A stretch of 64,000 nt of DNA, from NCBI GenBank assembly GCA_039028935.1, contig JBCCHD010000005.1, positions 1-64,000 of the forward strand, in the 5' to 3' direction. This document shows, one piece after another, positions 1 through 64,000 of the stretch (the stretch's first letter is position 1; every line of letters begins with the position of its first letter). This DNA is from Pseudomonadota bacterium (GTDB lineage Bacteria; Pseudomonadota; Gammaproteobacteria; Steroidobacterales; SZUA-146). Made by a program: the position numbers and the translations under genes. Under the pieces are notes generated by a model. It did not search any database, was not told the origin of the DNA, and was given only the letters and a program-made list of their open reading frames with translations.

Positions 1-37
1 CAAGCAAATCAATCAGTTGTCGCGCCCTTCGGCTCAT
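1..37 (-). CDS. rimP: RimP ribosome maturation factor, N-terminal fragment (5' end only)
   Basis: Only the first 12 codons are inside the window (MSRRARQLIDLL). An ATG sits 9 bases after a strong GGAGG ribosome-binding site. The fragment is too short to prove family membership. The call rests on position: in gammaproteobacteria the genes after the initiator tRNA in this block are rimP-nusA-infB, and RimP proteins often start with a short basic segment followed by an amphipathic helix of this kind. RimP assists 30S subunit maturation. The rest of the gene lies beyond position 1. Confidence 0.5.
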   Translation of the reverse strand, partial: MSRRARQLIDLL

Positions 38-56
38 TCGTTCTGCCTCCAGAGAC

Positions 57-77
57 AAAAAAAGGGCCATGCGGCCC
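57..77 (-). terminator. Terminator-like hairpin in the rimP leader
   Basis: On the minus strand a GGGCC stem, GCAT loop and GGCCC stem is followed directly by seven T. It ends about 20 bases before the rimP start, so it would act as an attenuator of rimP-nusA-infB expression rather than as an operon end. Confidence 0.6.
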
Positions 78-91
78 CATTTGCAGTCTTG

Positions 92-130
92 CCCCGCTCG
101 CGGGGTTGACGCGTCCCATCCGAAGATGGG
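92..130 (-). other. Two tandem stem-loops in the rimP leader
   Basis: Positions 92-105 form a CCCCG/CGGGG stem. Positions 115-130 form a 6-bp CCCATC/GATGGG stem closed by a UUCG tetraloop on the minus strand. Neither has a T tract. Together with the terminator-like hairpins on each side they make a leader of four consecutive hairpins between the initiator tRNA and rimP. Confidence 0.5.
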
Positions 131-152
131 TGGTTGTCGCTCAGAAACCAAA

Positions 153-172
153 AAGCCCCTCGCGGGGCTTTT
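153..172 (-). terminator. Rho-independent terminator after tRNA-fMet
   Basis: An AAGCCCC/GGGGCTT stem with a 4-base loop is flanked by A and T runs on the two sides, so it could work in both directions. It lies 16 bases beyond the 3' end of the initiator tRNA gene and probably ends its transcript. Confidence 0.7.
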
Positions 173-187
173 CGATTAAAAAGCGAT

Positions 188-264
188 TGGTAGCGGGGGC
201 AGGATTTGAACCTGCGACCTTCGGGTTATGAGCCCGACGAGCTGCCAGACTGCTCCACCCCGCA
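188..264 (-). tRNA. Initiator tRNA-fMet (CAT)
   Basis: A full 77-base tRNA with encoded CCA. The anticodon is CAT and the anticodon stem carries the three consecutive G:C pairs that mark initiator tRNAs (GGG before the loop, CCC after it). Acceptor positions 1 and 72 are unpaired, also an initiator trait, but here they read U1 and U72, not the usual C1/A72. T-loop TTCAAAT and D-loop are normal. It lies between the nuo operon and rimP, as in many gammaproteobacteria where an initiator gene precedes rimP-nusA-infB. Confidence 0.95.
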
Positions 265-804
265 TCCGCAGTCGCGAATATTACAAACCCATACTCCGAT
301 TTGCAAGAAAATATCTGATCTTTCTACAAATTATTCGTTTCTTCGATGACCAGAATTGGGCATCGTTGAACGCGCTGTAATTTCAAGCAATTTTCGGTCT
401 GTTTTCCAGACGTTGTTCTGGTTAACGTGAGTGCAAGGGTTCCGATTGTTGCCAGCGCTGCGCCGAAGCGCCGTCGCTCCACAGTCTGCCTTGCACCCCA
501 TTTCGTGTGCCGGGACTCGCCGTTGCTGGCGCGATTGCCAACCCCCAAAAAGGCGTGCCGGAAACCCGGCACGCCTTTTTTGTTTTCGACTCACTGCGGT
601 ACTGCCTCAAATCGAATCCGTATACGATGCTCGACGCCTGTTGGTCGTTTTATCTGTTGGCGTCACCGTTTCGTCCACACCGAGTCCGATGACTGAGATC
701 GCGCGAACAATGCGTCCGCACCGCCGCCACCGGCGTTGCGCCAGTCACGGTAATTGGCGGTTCAATGGTCAGCGTCGCAGGTCACGCTGATTAGGGAATA
801 GACG
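265..804. other. 540-bp non-coding stretch between tRNA-fMet and nuoN
   Basis: I see no convincing gene here. Open frames in this stretch have no good ribosome-binding site and no recognisable family. The only clear element is the strong hairpin terminator at 547-581. The rest, about 270 bases on the tRNA side and 220 bases on the nuoN side, shows no structure I can name. A promoter for the tRNA gene must lie somewhere before 264 on the minus strand, but I could not pick one. Confidence 0.6.
547..581 (-). terminator. Strong bidirectional terminator downstream of the nuo operon
   Basis: A 10-bp perfect stem (552-561 with 566-575, GGCGTGCCGG and its complement) with a 4-base loop, preceded by five A and followed by six T. 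It can act in both directions. It lies about 220 bases after nuoN and is the best candidate for the end of the complex I transcript. Confidence 0.8.
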
Positions 805-2247
805 CTAAAACGCAGCACCAATCCAGGCGATTAGTGCGCCCGGTAGCAAGCCCAAGATGAGCACCGCCCCGCCATTAATGCTCAGCGCGGCGCGCATGCT
901 CCGGCTCGCCTCAATCGGTGGTGCGTCCGCGTCAGGTTGATCAAAGAGCATAACTTTGATCACCCGCAGATAATAAAAGGCCCCGACGACCGAGAAGAAC
1001 ACACCCACCAGCGCGACCCACACGAGGCCGGCATTGAGCGCGGACATTATCACGTTAAGTTTGGGGTAAAACCCAACGAGCGGCGGCACACCCGCCATCG
1101 AAAACATGAGTAGCATCATCACGGTCGCAAACCAAGGGCTCCGTCGAAACAGGCCCTTGAAATCATCGATCTCATCGGCTTCAAAGCCTTCGCGACCAAG
1201 CAAAATGATCATGCCAAAGGCGCCTGCCGACATGATCACGTACACCACCGTATAAAAGAGCGCCGCCTCAACGCCGGCATTGGTTGGCGCCAAAAATCCC
1301 ATCAGAATGAACCCAACGTGCGAAATCGTGGAATAGGCCAACATGCGCTTGAGATTGGTTTGTGCGATGGCCACGATGTTGCCGAGCGCGATCGAGAGCA
1401 CCGACATGACCATGAGCATATCGCGCCAGTCTGCGTACATGGCCCCCAGCCCATCGATGAGCAAACGCAGAATCAATGCAAACGAGGCAAGCTTGGCTGT
1501 GCTACCGATGAACAACGTACTCGCGGTTGGTGCACCGTGATAGACATCCGGTATCCACATGTGAAACGGCACTGCACCGAGTTTAAAGGCCATACCCACC
1601 AACACGAAACTCAAGCCCAGTAACATGACAAGGCGACCGGATTCAGTGACGCCAGAGCCGCTCATAACAGCGGCAATCTCCGTGAGATCGAGCGATCCGG
1701 CAACGCCATAGAGCATTGACATACCGTAGAGCAACGTTCCCGACGCAATCGCACCCAGAACAAAATACTTCATTGCCGACTCGGCCGCGATCGGTGAGTC
1801 TCGGTCATAGGCCACCATGGCGTATAGCGACAACGACAGAAGCTCTAGACCTAAGTAAATAGTCAGAAAGTGCCCTGCCGAGATCATGACCAAAATCCCG
1901 AGCATGGCAAACAGGGCCAAAATAAAGTACTCCCCTTTCACCAACAATCGGTCTTTCAGGTACTCCATGGAATAGACGAACACAAACACCATCGACACAT
2001 AGGTCGCCATCTTCAGAACAAGACCGGCGTGATCGGCTACGTACGTTCCAGAGAACGTGAGTGCCCGTCCCTCTTCTGCTGTCATCCAGGTCACAAGGGC
2101 GGCGCCGATCACCGTAAGCACCGACAAGTAGTAGGTCCAACGACGCTTGGGATCTTCCGAAAACACATCGAACACCAGCACCACACAGATCATCGCCAAT
2201 ACAAAAATCTCGGCAGCGGCCAGTTGAAAATTAGGCATCTCAAACAT
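805..2247 (-). CDS. nuoN: NADH-quinone oxidoreductase subunit N
   Basis: A 480-residue integral membrane protein of the NuoN/Mrp-antiporter family, one of the three proton-pumping antiporter-like subunits of complex I. It is hydrophobic almost throughout, with the family's conserved segment of KxGxVPFHxWxPDVYxGAPT type near residues 220-240 and a further conserved Lys in the SNLKRMLAYSTI-type helix. Length matches the family. The ATG follows AAGGG on the minus strand. It is the last gene of the nuo operon, 11 bases after nuoM. Confidence 0.97.
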   Translation of the reverse strand: MFEMPNFQLAAAEIFVLAMICVVLVFDVFSEDPKRRWTYYLSVLTVIGAALVTWMTAEEGRALTFSGTYVADHAGLVLKMATYVSMVFVFVYSMEYLKDRLLVKGEYFILALFAMLGILVMISAGHFLTIYLGLELLSLSLYAMVAYDRDSPIAAESAMKYFVLGAIASGTLLYGMSMLYGVAGSLDLTEIAAVMSGSGVTESGRLVMLLGLSFVLVGMAFKLGAVPFHMWIPDVYHGAPTASTLFIGSTAKLASFALILRLLIDGLGAMYADWRDMLMVMSVLSIALGNIVAIAQTNLKRMLAYSTISHVGFILMGFLAPTNAGVEAALFYTVVYVIMSAGAFGMIILLGREGFEADEIDDFKGLFRRSPWFATVMMLLMFSMAGVPPLVGFYPKLNVIMSALNAGLVWVALVGVFFSVVGAFYYLRVIKVMLFDQPDADAPPIEASRSMRAALSINGGAVLILGLLPGALIAWIGAAF

Positions 2248-2258
2248 GTGTCAGGCCC

Positions 2259-3764
2259 TTACAACTTGGAGGAGCTAATGTGATTGACAAGGTTATCAAC
2301 GCTCACGTGCATCAGCTCGGTTAGTGGTGCCGGATACACACCGAGCGCCAGTACACCCACTGCGAGCACGGCCAACATGGCAAATTCACGGCGATTAATA
2401 TCCGTCAAACCCGCGACATTGTCGTTAGCAATCTCGCCATACGCCACACGCTTTACCATCCACAGCGTATAGGCGGCGCCTAAGATGAGCGTCGTGGCCG
2501 CCAAGAAGGCAAACCACACGTTCGCCTGAAAAGCGCCCAGAATAACCATGAACTCACCGACAAAACCCGACGTGCCCGGTAAACCCGCGTTCGCCATCGC
2601 AAAGAAGACCATAAAGGCAGCGAACACCGGCATTGTGTTGGCCACGCCACCGTAATCGGCGATATTGCGGCTGTGCACGCGGTCATAAAGCACACCAATA
2701 CACAGGAACATGGCGCCCGAAATCAAACCATGCGAGATCATCTGAACCATGCCACCTTCGATCCCAAGTACGGATCCGGTGGTGGCCCCTTTGGCGAAGA
2801 TAACAAACGGAAAGAACAAGCCCAGCGTGACAAACCCCATATGCGCAATAGAGGAATACGCGACCAGTTTTTTCATGTCTGTCTGCACTAGCGCAACAAA
2901 GCCAATGTAGACCACTGCAATCAGGGATAACGCGATCAATAGCCACGTCAGTTCCGCACTGGCGTCGGGCGTGATCGGTAGACTAAATCGAATGAAGCCA
3001 TACCCCCCCATCTTGAGCATGATGGCGGCCAGGACCACCGAACCACCGGTGGGTGCTTCAACGTGCGCATCCGGCAACCAGGTGTGCACGGGCCACATCG
3101 GCACTTTCACGGCGAAGGCGAGCAAAAACGCGATAAAGATCCAAAACTGCTCGGTGGAATTGAGACTCAACGCGTGAAAATCGAGAATCGCGTAACTGCC
3201 GGACTGGGTGTACATGTAGATCAGTGCCACCAACATGAACACCGAGCCTAAGAAGGTATAAAGGAAAAATTTGATCGTGGCGTACACGCGCCGAGGGCCA
3301 CCCCATACGCCGATGATGATGAACATCGGAATCAACATGGCTTCCCAAAACACATAAAACAGCATGCCATCCAGGGCACTAAACACGCCGTTCATGAGGC
3401 CTTCCATGATCAAAAAGGCAGCCATGTAGTGCGACACGTTATCTTTGATTACTTCCCAGCCCGCCACCACCACGATCACGGTTGTGAAGGTAGTGAGCAG
3501 AATGAGCGGAACAGCGAAACCGTCTACGCCGAGGTGGTAATTGACGTTGAATGCACTAATCCATGGAGTCAGCTCTTCAAACTGCATGGCGGCTGTGGAG
3601 GAATCAAACCCCACATAGAGCCCAAGACTCACAATGAAAACAACGAGCGACACGACTAAAGCCGAGATGCGCGCAAGTCTGGCATGTTGGCCCACTGCCA
3701 GCACCAGTAATGCCCCGACAATGGGCAGCCACACAAGAAGACTCAGCAAAGGCAAAGAACTCAT
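2259..3764 (-). CDS. nuoM: NADH-quinone oxidoreductase subunit M
   Basis: A 501-residue antiporter-like membrane subunit of complex I, predicted to span the membrane about 14 times and to carry one of the proton channels. The family's conserved Glu lies in the helix after FYVFWEAMLIP (near residue 140), and the PMWPVHTWLPDAHVEAPT-type segment is near residue 225, with a Lys in the DMKKLVAYSS helix. Length is normal. It lies 16 bases after nuoL and 11 before nuoN. Confidence 0.97.
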   Translation of the reverse strand: MSSLPLLSLLVWLPIVGALLVLAVGQHARLARISALVVSLVVFIVSLGLYVGFDSSTAAMQFEELTPWISAFNVNYHLGVDGFAVPLILLTTFTTVIVVVAGWEVIKDNVSHYMAAFLIMEGLMNGVFSALDGMLFYVFWEAMLIPMFIIIGVWGGPRRVYATIKFFLYTFLGSVFMLVALIYMYTQSGSYAILDFHALSLNSTEQFWIFIAFLLAFAVKVPMWPVHTWLPDAHVEAPTGGSVVLAAIMLKMGGYGFIRFSLPITPDASAELTWLLIALSLIAVVYIGFVALVQTDMKKLVAYSSIAHMGFVTLGLFFPFVIFAKGATTGSVLGIEGGMVQMISHGLISGAMFLCIGVLYDRVHSRNIADYGGVANTMPVFAAFMVFFAMANAGLPGTSGFVGEFMVILGAFQANVWFAFLAATTLILGAAYTLWMVKRVAYGEIANDNVAGLTDINRREFAMLAVLAVGVLALGVYPAPLTELMHVSVDNLVNHISSSKL

Positions 3765-3780
3765 TCCGTCACTCTCACCA

Positions 3781-5733
3781 TCAAGACCTGAACAACAGCC
3801 AGCCCATCAGGCCCGACAAGCCGATCACCATCGCAAAAGCGTAGCGATAGAGGTAACCACTTTGCAGTTTGCGCACCCAGCCCGCGAGGCGACCAATTGT
3901 TCGCGCCGACCCATTGACCATTGCGCCATCGATCACCGCCTCGTCACCAAATCGCCAGAAGCTCTTTCCGAGCACGCGCGAACCGGCGGCCAGCACTTTT
4001 TCATAAAAATGATCCACGTAGTATTTGTTCTCGAACAACGTATACACAGGCGCGAGTGACTTGGCCGCACTGTCGGCAACCGAGGGCTTTTTCAAATACA
4101 CAAACCAAGCGGCAAACACACCGGCGAACGCCAAATAAACCGGAGGATGCTTAAAGCTATTTAAGGTAAACCCAAGCACAGAATGAAAATGGCTACTGAT
4201 AATGCCAATTACATCCTGAGACGGATGCACCTTAATGACGCCATCAAAGTAATCGCCAAAAATAACGCTCTTTACGGTCAGCGCACCGATCACCACCGAG
4301 GGAATGGCGAGCAGCACCAACGGCACTGTCACAACCCACGGGCTCTCGTGTAGGTGTTCTTTGGTGTGATCGTCCATACGCTCTTTGCCGTGAAACACCA
4401 AAAAGAACATGCGGAAAGAATAAAACGCCGTGATGAAGACGCCGATGAGCACTGACCAGTACGCAATACTCGCCATCGGGTTTTGAGAGGCGTGCACCGC
4501 CTCGATGATGATGTCTTTGGAATAGAATCCCGCCAATCCCGGAAAACCAATAAGGGCGAGCGAACCGATCAGCGACGTCCAATAGGTAACCGGCATGTAC
4601 TTTTTGAGTCCGCCCATTTTGCGAATGTCCTGCTCGTGATGCATCGCGATAATCACCGAGCCGGCCGCCAGAAACAGCAATGCCTTAAAAAACGCATGCG
4701 TCATGAGATGAAAAATGCCGGCGGCATATGCTGAGGCGCCCAATGCGACAGTCATGTACCCCAGTTGTGACAGCGTCGAATACGCCACGACCCGTTTGAT
4801 GTCGTTTTGAATGATCCCCAACAGCCCCATGAGTAAGGCCGTGGCGGCACCGGTAAACAAAATGAAGCCAAGTGCTGTGGACGACAGTTCAAACATAGGC
4901 GACATGCGCGCCACCATAAAGATACCGGCGGTGACCATGGTAGCGGCGTGAATGAGCGCCGAAATAGGTGTCGGACCCTCCATGCTGTCGGGTAACCATG
5001 CATGCAATGGGATCTGCGCGGACTTGCCCATCGCGCCGATGAACAACAAAATGCATATCACAGTCATGGCGTTCCATGACATATCACCAACGATGGTCAT
5101 CTGCTGATCGGCGATCGCAGGCGCCTGCGCAAACGCTTCGGCGTAGTCCAATGTGCCGCCAAGGTAGGCGATGCCAGCGATTCCCAAAAGAAAACCAAAA
5201 TCACCCACACGATTGACCAGAAAGGCTTTGAGGTTGGCATGGATCGCTGTGGGCTTTTTGAACCAGAAACCGATCAGCAGGTACGACACCAGACCCACCG
5301 CTTCCCAACCAAAAAACAGCTGTAGAAAGTTATTGGACATGACGAGCATGAGCATCGCAAACGTGAACAGCGATATGTAGCTGAAAAAACGTTGATAGCC
5401 TGGGTCTTCATGCATGTAGCCAACGGTGTAGATGTGCACCATCAGCGACACGAACGTCACCACGCACATCATCAACGCCGATAAATTATCGATTAGAAAA
5501 CCGATCTCAAAATGCAGTCCATCACTGACCATCCAGGTGTACAAGCGCTCGTTGAACACAGGATCGCCTGCATAAACTTGGCCATATAACACCAGCGCGG
5601 AGAGCACGAACGAGATACCGACGCCCAAAATGCACGCCCAATGAGCGCCTGCCCGGCCAATCTGCTTGCCAAAAAATCCTGCGAGTATGGCACCGACCAG
5701 GGGCGCAAACACAATCGCTAATAATGTGTTCAT
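3781..5733 (-). CDS. nuoL: NADH-quinone oxidoreductase subunit L
   Basis: A 650-residue subunit, the most distal pump of complex I, with the long C-terminal lateral helix that clamps the membrane arm. The antiporter core shows the FFGWEAVGLVSYLLIGFW helix, the IPLHAWLPDSMEGPTP segment near residue 235 and the NDIKRVVAYST helix. I chose the ATG at 5733; a GTG directly before it would add one residue. AAGGGG lies 12 bases upstream. It starts 8 bases after the nuoK stop. Confidence 0.97.
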   Translation of the reverse strand: MNTLLAIVFAPLVGAILAGFFGKQIGRAGAHWACILGVGISFVLSALVLYGQVYAGDPVFNERLYTWMVSDGLHFEIGFLIDNLSALMMCVVTFVSLMVHIYTVGYMHEDPGYQRFFSYISLFTFAMLMLVMSNNFLQLFFGWEAVGLVSYLLIGFWFKKPTAIHANLKAFLVNRVGDFGFLLGIAGIAYLGGTLDYAEAFAQAPAIADQQMTIVGDMSWNAMTVICILLFIGAMGKSAQIPLHAWLPDSMEGPTPISALIHAATMVTAGIFMVARMSPMFELSSTALGFILFTGAATALLMGLLGIIQNDIKRVVAYSTLSQLGYMTVALGASAYAAGIFHLMTHAFFKALLFLAAGSVIIAMHHEQDIRKMGGLKKYMPVTYWTSLIGSLALIGFPGLAGFYSKDIIIEAVHASQNPMASIAYWSVLIGVFITAFYSFRMFFLVFHGKERMDDHTKEHLHESPWVVTVPLVLLAIPSVVIGALTVKSVIFGDYFDGVIKVHPSQDVIGIISSHFHSVLGFTLNSFKHPPVYLAFAGVFAAWFVYLKKPSVADSAAKSLAPVYTLFENKYYVDHFYEKVLAAGSRVLGKSFWRFGDEAVIDGAMVNGSARTIGRLAGWVRKLQSGYLYRYAFAMVIGLSGLMGWLLFRS

Positions 5734-5741
5734 CACACGCT

Positions 5742-6047
5742 TTACCCCTTCATCGAGTCGAGATGTTCGACATCAATGGTTCGACGACTGCGAAACAGCA
5801 CGACTAGAATGGCTAGCCCGATGGCCGCTTCGGCCGCCGCCACCGTCAGAATAAAGAAGACAAAGACTTGTCCGTCAATGTTGCCAAGATAGCGGGACAA
5901 AGCGACAAAGTTAAAATTGACCGCCAGCAGCATGAGCTCGATGCACATCAACAGGACGATCAGATTTTTACGATTAATAAAAATGCCCGCAACGGATATC
6001 GCAAACAAAATCGCCGCGAGCATCAAGAAATGCGACAGTCCTATCAT
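5742..6047 (-). CDS. nuoK: NADH-quinone oxidoreductase subunit K
   Basis: A 101-residue, three-helix membrane subunit (mitochondrial ND4L counterpart). Helix 2 has the conserved Glu in the [13 protein letters not shown] segment (near residue 36) and helix 3 the [11 protein letters not shown] segment (near residue 70). These two Glu form part of the proton path between the quinone site and the antiporter subunits. The ATG overlaps the nuoJ stop by four bases (ATGA), suggesting translational coupling. Confidence 0.98.
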
Positions 6048-6691
6048 GATGGCTCCTCATCCGAAGGCGTTTCCGCCGTGGGCGGGTCGGGCAGTTCGCG
6101 CTCCGGTGCCATGGAGACCATGCGCACTCGATCCTTGCGGTCGACCGCCACCTGACGAGCAATGTTCTGCGCTTTTAGCCCAGGTCGTCGACGCATAGTG
6201 AGCGTAATCGCCGCCACAATCGCCACCAGCAAGATGACCGCCGCCAATTCAAACGGATAAACATACTGAGTGTAGAGGACCTCACCCAGTGCCTCTGTAT
6301 TGCTGTATTCCTTCGACGTTGGTGCGGGTGTGGCAATGAAGTCAAGACCCATCTTCTTGTGCCACACCACGTAGCCGATTTGCCCTACGACAATGAGCGC
6401 GACTAGTACGCCGATCGGCATGTAGCGTGTAAAACCTTCTTTCATTTTCTCGACGTTGACGTCGAGCATCATCACGACAAACAAAAACAGCACCATCACA
6501 GCGCCGACATAAACCAGGACCAACACAATGCCTAGGAACTCTACTTCCAACAGCACCCACAACACGGCGCTATTGAAAAACGCAAGCACGAGAAACAGCA
6601 CCGAGTACACCGGATTGCGCGCCGTCACGACACCGATGGCTGCCGCGACCAATACGGATGCAAACAACCAAAATATGGCGGTAGTTATCAC
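6044..6691 (-). CDS. nuoJ: NADH-quinone oxidoreductase subunit J
   Basis: A 215-residue membrane subunit (ND6 counterpart). The first 165 residues hold five hydrophobic helices, including the [23 protein letters not shown] region that forms the pi-bulge helix of complex I. The last 40 residues are polar, rich in Glu, Asp and Pro, and presumably lie in the cytoplasm. The start is a GTG with GGGT 10 bases upstream. The stop overlaps nuoK; 72 bases separate it from nuoI, one of the larger gaps inside the operon. Confidence 0.95.
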
Positions 6692-6763
6692 TCTATTACC
6701 CTAATCCCCATGCAGCGCGATAGCTGCGAATTGACGCGTGCCGATTTACCGATAGACGCGTGT

Positions 6764-7240
6764 TTATCGGTACGCTGAATCCGCACCTTTGTCAGCGGCT
6801 ATCATTTCTTCGTATTTCGTTCCTACAGCGAGTAGCTTGTCCTTGGTCATAATGTTCTCGCCGCGATTCTCCATATGATACTCATGCAAACGCGTTTCGA
6901 CGATGGCGTCGACTGGGCACGCCTCCTCACAAAAACCGCAGTAGATGCACTTAAACAGGTCAATGTCATACCGCGTCGTTCGTCGCGTGCCATCGTCGCG
7001 CTGATCGGACTCGATGGTGATCGCGAGCGCTGGACACACCGCTTCACAAAGCTTGCACGCGATACATCGCTCTTCGCCGTTCGCATAGCGTCGCAACGCA
7101 TGTAGACCCCGAAACCGGTGCGATTGAGGCGTCTTCTCCATCGGATAACGCAAAGTCACCGGCTTCCTAAAAAACTGCTTGAGAGTGACCCACAACCCAG
7201 AGCGTAACTCGCTGAGTAACAGTGTTTTAACTAAACTCAT
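6764..7240 (-). CDS. nuoI: NADH-quinone oxidoreductase subunit I (2x[4Fe-4S])
   Basis: A 158-residue ferredoxin-like subunit that carries clusters N6a and N6b and passes electrons towards NuoB. Two complete CxxCxxCxxxCP motifs are present: [12 protein letters not shown] and [12 protein letters not shown], about 40 residues apart. A short amphipathic N-terminal segment anchors it to NuoH. I chose the ATG at 7240, immediately after a GGGGAAA ribosome-binding site; a TTG three codons upstream is possible but overlaps that site. Confidence 0.97.
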
Positions 7241-7301
7241 TTTCCCCAACCCAGTGGAAGCTGCTTTCGCGCCAAAATTGGCGCCTGAAATCCATCATTC
7301 A

Positions 7302-8354
7302 TTATGAAAACCAAGGGCCCAACTTACCCCATACCATCACGCCCTCAACAAAGATCCAGACGATGGTCACGGGAATGAACACTTTCCAGCCCAGACGCAT
7401 AATTTGGTCATAGCGATAGCGCGGAAACGTTGCGCGAAACCATAGAAAACAAAATAAGAAAAAGAACGTCTTAATAAGCAGCCACACAAAACTCGGCGCC
7501 CCTAAGAACGTGTCACCAATCCCGGGAATCCCCTGGAATGGCGAAAGCCAGCCGCCAAGAAACATGAGTGCTGTGAGCATGGCAATTAAGATCATGTTGG
7601 CGTATTCCGCGAGGAAAAACATGGCGAACGCTGCTCCGGAATATTCAACATGAAATCCGGCAACAATTTCTGATTCGCCCTCGGCCACATCGAACGGCGC
7701 CCGGTTGGTCTCGGCCACACCCGAAATAAAATAGACCACGAATAACGGAAACAAAGGCACCCAGTACCAGTGGAGTACACTGCCGCTCTGCCCTTCAACA
7801 ATTTGCCCTAAATTGAGGGTGCCACTGGCCATCAGCACACCGACCAGCGCAAAGCCCATGGCAATCTCATACGCGACAATTTGCGCCGCCGAACGCATGG
7901 CTCCCAGCAGTGCATATTTTGAGTTCGACGCCCAGCCACCTAAAATCACGCCGTAGACCCCGAGTGATGTCAGGGCAAGTACAAACAGTAATCCGGCGTT
8001 GATATCCGACAGAACCGCCGTGGGCGAAAATGGCATCACCGCCCACACCGCGAGTGCCGGCACCAAAGTGATCATCGGTGCGATCAGAAACAAGAAACGA
8101 TTGGCACTGCTGGGCAGCAATACTTCCTTGAGCAACAGCTTAATCACGTCGGCAAACGGCTGAAGAAGCCCCAAAGGCCCAACGCGGTTAGGCCCGACAC
8201 GCGCCTGCATATGGCCGATAACTTTGCGTTCCGCGAGCGTGAGCATCGCCACGCTGATAATCAAGGGTAACAAAATGGCCACTATGTACAGCAGCGATCG
8301 CGCCGTAAACTGCAAGCTCTCGGGCAACCAACCCGTTAGGAGATCTACCACCAT
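7302..8354 (-). CDS. nuoH: NADH-quinone oxidoreductase subunit H
   Basis: A 350-residue membrane subunit (ND1 counterpart), with about eight helices, forming the quinone-binding cavity at the joint of the two complex I arms. Conserved features are the [19 protein letters not shown] segment near residue 40, the [17 protein letters not shown] segment near residue 215 with its cluster of acidic residues, and the [18 protein letters not shown] segment near residue 305. It starts one base after the nuoG stop. Confidence 0.98.
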
Positions 8355-8355
8355 C

Positions 8356-10524
8356 TCAACCGGCTTCCTGCAGTGCGTCGGTTACATCCATCGATCGCGC
8401 ACGAATCTGTTGCAGCGGTGCCGCGCGCCGTACAATGGGGTCACTTTGATACAAGCCGTGTGGCTTGCTCAACGCCGCCACCTCCGTTACGCGTACATGG
8501 CGACCATCAAATCGATTAGTTAGCCGCACATCACCGCACGCTTGCCGAGCCTCATCCAACACCTCGTCCGCGCTCGTCATGTCGAACCCGTCTATCTCCA
8601 ATGTATTGGCCAACACACGAATCACCTTCCAGCCAGGCCGAGCGTCGCCACGCGGCATCGCCACACCGCGCATCGACTGCAGACGGCCTTCCGCGTTGAC
8701 ATAGGAACCGGCGGATTCGCCATACGCTGCAATTGGCAGCACCACATCGGCGTACTGACGCAGGCTGTTGCTCAGGTAACTGGTCATGGCGACGACATGG
8801 CTTTGTTGCAGCGTCTCGGCGTGTCGGGCACCGTCCGCTACATCCGCGTCGAGCTCGAGACCAAACGTGATGTAAGCGCCCAGTCCCGCGTTCAACATGG
8901 CCTGTGTGTCCAAGCCAATACGAACCGCTTTGCGGGCGCCGGCCGTACGATGCGGTAGCGCGCCAACCATGGCGGCACCGGCCGAGTTCGCTGCCATCCC
9001 CACCACGGCGAGCTTCGCATCGCACGCCTCAGCAAGCGCTGAAGCCAAGGCCCGCACACCGCTGAAGTTTGCGTGGCGCGTAGCCGCATGACCAATGAGT
9101 ACGGTTGCCTGATCCGATTGTTTGAGCGACTCGACTAGTTGGCGATGCGCATCGGTGACCAAGGCGTCACTCACGATCGATCTCAGCGTGTCCGGCACGG
9201 CGGCCTCAGCAGCGGCCACCAAGGCCGCGACATCGTACAGAAGATTGGTCGAGTGGATAGCGACATGAGGCAAGAACAGATACTCGTCGTCGGTCTCATT
9301 GACCATCGAGACCTGTGCACCCGCCGAGTTCGCCGCACGAATACGATGCGCGAGCATCGGCACCTCGTGTCGAACGCGACAACCCAACAGCGCGATCGCG
9401 TTTTGTGCATTGAGCTCAGCGATATTCATACCTAAACCGGGGTAAGCGTCGTCACCTGCTTGGTCGCTAAAATCGATTTGCTGGAGACGATGATCGATAT
9501 TGTCACTGCCAGTGCCCCGCGTCAGTCGTTCCAGCAGATGCAGCTCTTCGACCGTCGCCCATGGGGCCGCAAGCACACCCAGCTGAGATCGCGCCTGCGC
9601 GGTCGCCTTCTTGATGCCATCGGCCGCGGCTTGCAGCGCGGTGGTCCAATCGGTTTCGCGCCATTCGCCATCGCGTTTGATCATCGGAGTGGTGACGCGA
9701 TCGTCGGTATACAGACCGGTATAGGCAAAACGGTCCCGGTCAGCGATCCAGGTTTCATTTATCGCCTCATTCACCCGCGGTACCGCGCGCATGATTTTGC
9801 CGCGCAACAAATGCACATGCAGGTTGGTGCCGAAACAATCATGAGGCGAAATCGCATCCGCCTGCTCCATCTCCCACGAACGCGCTCGGAATCGAAACGG
9901 TTTACTGTTCAATGCCCCCACCGGACACAAATCGATAATGTTGCCCGACAGTTCATGATCAACTGTTTTGGCGATATAAGGGGCGATTTCAACGTGCTCA
10001 CCACGGCCGATCGTGCCCAGCTCTTGGATGCCTGCCACCTCTTCGCCAAAACGCACACAACGCGTGCAGTGTATGCAGCGGGTCATATCGGTAGACACTA
10101 ATGGGCCGAGCTCTTTGTCCTCGACCGCGCGCTTGGTTTCGGCATAACGTGAGACACCACGCCCGTACCCCATGGCCAAGTCTTGAAGTTCGCATTCCCC
10201 ACCTTGATCGCAAATCGGGCAATCCAACGGATGGTTAATGAGTAGAAATTCCATCGTCGCGCGCTGGGCCTCGATCGCGGCCTTGCTGCGTGTAAAGAAC
10301 TTCATGCCGTCACCGACGGGAGTGGCGCACGCCGGCATCGGTTTGCGTCCCTTCTCCATTTCGACGAGGCACATTCGGCAGTTCGCTGCGATGGACAGTT
10401 TTTCGTGATAACAAAAACGGGGAATGTAAATACCGTTCTCGTCAGTCACCTCGATGAGCATCTGGCCACCTTGGGCTTCCAGCGTCTGGCCATCCACTTC
10501 GATCGTGATTTTGTTGTCGCTCAT
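8356..10524 (-). CDS. nuoG: NADH-quinone oxidoreductase subunit G
   Basis: A 722-residue iron-sulfur subunit of the peripheral arm. The N-terminal part has the [2Fe-2S] cysteines ([15 protein letters not shown]), the His-coordinated cluster region ([14 protein letters not shown]) and CIHCTRC for a [4Fe-4S] cluster. The rest is a molybdopterin-oxidoreductase-like fold that has lost its cofactor in this family. It is shorter than the about 900-residue enterobacterial form and lacks the Cys set for the extra cluster N7, as far as I can see. It lies 26 bases after nuoF. Confidence 0.95.
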
Positions 10525-10549
10525 GTTCTACCCCAAACGTTCCGACGCG

Positions 10550-11857
10550 TTATGCCACGCGCGAATCGGGCGCATCGACAATACTGTGTCCATGCTCCAC
10601 TAGATACTCGAACTCGTGTCCAAACTGTCGCAGAAAGCTCTGCACCGGCCAGGCTGCCGCATCACCAAGCGCGCAGATCGTGTGCCCTTCGATTTTGTTG
10701 GCCACATCCATCAGTTTGCCAAGGTCGTCACGTGTGCCTCGACCTTGACGAATACGACTCACCATGCGGTGCATCCAGCCGGTACCTTCACGACACGGCG
10801 TGCATTGCCCACAGCTTTCGGCGTAATAGAAGCGCGATATACGCTCCAACACTCGCACCATGCAAGTTTGGTCGTCCATCACGATGACCGCGCCCGTTCC
10901 GAGCGCCGAGCCGGCGGCCTGCACTGAGTCATAGTCCATCGTTGCCTCAAGCATTTTTTCACCCGGCACAACCGGCACCGATGAGCCACCTGGGATCACC
11001 GCTTTGAGTTGACGCCCATGTCGCACACCACCACAAATCTCCAATAGCTCTTTAAACGGTACGCCCATGGGCAATTCGTAGTTTCCGGGTTTGTTCACAT
11101 GGCCAGACACAGAAAATATGGCCGTGCCGCCCGCATTCTCGACACCCAACTGTTTAAACCACTCGGCACCATTTCGAATGATGCTCGGCGCCGACGCGAG
11201 GCTGTAGGTGTTGTTGACGGTCGTTGGCTTGCCGAACGCGCCAAAGTTGGCAGGAAACGGCGGCTTAAACCGAGGCCGCCCGGGCTTACCCTCTAACGAC
11301 TCGAGCAATCCGGTTTCCTCACCGCAAATGTAAGCACCAGCGCCCACAAACGCGTGCAGATCAAAATCGATGCCCGACCCAAGAATGTTCTTCCCAAGGT
11401 AGCCGGCGGCATACGCTTCTTTAATGGCCGCCTCAAATCGAGGAACCGGCTCGGCGATAAATTCCCCGCGAATGTAGTTATAGCCGACCGTCGCGCCAAT
11501 CGCGTAACCGGCGATGATCATGCCTTCCACTAACGCATGGGGGTTGTATCGCAATATATCGCGATCATGACAGGTGCCGGGCTCCGACTCATCCGAATTG
11601 CACACAATGTACTTCTGTCCTGGAGCATTGCGCGGCATAAAACTCCACTTAAGGCCGGTAGGAAAGCCCGCACCACCACGACCGCGAAGACCGGATGCTT
11701 TCATTTCCTCGATTACCGCTTCAGGCGTCATGCCCGCCGCAATCTTTTTCAATGCCTCATAGCCGCCGAGTTTCTCATAGACATCGATCGTCCACGGTTG
11801 ATCGTGGCCATGCGTGGCAAACGCAACGAGGTTTTTTTGTTCGAGCCATTTATTCAT
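10550..11857 (-). CDS. nuoF: NADH-quinone oxidoreductase subunit F (NADH/FMN-binding)
   Basis: A 435-residue subunit that oxidises NADH at FMN and holds cluster N3. The Gly-rich FMN/NADH segment [16 protein letters not shown] is near residue 55, and the second, [19 protein letters not shown], near residue 175. The N3 cysteines are in [12 protein letters not shown] near residue 345 with a fourth near residue 390 (HTICALGD). Full length. It lies 12 bases downstream of nuoE, its partner in the NADH dehydrogenase module. Confidence 0.98.
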
Positions 11858-11869
11858 GGTTACGCTCTA

Positions 11870-12397
11870 TTAGTGTCCGTGCGGTTCGTCCGGCACCGCA
11901 TCCAGAATCTCATCGACTTTTTCAGGCGTCAGGTTCTCGTGATACACATGATCGACCATCATCATGGGCGCACCGACACATGCCGCCAGGCACTCCTCCT
12001 CACGCTTAAGAAAGAACTTGCCATCGGGTGTGCTCTCGCCCGTTTTAATACCGAGTTTTTTCTCAACGTGCGCCACTATCTCATCCGCGCCACAGAGCAT
12101 ACAGCTGATATTGGTACACACCGACACACTGCAACGGCCCACCGGCTTGGTTTCAAACATCGAATAGAACGCCGCCACTTCATACACTTGGATAGCCGGC
12201 AAATCGAGGTACTCCGCGATGCCGTTCATGAGCTCGTCCGTCAAAAACCCTTGATTGTGGTGTTGTGCTTCGCGCAATGCCGCAATGACGGCCGAGCGTT
12301 GCCGACCTTCGGGAAACTTCTTCACCCAATGATCGATCTCCGCGCGCACGTCGGCCGGCAGAGCGTGGTTTGAATTAGATTGGGATACTTCTGTCAT
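11870..12397 (-). CDS. nuoE: NADH-quinone oxidoreductase subunit E
   Basis: A 175-residue thioredoxin-fold subunit with a [2Fe-2S] cluster (N1a). The four ligands are the CTNISC pair and the CLAAC pair about 36 residues later. I chose the ATG at 12397, four bases after the nuoD stop. A longer frame from 12442 would overlap nuoD by 41 bases and add 15 residues not typical of the family. It works with NuoF in the NADH-oxidising tip. Confidence 0.95.
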   Translation of the reverse strand: MTEVSQSNSNHALPADVRAEIDHWVKKFPEGRQRSAVIAALREAQHHNQGFLTDELMNGIAEYLDLPAIQVYEVAAFYSMFETKPVGRCSVSVCTNISCMLCGADEIVAHVEKKLGIKTGESTPDGKFFLKREEECLAACVGAPMMMVDHVYHENLTPEKVDEILDAVPDEPHGH

Positions 12398-12401
12398 CTG
12401 A

Positions 12402-13655
12402 TCACCGATCGATTTCCCCAAAAACAATATCCTGCGTGCCAATAACCGCTACGACATCCGCGAGCATGTGCCCTTGGACCATCTCGCTCATTGACGCTAA
12501 ATGGGCAAAACCGGGCGCGCGGATTTTGACGCGAAACGGCTTGTTCGCACCGTCGGACACAAGGTAGCAACCGAACTCCCCTTTCGGGTGTTCGACTGCC
12601 ACATACACCTCACCGGCCGGCACGCAGTACCCTTCGGTAAATAATTTAAAATGATGAATTAGGGCTTCCATATCCCCTTTCATACTGGGTCGTTTGGGTG
12701 GCGCAATTTTGTTGTCGCCGACCATTACCGGACCCTCGTTTTGCCTTAGCCACTCAACACACTGCTTGACGATGCGATTGGACTGGCGCATTTCCTCGAC
12801 CCGAACCAAATAGCGGTCGTAGCAGTCACCACTCACACCCACTGGAATATCAAAATCGAGTCGGTCATACACTTCGTAGGGTTGTTTCTTACGAAGATCC
12901 CATTCGACACCCGAACCGCGTAACATCGGCCCGGTAAAGCCCAGTGCGATGGCGCGCTCCGGCGACACGACACCGATATTGACTGTGCGCTGTTTCCAAA
13001 TTCGGTTGTCCGTGAGCAGCGTTTCATAGGTGTCGACACACGCCGGAAAACGATCAGTAAAATCGTCGATGAAATCCAGGAGCGAGCCCTCACGACGCGC
13101 ATTGGTTTTGTCCACGTCTTTTTGCGAACGAAATTTTGAGGGCTGCTGTTTGGGCATGGAGTCAGGCAAATCGCGATAAACACCGCCGGGTCGATAGTAG
13201 GTCGCATGCAGACGCGCACCGGACACCGCTTCGTAGCAGTCCATAAGATCTTCGCGCTCACGAAAGGCGTATAGGAAAAGCGTCATGGCACCGATATCAA
13301 GACCATGCGCGCCGATCCACATCAGGTGATTGAGAATGCGGGTAATCTCATCAAACATCACGCGGATGTATTGCGCACGCTCAGGTACCTCGACGCCGAG
13401 TAATTTTTCGATGGCCATAACGTAGCCATGCTCATTGCACATCATGGACACGTAGTCGAGCCGGTCCATGTAGCCAATACTCTGATTAAAAGGTTTCGTT
13501 TCAGCGAGCTTCTCGGTGCCGCGATGTAGCAATCCCACATGGGGATCGGCCCGATGAATCACCTCACCATCGAGCTCCAACACCAGGCGCAGAACGCCAT
13601 GCGCAGCCGGATGCTGCGGACCAAAGTTCATTGTGTAGGATTCGATCTCACGCAT
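12402..13655 (-). CDS. nuoD: NADH-quinone oxidoreductase subunit D
   Basis: A 417-residue homologue of the large subunit of [NiFe] hydrogenases without the metal cysteines; with NuoB and NuoH it builds the quinone site. It begins with the family hallmark [17 protein letters not shown], whose His is near the quinone headgroup, followed by [13 protein letters not shown]. Length is that of a separate NuoD, so nuoC and nuoD are not fused here, unlike in E. coli. The start overlaps the nuoC end by eight bases. Confidence 0.98.
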
Positions 13656-14370
13656 GTTCGCTCTCGCCGGATGGATCGTCAGTTAGATTGGCGTCGTACC
13701 GATTGTCCTGTCGAATCACGCGGGGCACTAATGTACGTGGCGCGATCGTGACCGGTTGATACACCACCCGACCCTGTTCGGGGTCGTAGCGCACTTCGGC
13801 ATGACCACTGATCGGAAAATCTTTGCGGAACGGGTGTCCGACAAACCCGTAATCGGTAAGTAAGCGTCGAAGATCCGGATGCCCATCAAACAAAATGCCG
13901 TAGAGATCGAACGCCTCGCGTTCGAACCAGTCCGCCGCATTCCAAACCGGATACGAAGACGGTACTCGTGGCGCTTCATCGTCGGGTGCATACACACGTA
14001 CACGAAGACGATGATTGTTCACATAAGAGAGCAAATGGATGACCGCCGCAAAGCGCGGCCCCTCGGCATCGCGATGAGTTAATGACTGCCGATGGACGCC
14101 ACGGCTGAAGCCCGAACGCGTGGCCGCGTTGCCCTTCCATTCGTCTCGACCGTATCCCAGGTAGTCGACACCACACACATCGATCAACGCATCGAAGCGA
14201 AACGGCTCCTCGTCCCGGAGCACAGTGGCCACGTCTAGCCAATCGTCGGCACCCACTACCAGCGTGTGATCACCCTCACCCACTTTTAGCACAGCCACCG
14301 TGTCGCCAAATCGCGCGTTCACGGCATCCGCCAGAGAATTGGGCGCACTGAGTGCGTCGAGCTGGCTCAT
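13648..14370 (-). CDS. nuoC: NADH-quinone oxidoreductase subunit C
   Basis: A 240-residue peripheral-arm subunit of the 30-kDa complex I family. The signature [22 protein letters not shown] is near residues 150-175, followed by [11 protein letters not shown]. It has no cofactor and supports the NuoD/NuoI interface. The C-terminal 30 residues are polar and variable. It overlaps nuoD and lies three bases after nuoB. Confidence 0.97.
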
Positions 14371-14373
14371 GGA

Positions 14374-14898
14374 TTATCCCCGTGCAATGGTGTTAGTACG
14401 TTTGATTTTTTTCTGTAACTGAAGAATGCCGTACAGCAAGGCCTCGGCGGTCGGAGGACAGCCCGGCACATAAATATCGACTGGCACCACGCGATCACAA
14501 CCGCGCACCACTGAGTAAGAGTAATGGTAGTAACCACCACCGTTGGCACACGACCCCATGGAAATCACCCAACGTGGCTCAGCCATCTGGTCATACACTT
14601 TGCGAAGCGCTGGCGCCATCTTGTTGCAGAGGGTACCGGCCACAATCATGACGTCACTCTGACGCGGACTTGGCCGAAACAGCACCCCAAATTGATCCAA
14701 GTCATAGCGCGCAGCGCCCGCGTGCATCATTTCCACCGCACAACACGCCAATCCGAACGTCATCGGCCACATGGAACCGGTCCGCGCCCAGTTGATTACG
14801 TCATCGGCGCGGGCAGTGAGAAAGCCCGGCCCCGCCTGGCCTTCGTTCGTGTACGAGTCATCGGCTTCCAGTGATGGGCGCGCTGCGTCTAATCCCAT
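14374..14898 (-). CDS. nuoB: NADH-quinone oxidoreductase subunit B
   Basis: A 174-residue subunit holding cluster N2, the last before quinone. The characteristic adjacent cysteines are in [12 protein letters not shown], with the further ligands in [12 protein letters not shown] and [13 protein letters not shown] chose the ATG at 14898, with AAAGGGG about ten bases upstream; this overlaps the nuoA stop by ten bases. A start seven codons earlier is possible but its site is weaker. Confidence 0.97.
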
Positions 14899-15245
14899 TC
14901 GAGCGCCCCTTTCTTCCATTCGTAAATAAAACCGACCACCAAAATAAACAGAAAGAGCGCCATGCTCAGCAGACCAAACAGACCTACTTTGTCGAGCGAT
15001 ACCGCCCAGGGAAACAGGAACGCGATCTCAAGATCAAAAATAATAAAGAGAATAGCCACAAGGTAGTAACGCACGTCGAAGCGCATGCGGGCGTCTTCAA
15101 ATGGTTCGAAGCCGCATTCATAGGGTGACAGTTTTTCGTCGTCGGGCCGTGTCGGTCCAAGCAGAAAACCCAAAGAGAGGAGCACAACGCCCACGCCGGT
15201 GGCCACGGCAAGAAAAATCAGAATCGGAGCGTATTCGGTCAGCAT
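14889..15245 (-). CDS. nuoA: NADH-quinone oxidoreductase subunit A
   Basis: A 118-residue, three-helix membrane subunit (ND3 counterpart), first gene of the operon. The conserved loop between helices 1 and 2 contains [12 protein letters not shown], with the Cys that senses complex I conformation in mitochondrial homologues, and is followed by [23 protein letters not shown] chose the ATG at 15245 (EYAPILIFL follows); a TTG four codons earlier is possible. tRNA-Leu lies about 350 bases upstream. Confidence 0.97.
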
Positions 15246-15600
15246 GTCACTTCGCAATCAATCAGGCTGTTGATGAGTGTCGACGTTTGACGTTGTTAAA
15301 CGCCTGACCGTGGGCCCGTGGTCAGACCGGCCCGGTCCGTAATATGGTAACAGCCTGGTGCGCGTAAGGCACGACGAAAGCGACAAATTGTGTTCTGGAC
15401 GACCTGATGTAGCGTGTATTTCGTTGTTCGTGGCGTGCGCGCCCGCACAAGAGACTTAGCGCGTCGCGCAGGGCGCGCATCATCACGCCAATTTCACACC
15501 GCTAAGCGTGTTGAATTCGACGCAACGGTCGTCGAGCGCCGCGCCGTTTCCCAGTCGGTAGGAAGCGCCGGAGATGCCGGCGAGAAACAGATTAAACGGA
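15246..15600. other. 355-bp leader/intergenic between tRNA-Leu and nuoA
   Basis: No gene is supported here. It must hold the promoter and leader of the nuo operon or be read through from secG and tRNA-Leu. The only clear structure is an imperfect 22-bp dyad at 15304-15325. A frame running through this stretch on the plus strand crosses the tRNA gene and is a shadow. Confidence 0.55.
15304..15325. promoter_or_regulatory. 22-bp dyad upstream of nuoA
   Basis: CTGACC and GGTCAG arms flank a GGGCCC centre; 9 of 11 positions are symmetric. It ends about 60 bases upstream of the nuoA start. It could be an operator or a leader hairpin; there is no T tract, so it is not an intrinsic terminator. Confidence 0.35.
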
Positions 15601-15686
15601 TGGTGCCGATGGCCGGACTCGAACCGGCACAGCTAAAAGCCACTGCCCCCTCAAGACAGCGTGTCTACCAATTCCACCACATCGGC
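15601..15686 (-). tRNA. tRNA-Leu (GAG)
   Basis: An 86-base class II tRNA with encoded CCA. The acceptor stem is GCCGATG/CATCGGC, the D-arm has GGTAGACACG as in bacterial tRNA-Leu, the anticodon loop is TTGAGGG (anticodon GAG), a long variable arm follows, and the T-loop is TTCGAGT. Its place between secG and the next operon is conserved in gammaproteobacteria. Confidence 0.95.
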
Positions 15687-15734
15687 AATAGTTTTGATTC
15701 CGTTTGGGAGCGTCGACAACGCACGAACGGGGCG

Positions 15735-16145
15735 TTACTGACCGCCCTCACCATCAATCGGTGCATCGCCATTTGAGTCTTCTGATTCTGGCGCGACCGG
15801 ATCGGGCAGTGACGGTACGTCACCCGCGGGCAATGTCGGCACCTCATTGGGCGTTAACGAAGGCACTTCGGACTGCGGTTCGGACAGCGATTCAACGATG
15901 CTCTTGCTGGTCACACCCTGCGCAGCAAAGTAGGCCAAGTAGCAGCTTGTGCAGAAAAACAGGAACGCCAGCAGCGAGGTCGTTCGCGACAGAAAATTAC
16001 CCGAGCCACGCGAACCGAACACGGTGCCAGAGGCACCGGCACCGAATGCCGCACCGGCGTCAGCCCCTTTGCCTTGCTGGAGCAAAATAAAACCGACGAG
16101 AAAGAACGCCAGCACCAGGTGAATGACCAAAATAATTTGTTGCAT
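15735..16145 (-). CDS. secG: Preprotein translocase subunit SecG
   Basis: A 136-residue inner-membrane subunit of the SecYEG channel. Two hydrophobic helices (near residues 3-22 and 52-72) flank the conserved cytoplasmic segment LLQQGKGADAGAAFGAG and the SGTVFGSRGSGNFLSRTT stretch. The C-terminal 45 residues are low-complexity, rich in Pro, Glu and Ser, longer than in E. coli SecG and of unknown role. I chose the ATG at 16145, giving the usual MQQIILVIHL start. It lies 22 bases after tpiA. Confidence 0.95.
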   Translation of the reverse strand: MQQIILVIHLVLAFFLVGFILLQQGKGADAGAAFGAGASGTVFGSRGSGNFLSRTTSLLAFLFFCTSCYLAYFAAQGVTSKSIVESLSEPQSEVPSLTPNEVPTLPAGDVPSLPDPVAPESEDSNGDAPIDGEGGQ

Positions 16146-16167
16146 CGTATACCTATCAATCGCAGCA

Positions 16168-16917
16168 CTACGCTGCCGCACAGATTTCCAAAAACGGCTC
16201 GCTTTTCAGTGAAGCGCCACCCACCAAACCACCGTCAACATCGGGCATGGCGTACAGCTCGGCCGCGTTTTTGCCGTTCACGCTGCCGCCATACAGGATG
16301 CGCAGCGAGTCGGCTATAGTATCACTTTGTGACGCGATCATGCGACGCAAATACGCGTGCACATCCTGCGCCTGGTCAGGCGTTGCGGTCTGTCCGGTAC
16401 CGATCGCCCAAACGGGTTCATACGCCAACACGGCGCGCTCCAGCGCTCGAACACCCACCCTGTTAATCACCGCGTCGAGCTGTCGCTTGACGACGTTTTC
16501 GGTGGTACCCGCTTCCCGCTCCTCGAGCGTTTCGCCAACGCACAAAATTGGCGTCAGACCCGATGTTTGTGCCTCCTCGAATTTGACGGCCACCATCTCG
16601 CTCGACTCGCCATAGAGCGCCCGCCTCTCGGAGTGCCCGACCAACACATGCGTGCAGCCCAAATCCACCAGCATATCGCCCGACACTTCGCCCGTATGGG
16701 GCCCGGAGTGTTCGGTGCTCAAATTTTGCGCGCCAAGCTGAATCGGCGTGCCCGCGATCAGGCCACACGCCAACGACAAATAACCAAATGACGGGCAGAT
16801 CAGCACCTCGCAACGACACTCATCCGTCAGACCCTGTCTGATTTCGTTGATGAGCGTGGCCGTCATGGCCCGCGACCCGTTCATTTTCCAGTTTCCAGCC
16901 GTGATAAGCTTGCGCAC
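16168..16917 (-). CDS. tpiA: Triose-phosphate isomerase
   Basis: A 249-residue cytosolic TIM-barrel enzyme interconverting dihydroxyacetone phosphate and glyceraldehyde 3-phosphate. All catalytic residues are visible: Asn9 and Lys11 in GNWKMNG, His95 in VGHSERR, Glu167 in YEPVWAIGTG, and the phosphate-binding YGGSVN near residue 210. The start is a GTG with GAGG about nine bases upstream. It lies upstream of secG and 180 bases from glmM. Confidence 0.98.
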   Translation of the reverse strand: MRKLITAGNWKMNGSRAMTATLINEIRQGLTDECRCEVLICPSFGYLSLACGLIAGTPIQLGAQNLSTEHSGPHTGEVSGDMLVDLGCTHVLVGHSERRALYGESSEMVAVKFEEAQTSGLTPILCVGETLEEREAGTTENVVKRQLDAVINRVGVRALERAVLAYEPVWAIGTGQTATPDQAQDVHAYLRRMIASQSDTIADSLRILYGGSVNGKNAAELYAMPDVDGGLVGGASLKSEPFLEICAAA

Positions 16918-17100
16918 AGGACCGTCCTCTAATCCATATTTTTCAGTGCTTTACGAATAAAATCTAAACTATGTTCGCACAGTCAACTCCGTGTTGAAGC
17001 GGCACTGTACCGACCCAAACAAGCAAAATCAATGGCTTCGTGGTCGCGTTCGCACGGCGAGGCATGGACAAAGGGAGGGTCGAGGCGCACGACTGGATAA

Positions 17101-18429
17101 TCAGGTGGCCGCGGCCACCACTTCGGCCAACGATTCGGCGTGCTGGAGTACTTCGCTTTCATCGTTACCTTCCACCATCACGCGAATAACCGGCTCCGTG
17201 CCAGACGGCCTGAGTACCACCCGACCACGATCACCCAGCTGACTCTCCGAGTGAGCCACCGCGGTATTGATTTGGTCGTTGTCGGTGATGTCCACCCGTT
17301 TTTCCATGCGCACATTAATCATTTTTTGCGGCAATCTCGCCATGCCGGCACACAATTGCTCAACCGGCTTCCCAGCGTCGCGTATCGCCGCCAGCATTTG
17401 CAGGGCCGCGATGATGCCGTCCCCGGTGGAGGTTTTGTCCAAACAGATAATGTGTCCGGACGTTTCACCGCCGATGACGCCACCCGTTTCCGCTAGTGTG
17501 CTGAGTACATGCCGGTCACCCACCGACGCGCGCAAGAATTCGATTCCCTCACGCTGCATCGCCTGTTCAAGACCCAAGTTACTCATGACGGTGCCGACTA
17601 CGGGTCCTTTCAATGTGCCGGAACGTTTGCGCGCCATGGCCAGCGCATACACAATCTGATCGCCATCAATGAGTCGGCCTTTGCTGTCGACCAACGATAA
17701 ACGATCGCCGTCACCATCAAAGGCAACACCCAGATCGGCACCGAGCGCCGTCACTGTGCTTTGCAGCGCCTCGGGACTGGTCGAACCGAATCCGTCATTA
17801 ATATTCGTACCGTTGGGGGAACACCCAATGGTAATAATGTCCGCACCCAAATCAGAAAACACTTTTGGTGCGATCTTAAACGTAGCGCCATTAGAGCCAT
17901 CAATTACGATACGCATACCATTGAGATCCAGCGATTCACTCACCGACTGCTTGCAAAACGTCATGTAGCGATCAACGGCGTCATACCGACGCTCGGCCCG
18001 ACCGAGTTTTTTGGACTGCCGGGTGATGGGCGGCTGATCGATCAGTTCTTCAATGCGTGCTTGATTCTCGTCGGAGAGCTTGGAGCCATTGCGATCAAAG
18101 AACTTAATACCGTTATCTTGATACAAATTGTGCGACGCGCTGATGACCACGCCTAAGTCGGCGCCGAGCACACGTGTTAGGTATGCAATACCAGGTGTGG
18201 GCATGACCTGGAGCAACTTGACATTGACACCGGCTGCGACAAATCCCGCCTCGAGCGCAGACTCAAACATATAACCTGAGATTCTGGGGTCCTTCCCGAC
18301 CACGACGCTGCCGCCTTCCGGCACCATAACCTGCCCCGCGGCGCTCGCCAGACGGACAGCAAAATTGACGGTCATCGGCGCCTCACCGACCGGTCCACGA
18401 ACGCCATCCGTTCCAAAGTATTTACCCAT
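17101..18429 (-). CDS. glmM: Phosphoglucosamine mutase
   Basis: A 442-residue enzyme converting glucosamine 6-phosphate to glucosamine 1-phosphate for peptidoglycan and lipopolysaccharide precursors. It starts MGKYFGTDGVRG. The phosphorylated Ser is Ser99 in ISASHN; the family's usual Pro after HN is Leu here. The magnesium site is DGDGDR near residue 240, the sugar-binding loop GGETSGH near residue 320, and the phosphate loop RPSGTEP near the C-terminus. The ATG follows GGGAG. It is 66 bases after folP. Confidence 0.97.
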   Translation of the reverse strand: MGKYFGTDGVRGPVGEAPMTVNFAVRLASAAGQVMVPEGGSVVVGKDPRISGYMFESALEAGFVAAGVNVKLLQVMPTPGIAYLTRVLGADLGVVISASHNLYQDNGIKFFDRNGSKLSDENQARIEELIDQPPITRQSKKLGRAERRYDAVDRYMTFCKQSVSESLDLNGMRIVIDGSNGATFKIAPKVFSDLGADIITIGCSPNGTNINDGFGSTSPEALQSTVTALGADLGVAFDGDGDRLSLVDSKGRLIDGDQIVYALAMARKRSGTLKGPVVGTVMSNLGLEQAMQREGIEFLRASVGDRHVLSTLAETGGVIGGETSGHIICLDKTSTGDGIIAALQMLAAIRDAGKPVEQLCAGMARLPQKMINVRMEKRVDITDNDQINTAVAHSESQLGDRGRVVLRPSGTEPVIRVMVEGNDESEVLQHAESLAEVVAAAT

Positions 18430-18495
18430 GTTCACTCCCTTGTCGCATCCGCCAGTTCCCCTACCAGCCCGACAGTTGATCAATTTTTGTACAAA

Positions 18496-19326
18496 TTACG
18501 CGGTATTATACGCAACATCTCGCACAGCACATGTGATCCGTACCGCATCAATCGTTTCCGGTACGTCATGAACGCGAATGATCGCCGCCCCCATCCAGGC
18601 CGCCAACGCGGCCAGGGCCAACGAGCCGGACAAGCGCTCGTCAACCTCACGATTGAGAACAGCTCCCAGCATAGACTTGCGCGACACCCCGACCAGCAAG
18701 GGCTGCGGTGAGAGTGCCGGCAACGATTTGAAGAGCGCCAAATTGTGCTCGAGGGTCTTACCAAAACCAAAACCCGGATCGACGATGATTTGATCTCGGT
18801 CAATTCCCGCGGCCTCGCAAGCGGTCACGCGGTTTGCCAAGTAGTGAGCGATATCCGCAACCACGCTTTGGTAGGTCGGATTGTCTTGCATGGTCTTGGC
18901 CGAACCTTGTCGATGCATGACACACACAGGCACCCGCGCCAACGCGGCGGCCTTCAGCGCACCTTCAGCCTCCAAGCCATTCACGTCGTTAATCATGAGG
19001 GCGCCCGCATCCGTTGCGGCGGTCATCACCTCGGGCTTCGTCGTATCGATAGACACCGGCACATCAAACTCTCGCACGATCGCCTCGATGACCGGCACAA
19101 CACGCTCGAGTTCTTGGTCAACGGCGACACGATCCGCGCCTGGCCGCGTCGATTCGCCACCCACATCGACGATATCAACACCCGCCTTTACCATTGCCGA
19201 CGCTTGTCGAACAGCCGCATCGACTGAATCGAACTGGCCCCCATCAGAAAACGAGTCTGGGGTGACATTAATAATCCCCATCACCTTCGGCCAACCGTCA
19301 GAGGATGGAGGAAACGTCCAATTCAT
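18496..19326 (-). CDS. folP: Dihydropteroate synthase
   Basis: A 276-residue TIM-barrel enzyme of folate synthesis that joins p-aminobenzoate to the pterin diphosphate. It has the N-terminal loop GIINVTPDSFSDGG, the second loop DVGGESTRPGA near residue 60, the DPGFGFGKT segment near residue 200 and the VGVSRKSMLG segment near residue 225. I chose the ATG at 19326; an earlier TTG lies within the terminator of ftsH. Order ftsH-folP-glmM is conserved in the class. Confidence 0.97.
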   Translation of the reverse strand: MNWTFPPSSDGWPKVMGIINVTPDSFSDGGQFDSVDAAVRQASAMVKAGVDIVDVGGESTRPGADRVAVDQELERVVPVIEAIVREFDVPVSIDTTKPEVMTAATDAGALMINDVNGLEAEGALKAAALARVPVCVMHRQGSAKTMQDNPTYQSVVADIAHYLANRVTACEAAGIDRDQIIVDPGFGFGKTLEHNLALFKSLPALSPQPLLVGVSRKSMLGAVLNREVDERLSGSLALAALAAWMGAAIIRVHDVPETIDAVRITCAVRDVAYNTA

Positions 19327-19351
19327 GATGTGAGTGCTCCGGGCATTGGGC

Positions 19352-19386
19352 AAAAAAACAGGCGACTGCGTTACCGCAATCGCCTG
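19352..19386 (-). terminator. Rho-independent terminator between ftsH and folP
   Basis: A 12-bp stem with one mismatch (19359-19370 with 19375-19386) and a four-base loop, followed on the minus strand by seven T. It begins 21 bases after the ftsH stop and ends 26 bases before folP, so folP needs read-through or its own promoter. Confidence 0.8.
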
Positions 19387-19406
19387 TGTGTAGTTAGACT
19401 AACCGA

Positions 19407-21332
19407 CTAGCTTTGACCAGCCGGACCTCCGATCGGCGAGTCGCCTGTGTCGTCCGTTTTCGTGTCATTTGAACGCAACCCTGACTCGCCGCGATCGTCC
19501 CAATCTTCGGGGGGACGTGGCTTGCGGCCGGCCATGATATCTTTTATCTGGTCTTCATCGATGGTCTCGTACTTCATGAGCGCATCGGCCATGTCATCGA
19601 GCGCCTGTCGATTCTCCTCAAGAATCTTACGGGCACGCTCGTAATTGGTGGTAATCAGCTCTCGGATCTCTTGGTCAATCAGTTCGGCCGTATCCATCGA
19701 CACGTCTTTACGACCGGACTGTGTGCGACCCAAATACATCGCACTCTCGTCCTCCGTATAATTCAACGGACCGAGCTTTTCCGAAAGCCCCCACCGCGTG
19801 ACCATGTTTGTGGCGATATTCGTCGCCACTTCAATGTCATTGGACGCCCCGGTGGTGACACCCTCTTCACCCAGCGTCATCTCTTCGGCAATGCGTCCAC
19901 CAAACAACACGGCCAGCTGGCTCTTCAGCCGTCGCCGACTCGCACTATAGCGGTCCTCCTCGGGCAGAAAAACGGTGACGCCGAGCGCACGCCCACGTGG
20001 AATGATGGTGACCTTATAGACCGGATCGTGCTCAGGCACATTCAGTCCGACAATGGCGTGTCCCGCCTCATGGTAAGCCGTATTGCGCTTTTCCTCTTCG
20101 CTCATCACCATCGATTTGCGCTCCGCGCCCATGATGATCTTATCTTTGGCTTGTTCGAAGTCTTCCATTTGCACGGTGCGACGGTTGCTGCGCGCCGCCA
20201 TCAGCGCCGCCTCATTCACTAAGTTCGCCAAATCGGCGCCTGAGAAACCCGGCGTGCCTCGTGCGATCACGGAGGGACGCACATCATCACCGATTGGCAC
20301 TTTTCGCATGTGCACTTTGATAATTTGCTCGCGCCCGCGTACGTCTGGCAGCGGCACCGTTACTTGACGGTCAAAACGTCCTGGTCGCAACAAGGCTTTA
20401 TCAAGCACATCGGCTCGGTTGGTCGCGGCAATCACGATCACACCTTCGTTGTCCTCGAAGCCATCCATTTCAACGAGCAACTGGTTGAGCGTTTGCTCCC
20501 GCTCGTCGTGACCGCCACTCAATCCGGCGCCGGCTCCACGATGACGTCCCACCGCATCGATCTCATCAATAAAGATAATGCATGGGGCATGTTTCTTGGC
20601 CTGATCGAACATGTCGCGTACACGTGAGGCACCTACGCCGACGAACATCTCGACAAAATCCGAACCCGAAATGGTAAAGAACGGGACCTTAGCCTCTCCC
20701 GCTATCGCGCGGGCGAGCAAGGTTTTACCGGTGCCAGGCGGGCCTACCATAAGCACACCACGGGGAATCTTGCCCCCGAGACGCTGGAACTTAGTGGGGT
20801 CGCGCAGAAAGTCGACAATTTCACCCACTTCTTCTTTGGCTTCTTCGACACCGGCGACATCAGTGAAGTTAACGTTGACTTGATCTTCGCCGAGCATGCG
20901 GGCGCGGCTCTTGCCAAACGTGCGAATGCCGCCACCGCCACCGCCTTGCATCTGGCGCATGAAATAAATCCACACAAAGATAAGGAGCAAGAACGGCGCA
21001 AACTCGATAAACAGGATAAAGAGCAGACTGCGATCTTTGGGTTCGGCACGTGAGTAGGTCACGTTGGCCTCGTCCATCTCTTTAATCAGCGCCTGATAAT
21101 CGCGCTCCACACTCAGTGTGCTAAACGTCTGGCCGTTCTTGAGCTTTCCGGTGATTTTGTTTTGATCTTCGAACACGACGGTGTCGATCGCGCCGCGATC
21201 GAGCTGATCACGAAAGTCGGAGTAATTAAATTGATTGGCCGGCGCCATTTTAGGCCCGAAATTATCAAACACCGTGACCAGCACGAGCGCGATAATGACC
21301 CATAGTAGTAAGTTCTTACCCAGATCGCTCAA
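19407..21332 (-). CDS. ftsH: ATP-dependent zinc metalloprotease FtsH
   Basis: A 641-residue inner-membrane AAA+ protease that degrades membrane proteins and short-lived regulators such as sigma-32 and LpxC in relatives. Two membrane helices (residues 8-24 and 103-125) flank a periplasmic domain; Walker A is GPPGTGKT (197-204), followed by a Walker B with IIFIDEIDA and the zinc site HEAGH (421-425). The start is a TTG with GGGAG nine bases upstream; no in-frame ATG fits better. It lies 186 bases after rlmE. Confidence 0.97.
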
Positions 21333-21392
21333 GGGTTTACTCCCGATATTTAAAGTGCGTGAAAAGAGTCAGAGTGTGTCCGCTGCGTGTGG

Positions 21393-21414
21393 CTAAACGA
21401 GTGTATTCGTTTAG
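21393..21414. promoter_or_regulatory. Perfect 8-6-8 inverted repeat upstream of ftsH
   Basis: CTAAACGA and TCGTTTAG arms with a six-base spacer, ending about 60 bases before the ftsH start codon. No T tract follows. It may be an operator or a leader hairpin; I do not recognise the motif. Confidence 0.4.
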
Positions 21415-21518
21415 GGAATCTGTCCCGCGACCCCGACCGACGTGACAACCCAAGACACGGAGACCAGGGTGCGGGCCAGATGACGCGCTGCAAGAACGCG
21501 TCTGAGTCATCAACACTA

Positions 21519-22136
21519 CTACACCTCATAGCCCGTGGCCACCATGTATGTCTCACGGCTTCGCGGCCGGGATGCCCGCGGCTTGCGAACCTTGACATTC
21601 CGAAACAGGGATCGAGCATTTTTGACATATAAATCAAAGCCTTCGCCATGAAAGAGCTTGGTTACAAAGGCACCACCCGGGCGCAATACCTGCGTGGCAC
21701 AATCGATCGCGAGCTCGGCTAAATACATGCTGCGCGACTGGTCTGCTGACCGTATGCCACTGATATTGGGGGCCATATCCGACATTACAAGATCCGCTTT
21801 ACCGTTCATGGCCGAAAATATCTGCTCGAGCACATCGTCTTCACGAAAATCGCCCTGGATAAACGTAACTCCTTCTAATGGTTGCATTTCCAGCAGATCA
21901 ACGGCAACAATTTGACCATCCGGCCCAAGCTGTTTTGCCGCCACCTGAGACCACCCGCCTGGCGCAGCGCCTAAATCGAGCACCCGCTGCCCGCGCCGAA
22001 TCAGCGGCTCTTTGTCGAGCAATTCGAGCAGCTTGTACACCGCGCGACTGCGATATCCATCGCGCTGAGCCTGAAGGACATATTCGTCCTTATGGTGTTC
22101 GTGCAGCCACCGACCGCTACTGCCTTTTCTGCCCAC
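21519..22136 (-). CDS. rlmE: 23S rRNA 2'-O-ribose U2552 methyltransferase RlmE
   Basis: A 205-residue SAM-dependent methyltransferase (FtsJ/RrmJ family) acting on the A-loop of 23S rRNA in the assembled 50S subunit. Motif I is LDLGAAPGGWSQ near residue 60, the catalytic Lys lies in YRSRAVYKLLEL and the catalytic Asp in DLVMSDMAPN near residue 125, with a third in KLFHGEG near residue 165. The start is a GTG nine bases after AGGAG. It is divergent from yhbY and upstream of ftsH, as in many gammaproteobacteria. Confidence 0.97.
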   Translation of the reverse strand: MGRKGSSGRWLHEHHKDEYVLQAQRDGYRSRAVYKLLELLDKEPLIRRGQRVLDLGAAPGGWSQVAAKQLGPDGQIVAVDLLEMQPLEGVTFIQGDFREDDVLEQIFSAMNGKADLVMSDMAPNISGIRSADQSRSMYLAELAIDCATQVLRPGGAFVTKLFHGEGFDLYVKNARSLFRNVKVRKPRASRPRSRETYMVATGYEV

Positions 22137-22237
22137 CTAAAATTCTCCTGCCAACCTGACGCTAGCGGTGCTAGAGTCCGCCTTCCTGATTGAAACCGAA
22201 ACCTGGCGCGAGCTCTTTTGGACTGGACGGCACACTT

Positions 22238-22534
22238 ATGCAACTCACCGAATCACAAAAAAAATACCTACGCGGCCTCGCACACCAAAAGAAAGCCGTG
22301 GTGATGCTGGGTAACCAGGGCCTGACTGACAATGTATTGAAGGAAATTAACACGGCGCTTTCGTTTCATGAACTGATCAAAATCAAAGTGCGTGTAGGCG
22401 ATCGTGTAGAACGCGATACGGTATTAAAACAAATTGTCGATAACCAGGAATGTGAACTCATTCAGCGCGTAGGCAATACGGCAACGTTGTTCAAACGCAA
22501 TCTCGACAAACCTCGCATTCAGCTACCGCGCTAA
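22238..22534 (+). CDS. yhbY: RNA-binding protein YhbY (CRM domain)
   Basis: A 98-residue single CRM-domain protein associated with pre-50S ribosomal subunits in relatives. The domain's GxxGLT-type loop is seen as LGNQGLTDNVLKEI near residue 25, and the C-terminal part has the ELIQRVGNTATLFKRN segment. I chose the ATG at 22238 (MQLTESQKKYLRGLAH follows). It is divergent from rlmE and converges on greA; the 78-base gap to greA has no clear terminator. Confidence 0.95.
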   Translation: MQLTESQKKYLRGLAHQKKAVVMLGNQGLTDNVLKEINTALSFHELIKIKVRVGDRVERDTVLKQIVDNQECELIQRVGNTATLFKRNLDKPRIQLPR

Positions 22535-22612
22535 GCGACGCATTACACCGAGGGAGTAAGCGTCAAACGATCGTCTCGGCAAACGTTGTGTGTTGGTTCT
22601 GCGACCGTTTAT

Positions 22613-23089
22613 CTAAATGTAACGCACTTCGAGTATTTCATACTCGATGTCACCGCCTGGTGCTTTGACCACAATCTCGTCCTCAGCGGACTTACCGATG
22701 AGCGCTCGAGCGATAGGCGAGGTGAACGAGATCAATCCGCGTTTAATATCGGCCTCGTCCTCGCCAACGATACGGTAGGTCACTTCCTGATCGGATTCGA
22801 GTTCCAGCAGTTTAACGGTAACGCCAAAAATCACTTTCCCGGTATCGGGCATGTCGGTGACATCGATGATCTGGGCATTAGACAGCTTCCCCTCGATGTC
22901 CTTAATCCGACCTTCGATGAAGCCCTGCTGCTCCTTGGCAGCATGATACTCAGCGTTTTCTTTTAGATCGCCATGTTCCCGCGCTTCGGCAATGGCCTTG
23001 ATAACCGTCGGACGGTCTTCCCCTTTGAGTCGCGTCAGTTCATCCCGAAGCTGCTGGGCCCCTTCGGCGGTCAGTGGCACTTTGTTCAT
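22613..23089 (-). CDS. greA: Transcription elongation factor GreA
   Basis: A 158-residue factor that rescues backtracked RNA polymerase by stimulating transcript cleavage. It shows the N-terminal coiled coil with acidic tip (the [15 protein letters not shown] region near residue 40) and the C-terminal globular domain ending in [14 protein letters not shown]. Length is exactly that of the family. The start overlaps the carB stop by four bases (ATGA), so the two are probably translationally coupled. Confidence 0.98.
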
Positions 23090-26000
23090 AAGTCAACTTC
23101 CTTATGGAGTTCTTGCAGTCGATTCACGTCCGTCACGTCCAGATAATCCATCGCTGCGCAACCCGCACGGCCACCCGCCACGGTGGTGTAATACGTTACT
23201 TTACCACGCACCGCCTCGCGACGAATGGAATGCGACTCGTGGATTGCCTGTTTGCCCTCGGTGCTGTTCACGATTAAGTCGATCTCACCATTTTTGATCA
23301 TATCAACGACGTGAGGTCTACCTTCATGCACCTTGTTGACTCCTTTACACTCAACGCCTGCGCCGTTGATCGCACGTGCCGTGCCGTGAGTCGCAATCAG
23401 CGAAAAGCCGCGTTCCACCAAATCCTGCGCAAGCTCAACCGCGGCGGGCTTATCACTGTCGCGCACGCTGATAAACACCTGACCACTCGCCGGTAGCTTG
23501 ATGCCCGATGCTTGTTGCGCCTTAGCGTAGGCAATCGCAAACGTCGGCCCCGTGGCCATAACTTCGCCCGTGGATTTCATCTCTGGACCCAGTATCGGGT
23601 CAGACCCTGGAAACTTTAAGAAAGGAAACACCGACTCTTTTACTGAGTAATAGCGCGGCTTGGGGGTTACCAAGCAGTTTTGTTCTTTGAGCGATCGCCC
23701 CATCATCACACGCGCCGCGATTTTGGCGAGCGGAAGACCCGTCGCTTTCGAGACAAATGGCACCGTTCGCGAGGCACGCGGGTTTACCTCCAGAAGGAAA
23801 ATGTTGTCACCCTGAATCGCAAACTGGGTATTCATCAACCCCACGACGTTGAGCGATCGCGCCAGCAACGTGACTTGACGAATCAACTCATTCTCAGTGG
23901 CTTCACTGAGCGAGGCCGGCGGCAAAATACAGCTCGAATCACCCGAATGAACACCCGCCTGTTCGATATGCTCCATAATGCCACCGACTAGTACATCGTC
24001 GCCGTCGCAAATAATGTCAACGTCGACTTCTGTGGCCAGATTCAAGAACCGGTCGAGTAGCACCGGACTCTCGTTCGACACTTGCACTGCGCTGTTAATA
24101 TACGCGTTGAGATCCGCTTTCGAAAACACGATTTCCATAGCCCGACCACCCAGCACATAGGAAGGCCGCACGACGAGCGGATAGCCCACATCTTCCGCGC
24201 GCTCGAGCGCCTCTTCTTCGGTTTTGGCGGTCGCATTTGCCGGCTGCTTGAGGTCGATATCCTGGATGAGCTGTTGGAACCGCTCGCGGTCCTCCGCCAA
24301 ATCAATGCAATCGGGTGTGGTGCCCACAATCGGCGCGCCCGCCGCTTCCAGTTGCCGCGCCAGATTGAGTGGCGTCTGACCGCCAAACTGCACGATGACA
24401 CCCACCGGTTTTTCCAGTTCAATGATGGTCATCACGTCCTCAAACGTGAGGGGCTCAAAATACAAACGGTCAGAGGTATCGTAGTCTGTCGACACCGTTT
24501 CAGGGTTACAGTTGACCATGATCGTTTCGTAACCGTCGTCGCGCAGCGCTAACGCCGCATGCACGCAGCAATAGTCAAACTCGATTCCTTGGCCGATGCG
24601 ATTGGGACCGCCGCCCAGAATCATCACTTTGTCCCGATCAGACGGGTCCGATTCGCACTCCTCTTCATACGATGAGTACATATAGGCCGTGGATGTCGCA
24701 AATTCGGCCGCGCACGTATCAACGCGTTTAAACACCGGAATAACACTGTGTTTTATGCGACTAGCGCGAATATCGGCCTCGCCCACATCACACAACGCGG
24801 CGAGGCGTAAATCGGAAAACCCTTTGCGTTTCAGCTCGCGAAGTCGATTCGCATCCAACGCCTCGAATCCCGCCGTGGCCACCGCTTGCTCGGTTCGAAT
24901 AAGATCCTCGATCTGCGCGAGAAACCATGGATCAATACCGGTCAGGGTGCCGATTTCATCCATCGAAAAGCCATGTCGAATCGCATCGGCCAAGTATAAG
25001 ATGCGATCCGCGCCGGGCGCCTTGAGCTCGTGACGCAACATCGCTTGCGCGTTGCTGCTGGCCTCCACCGGCATGATGGGGTCAAATCCGCAAATGCCTG
25101 TCTCAATACCTCGAAGTGCCTTGTGCATCGATTCTTGAAACGTCCGGCCGATCGCCATCACCTCGCCGACCGACTTCATTTGCGTGGTGAGACGATCATT
25201 GGCATCGGGAAATTTCTCGAACGTAAAACGTGGAATCTTCGTTACAACGTAGTCGATCGATGGTTCGAACGAGGCGGGAGTCGCGCCGCCAGTGATGTCG
25301 TTGCTCAATTCGTCGAGTGTGTAGCCAACGGCCAGCTTCGCCGCGACCTTTGCGATCGGGAACCCGGTGGCTTTGGAAGCGAGCGCCGACGAGCGGGATA
25401 CACGTGGATTCATCTCGATGACAATCAGCCTACCGTCATCGGGGTTTACCGCAAACTGCACATTTGAACCGCCCGTCTCGATACCGATTTTGCGCAATAC
25501 CGCGAGCGACGCGTCCCGCATAATCTGGTATTCCTTGTCGGTCAGTGTTTGCGCAGGCGCCACCGTTATCGAGTCGCCTGTGTGCACACCCATTGCGTCC
25601 AGGTTTTCGATGGCGCAGACAATAATGCAATTGTCGTTCTTGTCCCGAATCACCTCCATCTCGAATTCTTTCCAACCCAACAGTGATTCTTCCAGCAGCA
25701 CTTCGGTTGTCGGACTCAGATCGAGTCCGCGACTGACAATGTGTTCGAATTCTTCCAGGTTGTAGGCGATGCCGCCGCCCGAACCACCCATGGTGAACGA
25801 CGGACGAATAATAATGGGAAAGCCAATGTCGTTACGAATAGCAACCGCTTCTTCCATCGAATGGGCAATACCGGCGCGTGCCGACGCAAGACCAATTTCG
25901 GTCATGGCCTGGCGAAATTGTTCGCGGTCCTCGGCCATATCGATCGCCTCACGTTGCGCAGCGATCATCTCCACATTGTATTTTTCCAACACTCCCTTGC

Positions 26001-26310
26001 GTACGAGGTCCAGCGCACAGTTGAGTGCGGTTTGACCGCCCATCGTTGGCAACAGTGCATCGGGTTTTTCCTTGGCGATAACCGACTCGACGTTTTGCCA
26101 GCGAATCGGCTCGATATACACCGCGTCTGCGGTATCCGGATCGGTCATAATGGTCGCCGGATTTGAGTTAACCAAAATAACCCGGTAACCCTCTTCTTTT
26201 AGCGCCTTACACGCCTGCGCCCCGGAATAATCGAATTCGCAAGCTTGACCGATCACGATGGGACCGGCGCCGATAATAAGGATTGACTGGATGTCGGTAC
26301 GCTTAGGCAT
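23086..26310 (-). CDS. carB: Carbamoyl-phosphate synthase large chain
   Basis: A 1074-residue enzyme that makes carbamoyl phosphate for arginine and pyrimidines from ammonia, bicarbonate and two ATP. Two ATP-grasp halves are clear: [19 protein letters not shown] near residue 14 and [17 protein letters not shown] near residue 565. The C-terminal 140 residues form the allosteric MGS-like domain. Order carA-carB-greA is typical. The ATG at 26310 is followed by [14 protein letters not shown], the usual start. Confidence 0.98.
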
Positions 26311-26385
26311 GGCGTCTCTCGTTAGCCGGTTGCGCGCGCCCGCGCACCCGATGGGTTTAAGGGGAGTTCGTTTCTCAATTGACGA

Positions 26386-27525
26386 TCAGCTGGCCATTAG
26401 CGACTGCTGATGAACCTTCATCATGTCGATAAACTGACCGAACAGCGGGCGCAAATCATGTGGTCCCGGACTGGCTTCAGGGTGACCTTGAAAACCGAAC
26501 GCCGGCGTGTCGGTTCGGGCAATGCCCTGTAGCGATTGATCGAACAGTGAAATGTGAGTAGCGGTGAGGTGATCAGGCAGACTGTCTTGATCCACCGCAA
26601 AACCGTGATTCTGGCTGCTGATCATCACGACCTTGGACGCCAGATCTTGAATGGGGTGGTTCGCGCCGTGATGACCAAACTTCATTTTGATGGTGCGCGC
26701 CCCGCTCGCCAAGGCCAACAATTGGTGCCCAAGGCAAATACCAAACGTCGGTATCCGCTGCGCCAGGATCGTTTTGATCGCGTCTATGGCGTAGTCACAC
26801 GGTTCGGGATCGCCCGGCCCGTTTGATAAAAACACGCCGTCCGGCGACATCGCCAGGACCGCCTCGGCGGGCGTCTCAGCGGGCACCACCGTGACATCGC
26901 AACCGTGATGCACCAGCAGCCGAAGAATATTGCGTTTCACGCCAAAATCGTAGGCCACAACTCGATAGCGCTTACTGACATCCGGTGTGTCGCCTTCCAA
27001 TGTCCAGATATTTTCTGCCCACTGATATTCCGTTTTGGTTGACACCACTTTCGCCAGATCCATGCCCTTCAAACCCGGAAACTTCTGCGCCGCGGCGACC
27101 GCCACATCCGCATCGTAACTGCCGGTCATGATGCAGCCGTTCTGTGCTCCATGGGTTCGCAGGTGGCGCGTCAATCGACGCGTGTCGATATCGGCGATGG
27201 CGACCGTTTGTTGGCGTATTAGGTAATCGCTCAAAGACTCCTCCATACGCCAATTGCTCGGCAGGATGGGCAAGTCGCGAATGATCAGGCCGCCGGCCTG
27301 AATCTGATCGGACTCCTGGTCATCGAGGTTGACGCCAGTGTTGCCGATATGAGGATAGGTCAATGTGACAAGCTGACGTGAATAGGATGGGTCGGTCAGA
27401 ATTTCCTGATAGCCGCTCATCGCGGTATTGAAAACGACCTCACCGACGGTGCTTCCGGCCGCACCAATGGAATGGCCCTGGAAGAGTGTTCCATCTTCGA
27501 GCGCAAGAATGGCTGGTACTGTCAC
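26386..27525 (-). CDS. carA: Carbamoyl-phosphate synthase small chain
   Basis: A 379-residue glutaminase subunit that feeds ammonia to CarB. The N-terminal domain begins with [14 protein letters not shown]; the class I amidotransferase part has the nucleophile Cys in [10 protein letters not shown] near residue 262 and the catalytic His/Glu in [10 protein letters not shown] near residue 345. The start is a GTG with GGGG about nine bases upstream. It precedes carB by 75 bases. Confidence 0.98.
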
Positions 27526-27641
27526 AGAATCCCCTACCGCCGGTCGCAGATGCCGGCTCGCTGTGTGTGATACACAAAACGGGAGGGGTTCACGACCCGT
27601 CCCGCTGGGATTGCATGATACGTCAGGTGCGCTGCAGGTGT

Positions 27642-28379
27642 CTATGGAGAGTTTGTAATGTTCAATACATTCTGCATGTTATAGCGCCCGGGCGACTGAT
27701 CGATAAGCCAACTCGCCGCGCGCACTGCGCCCACCGCAAACTCCCGGCGATCGCCCGCGCGGTGCCGCAGCTCGATTTGATCCGTTCCGCTCTCAAACAG
27801 AATGTGGTGTTCGCCCGGGTGACGGCCATCCCGAACGCTCGTGTAGCGAATCGGTTGAAGCGTGGCGCCGGTTGCCTGTATCAACCGCCCAAATTCGAGC
27901 GCGGTGCCCGACGGCGCGTCCTGCTTGCCCGCGTGATGAATATCATGAATCGAGACCGATACCTCACCGCTCAGGCGACGAGCAATATCGGCGGCCGCAC
28001 CAAAGCAGACATTCACCGAGGTGCTCATATTTGGCGCCCACAGCAACGGAATGGTGTCCGCCGCATGATCAAGCGCGTCCTGCGCGGCGTCGCCGAGTCC
28101 GGTCACACCCGACACGTACGCAACCCGATGCTGTGTGCAAAGATCAAGGTGCGTCCCCAGCGTCTCAGGCAGCGTAAAGTCGATGCAGACGTCCGCTTGC
28201 TCCAGCAAGTTCTTGGGATCCGTTGCGGCACCCGTGGCATCGGTCGCCACATGCCCGCCGGCGACCACGCGCCCAACCGCGCCAAAAAAGGCGGCTTGGG
28301 CGGACTCTGCCAGCACCAACTGCAGCGCTCGTCCCATGCGGCCTGTGGCCCCAAACAGCACAACGCGCGCACGTGTCAT
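27642..28379 (-). CDS. dapB: 4-hydroxy-tetrahydrodipicolinate reductase
   Basis: A 245-residue NAD(P)H-dependent enzyme of lysine and diaminopimelate synthesis. The nucleotide-binding loop is [11 protein letters not shown] near residue 10 and the substrate signature is [17 protein letters not shown] near residue 145 (the family pattern has E/D-x-HHxxKxDAPSGTA). It is slightly shorter than the usual about 270 residues. It sits between dnaJ and carA with small gaps, the order found in pseudomonads. Confidence 0.96.
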
Positions 28380-28410
28380 AGCCCGATGTCACCGCGGGAG
28401 CTGCGCACGA

Positions 28411-29535
28411 TCACTGAGTGAGGTCGTCAAAAAAGGATTTGACTCCATCGAGCCAGGAACGCGATTTGGGGCTGTGATTCGAAGCGCCGGATTGTAGCGA
28501 TTCATCAAGCTGCTCCAACAGCGTTTTTTGCTCGCGGGTCAAATTGACGGGTGTCTCGATCACGGCCGTGCAATACAAGTCGCCTACCGAACCCCCGCGC
28601 ACCGGCTTGACGCCCTTGCCGCGCAGTCGGAAACGCTTGGATGATTGAGTGCCGGCCGGCACCTTTAGAGACACCTGACCGCCGAGCGTCGGCACCTCGA
28701 CCTCACCGCCCAATGCCGCCGTGACAAAGCTGATGGGCACCTCGCAATGCAGGTGACTGCCTTCCCGCGCAAAAATCTTGTGGGGCTTAACCTCGATTTC
28801 AACAAACAGATCGCCAGGTGGCCCCCCATTTTGGCCGGGTTCGCCTTCGCCGCTCAGGCGAATGCGATCCCCTTCATCCACACCGGCGGGTATCTTAATG
28901 GACAACGTTTTGGTCTTGCGCACGCGGCCGGTTCCAGAGCACTGTTTACAGGGGTTGGTGATGATCACCCCGCTCCCACGACACTTGGGGCAGGTTTGTT
29001 GGACGGAGAAGAAACCCTGCTGCATTCGCACCTGACCGACGCCACCGCACGTATCACACGTGACCGGCTTGGTGCCATCGGCACACCCACTGCCATCACA
29101 CGCCTCACAGACATGCGCTTTGGGAATGTCAATTTTGACTTCATCGCCAAACACGACCTGTTCAAGGGACAACGACAGGCCGTAACGCAAATCTGCGCCA
29201 CGATACACTTGGGGACCACTACTGCGACGACGACCGCCGCCGAATATATCGCCAAATACATCGCCGAAAATGTCGCCAAAGTCGCTATGCATACCGCCAC
29301 CACCCGCGGCACCCGACAACCCTTCCTTGCCAAACTGATCGTAGCGCGCCCGCTTATTGGGATCGCTGAGCACCTCATAGGCTTCTTTGGCGGCCTTAAA
29401 CTTGGCCTCTGACTCAACGTCGCCGGCGTTGCGATCCGGATGATGCTTCATTGCCAATCGACGATAGGCTTTCTTGATCGTCGCCTCGTCGGCCGATCGT
29501 TCTACGCCCAGCACCTGATAATAATCGTCAGACAT
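28411..29535 (-). CDS. dnaJ: Chaperone protein DnaJ
   Basis: A 374-residue Hsp40 co-chaperone that delivers clients to DnaK and stimulates its ATPase. The J domain has HPD in MKHHPDRN (near residue 35), followed by a Gly/Phe-rich linker, four CxxCxGxG zinc motifs ([32 protein letters not shown]) and the C-terminal client-binding domains. I chose the ATG at 29535 ([10 protein letters not shown] follows). It is 116 bases after dnaK. Confidence 0.98.
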
Positions 29536-29608
29536 GCAATCGTGTTTCCTGAGTGTGCTCATGGCGGCGTCATCGCCGCTCACTGGTGAATTCGTGGTCT
29601 ATAAACAC

Positions 29609-29636
29609 CCCATCCGGCGGGTCAGAGCCGGATGGG
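29609..29636 (-). other. 10-bp hairpin between dnaK and dnaJ
   Basis: Arms at 29609-29618 and 29627-29636 (CCCATCCGGC and complement) with an eight-base loop. On the minus strand the hairpin is followed by TGTTTATAG, a poor T tract. It may attenuate transcription or stabilise the 3' end of the dnaK message, giving less DnaJ than DnaK. Confidence 0.5.
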
Positions 29637-29651
29637 ATGGTAGGTGTTGCT

Positions 29652-31565
29652 CTACTTGTTGTCGTCGCTTTTGACTTCCTCAAACTCCGCGTCCACCGCG
29701 TCGTCGACGTCTGACGCACCGCTGTCTTCTGCCGGGGCACCGTCTTCGCTCTGCGCGTAGAGTCGCTCCGCCATGCCGGCGGACGCTTGGGCCAACGCCT
29801 GCGTCTTGGACTCAATGGCCTCTTTGTTATCGCCTTCAAGCGCTTTGCGAAGATCTGCCGTGGCGGATTCGATCGCACCACGCTCCTCAGCTGTCACTTT
29901 ATCGCCGAGTTCCTCCATCGATTTTTCCGTGGCATGAATCATGGCGTCGCCTTGGTTGCGGGCATCCACCAATTCACGGAACTTGGCGTCTTCCTCTGCA
30001 TGCGACTCGGCGTCTTGCACCATTTGGTCGATTTCATCGTCCGACAAACCGCTTGAGGCTTTGATCACGATTTTCTGTTCTTTGCCCGTTGCTTTGTCTT
30101 TCGCCGACACATTAAGGATACCGTTCGCATCGATGTCGAAGGTGACCTCGATCTGCGGCACACCCCGCGGGGCCGGCGCAATACCGGACAAATTGAAACG
30201 ACCCAAGGACTTGTTGTCCTGTGCGCGCTCACGCTCTCCCTGAAGCACCTGAATGGTCACCTCTGGCTGATTGTCGGCCGCCGTCGAAAACGTCTCCTGC
30301 GCGTTGGTCGGAATGGTGGTGTTCTTGTCGATCAGCTTGGTCATGACGCCACCGAGTGTTTCAATGCCAAGCGACAACGGCGTCACGTCCAGCAGCAACA
30401 CGTCTTTGACGTCACCCGCCAACACGCCACCTTGAATGGCGGCACCCACCGCCACGGCCTCATCCGGATTCACGTCCCGACGGGGATCTTTACCGAAGAA
30501 ATCTTTTACCGCCTCGATCACTTTGGGCATGCGAGTTTGACCACCCACCAAAATGACATTGGCAATTTCGCCGACCGACAGGCCAGCATCGTTCAGTGCA
30601 ACCTTGCAGGGTGTGATGGTGCGGGTCACGAGGTCTTCGACCAGCGATTCCAATTTGGCACGGGTCAATTTGATGTTGAGATGTTTCGGCCCACTGGCAT
30701 CGGCGGTGATGTACGGCAAATTGACTTCTGTTTGCTGACTTGATGACAGCTCGATTTTGGCCGTTTCAGCCGCTTCTTTCAGACGCTGCATGGCCACCGC
30801 GTCTTTACTGACGTCGACACCGCTCTCTTTTTCGAACTCTTTAGCAAGGTATTGAATGATTCGCAGATCGAAGTCTTCACCACCCAGGAACGTATCACCA
30901 TTGGTCGAGAGCACCTCGAACTGATGCTCACCATCCACCTCGGCAATTTCGATAATCGATACGTCGAACGTACCACCCCCGAGGTCGTAGACCGCAATCT
31001 TGCGATCACCACGCTGCTTGTCCATGCCATACGCCAACGCCGCCGCAGTGGGCTCGTTGATAATTCGCTTCACTTCGAGGCCCGCGATGCGACCCGCATC
31101 CTTGGTTGCCTGACGCTGAGAGTCATTAAAATACGCAGGCACGGTGATGACCGCTTCGGTGACTTCTTCGCCCAGGTAGTCCTCGGCGGTTTTTTTCATT
31201 TTCATGAGTACACGGGCGGACACTTCCGGTGGCGCCATTTTTTTGCCATGCACTTCCACCCACGCGTCGCCGTTGTCGGCTTTGACAATGTTGTACGGCA
31301 CCATGTCGCGATCTTTGGCGACGACCTCATCGTCAAATCGACGACCGATGAGACGCTTGACGGCAAAGAGCGTGTTTTCGGGGTTGGTCACGGCCTGACG
31401 CTTCGCTGGTTGCCCGACGAGCACCTCATCGTCTTTCGTGAATGCCACGACAGACGGGGTGGTGCGGTCGCCCTCGCTGTTTTCGATGACTTTCGGCTGA
31501 TCGCCGTCCATGACCGCCACACATGAGTTAGTTGTGCCAAGGTCAATGCCTATGATTCTGCCCAT
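29652..31565 (-). CDS. dnaK: Chaperone protein DnaK (Hsp70)
   Basis: A 637-residue Hsp70. The ATPase domain starts with [17 protein letters not shown] and includes the [13 protein letters not shown] segment near residue 195; the interdomain linker [19 protein letters not shown] is near residue 390. The tail is acidic and disordered and ends in [11 protein letters not shown], the usual proteobacterial end. It has a sigma-32-type promoter 40-70 bases upstream of its ATG. Confidence 0.99.
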
Positions 31566-31605
31566 AACGCATACTCCAAGAGGATTTGATTAAAAAGTTG
31601 CTCAA

Positions 31606-31635
31606 TACATGGGGGTGTCGGTCGGGCAATACAAG
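31606..31635 (-). promoter_or_regulatory. Sigma-32 (heat-shock) promoter of dnaK
   Basis: On the minus strand CTTGTAT (-35, 31629-31635) is separated by 14 bases from CCCCATGTA (-10, 31606-31614). The sigma-32 consensus is CTTGAAA, 11-16 bases, CCCCATNT. The start point would fall about 35 bases before the dnaK ATG. Confidence 0.75.
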
Positions 31636-31680
31636 CCCCCTCACCCCGGAAATTCAATGATCTACAGCCAATTTCGCCGC

Positions 31681-32277
31681 TTAGGCCTTGGCCACCAGCA
31701 CGCGCGCCGCCCGCAACAGACGGCCGTTAATTTCGTAGCCGGTCTGCACCACCTGAACCACCGTATTCGGCTCGGCATCGGGGCTATCAATCATGGCCAT
31801 TGCCTCATGCAAATCGGGGTTGAACGTCTCGCCCGCCGGATCGATTTCGGTGACCCCGTGGCGGGCCAGCACCTGATCCAGAAGCTTAAGGGTCATCTCC
31901 GTGCCCTCGGTAAACGATTCAGTGGTCGCATTTTCCTTTGCCGCCTCGAGCCCCATTACCATGCTGTCGCGGACCCCCAACACATCGCCGGCAAATTTCT
32001 CAAAACCATACTTATGGGCTTTTTCAACGTCGCGCTGCGCGCGCTTCCGCACGTTTTCCATTTCGGCAGCCGTTCTCAGATACCGCGCCCAATGGTCGTC
32101 AGCCTTCGTTTCCATGGCGGCGAGCGCTTTTTTCAAGCCGTCGACGCTATCGCGATCGATCTCCACTTCGACGCTCGGGGAAAGCGACTCGCCCTCGGCG
32201 GATTCGTGTGCGTTGGCCACGCCTTCTTCAGACACAGTTTGTTCTTCAGTTTCAACTGATTTTTCTTTATCGTTCAT
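31681..32277 (-). CDS. grpE: Nucleotide exchange factor GrpE
   Basis: A 198-residue DnaK nucleotide exchange factor. The first 50 residues are acidic and disordered, then a long coiled coil (about residues 50-105, with WARYLRTAAEMENVRKRAQRD as its conserved end), then the beta domain with VLARHGVTEIDPAGETFNPDLHEAM and the closing GYEINGRLLRAARVLVAK. It is 115 bases before dnaK and 76 after hrcA, so hrcA-grpE-dnaK-dnaJ may be partly co-transcribed. Confidence 0.97.
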   Translation of the reverse strand: MNDKEKSVETEEQTVSEEGVANAHESAEGESLSPSVEVEIDRDSVDGLKKALAAMETKADDHWARYLRTAAEMENVRKRAQRDVEKAHKYGFEKFAGDVLGVRDSMVMGLEAAKENATTESFTEGTEMTLKLLDQVLARHGVTEIDPAGETFNPDLHEAMAMIDSPDAEPNTVVQVVQTGYEINGRLLRAARVLVAKA

Positions 32278-32353
32278 AGTCTTAAAGCTAACTCTTAGAG
32301 TAATTAATAACGGGGAGGCGCCGCCGCGCGCAGATGCGGGAGAATATGGCGGT

Positions 32354-33421
32354 CTAGTCGTTGGATTTCAAGGCCGAGGTCAATATATTTGCGGTGACAT
32401 CCACAATCGGAATGACCCGCTCATAGGCCATTCGGGTGGGCCCAATGACGGCCAATACGCCGACCACCCCTTCTTCGTTGGAATACGGAGCAGAAACCAC
32501 CGAACAGGCATCCAACAATTCGTAGCCAGACTCTTCACCGATGAAGATGCGGACACCCTCAGCGGACATCGACTTATCCAACAGCTGAAGCAGGTCGCGC
32601 TGTTCATTAAAGGCGTTGAACAGATCGCGAATGCGCTCCATATCCGATAGATCTTGATAGTCCATCAGATGGGTTTCGCCGGCCACAGCGATGCCACTGC
32701 CTTTGTCGGTATCGGTATCAAACGCGGATTTTGCCAGTTGAATGGCATTCAGCATGAGCTGGTTCATATCATCGCGGGTTTGCTCGAGCTCGGCGACGAG
32801 CGTGCGGCGGACCGATGCGATATCCGCACCGGCAAATCGCGCATTGAGAAAATTGGACGCCTGCCGTAACTCGGATTCGGTGTATTCGCGGTCGAGTTCG
32901 ATAATGCGATTCTCGACTTCTTGGTTATTCACCACCATGATCACCAGGATCTTGGCTCCCGACAAGGGTAAGAACTCAATACGGTTGAGCGCGAGATGGT
33001 TTTGTCGGGGCAGCGTCACCACACCCGCCATGCGGGTAAAACTCGATAGCATCGACGTCGCGCTTTGTACCACGTCTTTGGAGCTCATCGCGTCGCGCGC
33101 TTGTGTCTGAAAATCATGCTGCAAGCGGGCAAGCTGCGCCTCGGACATCGGCGGCACCTTCAGGAGTGTATCCACAAAGCAGCGATAGCCAAGGTCGGTC
33201 GGAATACGACCCGCCGATGTATGCGGCGAGCGAATGAAACCGAGCTTTTCAAGTCGGGACATCACGTTACGAATGGTCGCCGAGCTTGCATTGACACCCG
33301 ATCGTTCGAGCAGCGTGTTAGAACCGACCGGCTGACCGCCGTCGATATACTGTTCGACCAGAGTTTTCAGTAGCGCCTGCGCCCTGTCGGACAGGCCACT
33401 GCCATCATGTTGGGTTGTCAT
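32354..33421 (-). CDS. hrcA: Heat-inducible transcription repressor HrcA
   Basis: A 355-residue repressor that binds the CIRCE inverted repeat and whose folding depends on GroEL in known cases. The N-terminal winged helix contains NASSATIRNVMSRLEKLGF followed by the family hallmark PHTSAGRIPTDLGYR near residues 67-85. The GAF-like and dimerisation parts follow. Length is normal. HrcA is common in Xanthomonadales-type gammaproteobacteria but absent from enterics. No CIRCE sequence is visible in front of hrcA, grpE or dnaK. Confidence 0.96.
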   Translation of the reverse strand: MTTQHDGSGLSDRAQALLKTLVEQYIDGGQPVGSNTLLERSGVNASSATIRNVMSRLEKLGFIRSPHTSAGRIPTDLGYRCFVDTLLKVPPMSEAQLARLQHDFQTQARDAMSSKDVVQSATSMLSSFTRMAGVVTLPRQNHLALNRIEFLPLSGAKILVIMVVNNQEVENRIIELDREYTESELRQASNFLNARFAGADIASVRRTLVAELEQTRDDMNQLMLNAIQLAKSAFDTDTDKGSGIAVAGETHLMDYQDLSDMERIRDLFNAFNEQRDLLQLLDKSMSAEGVRIFIGEESGYELLDACSVVSAPYSNEEGVVGVLAVIGPTRMAYERVIPIVDVTANILTSALKSND

Positions 33422-33445
33422 ATCGACCGCCTACTTCCTGTGTCA

Positions 33446-33473
33446 CACCGCGCGGCGTACGTCCCGCGCGGTG
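33446..33473. promoter_or_regulatory. 10-8-10 inverted repeat between hrcA and nadK
   Basis: CACCGCGCGG and CCGCGCGGTG arms flank the eight bases CGTACGTC. It ends 25 bases before the hrcA ATG on its upstream side. Its geometry resembles CIRCE (9-9-9) but its sequence does not. It may be an operator for the divergent pair or a leader hairpin. Confidence 0.45.
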
Positions 33474-33599
33474 GGGTTATTTTATCGTTACCATGAGCCG
33501 GCTCCAAGTTCCTCGCCAATTCAACCTCAAAATCGCTTTTAACTCGCGGCCTGCGTTGCTATCGTTTCGCACTATGTACCGCCTAATTCACAGCGCCGT

Positions 33600-34505
33600 A
33601 TGACCCGCCAATCAGCGACCCCGAACTTTCGCTCGATTGCCCTCATTGCGCGCGATCACGATCCCAATGTCCAAGAAACGGTGGCGGCACTCATCGCCTA
33701 TCTTCTGCGCAACGACCGCACGGTTTGGGTAGCCAAAGACACCGCGTTCGAGCACATTGAGGGTGTTCGCGCCTGCCCCGAGAACGCCCTTGGCGATCAT
33801 TGCGATCTGGTCATTGCCGTTGGCGGTGACGGCACCATGCTCCAGGCGGCCCATCTCATCCGACGAGCGAGCTTACCGCTTCTGGGGATTAACCGTGGCC
33901 GACGGGGGTTTCTCGCCGACATCTTGCCGCACGAAGTCGAGGACGGCTTGGGCAGTATTTTGCGAGGCGAATTCGTGCGCGAATCACGCATGTTACTCCA
34001 GGCCACACTGCGACACGGAAACGACGTTAAGCAATCGCAGGTTGCCCTCAATGACATTGTGGTTCAACGCGGCGCCATGGGCCAAATGCTCGATTTCGAC
34101 GTAAGGGTTGACGGCGCGTACGTCAACACCCACCGAGGCGACGGGCTAATTATTTCTACGCCTACCGGCTCGACCGCGTACGCCCTATCGAGCGGCGGTC
34201 CGATTATGCAGCCGGGCCTCAATGCCGTGGCGATGGTGCCGATCTGCCCGCACACGCTCAGTGACCGTCCGGTTGTGATCCCAGGCAACTCACACATCGA
34301 GATTCGGGTCGAACACCGCTTTGAAGCAGACGCCTTTGTCACCGTCGACGGACGCATGACCGATGAAATGGCCGTCGGCGATACGCTGGAAGTGACGCAA
34401 GCCGCCGATCGTATTACGCTTCTGCATCCCACGAACTACGACTATTTCGAGGTGCTTCGCTCCAAACTGAATTGGGGCCATTACGGGCTCCCTGAAAAGG
34501 CCTAA
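33600..34505 (+). CDS. nadK: NAD kinase
   Basis: A 301-residue cytosolic enzyme phosphorylating NAD to NADP. The GGDGT motif in VIAVGGDGTMLQAA is near residue 65, and the second conserved region is DGLIISTPTGSTAYALSSGGP near residue 180, with the HTLSDRPVVIP segment after it. The ATG at 33600 has no strong ribosome-binding site upstream. It is divergent from hrcA and 21 bases ahead of recN. Confidence 0.97.
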   Translation: MTRQSATPNFRSIALIARDHDPNVQETVAALIAYLLRNDRTVWVAKDTAFEHIEGVRACPENALGDHCDLVIAVGGDGTMLQAAHLIRRASLPLLGINRGRRGFLADILPHEVEDGLGSILRGEFVRESRMLLQATLRHGNDVKQSQVALNDIVVQRGAMGQMLDFDVRVDGAYVNTHRGDGLIISTPTGSTAYALSSGGPIMQPGLNAVAMVPICPHTLSDRPVVIPGNSHIEIRVEHRFEADAFVTVDGRMTDEMAVGDTLEVTQAADRITLLHPTNYDYFEVLRSKLNWGHYGLPEKA

Positions 34506-34526
34506 GCGTTAAACTGACTCTCTCTC

Positions 34527-36212
34527 ATGCTCACCGATCTGCACATCCGCGACTTTGTGATCGCTAAGTCGCTCGACCTTGAATTTGAGCGCGGCTTGAC
34601 GGTACTCACCGGAGAAACAGGCGCCGGTAAATCGATTTTAATTGACGCCTTGGGGCTCGTACTGGGCGATCGCGCTGACACACAGAGCGTGCGCGACGGT
34701 GCCGACAAGGCCGAGCTCAGTGCCGTTTTCGACCTCACCGACGAATCGAGCGCGCGAGCCTGGCTGCGCGATCGCGAGCTCGACAGCGATCATGAGTGCG
34801 TTGTTCGCCGCGTTGTTCACGCTAACGGTCGCTCCAAGGCCTTCATCAACGGTAAGCCCTGCCCAGTGCAGCAGCTTAAGGAACTCGGTGCGCTTCTGGT
34901 CGACATTCATGGCCAGCATGCCCACCAGGCAATGCTCAAACCGGAAGTTCAGCGCGCACTGCTGGATGCCACGCTGGACGCGGTGTTGCTCAACAAAACT
35001 GCTCAGGCCTTTGACACGTGGAAAACGAAGCAAATCGAGCTCGATGCGCTGCGTCAACGACTTCAGGAACGTAGCGCACGCCTGGATCTACTGCGGTTCC
35101 AGTGCGACGAACTCAATACGCTCGCCCCACTCGACGGCGAGTTCACGACGCTCAGCGAAGAACAGTACCGCCTCAGCCACGTTTCGACCTTGGCCGAAGC
35201 CTCACAGGCGGCCATTGAGGCACTGAGTAATGATTCGTCCTCCGCTCAGTCGGCGCTGGCCTCAGCGCGTCGTAATTTGGCCGGCGTATTAACCATCGAT
35301 ACAACGTTAGCTGAGCTGGACGAGTTGCTAGCACATGCTGAGATCGAGATTGAGGAATCGCTATCTGGACTCGTGCGGTATGCCGACACACTGGACATGG
35401 ACCCAGCCCGTCGTGACTTTGTCGAAAGCCGGCTCGACGCGCTGTCGGGCGCGGCAAAAAAACACCGCGTTGAACCGGAGGCCCTCGTCGCGCAGCTCGA
35501 CCGTCTCAACCACGAACTCGTCGAGTTGGATAACGCTGAAGAGTCGCTCGCCGCGCTGGAACAAGCGGTTAGCGCCGCCGCCAAACACTTTCTAAACGCG
35601 GCAAAAAAACTTACCACAGCGCGAAAAAAAGCCGCGAAACAGTTGGGCCAACGCATCGAAGAGCTGGTTCGTGAATTGGGCATGCCCGACTGCCAGTTTG
35701 CGGTGGATGTGGTTAGCGACAACACCGCTACGTGGCGACGAGATGGCATCGACACGGTGCAGTTCATGATTCAGGCCAATCAAGGTGAGTCGGCGCGGCC
35801 CTTAGCAAAAGTCGCATCAGGCGGCGAATTGTCGCGCGTTAGTCTAGCCGTACAGGTTGTGTCCGCGTCGAGTGACGGCGCGTCCTGTCGTGTGTTCGAT
35901 GAAGTTGACGCTGGCGTTGGCGGCGCGGTGGCTGCTCTCATTGGTCAGCGCATGCAGGAATTAGGTCAGCATTTCCAAGTGCTCGCAGTTACTCATCTTC
36001 CACAGGTCGCTTGCCACGGCCATCAGCATTTAAAAGTCAGCAAGGCTTCGCTCGATAACCGCACACAGAGCCAAGTCACGTTGCTCAATAGTAAAGAGCG
36101 CATCGAAGAACTTGCGCGCATGTTGGGCGGCGTTGAAGTGACCGCTACGACCCGACGTCACGCAAAAGAACTACTCGGCGACGCCCACAAAACTCCACGC
36201 GCTCAGGCGTAA
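34527..36212 (+). CDS. recN: DNA repair protein RecN
   Basis: A 561-residue SMC-like ATPase of double-strand break repair. Walker A is LTGETGAGKSI near residue 33, a long alpha-helical coiled-coil region covers about residues 155-370, the ABC signature is ASGGELSRV near residue 430 and Walker B is VFDEVDAGVGG near residue 455. Starts MLTDLHIRDFVIAKSL as is usual. No LexA-box was found just upstream, where nadK ends 21 bases before the start. Confidence 0.97.
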   Translation: MLTDLHIRDFVIAKSLDLEFERGLTVLTGETGAGKSILIDALGLVLGDRADTQSVRDGADKAELSAVFDLTDESSARAWLRDRELDSDHECVVRRVVHANGRSKAFINGKPCPVQQLKELGALLVDIHGQHAHQAMLKPEVQRALLDATLDAVLLNKTAQAFDTWKTKQIELDALRQRLQERSARLDLLRFQCDELNTLAPLDGEFTTLSEEQYRLSHVSTLAEASQAAIEALSNDSSSAQSALASARRNLAGVLTIDTTLAELDELLAHAEIEIEESLSGLVRYADTLDMDPARRDFVESRLDALSGAAKKHRVEPEALVAQLDRLNHELVELDNAEESLAALEQAVSAAAKHFLNAAKKLTTARKKAAKQLGQRIEELVRELGMPDCQFAVDVVSDNTATWRRDGIDTVQFMIQANQGESARPLAKVASGGELSRVSLAVQVVSASSDGASCRVFDEVDAGVGGAVAALIGQRMQELGQHFQVLAVTHLPQVACHGHQHLKVSKASLDNRTQSQVTLLNSKERIEELARMLGGVEVTATTRRHAKELLGDAHKTPRAQA

Positions 36213-36293
36213 TCGAGACTGAACTTTTTCACGTGGCTTGACGTCGGATAGTTACAACGACGCCGTTCTCGACGCAATGCGCTCGAATCGGGC

Positions 36294-36713
36294 CTATTTT
36301 TTGGTTTTTGGCCGGACGTACATCACTAGACTGTGATCTTCCAGATCGTAACCGTGCTTCTCGGCAATCTCGTGCTGTAATCGTTCGATTTCATCGCTGA
36401 CGAATTCGATCACGTCACCGGTTTCAATACAGACCATGTGGTCGTGATGCTGCCCTTGATCGAGCTCGAACACCGCGTGACCGCCCTCAAAATTGTGCCG
36501 GGTGACAAGCCCAGCCGACTCAAACTGAGTGAGCACGCGATACACCGTGGCAAGACCGATGTCTTCGCCGGATTCAAGCAAGAGCTTGTAGACGTCTTCC
36601 GCGCTCAGATGGCGCGTGTCGGATGTCTCCATGATTTCGAAGATTTTCAGCCTGGGAAGCGTGACTTTCAAGCCCGCTTTGCGAAGATCTTGACTTTGAT
36701 TGTTGGCGCTCAT
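36294..36713 (-). CDS. fur: Ferric uptake regulator Fur
   Basis: A 139-residue iron-responsive repressor. The winged helix includes LTQFESAGLVTRHNF near residue 65; the metal site has HHDHMVC near residue 92. The second Cys of the CxxC seen in E. coli is missing (IETG follows), as in Pseudomonas Fur, so the structural zinc site of the enteric type is not expected. Convergent with recN, divergent from bamE; the fur-bamE pair is conserved in gammaproteobacteria. Confidence 0.97.
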   Translation of the reverse strand: MSANNQSQDLRKAGLKVTLPRLKIFEIMETSDTRHLSAEDVYKLLLESGEDIGLATVYRVLTQFESAGLVTRHNFEGGHAVFELDQGQHHDHMVCIETGDVIEFVSDEIERLQHEIAEKHGYDLEDHSLVMYVRPKTKK

Positions 36714-36749
36714 GGGTGAGAACTCTCTACTAGGTGGGGTTAATTCCGG

Positions 36750-36755
36750 TATACT
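36750..36755 (+). promoter_or_regulatory. Possible -10 element (TATACT) for bamE
   Basis: A TATACT hexamer lies 56 bases before the bamE ATG in the fur-bamE divergent region. No good -35 sequence is visible at the right spacing, so this is tentative. Confidence 0.3.
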
Positions 36756-36811
36756 CGCGTCGATCGATCAACCGTAACCGATTGATAGAGTGACGGAAGG
36801 CTTAAAAAACG

Positions 36812-37171
36812 ATGACAAAGTATACCCCAGTTTTAGGTAAGTACGTTCTACTTTTCATTCTCGCCTCAGGCTTGAGCGCCTGCGGCGGCTATAAAATCAA
36901 CGTGCTCCAAGGCAATTATCTGGATCAAGAAAAAATTAACCAGGTCGAGTCAGGTATGACTCGCAACCAGGTTAAATATCTGCTTGGCACACCGATGATC
37001 GCCGACTCCTTCCATGAGAATCGCTGGGACTACGTGTATCAGTTTCGCATTGGCAAAACTGGCCAAGTTATCGAGCGCAAGGTGACGATTTATTTTGAGG
37101 GCGATACGGTTCAGCGCGTCGAACAATACGGCCAGAATCCCGATACTGAGACGGCACTAAGCGAATCGTAA
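36812..37171 (+). CDS. bamE: Outer membrane assembly lipoprotein BamE
   Basis: A 119-residue lipoprotein of the BAM complex that inserts beta-barrel proteins into the outer membrane. The signal peptide ends in the lipobox LSAC with the acylated Cys at residue 24. The mature part has the SmpA/OmlA signature: IESGMTRNQV-type helix, YLLGTPMIAD and WDYVYQFR near residues 60-85. An AAGG site precedes the ATG. It is the usual neighbour of fur. Confidence 0.96.
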   Translation: MTKYTPVLGKYVLLFILASGLSACGGYKINVLQGNYLDQEKINQVESGMTRNQVKYLLGTPMIADSFHENRWDYVYQFRIGKTGQVIERKVTIYFEGDTVQRVEQYGQNPDTETALSES

Positions 37172-37286
37172 GCGCCGGTCATCGCCTAAAATAGCCGCCA
37201 CCGCTCAAGGCGCCGTACCCCCAGTTCCCGATCGCACTGTCGTTTGCTCAGCGTGCCGTGGCGGCGGCAACGGTCACGCTGTTTCG

Positions 37287-37616
37287 TCACGGCAACGGTT
37301 CATCATCCCGTTTGCCCATTGTCAAACCCGAAGCGGCGAGCGCCCGGCGAACGTCTTTGGGATCGGCAGTGAGTGGCCTGTATACCTCAACGCGATCGCC
37401 CTCCTGGACGATGTAATCGGTCGCTACGCGCTGGGCAAATACACCAAGCGGTGGCGCACTGAAGTCAACTTCAGGAAATTCGGCAGCAAGCGGCGACTGA
37501 TGAACTAATTCGATTGCGGTCGTGCCTTCGGGCACCGTCAACGACAACAAAACCTGGCGTTCGGGCGTGGCGAATACCAGCTCACAACGCACCATAGTCG
37601 ATTCAGACACGCTCAT
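37287..37616 (-). CDS. rnfH: RnfH family ubiquitin-like protein
   Basis: A 109-residue protein of the RnfH/UPF0125 family with a beta-grasp (ubiquitin-like) fold and unknown biochemical role. Family features are the VELVFATPERQ-type first strand, FSAPPLGVFAQRV in the middle and the DRVEVYRPLTADPKDVRR end. I chose the ATG at 37616, four bases after the ratA stop; a longer frame would overlap ratA. The ratA-rnfH pair next to bamE is conserved. Confidence 0.93.
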   Translation of the reverse strand: MSVSESTMVRCELVFATPERQVLLSLTVPEGTTAIELVHQSPLAAEFPEVDFSAPPLGVFAQRVATDYIVQEGDRVEVYRPLTADPKDVRRALAASGLTMGKRDDEPLP

Positions 37617-37620
37617 CGCT

Positions 37621-38055
37621 TCAGTCGGCGTACACCTGATCGGCACGTGTCGCAAACGCGGAAATCAACTCGCCCGCAATGGTTTCGACCACTGTGGCAA
37701 ACATAAAACCCGCTAGAGGATTATCAAAGCGATACTTGAGATTGAGTGTCACACCACAGCCGCCGTCCCCGTCGTCCTCAAACGCCCAATGGCCTTTGAG
37801 CTGATCAAACGGCCCGTCGAGCAGCTCCATATCGATCCGCGTGCTCGGTGACAGCGTGTTGCGCGTCGTGAAGTTGCCATTGAAACCCACCTGCCGAAAA
37901 CCCAGCGTAGCTTCAACCATGGTATCGGTACGAGAATCCACACGAGCACTCTCGCACCACGGCAGAAATTCAGGGTATCGGTCAACGTCGTCAACCAGTC
38001 GATACATTTGGACCGGCGTGTAAGGCACGAACACCGTACGTTCAAATTTAGCCAT
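37621..38055 (-). CDS. ratA: RatA/PasT-type START-like protein
   Basis: A 144-residue protein of the RatA/PasT (COQ10/START, SRPBCC) family. In E. coli it has been reported to affect ribosome association and persistence; in other organisms relatives bind ubiquinone. Typical motifs are VFVPYTPVQMYRLVDDVDRYPEFLPWC near residue 10-35 (quoted in parts: VDRYPEFLPWC) and the LDGPFDQLKGHW segment near residue 80. The ATG overlaps the end of the transporter gene by eight bases. Confidence 0.93.
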   Translation of the reverse strand: MAKFERTVFVPYTPVQMYRLVDDVDRYPEFLPWCESARVDSRTDTMVEATLGFRQVGFNGNFTTRNTLSPSTRIDMELLDGPFDQLKGHWAFEDDGDGGCGVTLNLKYRFDNPLAGFMFATVVETIAGELISAFATRADQVYAD

Positions 38056-39442
38056 CAAACACACCGAGCTGAGTCAGAAAGATAAGAACAATGCCGACCG
38101 GCGCGACATAGCGAGCAGCGATTCGCCAAAGAGAAAAACGCAAACCTGATCCCATTTTCAGTTCGTCGAATGTTGAATTGCGACACATAACCCAACCGGC
38201 AAACACGACAATCAGAAACGCGCCCAGGGGCAGCATGATGTTGCTGGTGATGTAGTCCATCATGTCGAACAGCGAGCCGAATGGGGTTTGCACGTCCGCG
38301 AGTAAATTAAACGACAAGGCGCTCAGGATACCGAGTGACCAGATGATAAGACCGATAATCATGGCTGTCTTGTTACGCGCAATGCCAAAGCGTTCATTCA
38401 TCCAAGCCACCGCCGGTTCAATCAACCCGATCGCCGATGTCCAGGCCGCAAAACTCAAAAGAATGAAAAACAGCGTGCCGAAAAACACGCCGCCATTCAT
38501 GCCACCAAACGCCAGCGGGAGTGATTGAAAGATCAATCCCGGTCCGCCAGACGGCGACAGACCGTTCGCAAACACAATTGGAAAAATAACCAAACCGGCT
38601 AACAACGCGATTGCGGTATCGGCAATGACCACTGTGACGGAAGTTGTGCCAATATTTGAGTCTTCAGGTAAATACGCGCCATAGGCCATCACGGCACCCA
38701 TACCGACACTCAACGTAAACAAGGCGTGCCCCAACGCGACGAGCGCGCCCTCTAGATTAAGCTGATCCATTTTGGGGCGGAACATGTAGTCCACCGCGGC
38801 CGCAAAGTCTCCATTCTTAAATGCGTACACCAGCAACACCAACAACATCACAATCAGCGCTGGCATCAATATTCGCACGGCCTGTTCCAGTCCGCGCTGC
38901 ACACCTCGAGCGACAACAAACACAGTCATCACCATGAACAACGTGTGGAAGCCCAGCATTGGCTTCCAATTGCCCACGTGCCCATTAAAAATGTTCGACA
39001 CATCGGTTTCGGTCGAGCCGGTAAACATCCCCTGTGCGGCCTTACCGATATAGGAAAGCGCCCAGCCGGCAACGACCGAGTAGTACGACAGGATCATTAT
39101 GCCGGCGACAACGCCCATCAGACCCACCCAACCCCAGACACGGGTGTTGGCTTCCTCTTCGCCCAAAATTTCGAGGGTTGCCACAGGATTGCGCCGCCCA
39201 CGACGGCCGATCAGGATCTCTCCCATCATCGTCGGCAAGCCGATCACAAACACAAAAACCAGATACATCAGCACAAACGCACCGCCACCGTATTCACCGG
39301 CGATGTACGGAAACTTCCAGATATTGCCAAGACCGACCGCCGAGCCGGTCACCGCGAGAATGAATGCCAGTCGCGACGACCAAAAGCCCTGTAAAGAAGT
39401 GCGTTTTTCCAACGTTTCGCCCCCAATCCGAATATTGCTCAT
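38048..39442 (-). CDS. Sodium-dependent transporter, NSS (SNF) family
   Basis: A 464-residue inner-membrane symporter of the neurotransmitter:sodium family (LeuT fold). The helix 1 hallmark [13 protein letters not shown] is near residue 35 and contributes to both sodium sites; helix 2 has [10 protein letters not shown]. About 11 hydrophobic segments are visible, as is usual for bacterial members. The substrate is probably an amino acid, but it cannot be told from sequence. The end overlaps ratA. I chose the ATG at 39442. Confidence 0.93.
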
Positions 39443-39515
39443 AATTTTGCGCCTTTTACGTACGGGTAACAAGCGTTTAGCTGTATCTGCGGCGGTTTGT
39501 CACTATAATCCGCGC

Positions 39516-39995
39516 ATGAGTAAACCCGGCAAGAAGGGCCAAGACAGCGCGACCATCGCCGTCAACAAAAAAGCCCGATTCGACTATTTTATCGAGCGCA
39601 CGCTCGAGGCTGGCCTGCAGCTGCAGGGCTGGGAAGTCAAAAGCCTGCGCGCGGGCAAAGTGCAGTTGACCGAGACGTACGTCATCATACAAAGTGGCGA
39701 GGCGTGGCTGCTTGGCGCCCACATAACGCCACTCAAGACCGCCTCAACGCATTTCCGCCCTGAACCCACACGGTCACGAAAACTGCTCTTACATCGCGGT
39801 GAGCTCGATAACCTGGTTGGCCTAGTCGAGCGCAAGGGCATGGCATTAGTCGCGCTTAAACTGTATTGGAAGCGGGGTCGTGCCAAACTCGAAATTGGTA
39901 TCGCCAAAGGCAAAAAACAACACGACAAACGCGCAACCAGCAAAGATCGTGACTGGGCACGACAAAAAGAGCGCATTCTGAAACACAATCGCTGA
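39516..39995 (+). CDS. smpB: SsrA-binding protein SmpB
   Basis: A 159-residue partner of tmRNA in rescuing stalled ribosomes. It has the conserved [17 protein letters not shown] start, the [14 protein letters not shown] loop near residue 35, and the basic C-terminal tail with KGKKQHDKR and [11 protein letters not shown] that reads the empty mRNA channel. I chose the ATG at 39516; an in-frame extension into the transporter region is not family-like. It lies 199 bases upstream of its RNA partner. Confidence 0.98.
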
Positions 39996-40147
39996 CGCCG
40001 CTGAACACCGTATCAGCCAATTAACGACTGAGCGGCACACCCGGTAACGCTCGGCCACCATCGGCCGCCATGCCCCCTGCCGTCGGCCTCACCGGGACAA
40101 AACTCACACGCGCTGATGGCGGAACCATTCGATAAAAAAACCGTCTA

Positions 40148-40178
40148 TTGAGACAGGCGAGTAAAAATCCATTACACT
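40148..40178 (+). promoter_or_regulatory. Probable promoter of ssrA
   Basis: TTGAGA (40148-40153) and TACACT (40173-40178) resemble -35 and -10 boxes; the spacing of 19 is longer than ideal. Transcription would start a few bases before the mature tmRNA 5' end at 40194. Confidence 0.4.
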
Positions 40179-40193
40179 GCCTCGACACTTAAA

Positions 40194-40556
40194 GGGGGCG
40201 ACCTGGCTTCGACGGGGGTTGCAAAACTTCAAGTGCATGCCGAGGGGTAGATCACCTCGTTAAACCAGCTACAACAACTTATAGTTGCCAACGACGACAA
40301 CTACGCACTAGCTGCTTAAAAACCACGCTTAGTGCCCTCTGACCAGGCTGTGCTTGTGCACTTGGATTCCAGGGGTCATCTTCACAAGATCGCGAGTGAG
40401 GTATGTTCAGGGCCAAGCCGTTAAAACCTAACTGAACTGGCTAGCGGTTTTCCCTGCCCGTCGGGTTGCCGTTAGTAAGAATAAAGACGGAATAAGCATG
40501 TAGAGCTTGGAGTGGAGGATCTTCGGACGCGGGTTCGATTCCCGCCGCCTCCACCA
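40194..40556 (+). ncRNA. ssrA: tmRNA (SsrA)
   Basis: A 363-base one-piece tmRNA. The 5' end GGGGGCG pairs with CGCCTCC before the terminal ACCA, with one G:U pair. The early GGCTTCGACGGGGGTTGC and the T-arm GGTTCGATTCCCGCC are typical. The resume codon is GCC at 40287 and the encoded tag is ANDDNYALAA followed by TAA at 40317; E. coli has ANDENYALAA. It follows smpB and is followed by a terminator. Confidence 0.98.
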
Positions 40557-40664
40557 AAAAATCGGCCCCCGCTGGGGGCCATTTTTTTTGCTTGAATGGC
40601 CGGGAACCACGCGTGATCAGCACCTGTTAGTGTTGTCATGCCAGCGAGTTCAGCCGCGCCTAAA
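40527..40664 (+). repeat. Diverged tandem repeat, copy A (tmRNA 3' end, terminator, flank)
   Basis: This copy includes the last 30 bases of ssrA, its terminator and about 80 bases downstream. Copy B at 40693-40846 repeats all three in the same order and orientation with a few changes. It is genuine tmRNA in this copy. Confidence 0.85.
40564..40589 (+). terminator. Terminator of ssrA (repeat copy A)
   Basis: GGCCCCC and GGGGGCC form a 7-bp stem with a GCT loop, followed by A and eight T. It starts eight bases after the tmRNA 3' end. Confidence 0.9.
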
Positions 40665-40692
40665 GATAGCTGGGTCTAAGCACCGCGTTCCC

Positions 40693-40846
40693 ACGCGACT
40701 GGTTCGATTTCCGCCGCCTCCACCCTCGCATAAACAGGCCACTAACGACCCCCGCTGGGGGCCATTTTTTTTTGCTTGAGTGGCTGGGAACACCGTGATC
40801 ACCACCTGTTAGTGTTGTGATGCCAGCGAGTTCAGCCGCGCCTAAA
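40693..40846 (+). repeat. Diverged tandem repeat, copy B
   Basis: It starts with ACGCG, a three-base insertion (ACT) and then the tmRNA T-arm/acceptor sequence GGTTCGATT..CCGCCGCCTCCACC with one change. About 25 unrelated bases follow, then the same GGGGGCC terminator with nine T (40749-40773) and the same 75-80-base flank. It lacks the tmRNA body, so it is not a functional RNA gene. It looks like a duplication scar or an att-type site at the tmRNA 3' end. Confidence 0.85.
40749..40773 (+). terminator. Second terminator copy
   Basis: CCCCC/GGGGG stem with GCT loop, then CCA and nine T. It is the duplicate of the ssrA terminator within copy B. Confidence 0.7.
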
Positions 40847-40890
40847 TGGGTCACTTTGCCAAACAATCAACCAGCGCTTAAGCTGATGTG

Positions 40891-42090
40891 ATGAATACTC
40901 AACGCGTCATGGCGGTGATTCTGATTGTCGGAATAGTGCTTTTCCTGGCTTTCTCGATGCGCCACGACCGCCCTAACACCGCATCGGAACATCAATCGAC
41001 TCCGTTAAGGATGCCAGGCCAGATCGATGAACAAGCCCCGCACGATGCCCAAGACACAATAACGGAGTCGACAGCCCGGCTGTCGGACACCGTAGTCGAC
41101 GAACTCATCGTCGCGTGTGATGCCACATCCGACACAGCACAAAGTGAGCAAGACTTCGATCAGCTCGGCAATGTCATGCTGCAGCAAGCCGCCGAATTGT
41201 CCGGCGCGCTTTCGCAACGAACGGATGCCGACGCGTTGCTTACCGCCGCGATATTGGCTTCCGACGAACAGACAAAGCTCGACCTTCTCCTCCAAGCGAT
41301 TGAAACGGGCACGCAAGAACCCATCGTGCTGTGGCATGCGATGACGCGATGTTTACGCTCGAACGACGCTCGCTGTTCAACGGCTGCACTCGAAGAACGA
41401 CTGCTCGCCGTCGATGGTCAAAACAGCGAAAGCTGGATGCACATCGCAGCCGGTCGATTTTCTCGCGGACAGACCGATGATGCGCTACACGCGGTTCGCC
41501 AGGCTGCCGCCGCTCCGGAGTCTCACGATTTTTTTGTCGACACCGTCCGACTCGTGCTCAATGCGTTGTCGGCGAGCGACATCCGCGCGCAACATCACAT
41601 GAGTGCCGCGATCGGGTTTGCCGCGGCAGGTGTACCGTCCTACCTGCCGATCACCCAGATGTGCCGAGACCAAGGCCAGCTGCAGGATGAATGGGCATAT
41701 GCCTGCGCGGCGTATGCACAAACTAGTGCGAAGCAAAACAAGACGCAATTGAGCGTCATGATCAGTTTGGCAATCGCCCAAAGCGCCTATGAAACGTTAG
41801 GCGATCTACGATTGGCGGAACGCACTGAAGCGCAGCGCTTCGATACACGAACACGATTCAGAAACACGATGCCCCTGAGTTTCGGTACGCCCCAGCGTGG
41901 CTTTACGTCTAACGCAACGATCGACTTAGACGGCGCGCTTTACAGTAGCCAGACATTGAGCGCCGCGTTTTTAGATGCGATCGAGCAACACGGCGAGCTG
42001 CACGCCCGCGAACAATTCTATGAGCGCGTTGCACACCATGTCGACCGAGATAATCGCCTTCGCTGCCACCGATGGACAGCCGCCAAATAA
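40891..42090 (+). CDS. Membrane-anchored protein of unknown function
   Basis: A 399-residue protein I do not recognise. Residues 6-22 form one hydrophobic helix, so the rest is probably periplasmic and anchored at the inner membrane. The remainder is rich in Ala, Gln, Asp and Thr and predicted mainly helical; segments such as WMHIAAGRFSRGQTDDALHAVRQA near residue 190 resemble TPR or Sel1-type repeats, though no clear repeat count can be given. Several Cys occur in the middle. I chose the ATG at 40891; a GTG one codon earlier is possible. The nearest upstream feature is repeat copy B. Confidence 0.7.
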   Translation: MNTQRVMAVILIVGIVLFLAFSMRHDRPNTASEHQSTPLRMPGQIDEQAPHDAQDTITESTARLSDTVVDELIVACDATSDTAQSEQDFDQLGNVMLQQAAELSGALSQRTDADALLTAAILASDEQTKLDLLLQAIETGTQEPIVLWHAMTRCLRSNDARCSTAALEERLLAVDGQNSESWMHIAAGRFSRGQTDDALHAVRQAAAAPESHDFFVDTVRLVLNALSASDIRAQHHMSAAIGFAAAGVPSYLPITQMCRDQGQLQDEWAYACAAYAQTSAKQNKTQLSVMISLAIAQSAYETLGDLRLAERTEAQRFDTRTRFRNTMPLSFGTPQRGFTSNATIDLDGALYSSQTLSAAFLDAIEQHGELHAREQFYERVAHHVDRDNRLRCHRWTAAK

Positions 42091-42105
42091 GCGTGCCTAG
42101 ACGGT

Positions 42106-42633
42106 CTAATCGTCCTTCACCGACATCGCCAACCAATGATTCTGGATGTGCATCACATGTGCCCGTGCGTAATGCGACTTGTCCAACTCGCCATACGCGA
42201 AGTGCGGTTGTAACGGCCCAGCATGCGCGTCAAATCGCGTGAGTTCTGCCACGAGCCGGTCCCGTGCGACCTCAACCTCGATAGAGGGGTCAATCGTCTC
42301 CCCAGGAATAGGCTCGTCCAAGCCGTGCATCATCTTCCCTCTTGCTTCGAACACCGATAAGGCAAGCGGCCCAATGGTGTGCCGAAAGACATCCGATTTA
42401 AGGTGTGGATAGCCGTCGATTGAAAACGCGATACTCTGCGCAAGATGATGCAGAACTCTCGCTACGCTCCAGGCGCCCTCGTTAACCAAAGTCTGAACAT
42501 TCACCTGGTGAAGATGCGCCAGTGCTCGCGTGACGTGAAGATGCGGATGCGCGCGATCACGCATTAACCATATTCCGCCGCCAGTGGCTACTCCGGCGGA
42601 TAGGATTAACTGGATAGCGCGACGGCGATTCAC
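42106..42633 (-). CDS. DUF1569 family protein (DinB superfamily), probable export signal
   Basis: A 175-residue protein from a GTG at 42633. Family features are EGAWSVARVLHHLAQSIAFS near residue 55-75 and HFAYGELDKSHYARAHVMHIQNHW at the end, the DUF1569 pattern of the DinB-like four-helix fold with its His residues. The N-terminus begins NRRRAIQLILSAG, a twin-arginine-like signal followed by a hydrophobic stretch, so export by Tat is possible. A TTG at 42684 would add 17 residues; neither start has a strong ribosome-binding site. Its biochemical role is unknown. Converges with the preceding gene, 15 bases apart. Confidence 0.7.
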   Translation of the reverse strand: MNRRRAIQLILSAGVATGGGIWLMRDRAHPHLHVTRALAHLHQVNVQTLVNEGAWSVARVLHHLAQSIAFSIDGYPHLKSDVFRHTIGPLALSVFEARGKMMHGLDEPIPGETIDPSIEVEVARDRLVAELTRFDAHAGPLQPHFAYGELDKSHYARAHVMHIQNHWLAMSVKDD

Positions 42634-42795
42634 GAGAAGGTTGGGTTTCCGACGAGTGGATTGAAACGTACCTGCCGTCAGCAACGCTTGGTTATTCCGG
42701 TGCGTTGTTTTCTTGCAGGCACTGCTGCGAAGGAGAAACGATAGTCAAGAAAGCGTTCCGAAGCAAAAAAATGCGATCACGCCCTGAGAATGAAT

Positions 42796-42832
42796 AAAAA
42801 ACCCCTGGGCACATTCGCACCCAGAGGTTTTT
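42796..42832 (-). terminator. Terminator downstream of the PEP-CTERM gene
   Basis: AAAACCCCTGGG pairs with CCCAGAGGTTTT (one mismatch) around a ten-base loop; A and T runs lie on both sides. It starts 18 bases after the stop of the PEP-CTERM gene. Confidence 0.8.
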
Positions 42833-42850
42833 GATCGGACCGAGGTCAGG

Positions 42851-43411
42851 TTATCGGCGAAACAGTCGCAGCGCGATAAGCCCGGTCACCATCAATACCA
42901 ATATACCTGGCTCCGGAATTTGTGCCGAAATACCCAGATCTAAACCCAGATCATTGGCGTCATCGCCGCCCCAGATAAACAGACTGAATATACCGTTCTC
43001 AACGGAAGACGAGTTGTACACGCTCGACCCGTAATTACTGTCGCTGAATAAAAACTGACCCGCTGCACCATTGAGTACGTAATCAATCGAACCGCCCAAA
43101 AAACCATCCGAGTCGTTCAGATCCATGGAAAAACTCAATAACTCTAAAAGACCGGTCGCACCATTATCCGTGGTGAGCGTAAAGCTCTGTGGTGCCAAGA
43201 GCGCCAAAAAGTTGTTGGTGAGATCAAGATCCAGCGTTTGGCCCGCGTCAAACCGAAACCAGTCTGCCTGATCGCCCGTACCCGCCGGGTTGGAGCCCAG
43301 GTGAACCACACTAAAATTGTAGATATCGGCCGTGATCGGTACGGCGTGCGCGCTTGGCAGCGCAACAAGAAGAGCCATCGCCGCGGCCCACCCAGCAAAA
43401 ATTCGAGTCAT
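42851..43411 (-). CDS. PEP-CTERM sorting domain-containing protein
   Basis: A 186-residue secreted protein. Residues 1-23 are a signal peptide ending AHA. The middle is rich in Asn, Asp, Ser, Gly and Thr, beta-type, with only few charged basic residues. The C-terminus is a complete PEP-CTERM signal: IPEPG at 165-169, a hydrophobic helix and the closing RLFRR. Such signals are processed by an exosortase (EpsH/XrtA type), encoded outside this window. GGGAG lies nine bases before the ATG. A sigma-54-type promoter lies 36 bases upstream of the ATG (predicted start point). Confidence 0.92.
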   Translation of the reverse strand: MTRIFAGWAAAMALLVALPSAHAVPITADIYNFSVVHLGSNPAGTGDQADWFRFDAGQTLDLDLTNNFLALLAPQSFTLTTDNGATGLLELLSFSMDLNDSDGFLGGSIDYVLNGAAGQFLFSDSNYGSSVYNSSSVENGIFSLFIWGGDDANDLGLDLGISAQIPEPGILVLMVTGLIALRLFRR

Positions 43412-43457
43412 GTCGTACTCCCGTCTAATTCATGTTGTTGTGATGCCCGCAAAATGA

Positions 43458-43473
43458 AGCAATATTCGGGCCA
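43458..43473 (-). promoter_or_regulatory. Sigma-54 promoter of the PEP-CTERM gene
   Basis: On the minus strand TGGCCCGAATATTGCT matches the -24/-12 consensus TGGCACGNNNNTTGCW at all but one base, with exact spacing of GG and GC. The predicted start is near 43447, giving a 36-base leader. Confidence 0.75.
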
Positions 43474-43523
43474 GGTTATGTTCGACCGGCCGTTCGTTTA
43501 CTTGACGTAACATTTTATTACGT

Positions 43524-43547
43524 AAAATGTGACGCCGGTCACACTTT
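43524..43547. promoter_or_regulatory. CRP-type palindrome upstream of the PEP-CTERM gene
   Basis: TGTGACGCCGGTCACA (43528-43543) fits TGTGA-N6-TCACA perfectly and is flanked by AAA and TTT at symmetric positions. Its centre is about 88 bases before the predicted sigma-54 start. The adjacent 8-bp inverted repeat ACATTTTA/TAAAATGT (43510-43530) overlaps its edge. Confidence 0.6.
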
Positions 43548-43686
43548 TGACGGGTTTCTGACCCAGATAGTCACGTCGAGGCGAACGGCAAAGGGTCTTT
43601 AATTGGCCTTTCCGACACACTATGTAAACTAAGTCGACACTCCGACAATTTAAAATCAATCACTTAGGCGCACCTCAAACACGAGA

Positions 43687-43707
43687 AGGGGCGGCTAAGC
43701 CGCCCCT
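43687..43707 (-). terminator. Hairpin after the 1241-residue gene
   Basis: A perfect 9-bp stem AGGGGCGGC/GCCGCCCCT with a three-base loop, 22 bases after the stop codon. It has no good T tract on the minus strand, so it may be a weak terminator or a message-stabilising hairpin. Confidence 0.5.
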
Positions 43708-43729
43708 CCCTGTGGTCGAATGAAACGAC

Positions 43730-46700
43730 CTACAATGCGCCCGGACCGGGCGGGCTGAGAAAAAACTCGGTCATGATCACATAGTCAAGGAAGTTGACTG
43801 CGCCATCGCCGTTGAGATCGGCATCGGCATCGCTCGTCAAAAACCGTGCTGAGAACAGACTGATATCAATGAAGTTCACGATCTGGTCATTGTTCAAATC
43901 GGGGTCACACGCATTACCAAACCCGTCCCCGTCCGTATCGCGCTGTGGTGTGTTGGGCGACAAGCGGCAGTTATCGCTGGTGTCAACGATGCCGTCGCAA
44001 TCACCATCGATTGCATCCAGGCAACCTGTATAGAGCGCCACACCCGCTCGCGCCTGCTGCGACAGTTGATCGGTCACCCAAGCGTTAAAGGACATGACAC
44101 TGCCGTCAACCGCACCGTTCGCTACGATTGGTGGCAACAACACCGAGACAGTAGCGCCCGCGGGCAATTCGCCGAGCGCCCACTGAATACGCTCGCCCGA
44201 CGTACATGACGTCCCTGGGCAATCACCCGCAAAGTCCGCATTGTTATCGAACAACACGTTGAGATCCGGCGGCATCATCGTGCTGAGCGTTACACCAAAG
44301 CGACTAAACGCATCATTGTTGGTCACGGTGTAGAGAATCGCTAATTCGCGGCCGGGTTCCGCCGATACAGTCAGCGCTTGAGCCGTCACGCTAAGAGGAT
44401 GACCGGTAGCCACCACACTCATTGTTTCCGCTACGGCCGATTCAAACTGCGAATTGGCGTCTATCAATGTCGCCGCGGTTTGTAGGGCCTGACCGTCGAC
44501 GAGCGCTGAGTCCACTGTCACCACTACCTCAACAATCCCCCCTTCTCCGGGAGCGAGATTGCCCAGATCCCACTCGACAACGCCCCCGATAAGCTGGCCG
44601 CCTGCTGTAGCCGAGACAAAGCTCGTGCCCGGCGCAAGCGGTAGTCGCAGCTGACTCGCCAGCACCTGTCCGGCATCCTCACGATAGCCATACGTCACAC
44701 GATATGTGAGCGAACTGCCCGGGGCGACAGGATCCGCACTCGCATCGATCGCGACGTCGTAAACCGTATCATTTTGGATACGCAGCGCAGTGGTACTGCG
44801 CGCATGCGCGCCCAGATCGTCTTCGGCCAACGTATTGATCGTGGTCATCTCGCCACCGACTTGACCGGCGGTCACAAACGAAGGCAGATACACCGTGCGC
44901 GCCTCGCCAGCGCCGATGTCGCCGACGAGCCAGGTAACACGTTCGCCAGCCGTGCAAGTAGACGATCCACAATCGCCGTTAAAATTAGCTTCCGACAGCG
45001 GATTGAGTCCATCGCCATAAATACTGCTCACGTTAACGTTGAACCGCGTAAACGGATCGTTGTTCAGTACGCTAATACGATAGTTGGATAAATCACCGCT
45101 ACGCACCGAATCCGGATTAGCGGTAGTGCTGATTTGCAAGCCCTTCGCGTCGGCAACAATCGTGTGCAGCTCGGCGCGCGACCGCGTCGCCAGATCGCCC
45201 ACCAAACTCATGCGCGCAACCGCTTCGAGTACCTGGTTGGCCGGCGCAGGCGTGTCGACCATCACAGTCGCCGTAAGTCGCCCGCCGTCATTCGGTGTCA
45301 TAAACCCCAGGTTCCAACTGACTACACCGTTGGCATGGGTCGCGCCATTGCTGGCCGACACAAAGGTGGTTCCGTCTGGCAATTCAAGATCCATCGTGTT
45401 TTGAACGACCGACGCCACGTCCTCGCGATAAGCGTATTTAATCGTGTAGGTCAGTACATCTCCCACCGTGACAGGGTCGCGGTCCGCACTCAAAACCATC
45501 TCAAACGGCGAATCGCTGGAAACGCGCAGCGTTTCACCTTTTGACGATTGCAGACCTTGATCATCCTCAACCAGCATCAACAAGGGAATCAGTCGACCCG
45601 ACAGGGCGCCGCTGTTTAGGACTGACGGTAAGTCTACGGTGGTGGCGCTATTGGCCGCCAAATCACCTAACTGCCAGACCACAATCTCACCCGCCGTACA
45701 CGTTGAACTGCCGCAATCACCTTCGAAATTGGCTTCCGAAACCGGATTGAACTCATTGGGATAAATCAACGTGAGCTCGACCCCAAAACGCGTGAACGGA
45801 TCGGTATTGCTCACCACCAATTGATAGTGGTTGCGACTGCTCGGTCGCACAGGGGTCACATTCGATTCCATTGCCACCTGCAATCCTGTCGATGCACCGA
45901 CAATCGTGTTGATCTGTGACAGAGCAAACTCGGCAGGAGTTGTCAGACTTTGAAGGCGCGCGCTGGCTGGCAGCACCGTCGCGTTCGTAAGACCCGTATC
46001 GGTGGTCACATCGATCGTACGGGTACCGCCCTCACCGGGACTCATAAAGCCAAGGTTCCAGGTGACCGTGTTTCCTACGTGCACGCCACCATCTGAGGCC
46101 GCATCGAAGGTTACTTGATCGGGTAATGTGACAACCAATTCGGTGTTGTTCACCGTGGCTGCATCGGCCCGATACGCAAAGTCGATTCGATAAGACAGTT
46201 CAGCGTCGGTCAAGGCAGGCTCTGCGCTGTCGGTAATAATAACCTCATAAAGCGTATCGCTGTTGACGCGAATGACTTCGGTCTGGCGCGTTTGCAATCC
46301 AGCGAGATCGGTCACGGTTAAGTCCAGGTTGATCAACTCGCCTCCGGTCGAGGTGCTGGTCGCCACCACCGGCATTTCGAAACGTTTGCTGCCCCCTGCT
46401 ACGATATCACCGACGGTGAAGGTCATGCGCTCACCGGATGTGCAGGTGGAGCTACCACAGTCTCCCTCGAAATACGCCTCTGAAAGCGGGTTGAGTGAAT
46501 TGGGGTACGCGCCTCGAACATTGACGCCAAAGCGAGTAAATGGATCGTTATTGGTGACGGTCAACACATAACTCAATGGACCGCTGCCTCGGACCTGATC
46601 GCGATTGTTCTCAATCGCCAGTTGTAAACCGGACATGGTTGCAACGCTTGTCGATACACTCGAGGTCAACGCATTCGTCGCATCACCCACTTGCGAGATC

Positions 46701-47455
46701 GTCGCGCTCGCACTCACCACATCCCCCGATTGAGCGCTCGGGTCAATCATCACGTGCACATCGCGCACACCACTGTCACCTGGGCTCAAAAAGCCGAGTG
46801 GCCATTCAACGGTTGAACCGGACAACGTACCGCCATCGCTTGCTGATACGAACGTCACATTGCCCGGTAGAGACAACGCAAGCGTGGAATTGGTGACGCT
46901 TGCCACGTCCGCCAGGAACCCGAAATCGACACGGTAAGTTTGCAACGACCCGGGCGTCGCCGGATCGTGTGTTTCACTCAGCGTGATATCAAAGTTGGTC
47001 ATCGTACGCGCAGTGATCGTGGTCGCGACGCTGGCATCGTCTAATGAACTGTCCGTCACTGAGGCATCAAACTCAATAACCGTGCCGTCGGCGGTCGTCG
47101 AAGTGATATTGGGCGCAATGTGCACCGTCACCGAACCGCCGCTGGGAATCGAGCCGAGGTCCCAGGTGACCAGCTCGCCGGCGGTGCACGTAGAGCTAGG
47201 ACAGTCGCCATCGAAATTGCTCTCGGAGACCGGATTAAGGCCGTTCGGATACGGCATGGTGAGCACCACGTTATTGCGCGCCGCACCATCGGTGTTGCCC
47301 ACCGTAAATTCGACTCGCGCGCGGTCGCCCGTCCGAACTTCATCGACGGTCGTGGCCACGTCGAGCGTCAGCGAGGCCTGCGCACTGTGCGTTACAATGG
47401 CGCTGCTGCCGAACAGCAAAACGATTAGAATAGTGATGTGTGTTGGTGTTTTCAT
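43730..47455 (-). CDS. Large secreted repeat protein (DUF11-like) with TSP3/dockerin-type tail
   Basis: A 1241-residue exported protein. Residues 1-28 are a signal peptide. The bulk is an alternation of two beta-sandwich modules. Module A has the Cys pair GDCxSSTCTxGE at residues 83, 331, 579, 827 and 1077 (first Gly), an almost exact 248-residue period. Module B, DUF11-like, has ASDGG and VxWxLGFxSPGxGG and occurs four times between them. From residue 1144 follow thrombospondin type 3-like calcium motifs (DGDCDG, DTDGDGFGNACD) and two dockerin type I-like loops (DLNNDQIVNFID, DLNGDGAVNFLD). The end is PPGPGAL. Probably a cell-surface or extracellular adhesion/structural protein; no enzyme domain is visible. 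A GGGGGA site precedes the ATG. Divergent from the membrane HTH-TPR gene. Confidence 0.85.
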   Translation of the reverse strand: MKTPTHITILIVLLFGSSAIVTHSAQASLTLDVATTVDEVRTGDRARVEFTVGNTDGAARNNVVLTMPYPNGLNPVSESNFDGDCPSSTCTAGELVTWDLGSIPSGGSVTVHIAPNITSTTADGTVIEFDASVTDSSLDDASVATTITARTMTNFDITLSETHDPATPGSLQTYRVDFGFLADVASVTNSTLALSLPGNVTFVSASDGGTLSGSTVEWPLGFLSPGDSGVRDVHVMIDPSAQSGDVVSASATISQVGDATNALTSSVSTSVATMSGLQLAIENNRDQVRGSGPLSYVLTVTNNDPFTRFGVNVRGAYPNSLNPLSEAYFEGDCGSSTCTSGERMTFTVGDIVAGGSKRFEMPVVATSTSTGGELINLDLTVTDLAGLQTRQTEVIRVNSDTLYEVIITDSAEPALTDAELSYRIDFAYRADAATVNNTELVVTLPDQVTFDAASDGGVHVGNTVTWNLGFMSPGEGGTRTIDVTTDTGLTNATVLPASARLQSLTTPAEFALSQINTIVGASTGLQVAMESNVTPVRPSSRNHYQLVVSNTDPFTRFGVELTLIYPNEFNPVSEANFEGDCGSSTCTAGEIVVWQLGDLAANSATTVDLPSVLNSGALSGRLIPLLMLVEDDQGLQSSKGETLRVSSDSPFEMVLSADRDPVTVGDVLTYTIKYAYREDVASVVQNTMDLELPDGTTFVSASNGATHANGVVSWNLGFMTPNDGGRLTATVMVDTPAPANQVLEAVARMSLVGDLATRSRAELHTIVADAKGLQISTTANPDSVRSGDLSNYRISVLNNDPFTRFNVNVSSIYGDGLNPLSEANFNGDCGSSTCTAGERVTWLVGDIGAGEARTVYLPSFVTAGQVGGEMTTINTLAEDDLGAHARSTTALRIQNDTVYDVAIDASADPVAPGSSLTYRVTYGYREDAGQVLASQLRLPLAPGTSFVSATAGGQLIGGVVEWDLGNLAPGEGGIVEVVVTVDSALVDGQALQTAATLIDANSQFESAVAETMSVVATGHPLSVTAQALTVSAEPGRELAILYTVTNNDAFSRFGVTLSTMMPPDLNVLFDNNADFAGDCPGTSCTSGERIQWALGELPAGATVSVLLPPIVANGAVDGSVMSFNAWVTDQLSQQARAGVALYTGCLDAIDGDCDGIVDTSDNCRLSPNTPQRDTDGDGFGNACDPDLNNDQIVNFIDISLFSARFLTSDADADLNGDGAVNFLDYVIMTEFFLSPPGPGAL

Positions 47456-47624
47456 CGACGTCCCCCAGGTGTTTGGTTTTTTGGTTTTCGTACCACCCTA
47501 GCCTCTCTGAGCAGGGCCGTCAGGTCATCGACAGATAGCGAACTTAGCGGTAGTTATCGAGGGATAGGTCCCGACCACCCTAAATTTCAATAACTTACAC
47601 CAATCCTGGGGGGATACGGTTCAC

Positions 47625-49712
47625 GTGAGCGACGACGACAATCGCCAAGCCAGCGGTCCGCAACGCAAACGGGGTGTCCAAGCGTCTCGGACCCGGCTGA
47701 GCCAGGCGCTGACGGCGGCCGGCTTTCGTACCCAGTCGGCGCTGGCCGACCACATGGCCGATCGGGAGCACCTCGACGCGGCGCCCAAAGATTTGGTGAG
47801 TCGCGCTTTTCGGGAATTGCCCGTCGACCCGCTGTCGCTGGAGCGCATTGCCTCAGCACTGAATGTTGAGGTGCATACACTGTACAAGACCGCGGACGAA
47901 GCCGATTTAGTGCCGCCAATTGACACGCGCACACCGACCTCACCGGATACCGAGTCAGATATTGCCGCTACCGCTCACCCTGTCGGCCGAACTGGGTGGA
48001 TCGGGGCGCTGCTCATCGCGCTGGCGATTCTCGCTGCGATCGTTTGGTGGCCGGCACCAAAACCCGGCGTAAACGCCACCGACACCATTGCGGATACGCC
48101 ATCGAATACCGAACAGACACCGCCTCTAAGCAACGATCGTCGGGTCATTCCGCTGAGTCGTGGACCGCTTTCGATCGTGGTGTCGACGATTGAAAACGAC
48201 GTGGATAACCGGCTGAGCGAGGCGATTCGCAACACCCTCACAGACGCCTTCCATGTTGCGAGCATTACAGCGACTGCGGCGACCCAATCCGACGCTCCAG
48301 AGGCACTCGCGCAGGAACTTCGCGCCGATCTGGTCGTCTACGGCGACATTGTGTCGGTGGGTAGCCTGAGCGGTATTCGGCTGTACGGTGTCATAGACGA
48401 TCAGCGACAGCCGCTTTGGGCCGAAACGCTGCCCAGCGCCCAACTTGAGACGCAGACTTCGGCTATCGCGGCACGGCTGTCCACGGCGATCAACTCGATG
48501 ATCGCAGGTCGAGCGGCGCCCTATTTTCCCGCGGCGTCGGCACAAGATGATTATCTGCAGGGACATCGCTATCTCGAGCGCCCACCGTCCGAGCTTGACA
48601 TCAAGCGAGCACAAACTCGGTTCTCGTCGGCGCTCAGACAAGACCCGAACTTTGCCCGGGCGCATGCCGGGCTTTGCAGCGCGCTACTCGAGGAATTTTG
48701 GATGGGCGACGAAGAGCGCGCCATGGATGACGCGGCACGAACGTGCGGACGCGCGCTGGCTCTCGCGCCGGACGACAGCGCCGTGCGCGCCGCGCATGCT
48801 TACTTCTTACGCCGTTCCGGGCAAAGTGAACAGTCAATCGAGCTCTACAAAAACATCGTTGATGCCGACCCCTTAAATGCGGTGGCACTCGAGGGACTGG
48901 CCTCAGCGCTGCTCGATCACTTTCGCAAACTGGGCGAGCCATCCTCGTTGAGCGACGCCATTACTGCGGCAGAACAATCGGTAAAGGCGAACCCAAATGC
49001 CTGGCGACCCTACAACACGCTAATCAACCTCAACTGGTTTGCCGGCAATATTCCGGGTGCGATAGCCGCGGCAGAAAAGTCCATTGAGTTTGACGAAAAC
49101 GAACTCGTGCTAGTCAACCTCGGCACGATGTATTTGTGTATGGGCCAGGTTGAACAATCTCGGCAGACCTATGAGCGTGCCATCGAGATGGCGCCAGACT
49201 CCTATGTCGGTATCGAGTTTCTTGGCCAGGCCATGTACTTTCTCGGTGAGTTTGAGCGCTCGGCGACATTGCGTCGAGACGCAATCGAATCCATTGCCGA
49301 AGGCGAACCAGAGATTCATGAAATGTGGGGCAACCTTGGAGACTCCTATCGGCAGGTTGGCAATGCTTCAGGCGCCATCGGTGCCTATCTTCAAGCCAGT
49401 AAGATTGCCGAACGTGATCATTTGCGCGGTAACAGCGCAATCGCCGACCGCGCGTCACGCGCCTACTACTACGTGATGCTGCGTCAACTCGATCAAGACA
49501 CCGTCCCCGATGCCGTGTACAACCGTATAATCGATGAACTCGTTGAGATCGACAACGAGGTTAGCGAGTCGTCGGCGTTACGCAGGCTGGCTCAAACCTG
49601 GCTGGTCCTCGGTGAGCGATCCAAGGCACGCGCGACGCTGGCGCGGGTCACTAAAACCTGTCCAGGCTATGCGTCCATGCCCGATTTGGCGGGCCTTTCC
49701 AGTGCGCCGTGA
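47625..49712 (+). CDS. Membrane-spanning HTH protein with periplasmic TPR domain
   Basis: A 695-residue protein with a modular layout. Residues 20-90 are basic and helical and look like a helix-turn-helix (GFRTQSALADHM and SLERIASALNVEVHTLY). Residues 124-142 are a single membrane helix. Residues 160-290 resemble the beta/alpha domain found in CadC/TolB-N-type regulators, and residues 305-690 carry several TPR units (for example NFARAHAGLCSALLEE, ELVLVNLGTMYLCMGQ). The design is that of one-component membrane regulators of the CadC/ToxR style. Start is a GTG after GGGGGGA. It is divergent from the 1241-residue secreted protein, which is a natural target. Confidence 0.75.
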   Translation: MSDDDNRQASGPQRKRGVQASRTRLSQALTAAGFRTQSALADHMADREHLDAAPKDLVSRAFRELPVDPLSLERIASALNVEVHTLYKTADEADLVPPIDTRTPTSPDTESDIAATAHPVGRTGWIGALLIALAILAAIVWWPAPKPGVNATDTIADTPSNTEQTPPLSNDRRVIPLSRGPLSIVVSTIENDVDNRLSEAIRNTLTDAFHVASITATAATQSDAPEALAQELRADLVVYGDIVSVGSLSGIRLYGVIDDQRQPLWAETLPSAQLETQTSAIAARLSTAINSMIAGRAAPYFPAASAQDDYLQGHRYLERPPSELDIKRAQTRFSSALRQDPNFARAHAGLCSALLEEFWMGDEERAMDDAARTCGRALALAPDDSAVRAAHAYFLRRSGQSEQSIELYKNIVDADPLNAVALEGLASALLDHFRKLGEPSSLSDAITAAEQSVKANPNAWRPYNTLINLNWFAGNIPGAIAAAEKSIEFDENELVLVNLGTMYLCMGQVEQSRQTYERAIEMAPDSYVGIEFLGQAMYFLGEFERSATLRRDAIESIAEGEPEIHEMWGNLGDSYRQVGNASGAIGAYLQASKIAERDHLRGNSAIADRASRAYYYVMLRQLDQDTVPDAVYNRIIDELVEIDNEVSESSALRRLAQTWLVLGERSKARATLARVTKTCPGYASMPDLAGLSSAP

Positions 49713-49752
49713 GTACGAATTTTCCTCGCCGTAGCCGGCACCGGCATGGGCG

Positions 49753-50241
49753 TCAGTCGCCCAACGTCTTAAAAAACACATACGCATCCACGTCGCCGAG
49801 GGTCGGATGACAAAACGCGCCCGGGAGCGTTCCCACCAAGTCAAAACCCAGTTTTCGCCAAAGATAGACAGCGCCTTCATTAGACGCAGCAACGAAGTTA
49901 AACTGCATGGCTCGGTAGCCTAGGGATAGCGCTTCGTGCTGGGAATGCTCACACAGCTGCGTCGCTATACCTTTTCCAGCTGCACGCTCGCAGACCATGT
50001 AGCCGCAGTTACACACATGGCTGCCTGGCCCGGCTTGATTGTCCTTGATGTAGTACGTGCCGAGAATGTCTTCCCCCTGCTCGACGACATACGTCTGTCG
50101 AGGTGCGCTCATCCACAGTGTGCACGCGTCGGCTTCAGTGATCGTCGGCTCGATGGCGTACGTGGTCCCCGCCCGAACAATGGGCTCAATGATCCGCCAA
50201 ATGTGTGGCCAATCGCGGGATGTCGCGATACGTATTAGCAT
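49753..50241 (-). CDS. GNAT family N-acetyltransferase
   Basis: A 162-residue cytosolic acetyltransferase. The acetyl-CoA loop appears as ERAAGKGIAT near residue 85 (R/Q-x-x-G-x-G/A pattern), followed by ASNEGAVYLWRKLGFDLVGTLPG near residues 120-140, the usual C-terminal motif B. It resembles the group of small GNATs that act on amino acids, antibiotics or protein termini; the substrate is unknown. A good GGAG site precedes the ATG. Convergent with the HTH-TPR gene. Confidence 0.9.
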   Translation of the reverse strand: MLIRIATSRDWPHIWRIIEPIVRAGTTYAIEPTITEADACTLWMSAPRQTYVVEQGEDILGTYYIKDNQAGPGSHVCNCGYMVCERAAGKGIATQLCEHSQHEALSLGYRAMQFNFVAASNEGAVYLWRKLGFDLVGTLPGAFCHPTLGDVDAYVFFKTLGD

Positions 50242-50345
50242 GACAGCTCCTAATCGTGATTGAGTCGATGCAATTTCTCTCGTTGATGCGACTTTCTAGT
50301 GTGTATACCATGCGCTAAAGAACGACTATTTAACACGAGAACTCA

Positions 50346-51086
50346 ATGCGCGCACTACGCCCCGACACTAAGTGGACCCAGGACGCCATCGACGCGCTCG
50401 CCGTCGAAGATCATTTTCGACTTCGCGGCACTGACACCACCCGTTTGGACACACTGGTTGACGCGGCGTTTGCGTTTACGCTGACCATGCTCGTCATCAC
50501 ATTCGATGGTGTGCCCAACAGTTTCGACGAAATTATCGATGGTCTATTGCACTTGCCTGCCTTGGTAGTGAGTTTTGCGGTGCTCATGATGTTTTGGTTT
50601 GGGCATCGAAAGTGGAGTCGTCGCTACGGAATTGAGGACGCGGCGACCATCATGGCCAGTGTGTCTTTGGTGTTTGTATTACTGGTTTATATCTACCCAC
50701 TTCGCCTCATATTCGAGGGCATGTTTACCTTCCTCAGTGGCGGCCGCTTACCGTGGACACTGAACTTTACGAGCTTTGCGCAGGTACGCGGTTTTTTTGC
50801 CTTCTACGCCGCGGGCTTTCTGGCCATGTCAACGTTGATGTGCGCGCTGTATTTTTTCGCCAAAAGAAAAGCCGACGATTTACTGCTCGATTCGTTCGAA
50901 CGATTGGAAACGCAGTTCGAGTTCCATCGTTGGCTAGCGGCAATCGTTTTTTCTATTCTTTCGATGTTAATCGCCCTATTCATCCCCATTCAGTTTGTGT
51001 CGATGTCCGGTTTCATTTTTTTTGGACTGTTTGGTTACACGGCAATGGTCGCCCGTCAGCATAAAAAGAACATTGCGGCCTTGTAG
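50346..51086 (+). CDS. TMEM175-like (DUF1211) membrane protein
   Basis: A 246-residue protein with about six membrane helices. The first helix region RLDTLVDAAFAFTLTMLVI (residues 33-51) aligns with the RxxxFSD-AFAxTLL hallmark of TMEM175/DUF1211 potassium channels, but FSD is LVD here. The second hallmark resembles LPALVVSFAVLMMFWFGHRKW near residue 70-90. Length is slightly more than in bacterial members. Bacterial TMEM175 forms tetrameric potassium channels; with the changed motif its selectivity is unclear. No close neighbour suggests a role. Confidence 0.7.
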   Translation: MRALRPDTKWTQDAIDALAVEDHFRLRGTDTTRLDTLVDAAFAFTLTMLVITFDGVPNSFDEIIDGLLHLPALVVSFAVLMMFWFGHRKWSRRYGIEDAATIMASVSLVFVLLVYIYPLRLIFEGMFTFLSGGRLPWTLNFTSFAQVRGFFAFYAAGFLAMSTLMCALYFFAKRKADDLLLDSFERLETQFEFHRWLAAIVFSILSMLIALFIPIQFVSMSGFIFFGLFGYTAMVARQHKKNIAAL

Positions 51087-51121
51087 CCGTCATATTCTGC
51101 CTCACTAAAATACGGTGGCAT

Positions 51122-52357
51122 TCACGTATCGGCTCGTAGCTCCCTTGAACCATCGCGCTCACCGAGAAACCAATCCTCCACGTCATTGGGGTCCAAACCC
51201 GACATTACGCTGAAACTGCCGGTGTTCGTTCGGCTCAGCGCCGAAGGCGGGCGCGGGGTGGTGTGTTCCGCGCGCTCGTGAATGTCATGCGAGTACTCGG
51301 CCATAGATAAGGCGCGATCGGAATCTCTCTCTACCCAATCCGTTGAATCAAACGTGTTGATGCCGGGTGCAGCGGCCCAATATTGGCCTCGAAAATACTC
51401 ACGCCAACCGACGATCTGACGGACAAAGCGCTCAATGCTTACCAACGAGATAATAGAAGGATTGCGTCGATGCGCGTCGATCGCCGTGTCGACCAATTCA
51501 CTTGCCGAAACCATCTTGGCGTTAAGCGCGAAGGACAGCTTGGAATGGTAAAGACGCTGCTCGAACACCGATTCTTCGGTTTTTGCGACGCCCAAAAGGC
51601 CATAGAGAGGCAAGCCGTATCGGCAAAAAATGCGGAGCTGAGCACGTGCTTGACGGCGCGTAATCGCCATCTCAAGCACCGACTCTGCTCTGCCAAAAAG
51701 CCTTGGTACGTAGTGCTCGATACGCGCCAGAATATCGGCGACATCGTTTCTATAACCTGGCTTCGGCGGCGCAACCACTGTCTCCGCGCCATCGAATGCC
51801 GCGTGATTCGGTGACTCAAACTGCCACTGACCTCCTGCAGGTTTACCGTCCTCCATCAAGTAGCCAAATCGTTTGCGCATCGCGCGATAAAACCGCGCCA
51901 TACGCAACGAAGCCCCCGGCGCGAAAGACATCCGGAGCGCATCAAACGGCAATAAAAAGTGCTCGGTGCCGTACTCCTCCACGTCGCGATCGGCAGCGGC
52001 TTGGTACGCTCTCAGTTGATACAGCAGTCGATATTCGTCTGGCCGCTGATAGGCCACCGAATTAAAGCCATGCTTAGCGCATAACTCGTCAAGAAGTTGC
52101 GGTAGCGATAGGGTCGAGCGCGTCGAATCGAGCGTGAGATAAATTACATTGTGACCCGCTTTGGACAATGCGCGCGCAAATAGCTCCATGCCCTTGAACA
52201 TCGCGCAGAGCGTCTGAATATGATGACAGACTGCGTCCGTTTCCTGGCGTAACTCGGCAATAAGATACGTAACGCGAGGATCGGTCTTACGATACCACGA
52301 GTGATTCGCGTTGAGTTGATCACCGAGCACCAAACGCAATTGGGAGACCTTTGACAT
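51122..52357 (-). CDS. Photolyase-related protein (PhrB/CryB, DPRP family), C-terminally truncated
   Basis: A 411-residue member of the bacterial (6-4) photolyase/cryptochrome B family, normally about 500 residues with FAD, a lumazine-type antenna and a [4Fe-4S] cluster. The antenna domain starts LRLVLGDQLN; middle signatures are GGQWQFESPN (near residue 175) and QIVGWREYFRGQYW (near residue 315). After GINTFD the sequence diverges for about 45 residues; the family's HHIQRLM segment is not recognisable, then FSVMSGLDPNDVEDWFLG returns and the protein stops 15 residues later. The C-terminal FeS cysteines are absent. It is probably a decaying or altered photolyase. ATG start. Confidence 0.75.
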   Translation of the reverse strand: MSKVSQLRLVLGDQLNANHSWYRKTDPRVTYLIAELRQETDAVCHHIQTLCAMFKGMELFARALSKAGHNVIYLTLDSTRSTLSLPQLLDELCAKHGFNSVAYQRPDEYRLLYQLRAYQAAADRDVEEYGTEHFLLPFDALRMSFAPGASLRMARFYRAMRKRFGYLMEDGKPAGGQWQFESPNHAAFDGAETVVAPPKPGYRNDVADILARIEHYVPRLFGRAESVLEMAITRRQARAQLRIFCRYGLPLYGLLGVAKTEESVFEQRLYHSKLSFALNAKMVSASELVDTAIDAHRRNPSIISLVSIERFVRQIVGWREYFRGQYWAAAPGINTFDSTDWVERDSDRALSMAEYSHDIHERAEHTTPRPPSALSRTNTGSFSVMSGLDPNDVEDWFLGERDGSRELRADT

Positions 52358-52394
52358 AATCGTATCGTATCAACCGAGTCCGAATCTGTCAGAA

Positions 52395-52443
52395 CGTGAT
52401 CGCGGTCACGATCATTGCAGTAGTCGGACAACCGTCACGGTTG
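52395..52443. promoter_or_regulatory. Two inverted repeats in the photolyase-metallopeptidase divergent region
   Basis: CGTGATCGCGGTCACG (52395-52410) is a dyad with CGTGA/TCACG arms, close to the CRP-type pattern. CAACCGTCACGGTTG (52429-52443) has 6-bp arms and a three-base spacer. Either could regulate the divergent genes; the binding proteins are unknown. Confidence 0.35.
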
Positions 52444-52559
52444 GCCCGGATGTAAAATTAAAAAACTGTCGCTAAATCTGAGACATCCGACACAATCGCG
52501 CACCGCCAATCGCGCAGTTATTCACAGACATTTTTGGGCGATTTCGGCATCCTTTTACC

Positions 52560-55500
52560 ATGCATTTTCGCCCTCAAATTCACTCCGTTCGTGACGTGCG
52601 CCTGAGCACTGACACCGGTTTATTTGACCCAGCCGCTAACAGTCGCCGAAGCGTTCCAGGGTGGGGGACCGAGCGACAAGGCCTTGCGAAGAGCAGCCGG
52701 TCATGCGGACTCTTCGCTGCCGCAGCACTAGCGCTGGGTGCGTGTGGCGGCGGTGGCGTCGACGGCGTCGCAGCGACCTCTAGCGCTCCGCCCACGTCGC
52801 CATCCGCAAATCGCGCACCGATCATCAATATGGTGGCCCCACCTGGCAAAGAAAATCAGCTTTACGAATACCGACCACTGGTCAGCGACGCCGACGGTGA
52901 TGACGTGCATCTGTCCATCGAGAGGCAACCGAGTTGGCTACAGTTCGATTCGAACCGCGCCACTTTCAGCGGCATGCCCAGCACGACGGACATTGGCAGC
53001 CACCCGCTGATTGTTGTGGCCAGTGACGGTATCGACGAGTCGCGAGCTGAACTGACCATCACCATCACGGCGGACGATATTGAAGAAGCGTTGCGGACCG
53101 GATCGCACACACACATCAAAAGCGCCAGTCAGGTTCTACCGAGTATCCTGTCGGCGATTGAATCCAATCAAAGTCGATACACCGCCATTCGTCACGCGTT
53201 GTTCGGTTTCGATACCAATGGCGAGGCGACACCCCAATCGCTCACTGACGTGAGTTGGGATCCATCGCAAGACTCTGCCTTATTGCGGGCGCGATTCGGG
53301 CGCAATGAAGCAATCCTAACAACGAATGCGGTGACACATCGCAGCTACATCGTGCAACAGCGCGATCTAGGCATAATCGGCCTGACCAACCAGACGCGCT
53401 ACGCCGTTTTTGGTGGTAATCCGATGCGAGACTATCTGCGCTCGAATGACGCGTTGTCCGCTGACATGACGGCATTGTTCAACAACACGCTTCGCTGGCT
53501 TCTTCAACACGATGCCGAGACAGCGTCAACCCGCGCCCAACCGAGCAAAGTCGTAGTGGCGCAGCTTGATCAAAGTCACTTCTTCCCAGACCAAAAAGCC
53601 GTCGGAGCGTGGTTGGAGGCCTTTTTAGGCAACGACATTACTTATAATGAGCCTTCGACCTGTGACCGGCAGCTGTCAACCTGTTTGGTCGATGCCGACC
53701 TCCTAATTGTGTCGTCGTATCTTGCGCCAGGCGACGACGCGGTTGCGATAGCGCGGACTGTGCAGGCGGCGATCGAAGCCGGCACTGCCGTGCTGTACGT
53801 CCACCACGACGGTCAATACAACGCCCTAGCACAACGGTTGCTGGGGCTGCTTGACGTTGACTATCACGGCGACAATTACTGGCGAAGACTCTCTGTTGAA
53901 TCCGCTGGTAATGCATTGGGGGATCGACCACTGCCCGACGACATTGTGGCAATCCGAACGATGGTTGAACGACTCGTGGACGATACCTTTACGTTTACGT
54001 TTAGTGGCTGTGAAGACAAGACCTGCCCTGCCAATCACCCTTATCCCGATGAATTTCTGGGCCCGGTTGAAACACTTCAAGGCCAACTTCGGGACCTGGA
54101 TCAACAGAAGGTGCGGATATTTGACCAAGATGGCTATCGATTTCATACGTTGTTGGTGTTACTCGGCGATTACTTTCGCGCGCGGGTGCGCTTCCCGATG
54201 GATATTTACTCGCAACCACGCGACGCGATACTGAAATCGTTATTTGCCGACCATACGGTCTACCACCACCGCGATGTCAATCCTGCACAGAGCGATATGG
54301 GGAACTTCAGTCGCAGTGACTTTTCAACGATCGCTCCTGTAAACCGACGCGTGTCGATGACGAGCAAAACCCCGTTTCGGTCCACCGGGGCGTATGCCTT
54401 ACCGGGCGTACCCTTTACGGTCACACGGATGGATAGCACCGACGTGACCGTGTCGCTTTTCGTCAATACACTTCGCCCAGGCGCAACGCATGAATTTGAA
54501 GCATTCGGTTATACGCGACCGAAGTACGTGCAGAGCGCGCGCTTTGCTGTTGCTCCCGGCGAAACCCTGTCGATAACATCACCGCACGGCGGACCGATAC
54601 AGCTTGAGTTTGGTTCCGCCGGACACGATGTCGAGTTTACTTTTTCAAACGTCGGCGAACACCCCTACTGGCAGGTTCCAGACGACGATGAACAATTTGC
54701 CGAGGCGCTCACTCGTGGCGACTATGACTGGGCCGAGGTCAGCACGCCGAATCTCGAGGTCCACTCAACGCTCGACAAGATGCGCATCACGTTGAGCAAT
54801 CCAGGCTGGCCGACAGGCAGCGAACTGGCGAGTCTTATGACCCGGTTTACTCACCATTTCCCACATGCCCTGGCCGGTTTGGATGGTCCTGGTATCGAGA
54901 CCGACAAAGAAGTAACCGATTTTGCGGCGGCTCACGGGCTCCGCCTGGACTGGCACGACGAAATCAAACACATGAACGCCGATCAAGCAACCTGCGGGTA
55001 TGGCTGTTCGGGAAACCCGTATGACGCCTACTGGGCCTTCGACCCGCTTGGCCACGGTGATCTGCATGAGCTCGGCCACGGTCTCGAGCGCACCCGTTTT
55101 CTGTTTAAGCACTGGGATCGACATGCGATCACCGATCCATACTCGTACTACACGCTGACGAATTACGTCTTGTTAACCGGCGACTCGAGCGTATTGGCCA
55201 GTTGTCAGACGCTGCCTTTTAAAGAGCTGTTCGATACCCTTCAAGCCGCGGCACGCACCGATGACCCAGTGGCTTCGATGACTGCTGCGTCGCCCACTTC
55301 GTGGCATGAAGGGTCAAGCATCTATTTGCAGCTGATGATGCGCGTCCAGGCCGATGGCGCTCTGAACAGCGGCTGGCATCTATTGCCGCGACTGCATATC
55401 CTCGAGCGCGAATTTTCCAGAGCCGATGACAGCGACGACGCATGGCTAGCCAAACGCGATGGACTGGGGTTTAGCAATGTTAGCCGAACCCAAGCCCGCC

Positions 55501-55745
55501 AGTTTGATAACAACGATTGGCTGCTGATCGCCTTGTCGCATGCGGCTGGTCGGGATTTGCGCGCTTACCTACAAATGTGGGGGCTGACGTTCTCCGAAAC
55601 CGCACGCAGCCATGTTAAAGCGATGAACTTACCGTCACTCCCTCCGCTCTTTCATGCCGTGACCGAAGGTGGGCAATGCCTAGGTCTGGATCATCCCGCC
55701 ATCGCCGTCGATGGCCTCCAATCCTGGCCATCGATGAGTCGCTGA
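52560..55745 (+). CDS. M60/ImpA-family lipoprotein metallopeptidase
   Basis: A 1061-residue surface or periplasmic protein. The N-terminal 60 residues contain a hydrophobic stretch ending in LGAC with GGGG after it, a lipobox at Cys61, preceded by an unusually long basic n-region; the true start may be later. Residues 85-170 form an Ig/cadherin-like domain (ADGDD, SDGIDES). The rest follows the ImpA-type M60 layout: an N-terminal domain, then the zinc site HELGH at 836-840. ImpA-type enzymes cleave next to O-glycosylated Ser/Thr. Nearby His/Cys-rich DQATCGYGCSG is typical. Divergent from the photolyase gene. Confidence 0.8.
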   Translation: MHFRPQIHSVRDVRLSTDTGLFDPAANSRRSVPGWGTERQGLAKSSRSCGLFAAAALALGACGGGGVDGVAATSSAPPTSPSANRAPIINMVAPPGKENQLYEYRPLVSDADGDDVHLSIERQPSWLQFDSNRATFSGMPSTTDIGSHPLIVVASDGIDESRAELTITITADDIEEALRTGSHTHIKSASQVLPSILSAIESNQSRYTAIRHALFGFDTNGEATPQSLTDVSWDPSQDSALLRARFGRNEAILTTNAVTHRSYIVQQRDLGIIGLTNQTRYAVFGGNPMRDYLRSNDALSADMTALFNNTLRWLLQHDAETASTRAQPSKVVVAQLDQSHFFPDQKAVGAWLEAFLGNDITYNEPSTCDRQLSTCLVDADLLIVSSYLAPGDDAVAIARTVQAAIEAGTAVLYVHHDGQYNALAQRLLGLLDVDYHGDNYWRRLSVESAGNALGDRPLPDDIVAIRTMVERLVDDTFTFTFSGCEDKTCPANHPYPDEFLGPVETLQGQLRDLDQQKVRIFDQDGYRFHTLLVLLGDYFRARVRFPMDIYSQPRDAILKSLFADHTVYHHRDVNPAQSDMGNFSRSDFSTIAPVNRRVSMTSKTPFRSTGAYALPGVPFTVTRMDSTDVTVSLFVNTLRPGATHEFEAFGYTRPKYVQSARFAVAPGETLSITSPHGGPIQLEFGSAGHDVEFTFSNVGEHPYWQVPDDDEQFAEALTRGDYDWAEVSTPNLEVHSTLDKMRITLSNPGWPTGSELASLMTRFTHHFPHALAGLDGPGIETDKEVTDFAAAHGLRLDWHDEIKHMNADQATCGYGCSGNPYDAYWAFDPLGHGDLHELGHGLERTRFLFKHWDRHAITDPYSYYTLTNYVLLTGDSSVLASCQTLPFKELFDTLQAAARTDDPVASMTAASPTSWHEGSSIYLQLMMRVQADGALNSGWHLLPRLHILEREFSRADDSDDAWLAKRDGLGFSNVSRTQARQFDNNDWLLIALSHAAGRDLRAYLQMWGLTFSETARSHVKAMNLPSLPPLFHAVTEGGQCLGLDHPAIAVDGLQSWPSMSR

Positions 55746-55790
55746 TCGACCGGCGACCGGCGCCTAGCCAACGCGCTCGGCGCGCAATGG

Positions 55791-55796
55791 TATACT
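55791..55796 (+). promoter_or_regulatory. Possible extended -10 (TGGTATACT)
   Basis: TATACT preceded by TGG lies 33 bases before the ATG of the small secreted protein. No -35 is visible, as is common for extended -10 promoters. Confidence 0.4.
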
Positions 55797-55828
55797 CCAG
55801 GTTTTAGAGCCGACCGATCGAGACCACT

Positions 55829-56254
55829 ATGAACGCGCCCGCCCCGTTTCTTACCGCCATACTTGCCGTGTTGCTGGTATCACCGACGTTTGCCGACAGC
55901 GGTACCGCTTTATCCGATGCTCAAACGGAAGCGCTTATCGAACGAGCGGCCAAAGAGGCCGCCGAGGGCGACAACGAATGCGACAACAAAAAACTCCTGG
56001 GCTGTATGGGCATCAACTCCGCCCAGTGTGTCGATCTTCGCGATGCGGTGATCAGCGAATGCACCATGCCCATGGCGCGACAAATATTGGGGGGCGAGAT
56101 CGACACTGACAATCTCGAACTCCAGCACGCACAATGCACACTGCAGTTGGCTGAAGCATCATTCGACATTGATGCGCGTCGCTATTTCCGCTGCATGCCT
56201 GAGGGCACGTATGAGAAACCCGATATCGTCGAAGCGTGGCTCGATAACCGATAG
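55829..56254 (+). CDS. Small secreted cysteine-rich protein of unknown function
   Basis: A 141-residue protein I do not recognise. Residues 1-22 form a signal peptide ending TFA, cut before DSG. The mature part is acidic and helical with six Cys (in NEC, LGC, AQC, SEC, AQC and FRC), an even number that suggests three disulfides in the periplasm. It lies 83 bases after the metallopeptidase gene on the same strand and is followed by a convergent M48 peptidase gene. An extended -10 element precedes it. Confidence 0.75.
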   Translation: MNAPAPFLTAILAVLLVSPTFADSGTALSDAQTEALIERAAKEAAEGDNECDNKKLLGCMGINSAQCVDLRDAVISECTMPMARQILGGEIDTDNLELQHAQCTLQLAEASFDIDARRYFRCMPEGTYEKPDIVEAWLDNR

Positions 56255-56328
56255 ACCGCTTTCATTAAGCGTGACGCCACCACAACGCCGGCGCCCAGTG
56301 CAGAGACCACGTCATCACATGGCCACCA

Positions 56329-57549
56329 TCAATTATTGTTGATGGGGTCGTAGTTGCTCTCGGTGAATTGACAAATAAACGATCGCGGTACCTCTAACCC
56401 ATCAGCGATCTGATCAAGAACCGCTCGCTCAGCATTGACCATCGGACCTTCGGCTTTTGCCACGACACACAGATCGCGTAGCACCTGCATACGCTGCGTC
56501 ATACTCGCATTGTCCTTCACCGCCGATACGCGACCGGGCAACTCTCGCTCGATGCGCTCGACGCTCAACCGGTCAGAAAACGCATCGCGCCCAAAAAACT
56601 GCTCGAACACCTCGATCTCTTTTTCCGAAATTCCATCCGCGGCATCCGCCACCACGACCGCGCCGGCAAACAGCAGCCGACGCATTGCCTCGGCGGTGTC
56701 GGTACGACCCTCGATGTAACTCGGCTCCATCAAACTCATTACGCCTTGCACGGCTACTTCAAGATCGTGCTTATTCATACCGCCTGGCACTGCCAGCTCA
56801 GATTCGTGGAAATACTTGAGCGCCTTGACGCGTAAGGGACTGAAAGGATGTGTGGAGAACCAGTCTTCCTGCGGCGCGTTATTGCCAGGCGCGGTGTCTT
56901 CCACCTGCATTTCATCCACTTGTTGCAGAAAGTCATTGAAACTAAATTCCACCACTTTCGACGTTAACCCTGAGGCCAATTTGAACAGCGCCTTGGCCAC
57001 CCCATTGAGGTCCTGCGCGCAGTGTGCGCCAGCCCGATCTGCCGAAATTTCGGCATAGCGAGACCAGGTAAACAAATCGAGCGCCAGTTTAGGATCCGGC
57101 CGTGCTTGGCCATTGAGCAGGTAGCCAATGGGAATGTCATGATGTCGATAGACGTGATGACCGAACTCGTGGCCAATCACAAAGCGCAACTCACTTCCTT
57201 CAAACGCCTCGAGCAGGCTAGACGAGAACATCACGAAAAGCTGATCGTTCTCAGGCTTGAAACAGGCCGCGTTAAACTGAGGACTCGAATAGACATACAG
57301 CTCATGCGGGATCTTCATCTCGAGCAGCTCAATACACTCGTCTGCCATACGATGAACTTCAGGCGCCATGCGCCGACTCAGTCGGACAGACGTGCCAAGA
57401 AGGCGTCGCCGCGTACCAATCGGGCCCTCTTCCTCGCGCTTAGCGATGAACTCATTAACCTTCTTCACATCATTGTTCTCGAGCAATGATTGATACATCG
57501 ACAGGTCGTTGTCACAGCGAATCTGATGTGGAGTAATTGCAGCGGTCAT
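56329..57549 (-). CDS. Soluble M48-family metallopeptidase with TerB-like C-terminal domain
   Basis: A 406-residue protein. The zinc site is HEFGHH with His127, Glu128 and His131; the third ligand is Glu167 in AEISADRAG, the M48 (HtpX/Ste24) arrangement. Unlike HtpX, no membrane helix or signal peptide is visible, so it is probably cytosolic. Residues 290-400 are helical and acidic, with DAADGISEKEIEVFEQFF and EGPMVNAERAVLDQIADGL, resembling the two TerB-like (tellurite-resistance) EF-hand-type helices. Target proteins are unknown. Convergent with the small secreted gene. Confidence 0.85.
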   Translation of the reverse strand: MTAAITPHQIRCDNDLSMYQSLLENNDVKKVNEFIAKREEEGPIGTRRRLLGTSVRLSRRMAPEVHRMADECIELLEMKIPHELYVYSSPQFNAACFKPENDQLFVMFSSSLLEAFEGSELRFVIGHEFGHHVYRHHDIPIGYLLNGQARPDPKLALDLFTWSRYAEISADRAGAHCAQDLNGVAKALFKLASGLTSKVVEFSFNDFLQQVDEMQVEDTAPGNNAPQEDWFSTHPFSPLRVKALKYFHESELAVPGGMNKHDLEVAVQGVMSLMEPSYIEGRTDTAEAMRRLLFAGAVVVADAADGISEKEIEVFEQFFGRDAFSDRLSVERIERELPGRVSAVKDNASMTQRMQVLRDLCVVAKAEGPMVNAERAVLDQIADGLEVPRSFICQFTESNYDPINNN

Positions 57550-57779
57550 AATTATCTATCGCCCTCGAATAGGTGTCCCGGAGGAGATGGTTGCCCCAGG
57601 CATCGACCTCTTCTCATTCGGAACTGTCAGCGTGCCGAGGCAGATGGTTGCAGTCGCGCGTTTCATCGACACCCCAGGTTCGACAAACAGTACTGCACCA
57701 GGAGACAAAAAGTAAACAAAGGTGTTGCTATTCGACAGAACTGCACGGACACTTGGTGTCCCCAATTTAGGTACCACCA

Positions 57780-58808
57780 ATGTCCCAGCCCGTCATCCGT
57801 TACGCCTTCGATCAAGCACCTGCCGTTGGAGACGCGACTGAGATCTTTCCAGGATTACTCTGGGCGCGCCTCGGTCTGCCAATGGCACTTGACCACATCA
57901 ATGTGTGGATTTCGCGCAGTGATCAGCAGAGCGTCATTATCGACACGGGCATCAATACGCGCACATCCAAAGAGACCTGGCAAACGCTGTTCAGTAAGTA
58001 TGTTGCACCTCGAACTCTTGCGAAAGTCGTCGCAACACACCTCCATCCTGATCACGTTGGCCTCGCTGGCTGGCTCACACGCGAGCATGATTGTGAGCTG
58101 TATATGACACGCAGCGAATACCTTTTGTGTCGCACACTGTGTTTTGACAGCAGTCTTGAGATACCCGAGGAAGCACTGGCGTTTTATCGTGCGGCGGGCA
58201 TTACCGAGGAACAGCTCAAACTCTACTCCTCCATGTACGGCGGGTTCGGCAGAGCAGTCACCCCGCTACCTCAGTCGTATCGACGACTCCAAGAAGGCGA
58301 CACACTCGATCTATGCGACGAAACCTGGACGATATTGGTGGGCAATGGCCATTCACCGGAGCACGCCTGCCTCTTTAACGCCGAACGCAACGTGCTCATT
58401 AGCGGCGATCAAATTCTGCCACGAATCTCATCCATTATCGCCGTGTGGCCGACCGAGCCCGAAGCGGATCCGCTGGGCGACTGGCTCCAATCGTGCCGAC
58501 GATTCGCACACGACGTGGCCGCGGACACGCTCGTACTACCCTCGCACGGCCTACCCTTTTATGGCGCGCCCGCCAGGCTTCGTCAACTCATTGATCATCA
58601 CGAATCCTCGCTAGAGCAGCTCTTCGCTCGCTGCTCCACGCCACAACGAGCAATCGATGTCTTTGACGTGCTCTTTCACTCCGCGATCGACGACAGCAAC
58701 CGGGTGATGGCGGTTGGCGAAACGATGGCCCATTTTAATCACCTGCGGCATCAAGGGCGCATCGAGCGCGAGCGAATTGACGGCGTCGATTGGTACCACA
58801 GTCGATAG
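57780..58808 (+). CDS. Metallo-beta-lactamase fold hydrolase
   Basis: A 342-residue MBL-fold protein. The metal motif is THLHPDHVG with His87, His89, Asp91 and His92; further ligands are His in GNGHSPEH near residue 190, Asp in ISGDQ near residue 210 and His in LPSHGLP near residue 255. The C-terminal 80 residues include a helical segment like those of glyoxalase II-like/LACTB2 proteins. No signal peptide. Substrate unknown. The region 57550-57779 between it and the M48 gene has no gene I trust. Confidence 0.88.
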   Translation: MSQPVIRYAFDQAPAVGDATEIFPGLLWARLGLPMALDHINVWISRSDQQSVIIDTGINTRTSKETWQTLFSKYVAPRTLAKVVATHLHPDHVGLAGWLTREHDCELYMTRSEYLLCRTLCFDSSLEIPEEALAFYRAAGITEEQLKLYSSMYGGFGRAVTPLPQSYRRLQEGDTLDLCDETWTILVGNGHSPEHACLFNAERNVLISGDQILPRISSIIAVWPTEPEADPLGDWLQSCRRFAHDVAADTLVLPSHGLPFYGAPARLRQLIDHHESSLEQLFARCSTPQRAIDVFDVLFHSAIDDSNRVMAVGETMAHFNHLRHQGRIERERIDGVDWYHSR

Positions 58809-58942
58809 AAGCACTGGCCACCAGGCGTTACACTCCCAGTCTTGCGTTTGTCCGTTCGACCACTAAGGATTTCAGCGGTCGCGTCACGGACGTTGCGGTG
58901 TACAATTAGTGGACCGACTCCACACCCCCTACCGCACCGACC

Positions 58943-60745
58943 ATGACGAATCAGACTAACCGCGTTCCGACCGGCTCATCTTTTGAAGCATTGCGCCAAC
59001 TGCTGGTTTATGCCACCGCATTTCGCCGACGCATTCTGCTGGCCTCGCTGTGTTCATTTATCAACAAAGTGCTCGATGTGATGCCCGAGTTGCTGATTGG
59101 CGTTGCCATCGACGTCGTGATTCGTCAGCAGGACTCGTTCTTAGCAAGCCTCGGTGTTCGTGATCCGTTTCATCAGCTTCTGATTCTTGGATTTGCCACT
59201 TTGCTGGTGTGGGCAGGCGAATCGTTATTTGAGTATTTATTCCTCGTGCTGTGGCGCAACCTAGCACAAGATCTGCAGCATCATCTCCGTCTTGACGCCT
59301 ATCACCATGTCCAGCATCTTGACCTTCAGTACTACGACCAAAGCTCCACCGGCAATCTGGTGTCGATTCTCAACGATGATGTCAATCAACTAGAGCGGTT
59401 TTTCAACGGCGGCGCGAATAGCCTCATTCAGATTCTGACGGCCGTGGTGATCGTCGGCGCGATATTTTTCATACTATCGCCCACGATCGCACTCATAGCG
59501 TTTAGCCCGATTCCGATCATCATACTCGGTGCGTTTTTCTTCCAGCGACGCGCGCAGCCGCTGTATGCCGACGTGCGCGAAAAAGTGGGCGACCTGAGTG
59601 CACGACTGGAAGCCAACCTCGCTGGCATTCAAACCATCAAGAGTTTTACCACCGAAGCGTTTGAGCACGCCAATCTTAGCCGTGACAGCAAACGCTATGT
59701 CGAGGCCAACCGCCGGGCGATACGGGTCAGCTCCGCCTTCATTCCAATAATCCGCATGGCGATTCTCGCCGGCTTTCTCGCTACGCTACTCCTGGGCGGT
59801 TGGATGGCGATTCAGGGCGATCTGCAGGTCGGCAGCTATGGGGCGCTCGTTTTTCTCACACAGCGACTGCTTTGGCCACTCACCGGCTTGGCCGAAGTGG
59901 TCGATCTGTTTGAGCGGGCTATGGCCTCGTCGAATCGTATTTTGAGCCTGATTCGAGCAGACTCACCAATCCGAGATCGCGCAAACGCCGTGAATCTCAA
60001 TCAACCCAGCGGCGCCGTGCAGTTTAGCGGCGTCCATTTCAGCTATCGCGACGATCTACCCGTTTTGCAAAACCTGACGTTGAGCATCCCCGCTGGCAGC
60101 ACGGCCGCGTTCGTCGGTGCCACCGGATCGGGTAAAAGCACGTTAGTCAAACTCTTATTGCGCTTCTATCAACCGGATCAAGGACACATTCAAATTGACG
60201 ACATACCCCTCAATGACATCAAGCTCAATAGCCTTCGGGGCCATATAGGGCTGGTTGCGCAGGACAGTTATCTTTTCCCAGGAAGCATCGCGCAAAACGT
60301 CGCCTACGGTGAGGCTGAGCCAGATGAGCAGCGCCTGGCGGATGCCGCTCGCACTGCCGGCGCAACGGAGTTTATTGAGCGCTTTCCGGAGGGACTGGCG
60401 ACCCGTGTCGGTGAGCGCGGCCAGCGATTGTCTGGCGGTCAGCGCCAGCGCCTAGCCATTGCACGCGCGCTTTATAAAGACGCCCCAATTCTAATTTTGG
60501 ATGAAGCGACGTCCGCCGTGGACAACGAAACCGAAGCCGCCATACAGCGAGCGCTGCAGGCGGTATCGAAAAATCGCACCACGCTTATCGTGGCCCACCG
60601 TCTCTCGACGATCGTTCACGCCGACTGCATTTATGTTATGGATCGGGGTAAGATAGTCGACACCGGCACACATGAAGAGCTGATAAATCGACCGGGCATC
60701 TACCAGTCACTGTGGCAGGTTCAGACCGGCCTGCCGCTTTATTAA
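58943..60745 (+). CDS. ABC exporter, fused membrane and ATPase domains
   Basis: A 600-residue half-transporter. The first 340 residues hold six membrane helices of the exporter type; Walker A is GATGSGKS at 392-399, the signature is LSGGQRQR near residue 500 and Walker B is ILILDEATSA near residue 515, followed by the H-loop AHRLST. It resembles the MsbA/LmrA/multidrug group and would act as a homodimer in the inner membrane. The substrate cannot be told. A 34-base gap separates it from the GST-like gene. Confidence 0.93.
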   Translation: MTNQTNRVPTGSSFEALRQLLVYATAFRRRILLASLCSFINKVLDVMPELLIGVAIDVVIRQQDSFLASLGVRDPFHQLLILGFATLLVWAGESLFEYLFLVLWRNLAQDLQHHLRLDAYHHVQHLDLQYYDQSSTGNLVSILNDDVNQLERFFNGGANSLIQILTAVVIVGAIFFILSPTIALIAFSPIPIIILGAFFFQRRAQPLYADVREKVGDLSARLEANLAGIQTIKSFTTEAFEHANLSRDSKRYVEANRRAIRVSSAFIPIIRMAILAGFLATLLLGGWMAIQGDLQVGSYGALVFLTQRLLWPLTGLAEVVDLFERAMASSNRILSLIRADSPIRDRANAVNLNQPSGAVQFSGVHFSYRDDLPVLQNLTLSIPAGSTAAFVGATGSGKSTLVKLLLRFYQPDQGHIQIDDIPLNDIKLNSLRGHIGLVAQDSYLFPGSIAQNVAYGEAEPDEQRLADAARTAGATEFIERFPEGLATRVGERGQRLSGGQRQRLAIARALYKDAPILILDEATSAVDNETEAAIQRALQAVSKNRTTLIVAHRLSTIVHADCIYVMDRGKIVDTGTHEELINRPGIYQSLWQVQTGLPLY

Positions 60746-60779
60746 TGTTGCGCCGTTTGGTGTTTGTTTAGGGGGATCC

Positions 60780-61511
60780 ATGCTGACACTCTATCAATTT
60801 GAACCGAAATACGGCCTGCCTAACGTCAGCCCCTTTTGCATGAAAGTGGAATGCTATCTGCGTATGGCCAACATTCCGTATTCGATGCAGATCATCAAAG
60901 ATCCCCGCAAAGCACCCAAGACCAAGCTCCCCTTTATACGCGATAAAGACAAAACCATCGCGGATTCCAGCTTCATACTGGAATATCTTGAACGCACATA
61001 TAACGTCACTCTCGATCATGATCTAAGCGCGCAGAAGAAAGGGATTGCGCGTGCGCTAACCGGAGCGCTCGAAGAGCGGCTTTACTTTGCTTTGGTCTAC
61101 AGCCGCTGGATCGACGACGCGAACTGGCCGCGCATCAAAGATACGTGGTTTAATGATTTACCCTTTATCGCCCGTTCTTTTGTGCCCAACGTAGTGCGCA
61201 AAGGCGTTGCCAACAGCCTCAAAGGTCACGGCATCGCGCTGCACGCACCAGACGAGATTTATCACATTGGCGTGCGCGATCTGCAGGCGTTGGTAGACGT
61301 GTTAGGCGATCAGCGCTTTATGCTCGGAAACTCACCGTCCAGTGTGGATGCGGTTGCGTTCTCCTTTGTGGCCAATATCTTGTATACGCCGTTCACCGGC
61401 CCACTCTTTGATTTTGTTATAGACCAGCCGACACTCACTCAGTATTGTCAGCGTATGGGCAAAACCGTGTTTTCGGAATTTGCCGTGTTCCAGCACCCGG
61501 TTGGCGAGTAG
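60780..61511 (+). CDS. Glutathione S-transferase-like protein (metaxin/Fax type)
   Basis: A 243-residue protein with a GST N-terminal thioredoxin-like domain (residues 1-75) and an all-helical C-terminal domain. The segment NVSPFCMKVECYLRMANIPY matches the metaxin/Tom37/failed-axon-connections pattern better than typical bacterial GSTs; Cys20 sits where catalytic Cys or Ser occurs in other GSTs. The C-terminal part has SSVDAVAFSFVANILYTP. GGGGG lies before the ATG. It follows the ABC exporter closely and may be co-transcribed. Function is unknown. Confidence 0.85.
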   Translation: MLTLYQFEPKYGLPNVSPFCMKVECYLRMANIPYSMQIIKDPRKAPKTKLPFIRDKDKTIADSSFILEYLERTYNVTLDHDLSAQKKGIARALTGALEERLYFALVYSRWIDDANWPRIKDTWFNDLPFIARSFVPNVVRKGVANSLKGHGIALHAPDEIYHIGVRDLQALVDVLGDQRFMLGNSPSSVDAVAFSFVANILYTPFTGPLFDFVIDQPTLTQYCQRMGKTVFSEFAVFQHPVGE

Positions 61512-61598
61512 CGACCGCTCGGCGCAACCACTGACAGCATCGTCATTCGATGCGAATAACGGCTAATTTTGACATAAGCCCATTACCGTCTGATTGAA

Positions 61599-61616
61599 GT
61601 GTGAGACTACTCACAC
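61599..61616. promoter_or_regulatory. CRP-type palindrome upstream of the cNMP-gated MscS gene
   Basis: GTGTGAGACTACTCACAC contains TGTGA-N6-TCACA exactly, with symmetric G/C ends. Its centre is 84 bases before the ATG. The core promoter between is not obvious. Confidence 0.6.
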
Positions 61617-61691
61617 TGCCCTTGAGCCACTTGACGTAACGTTAGCCCTATCGACGCATTCGCCGTTTCGCAAGTTTGCTTTAAGAACGTT

Positions 61692-63149
61692 ATGGCTCAA
61701 CAACAATCTGTCAGCGCCCGTATTCTGCTCGCGCCTGCTTTAATGGTGGTGGGCTTTTTCCTCATTCAGCGCAATCTGGACAGCCTCGCTCAACAGTTGG
61801 CCGCGGTGGGTGTGCACCCTGGCGGCGATGTGCTACGCAAAACCGTCGGCATGGGCCTATGGATGGCAAGCGCCCTGTTGATCAGTCGCTCGCTGCTCGC
61901 GTTGCTGCTGCACCCGTTTAGTCGCGCCCGCACCGGACAAGACGCTCCCGCTATTCTCGTTAACTGCATTTACGCCGTTGTATTTATTGCGGGCGGATTC
62001 ATGTCCGTGCATTTTGTTCTCGAAAAACCCGTCGGCGCACTCATGGCCACATCCGGCCTGGTGACTTTGATTATCGGCCTTGCAATACGCGACATGATTG
62101 CTGACTTTTTCTCCGGCCTGGCCATCAATTTTGAACGCCCCTATTCGATCGGTGACTGGATTGAACTCGAACCAGGCCTGGTTGGCAAAGTGTCCGAACT
62201 CAACTGGCGATCGACGCGCTTAGTCACCTTGTCACAACGCACAGTGATCGTACCAAATAATAATTTCGCCGCTCGCCAGTTTGTGAATTACAGTCTACCC
62301 AGACGCAGCTATCGTGAGTCGTTGGACATCACGCTAAACTACACCGCCGATCCAGATCGAATTACCAATATTCTCCAGTCTGCGATCAGCGCGACGTCCG
62401 GCCTGGTTGAAGGCGGCGACCACAATGTCCGTATTAAGAATTTTTCAGAACGCGGCGTGGAGTATCAGATTCGATTCTGGATCGATGACTTGGCGTCGCG
62501 CGTTGGACTTCGCCACAAACTGGCCGCGAACGTGCTGCGTTATTTAAGTCAAGCGGGCGTATCGATTCCGTATCAGCAACAAGAAATTCTCATTACACGC
62601 GACCGACGCGCTCGACAGGAGCGTCGAATCGATGCAAAACGTTTGCTATCGCGCATTGACTGGTTGGAGCCATTAAAAGATCACGAGCTCGAACAGCTTG
62701 CGCAGGTTGCTCAGCCTCATGATTTCGATAAAGGTACGATCATCTTCAACGAAGGCGAGGATGGCGACAGTCTGTATCTGGTTGTGGAGGGCATTGCCAA
62801 CGTGCGCACAGGCACGAACGGCTCTTCAAAAATGGTGGGCAAAATTGAGCCTGGTCAAGCGCTCGGAGAAATGTCAGTGCTAACCGGCGCCCCTCGCCGA
62901 GCATCCGTAACCGCCGACACCCATGTACACGCATTGTCCATTCACCGTGACGACCTTGAGCCGATCTTACGAGCACGGCCAGAAATCGCGCAGGAATTGG
63001 GCAACCTCATGGCGGTACGGGTACGCGCCATGAACGCGCGTAGCTTCGCCCACACACATGCCACGACACTCGATGACGATCACTCGTTGGCCAAGCAACT
63101 CGCCAACAAGATCAGTCAGTTTTTTGGCATCGGTGGCGCCACGCACTGA
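61692..63149 (+). CDS. Cyclic nucleotide-gated MscS-type channel
   Basis: A 485-residue inner-membrane channel. Residues 10-155 hold about four hydrophobic helices; the MscS pore/vestibule region follows with GLAIRDMIADFFSGLAINFERP and IGDWIELEPGLVGKVSEL near residues 130-170, including the MscS-type PNNNFAARQFVN. Residues 320-440 form a cyclic nucleotide-binding domain with the GEMSVLTGAPRRASV phosphate-binding cassette near residue 395. This is the bCNG subgroup of MscS. An ATG without a strong ribosome-binding site. A CRP-type palindrome lies upstream. Confidence 0.9.
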   Translation: MAQQQSVSARILLAPALMVVGFFLIQRNLDSLAQQLAAVGVHPGGDVLRKTVGMGLWMASALLISRSLLALLLHPFSRARTGQDAPAILVNCIYAVVFIAGGFMSVHFVLEKPVGALMATSGLVTLIIGLAIRDMIADFFSGLAINFERPYSIGDWIELEPGLVGKVSELNWRSTRLVTLSQRTVIVPNNNFAARQFVNYSLPRRSYRESLDITLNYTADPDRITNILQSAISATSGLVEGGDHNVRIKNFSERGVEYQIRFWIDDLASRVGLRHKLAANVLRYLSQAGVSIPYQQQEILITRDRRARQERRIDAKRLLSRIDWLEPLKDHELEQLAQVAQPHDFDKGTIIFNEGEDGDSLYLVVEGIANVRTGTNGSSKMVGKIEPGQALGEMSVLTGAPRRASVTADTHVHALSIHRDDLEPILRARPEIAQELGNLMAVRVRAMNARSFAHTHATTLDDDHSLAKQLANKISQFFGIGGATH

Positions 63150-63235
63150 CACAAAGCGCCGCTGTGGCCTTGAGCCTGGATCAGGAATCCAAGGTAGACA
63201 CCATGGCGGCCATCACGGCGCATCAGCGCCTTGCA

Positions 63236-64000
63236 TCAACGGTCTACCGAGCGGCGATCGAACTCACGACTAACATTGATCGCCACGGCAGCTAATCCCG
63301 CCAGCAGCACGACCGTTACCGCCGTGATGCCGCCAATGGTCAGCCCCCCAAACTTAAGCCCGGTAAACAGCCACCCGCCCGCGAGATCGCCGGCACGCAC
63401 CAACGAGGTGTCGATAAAGTTCTTTGCCTTGTACTTCTGTTCGCGGTCAACCACGCTGAACAACATGTCGTAACACGGCTTCATGGTGCCAAACTGGGCG
63501 GCACGAAGCACCACTTGGGCCACAGCGATGGTCATCACGGCCGGCCAAACGCCAAGCACAATCACACCCGCGATAATCGCCGCAGTACTGCCGCCATAAG
63601 CGCCACTGACGCCAAATCGACGTACTAACCAACTGGTAGCAAAGAACTGAAAAAGCAGCGCACAAACATTGATCACCAGATTGATTCGCGCGAAGAATTG
63701 CGTACGCTGTAATGAGTCGGTGAGTAGTTCGCTCACGAGATTTTGCTGAATAAAATACAACAGCGAGGCGATCAACGTGTACAGCAATGAGATCACGGCG
63801 ATCTTACCCAGGTAGCGCGATTGGGCGAGTGCCGTTACACCGGCAAAGATGCCCCCCTTCTCTGTCTCGCCTGACTCGCTGACGGTTTGCCGCTCCTTTT
63901 TGGCCTGACGGTCCTCGTACGTGAGCAAAACGGCCGCGCACAAAGCGACGACAATCAGCAGTATCGCCGCCATGAGCAGCAAACTGCGAATACCGATGAG
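63236..64000 (-). CDS. Nucleotide-translocase-like (NTT/MFS) carrier, C-terminal part
   Basis: The gene runs out of the window at 64000; the last 254 codons are present. At least six hydrophobic helices are visible, with charged loops such as YEDRQAKKERQTVSES and the segment FVVDREQKYKAKNFIDTSLVRAGDL (quoted in part: DREQKYKAKNFIDTS), which resembles the C-terminal half of NTP/NDP exchange and related MFS carriers of the Npt1 type. In free-living bacteria such proteins are of unclear substrate. The frame is open to the edge, so the N-terminal half lies outside. Converges with the MscS gene. Confidence 0.75.
   Translation of the reverse strand, partial: LIGIRSLLLMAAILLIVVALCAAVLLTYEDRQAKKERQTVSESGETEKGGIFAGVTALAQSRYLGKIAVISLLYTLIASLLYFIQQNLVSELLTDSLQRTQFFARINLVINVCALLFQFFATSWLVRRFGVSGAYGGSTAAIIAGVIVLGVWPAVMTIAVAQVVLRAAQFGTMKPCYDMLFSVVDREQKYKAKNFIDTSLVRAGDLAGGWLFTGLKFGGLTIGGITAVTVVLLAGLAAVAINVSREFDRRSVDR

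Follow-up and report, generated by a model that had tools for sequence, protein, structure and literature searches.

The window is a stretch of 64,000 nucleotides from the genome designated G000 (97% complete, 91 contigs). The features of P0001 and of the genes beside it are listed in Table 1. The open reading frame of P0001 starts with ATG, and the motif GDC....CT.GE recurs at residues 83, 331, 579, 827 and 1077, with spacings of 248, 248, 248 and 250, as the original prediction had it. Comparison of P0001 with itself at an offset of 248 residues gives a mean BLOSUM62 score of 1.60 (1.46 at an offset of 496), and 20 shuffled sequences give -0.49 or less. The 248-residue periodicity is thus far above that of shuffled sequence.

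Table 1. Features of the P0001 gene and its neighbours in the window
Feature	Coordinates	Strand	Evidence
P0001 gene, 1241 aa: signal peptide, A-B-A-B-A-B-A-B-A DUF11 chain, TSP3-dockerin-PPGP tail	43730..47455	-	
Putative Sec signal peptide, about residues 1-27, ...SAQA/SLTL	47375..47455	-	By eye
Module A1, DUF11 with Cys-pair hairpin, about residues 29-152	47000..47371	-	
Module B1, DUF11 without Cys pair	46628..46999	-	
Module A2	46256..46627	-	
Module B2	45884..46255	-	
Module A3	45512..45883	-	
Module B3	45140..45511	-	
Module A4	44768..45139	-	
Module B4	44396..44767	-	
Module A5	44027..44395	-	
TSP3 calcium-binding segment, about residues 1145-1183	43907..44023	-	HMM matches to COMP and thrombospondin chains; model
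Dockerin, two F-hands DLNNDQIVNFID and DLNGDGAVNFLD, about residues 1184-1231	43763..43906	-	Dockerin_1 Pfam score; HMM matches; model
PPGPGAL end, residues 1235-1241, putative intramolecular clasp	43733..43753	-	Cys covariation in relatives; conservation
186-aa PEP-CTERM protein, 319 bases downstream of P0001	42851..43411	-	
Divergent TPR gene, beside P0001	47625..49712	+	Syntenic beside the P0001 ortholog in genus-mate G001, 58% identity

Nine stretches of P0001 match DUF11 (PF01345), with a score of 156.8 bits against a Pfam gathering cut-off of 24.6. Identity is 30-49% among the A modules and 33-39% among the B modules. Since all nine match DUF11, and A can be aligned with B along its full extent, the two are not unrelated kinds of module. 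Modules with and without a Cys pair alternate as put forward from the sequence, but A does not form a kind of its own; it too is DUF11, distinguished by an inserted Cys-pair hairpin that B lacks. A structure predicted for just over one A-B unit is almost all beta (mean pLDDT 79.8). In the PDB it matches multi-domain beta-sandwich proteins, among them integrin alpha and RbmA, which supports the proposed extended chain of modules with this fold. At a modest overall pTM of 0.53, the model does not fix the orientation of the modules relative to each other. P0001 is like other DUF11 repeat proteins in that all of its modules are DUF11, but differs in that Cys-pair copies alternate strictly with plain ones, at a fixed period of 248 residues.

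This layout had been thought to be without a described counterpart. Full-length orthologs with the 248-residue period are present in G001 (59% identity) and G030 (43%), and more distant homologs in G009 and G022 have periods of 257 and 260. Judged by these alignments the A-B layout is that of a family, and the claim of uniqueness falls. The TPR gene of the window gave no match to the TPR genes adjoining the G009 and G022 homologs, and synteny is accordingly asserted within the genus only. The 186-aa PEP-CTERM protein is one of 27 PEP-CTERM matches in G000, several of which lie near tail genes. It is not cohesin-like by sequence, and any part that it has in the docking system proposed below is hypothetical. 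The window also contains a tmRNA gene (40194-40556; tag ANDDNYALAA).

The TSP3-dockerin tail

The last 95-97 or so residues of P0001 form a tail in which a TSP3 segment is followed by two dockerin F-hands and PPGP. Sequence and Pfam analysis confirm that the TSP3-like loops, dockerin-like loops and PPGPGAL end are present as predicted. The gathering cut-off of Dockerin type I (PF00404) is narrowly exceeded (23.1 bits versus 22.9), and an HMM of the tail matches dockerin and TSP3 chains, including those of COMP and thrombospondin. Both F-hand calcium motifs are seen across an alignment of 85 tails. The predicted structure of the tail has a pLDDT of 92.9, and its best PDB match is the type II dockerin 2y3n_B (rmsd 1.1 over 51 columns). 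On the model and its PDB matches the tail of P0001 is of true dockerin type, and it is probably dependent on calcium.

Among the tails of G000 a cysteine in loop 1 of F-hand 1 covaries with a cysteine immediately after PGP; 25 tails have both and 34 have neither, the sole exception being one degenerate tail with the post-PGP cysteine only. The trend is the same in loci from elsewhere (9 both, 59 neither, 4 tail-only). We read this as a disulphide bond in a subset of tails, which would set the PGP end against F-hand 1. Because of this covariation PPGP looks like a structural clasp rather than a sorting motif. Intramolecular clasps have been reported for some dockerins, and a PGP end packed on F-hand 1 would resemble these. 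In tails of L020, L027, L029 and L044 a cysteine of the linker co-occurs with a cysteine of F-hand 2 (TACGDVDEDFNGDGVCNF); this second pair suggests another optional disulphide.

The tail is not private to P0001. Searching G000 with the whole of P0001 returns 77 places, nearly all matching its last ~95 residues only, and in a profile search 74 tail matches pass E <= 1e-10; the tail is thus common to about 74 places in the genome. In 61 of 75 ORFs examined it is located at the C-terminus, most of the others being internal, and further sequence follows about 13 of the 75 (for example RHS, DUF1800 and cytochrome-like domains, assigned by eye). The tail is therefore not bound to the C-terminus, as seen in L010, L022, L025, L036, L048, L055 and L065, where an internal copy precedes RHS-like, DUF1800-like, cytochrome-like or other sequence. 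Of the 61 ORFs with a C-terminal tail, at least 53 have a signal-peptide-like start, and most of the remaining eight are either truncated at the edge of the locus or appear, on inspection by eye, to be exported. Among the 25 of 67 cargo families listed are subtilases, sortilin/BNR propellers, FG-GAP and DUF11 proteins, penicillin amidase, ThuA and cytochromes; polysaccharide-degrading cargo may also occur within the 67. Relatives of the tail are found in gammaproteobacterial MAGs, Methylobacter, Methylomonas, Aquabacterium, Sulfuricaulis, Deferrisomatales, a planctomycete and others.

Cohesin-like proteins and the exosortase locus

Profiles built from Pfam cohesin matches in tail-rich relatives were used to search G000 for cohesin-like partners. 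Neither the Pfam cohesin model nor cohesin profile A4 gave a match in G000, so the wider, order-specific profile A5 was needed. This matched a single place (C12:73418-73711, E = 1.4e-4). C12 encodes two proteins of some 200 aa in tandem at this place; both end VPVPAAVWxML...R and both exceed the VPLPA-CTERM (TIGR03370) cut-off (27.9 and 26.7 bits versus 25.35). A third cohesin-like gene lies on C37, and a scan with A5 of 15 G000 regions with PEP-CTERM matches gave no cohesin. The cohesin genes found in G000 are thus three, against about 74 tails, and none adjoins P0001 itself.

The two C12 proteins do not match Pfam cohesin (PF00963) at E <= 10, although their relatives partly do. The Pfam-type cohesin set matches PDB cohesins with E = 1.8e-12, and the new subfamily matches that set at 95% in hhalign (E = 3.6e-8; control 0.2%). 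Compared directly with the PDB the subfamily reaches E = 0.74 only, the top match being a cohesin. This homology at the level of profiles identifies the C12 proteins as likely cohesins. The search for partners suggested in the original prediction thus yielded likely cohesin-type PEP-CTERM proteins, and the anchoring role suggested for the dockerin-type tail is plausible. Two related observations may be recorded here. The cohesin-like VPLPA-CTERM protein at L207:6709-7296 also matches floc_PepA (NF033554; E = 4e-7, under the cut-off). In L126, from a Myxococcales MAG, a 773-aa ORF comprises a cohesin-like domain, a membrane/basic segment, a second signal-like stretch and a TSP3-dockerin tail; the record has masked bases, and the ORF may be two genes or an effect of assembly.

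The exosortase XrtD (TIGR04152) is well above its cut-off in G000 (593.9 bits versus 400, positions 2-486 of 486). Along one strand of C12 the genes include an ATPase with further EPS genes, then XrtD (559 aa), a WecA-like transferase and a PrsT-like TPR lipoprotein; the pair of cohesin-like genes comes next, followed by a tailed 1505-aa subtilase. G030:C111 repeats the order ATPase, PrsT-like, cohesin-CTERM and tailed subtilase. The PrsT-like and ATPase proteins fall slightly under their NCBIfam cut-offs. Cohesin and tail genes are paired on the same strand in G000:C12, G030:C111, G009:C84, G022:C43, G002:C126, G041:C80 and G052:C141; in G009:C84 and G022:C43 the tailed neighbour is the P0001 homolog. 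Cohesin-like genes also lie beside tailed genes of the same strand in Methylobacter, Aquabacterium and Sulfuricaulis. Dockerins of other types, some with a DAR(K/Q)CVxQC end, directly adjoin single-cohesin genes in L167, L168, L172, L189 and L190. Most of these single-cohesin genes have PEP-CTERM ends, and they provide further cohesin-dockerin pairs.

The proposed docking system and its alternatives

The best explanation is that tailed cargo docks on exosortase-anchored cohesins, to which we assign a probability of about 0.6. P0001 would be a secreted surface stalk of nine Ig-like DUF11 beads, ending in a calcium-folded TSP3-dockerin plug stabilized by the packing of the PPGP end against F-hand 1. 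The plug would serve as a docking tag common to the tailed proteins of G000, most of them exported, and would bind the small exported cohesin-like proteins. These have the C-terminal VPLPA/PEP-CTERM signal by which XrtD could sort them to the surface or the exopolysaccharide matrix, so that a few anchored sockets would serve many cargos. The sequences, repeats, Cys covariation, gene distribution, gene pairing, VPLPA tags and XrtD are observed, and the dockerin fold is predicted; physical binding of tail to cohesin, its dependence on calcium and the surface location of the tailed proteins are what we infer.

The distribution of the genes is consistent with docking. The cohesin-like subfamily (three-row profile A7, E <= 1e-3) is present in each of the eight genomes of the same order that have 20 tails or more, and in none of the other 51 (n = 59; Fisher 4.5e-10, or 2.8e-8 without the two training genomes), counts that share ancestry in three families and are not phylogenetically independent. 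XrtD exceeds its cut-off in 9 of 11 tail-bearing relatives and 3 of 48 tail-less ones. In 79 loci fetched by the tail alone, a few of them from the relatives that gave the profile, an eight-row HMM (A8) finds a cohesin-type match in 21, every one on the strand of the tail. Some ten of the matches start 140-234 bases past the tail domain, and a few are part of long or fused ORFs in which no sorting tag is seen. About 0.5 matches would be expected in 79 loci at the gene density of G000, a rough figure that assumes equal density across taxa. The named loci with A8 matches (Methylobacter, Aquabacterium, Sulfuricaulis, Methylomonas and Thiogranum) lie outside the profile-source relatives. Across 185 genomes of the class co-occurrence is weak, with 11 bearing tails, 11 bearing Pfam cohesins and three bearing both; Pfam cohesin is absent from most tail-bearing genomes elsewhere in the class, and the Pfam model also misses the subfamily.

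It is unlikely that the tail is simply a calcium-rigidified cap or spacer against proteolysis, with no partner, and that the gene pairing reflects co-regulation of exported proteins. TSP3 segments and F-hands bind calcium and have a stabilizing effect, and a single type of tail on very different cargo would suit such a role, but neither the same-strand pairing in 21 of 79 loci nor the all-or-none distribution of the subfamily is predicted. Slightly less probable is a different receptor, such as a polysaccharide of the exosortase-linked EPS locus or another protein, with the cohesin-like PEP-CTERM proteins serving other dockerins. The other dockerin types that adjoin cohesin genes in relatives, and the disparity between three cohesin genes and 74 tails, would fit this. 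However, the subfamily tracks the number of tails, and its direct neighbours are PGP-type tails. The notion that PPGPG is a sorting signal, the tail being cleaved at PPGP by an unknown transpeptidase in the manner of PEP-CTERM or MYXO-CTERM, is just as improbable: the tails are mostly C-terminal, number dozens per genome and conserve the PPGP end, but they have neither a transmembrane segment nor a basic end (in P0001 PPGPGAL follows the second F-hand helix), some are internal, the covariation links the tail end to F-hand 1, giving PPGP the behaviour of a clasp, and G000 already has XrtD with its own tag.

Relation to known systems

Docking onto anchored cohesins recalls the type I and II cohesin-dockerin pairs of the cellulosome (Clostridium, Bacteroides cellulosolvens) in having a duplicated F-hand dockerin on many exported proteins and a cohesin-type partner, and 2y3n_B is the nearest fold of the tail. 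It differs in that the G000 cohesin-like proteins are small, with a single cohesin and an exosortase tag, rather than multi-cohesin scaffoldins; in its cargo of proteases, propellers, FG-GAP and DUF11 proteins; and in the TSP3 segment fused ahead of the dockerin. The locus is like known exosortase/PEP-CTERM (XrtD/VPLPA-CTERM, PrsT) systems in that a single EPS locus contains XrtD with its EpsI domain, a PrsT-like TPR protein and PEP-CTERM proteins, but here the PEP-CTERM proteins carry cohesin-like domains and adjoin dockerin-tailed genes. The floc-forming PepA of Aquincola is an example of an exosortase/PEP-CTERM system in which pepA adjoins prsT (PMC9850573).

The function of non-cellulosomal cohesins and dockerins is given as not known in the part of PMC5244752 that cites Peer et al. 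2009. A structural example, found in the PDB match search with the tail model, is the NagJ/NagH pair of C. perfringens (2ozn). The present modules likewise lie outside cellulolysis, but here a concrete partner set, an anchoring route and a genome-wide scale are proposed. No paper combining exosortase/PEP-CTERM with cohesin-dockerin was found in the open-access literature, and an archaeal open-access paper names exosortase and dockerin without linking them; as only the open-access literature is covered, this is weak evidence of novelty.

The data point to docking onto exosortase-anchored cohesins as a hitherto undescribed means by which Gram-negative bacteria keep dozens of proteins on their surface. 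We put at even odds the broader proposition of a general Gram-negative display system, in which single cohesins anchored by exosortase would receive dozens of dockerin-tailed exported proteins. Such a system would have no relation to cellulose breakdown and would extend over Gamma- and Betaproteobacteria and a few further phyla. The finding joins two open questions, the role of dockerins and cohesins outside cellulosomes and that of most PEP-CTERM proteins, and the named gene pair is testable in cultured bacteria (Methylobacter, Methylomonas and Aquabacterium). If true, a function would be assigned both to the dockerins outside cellulosomes and to one class of PEP-CTERM proteins, and dozens of unannotated proteins per genome could be labelled as surface-docked.
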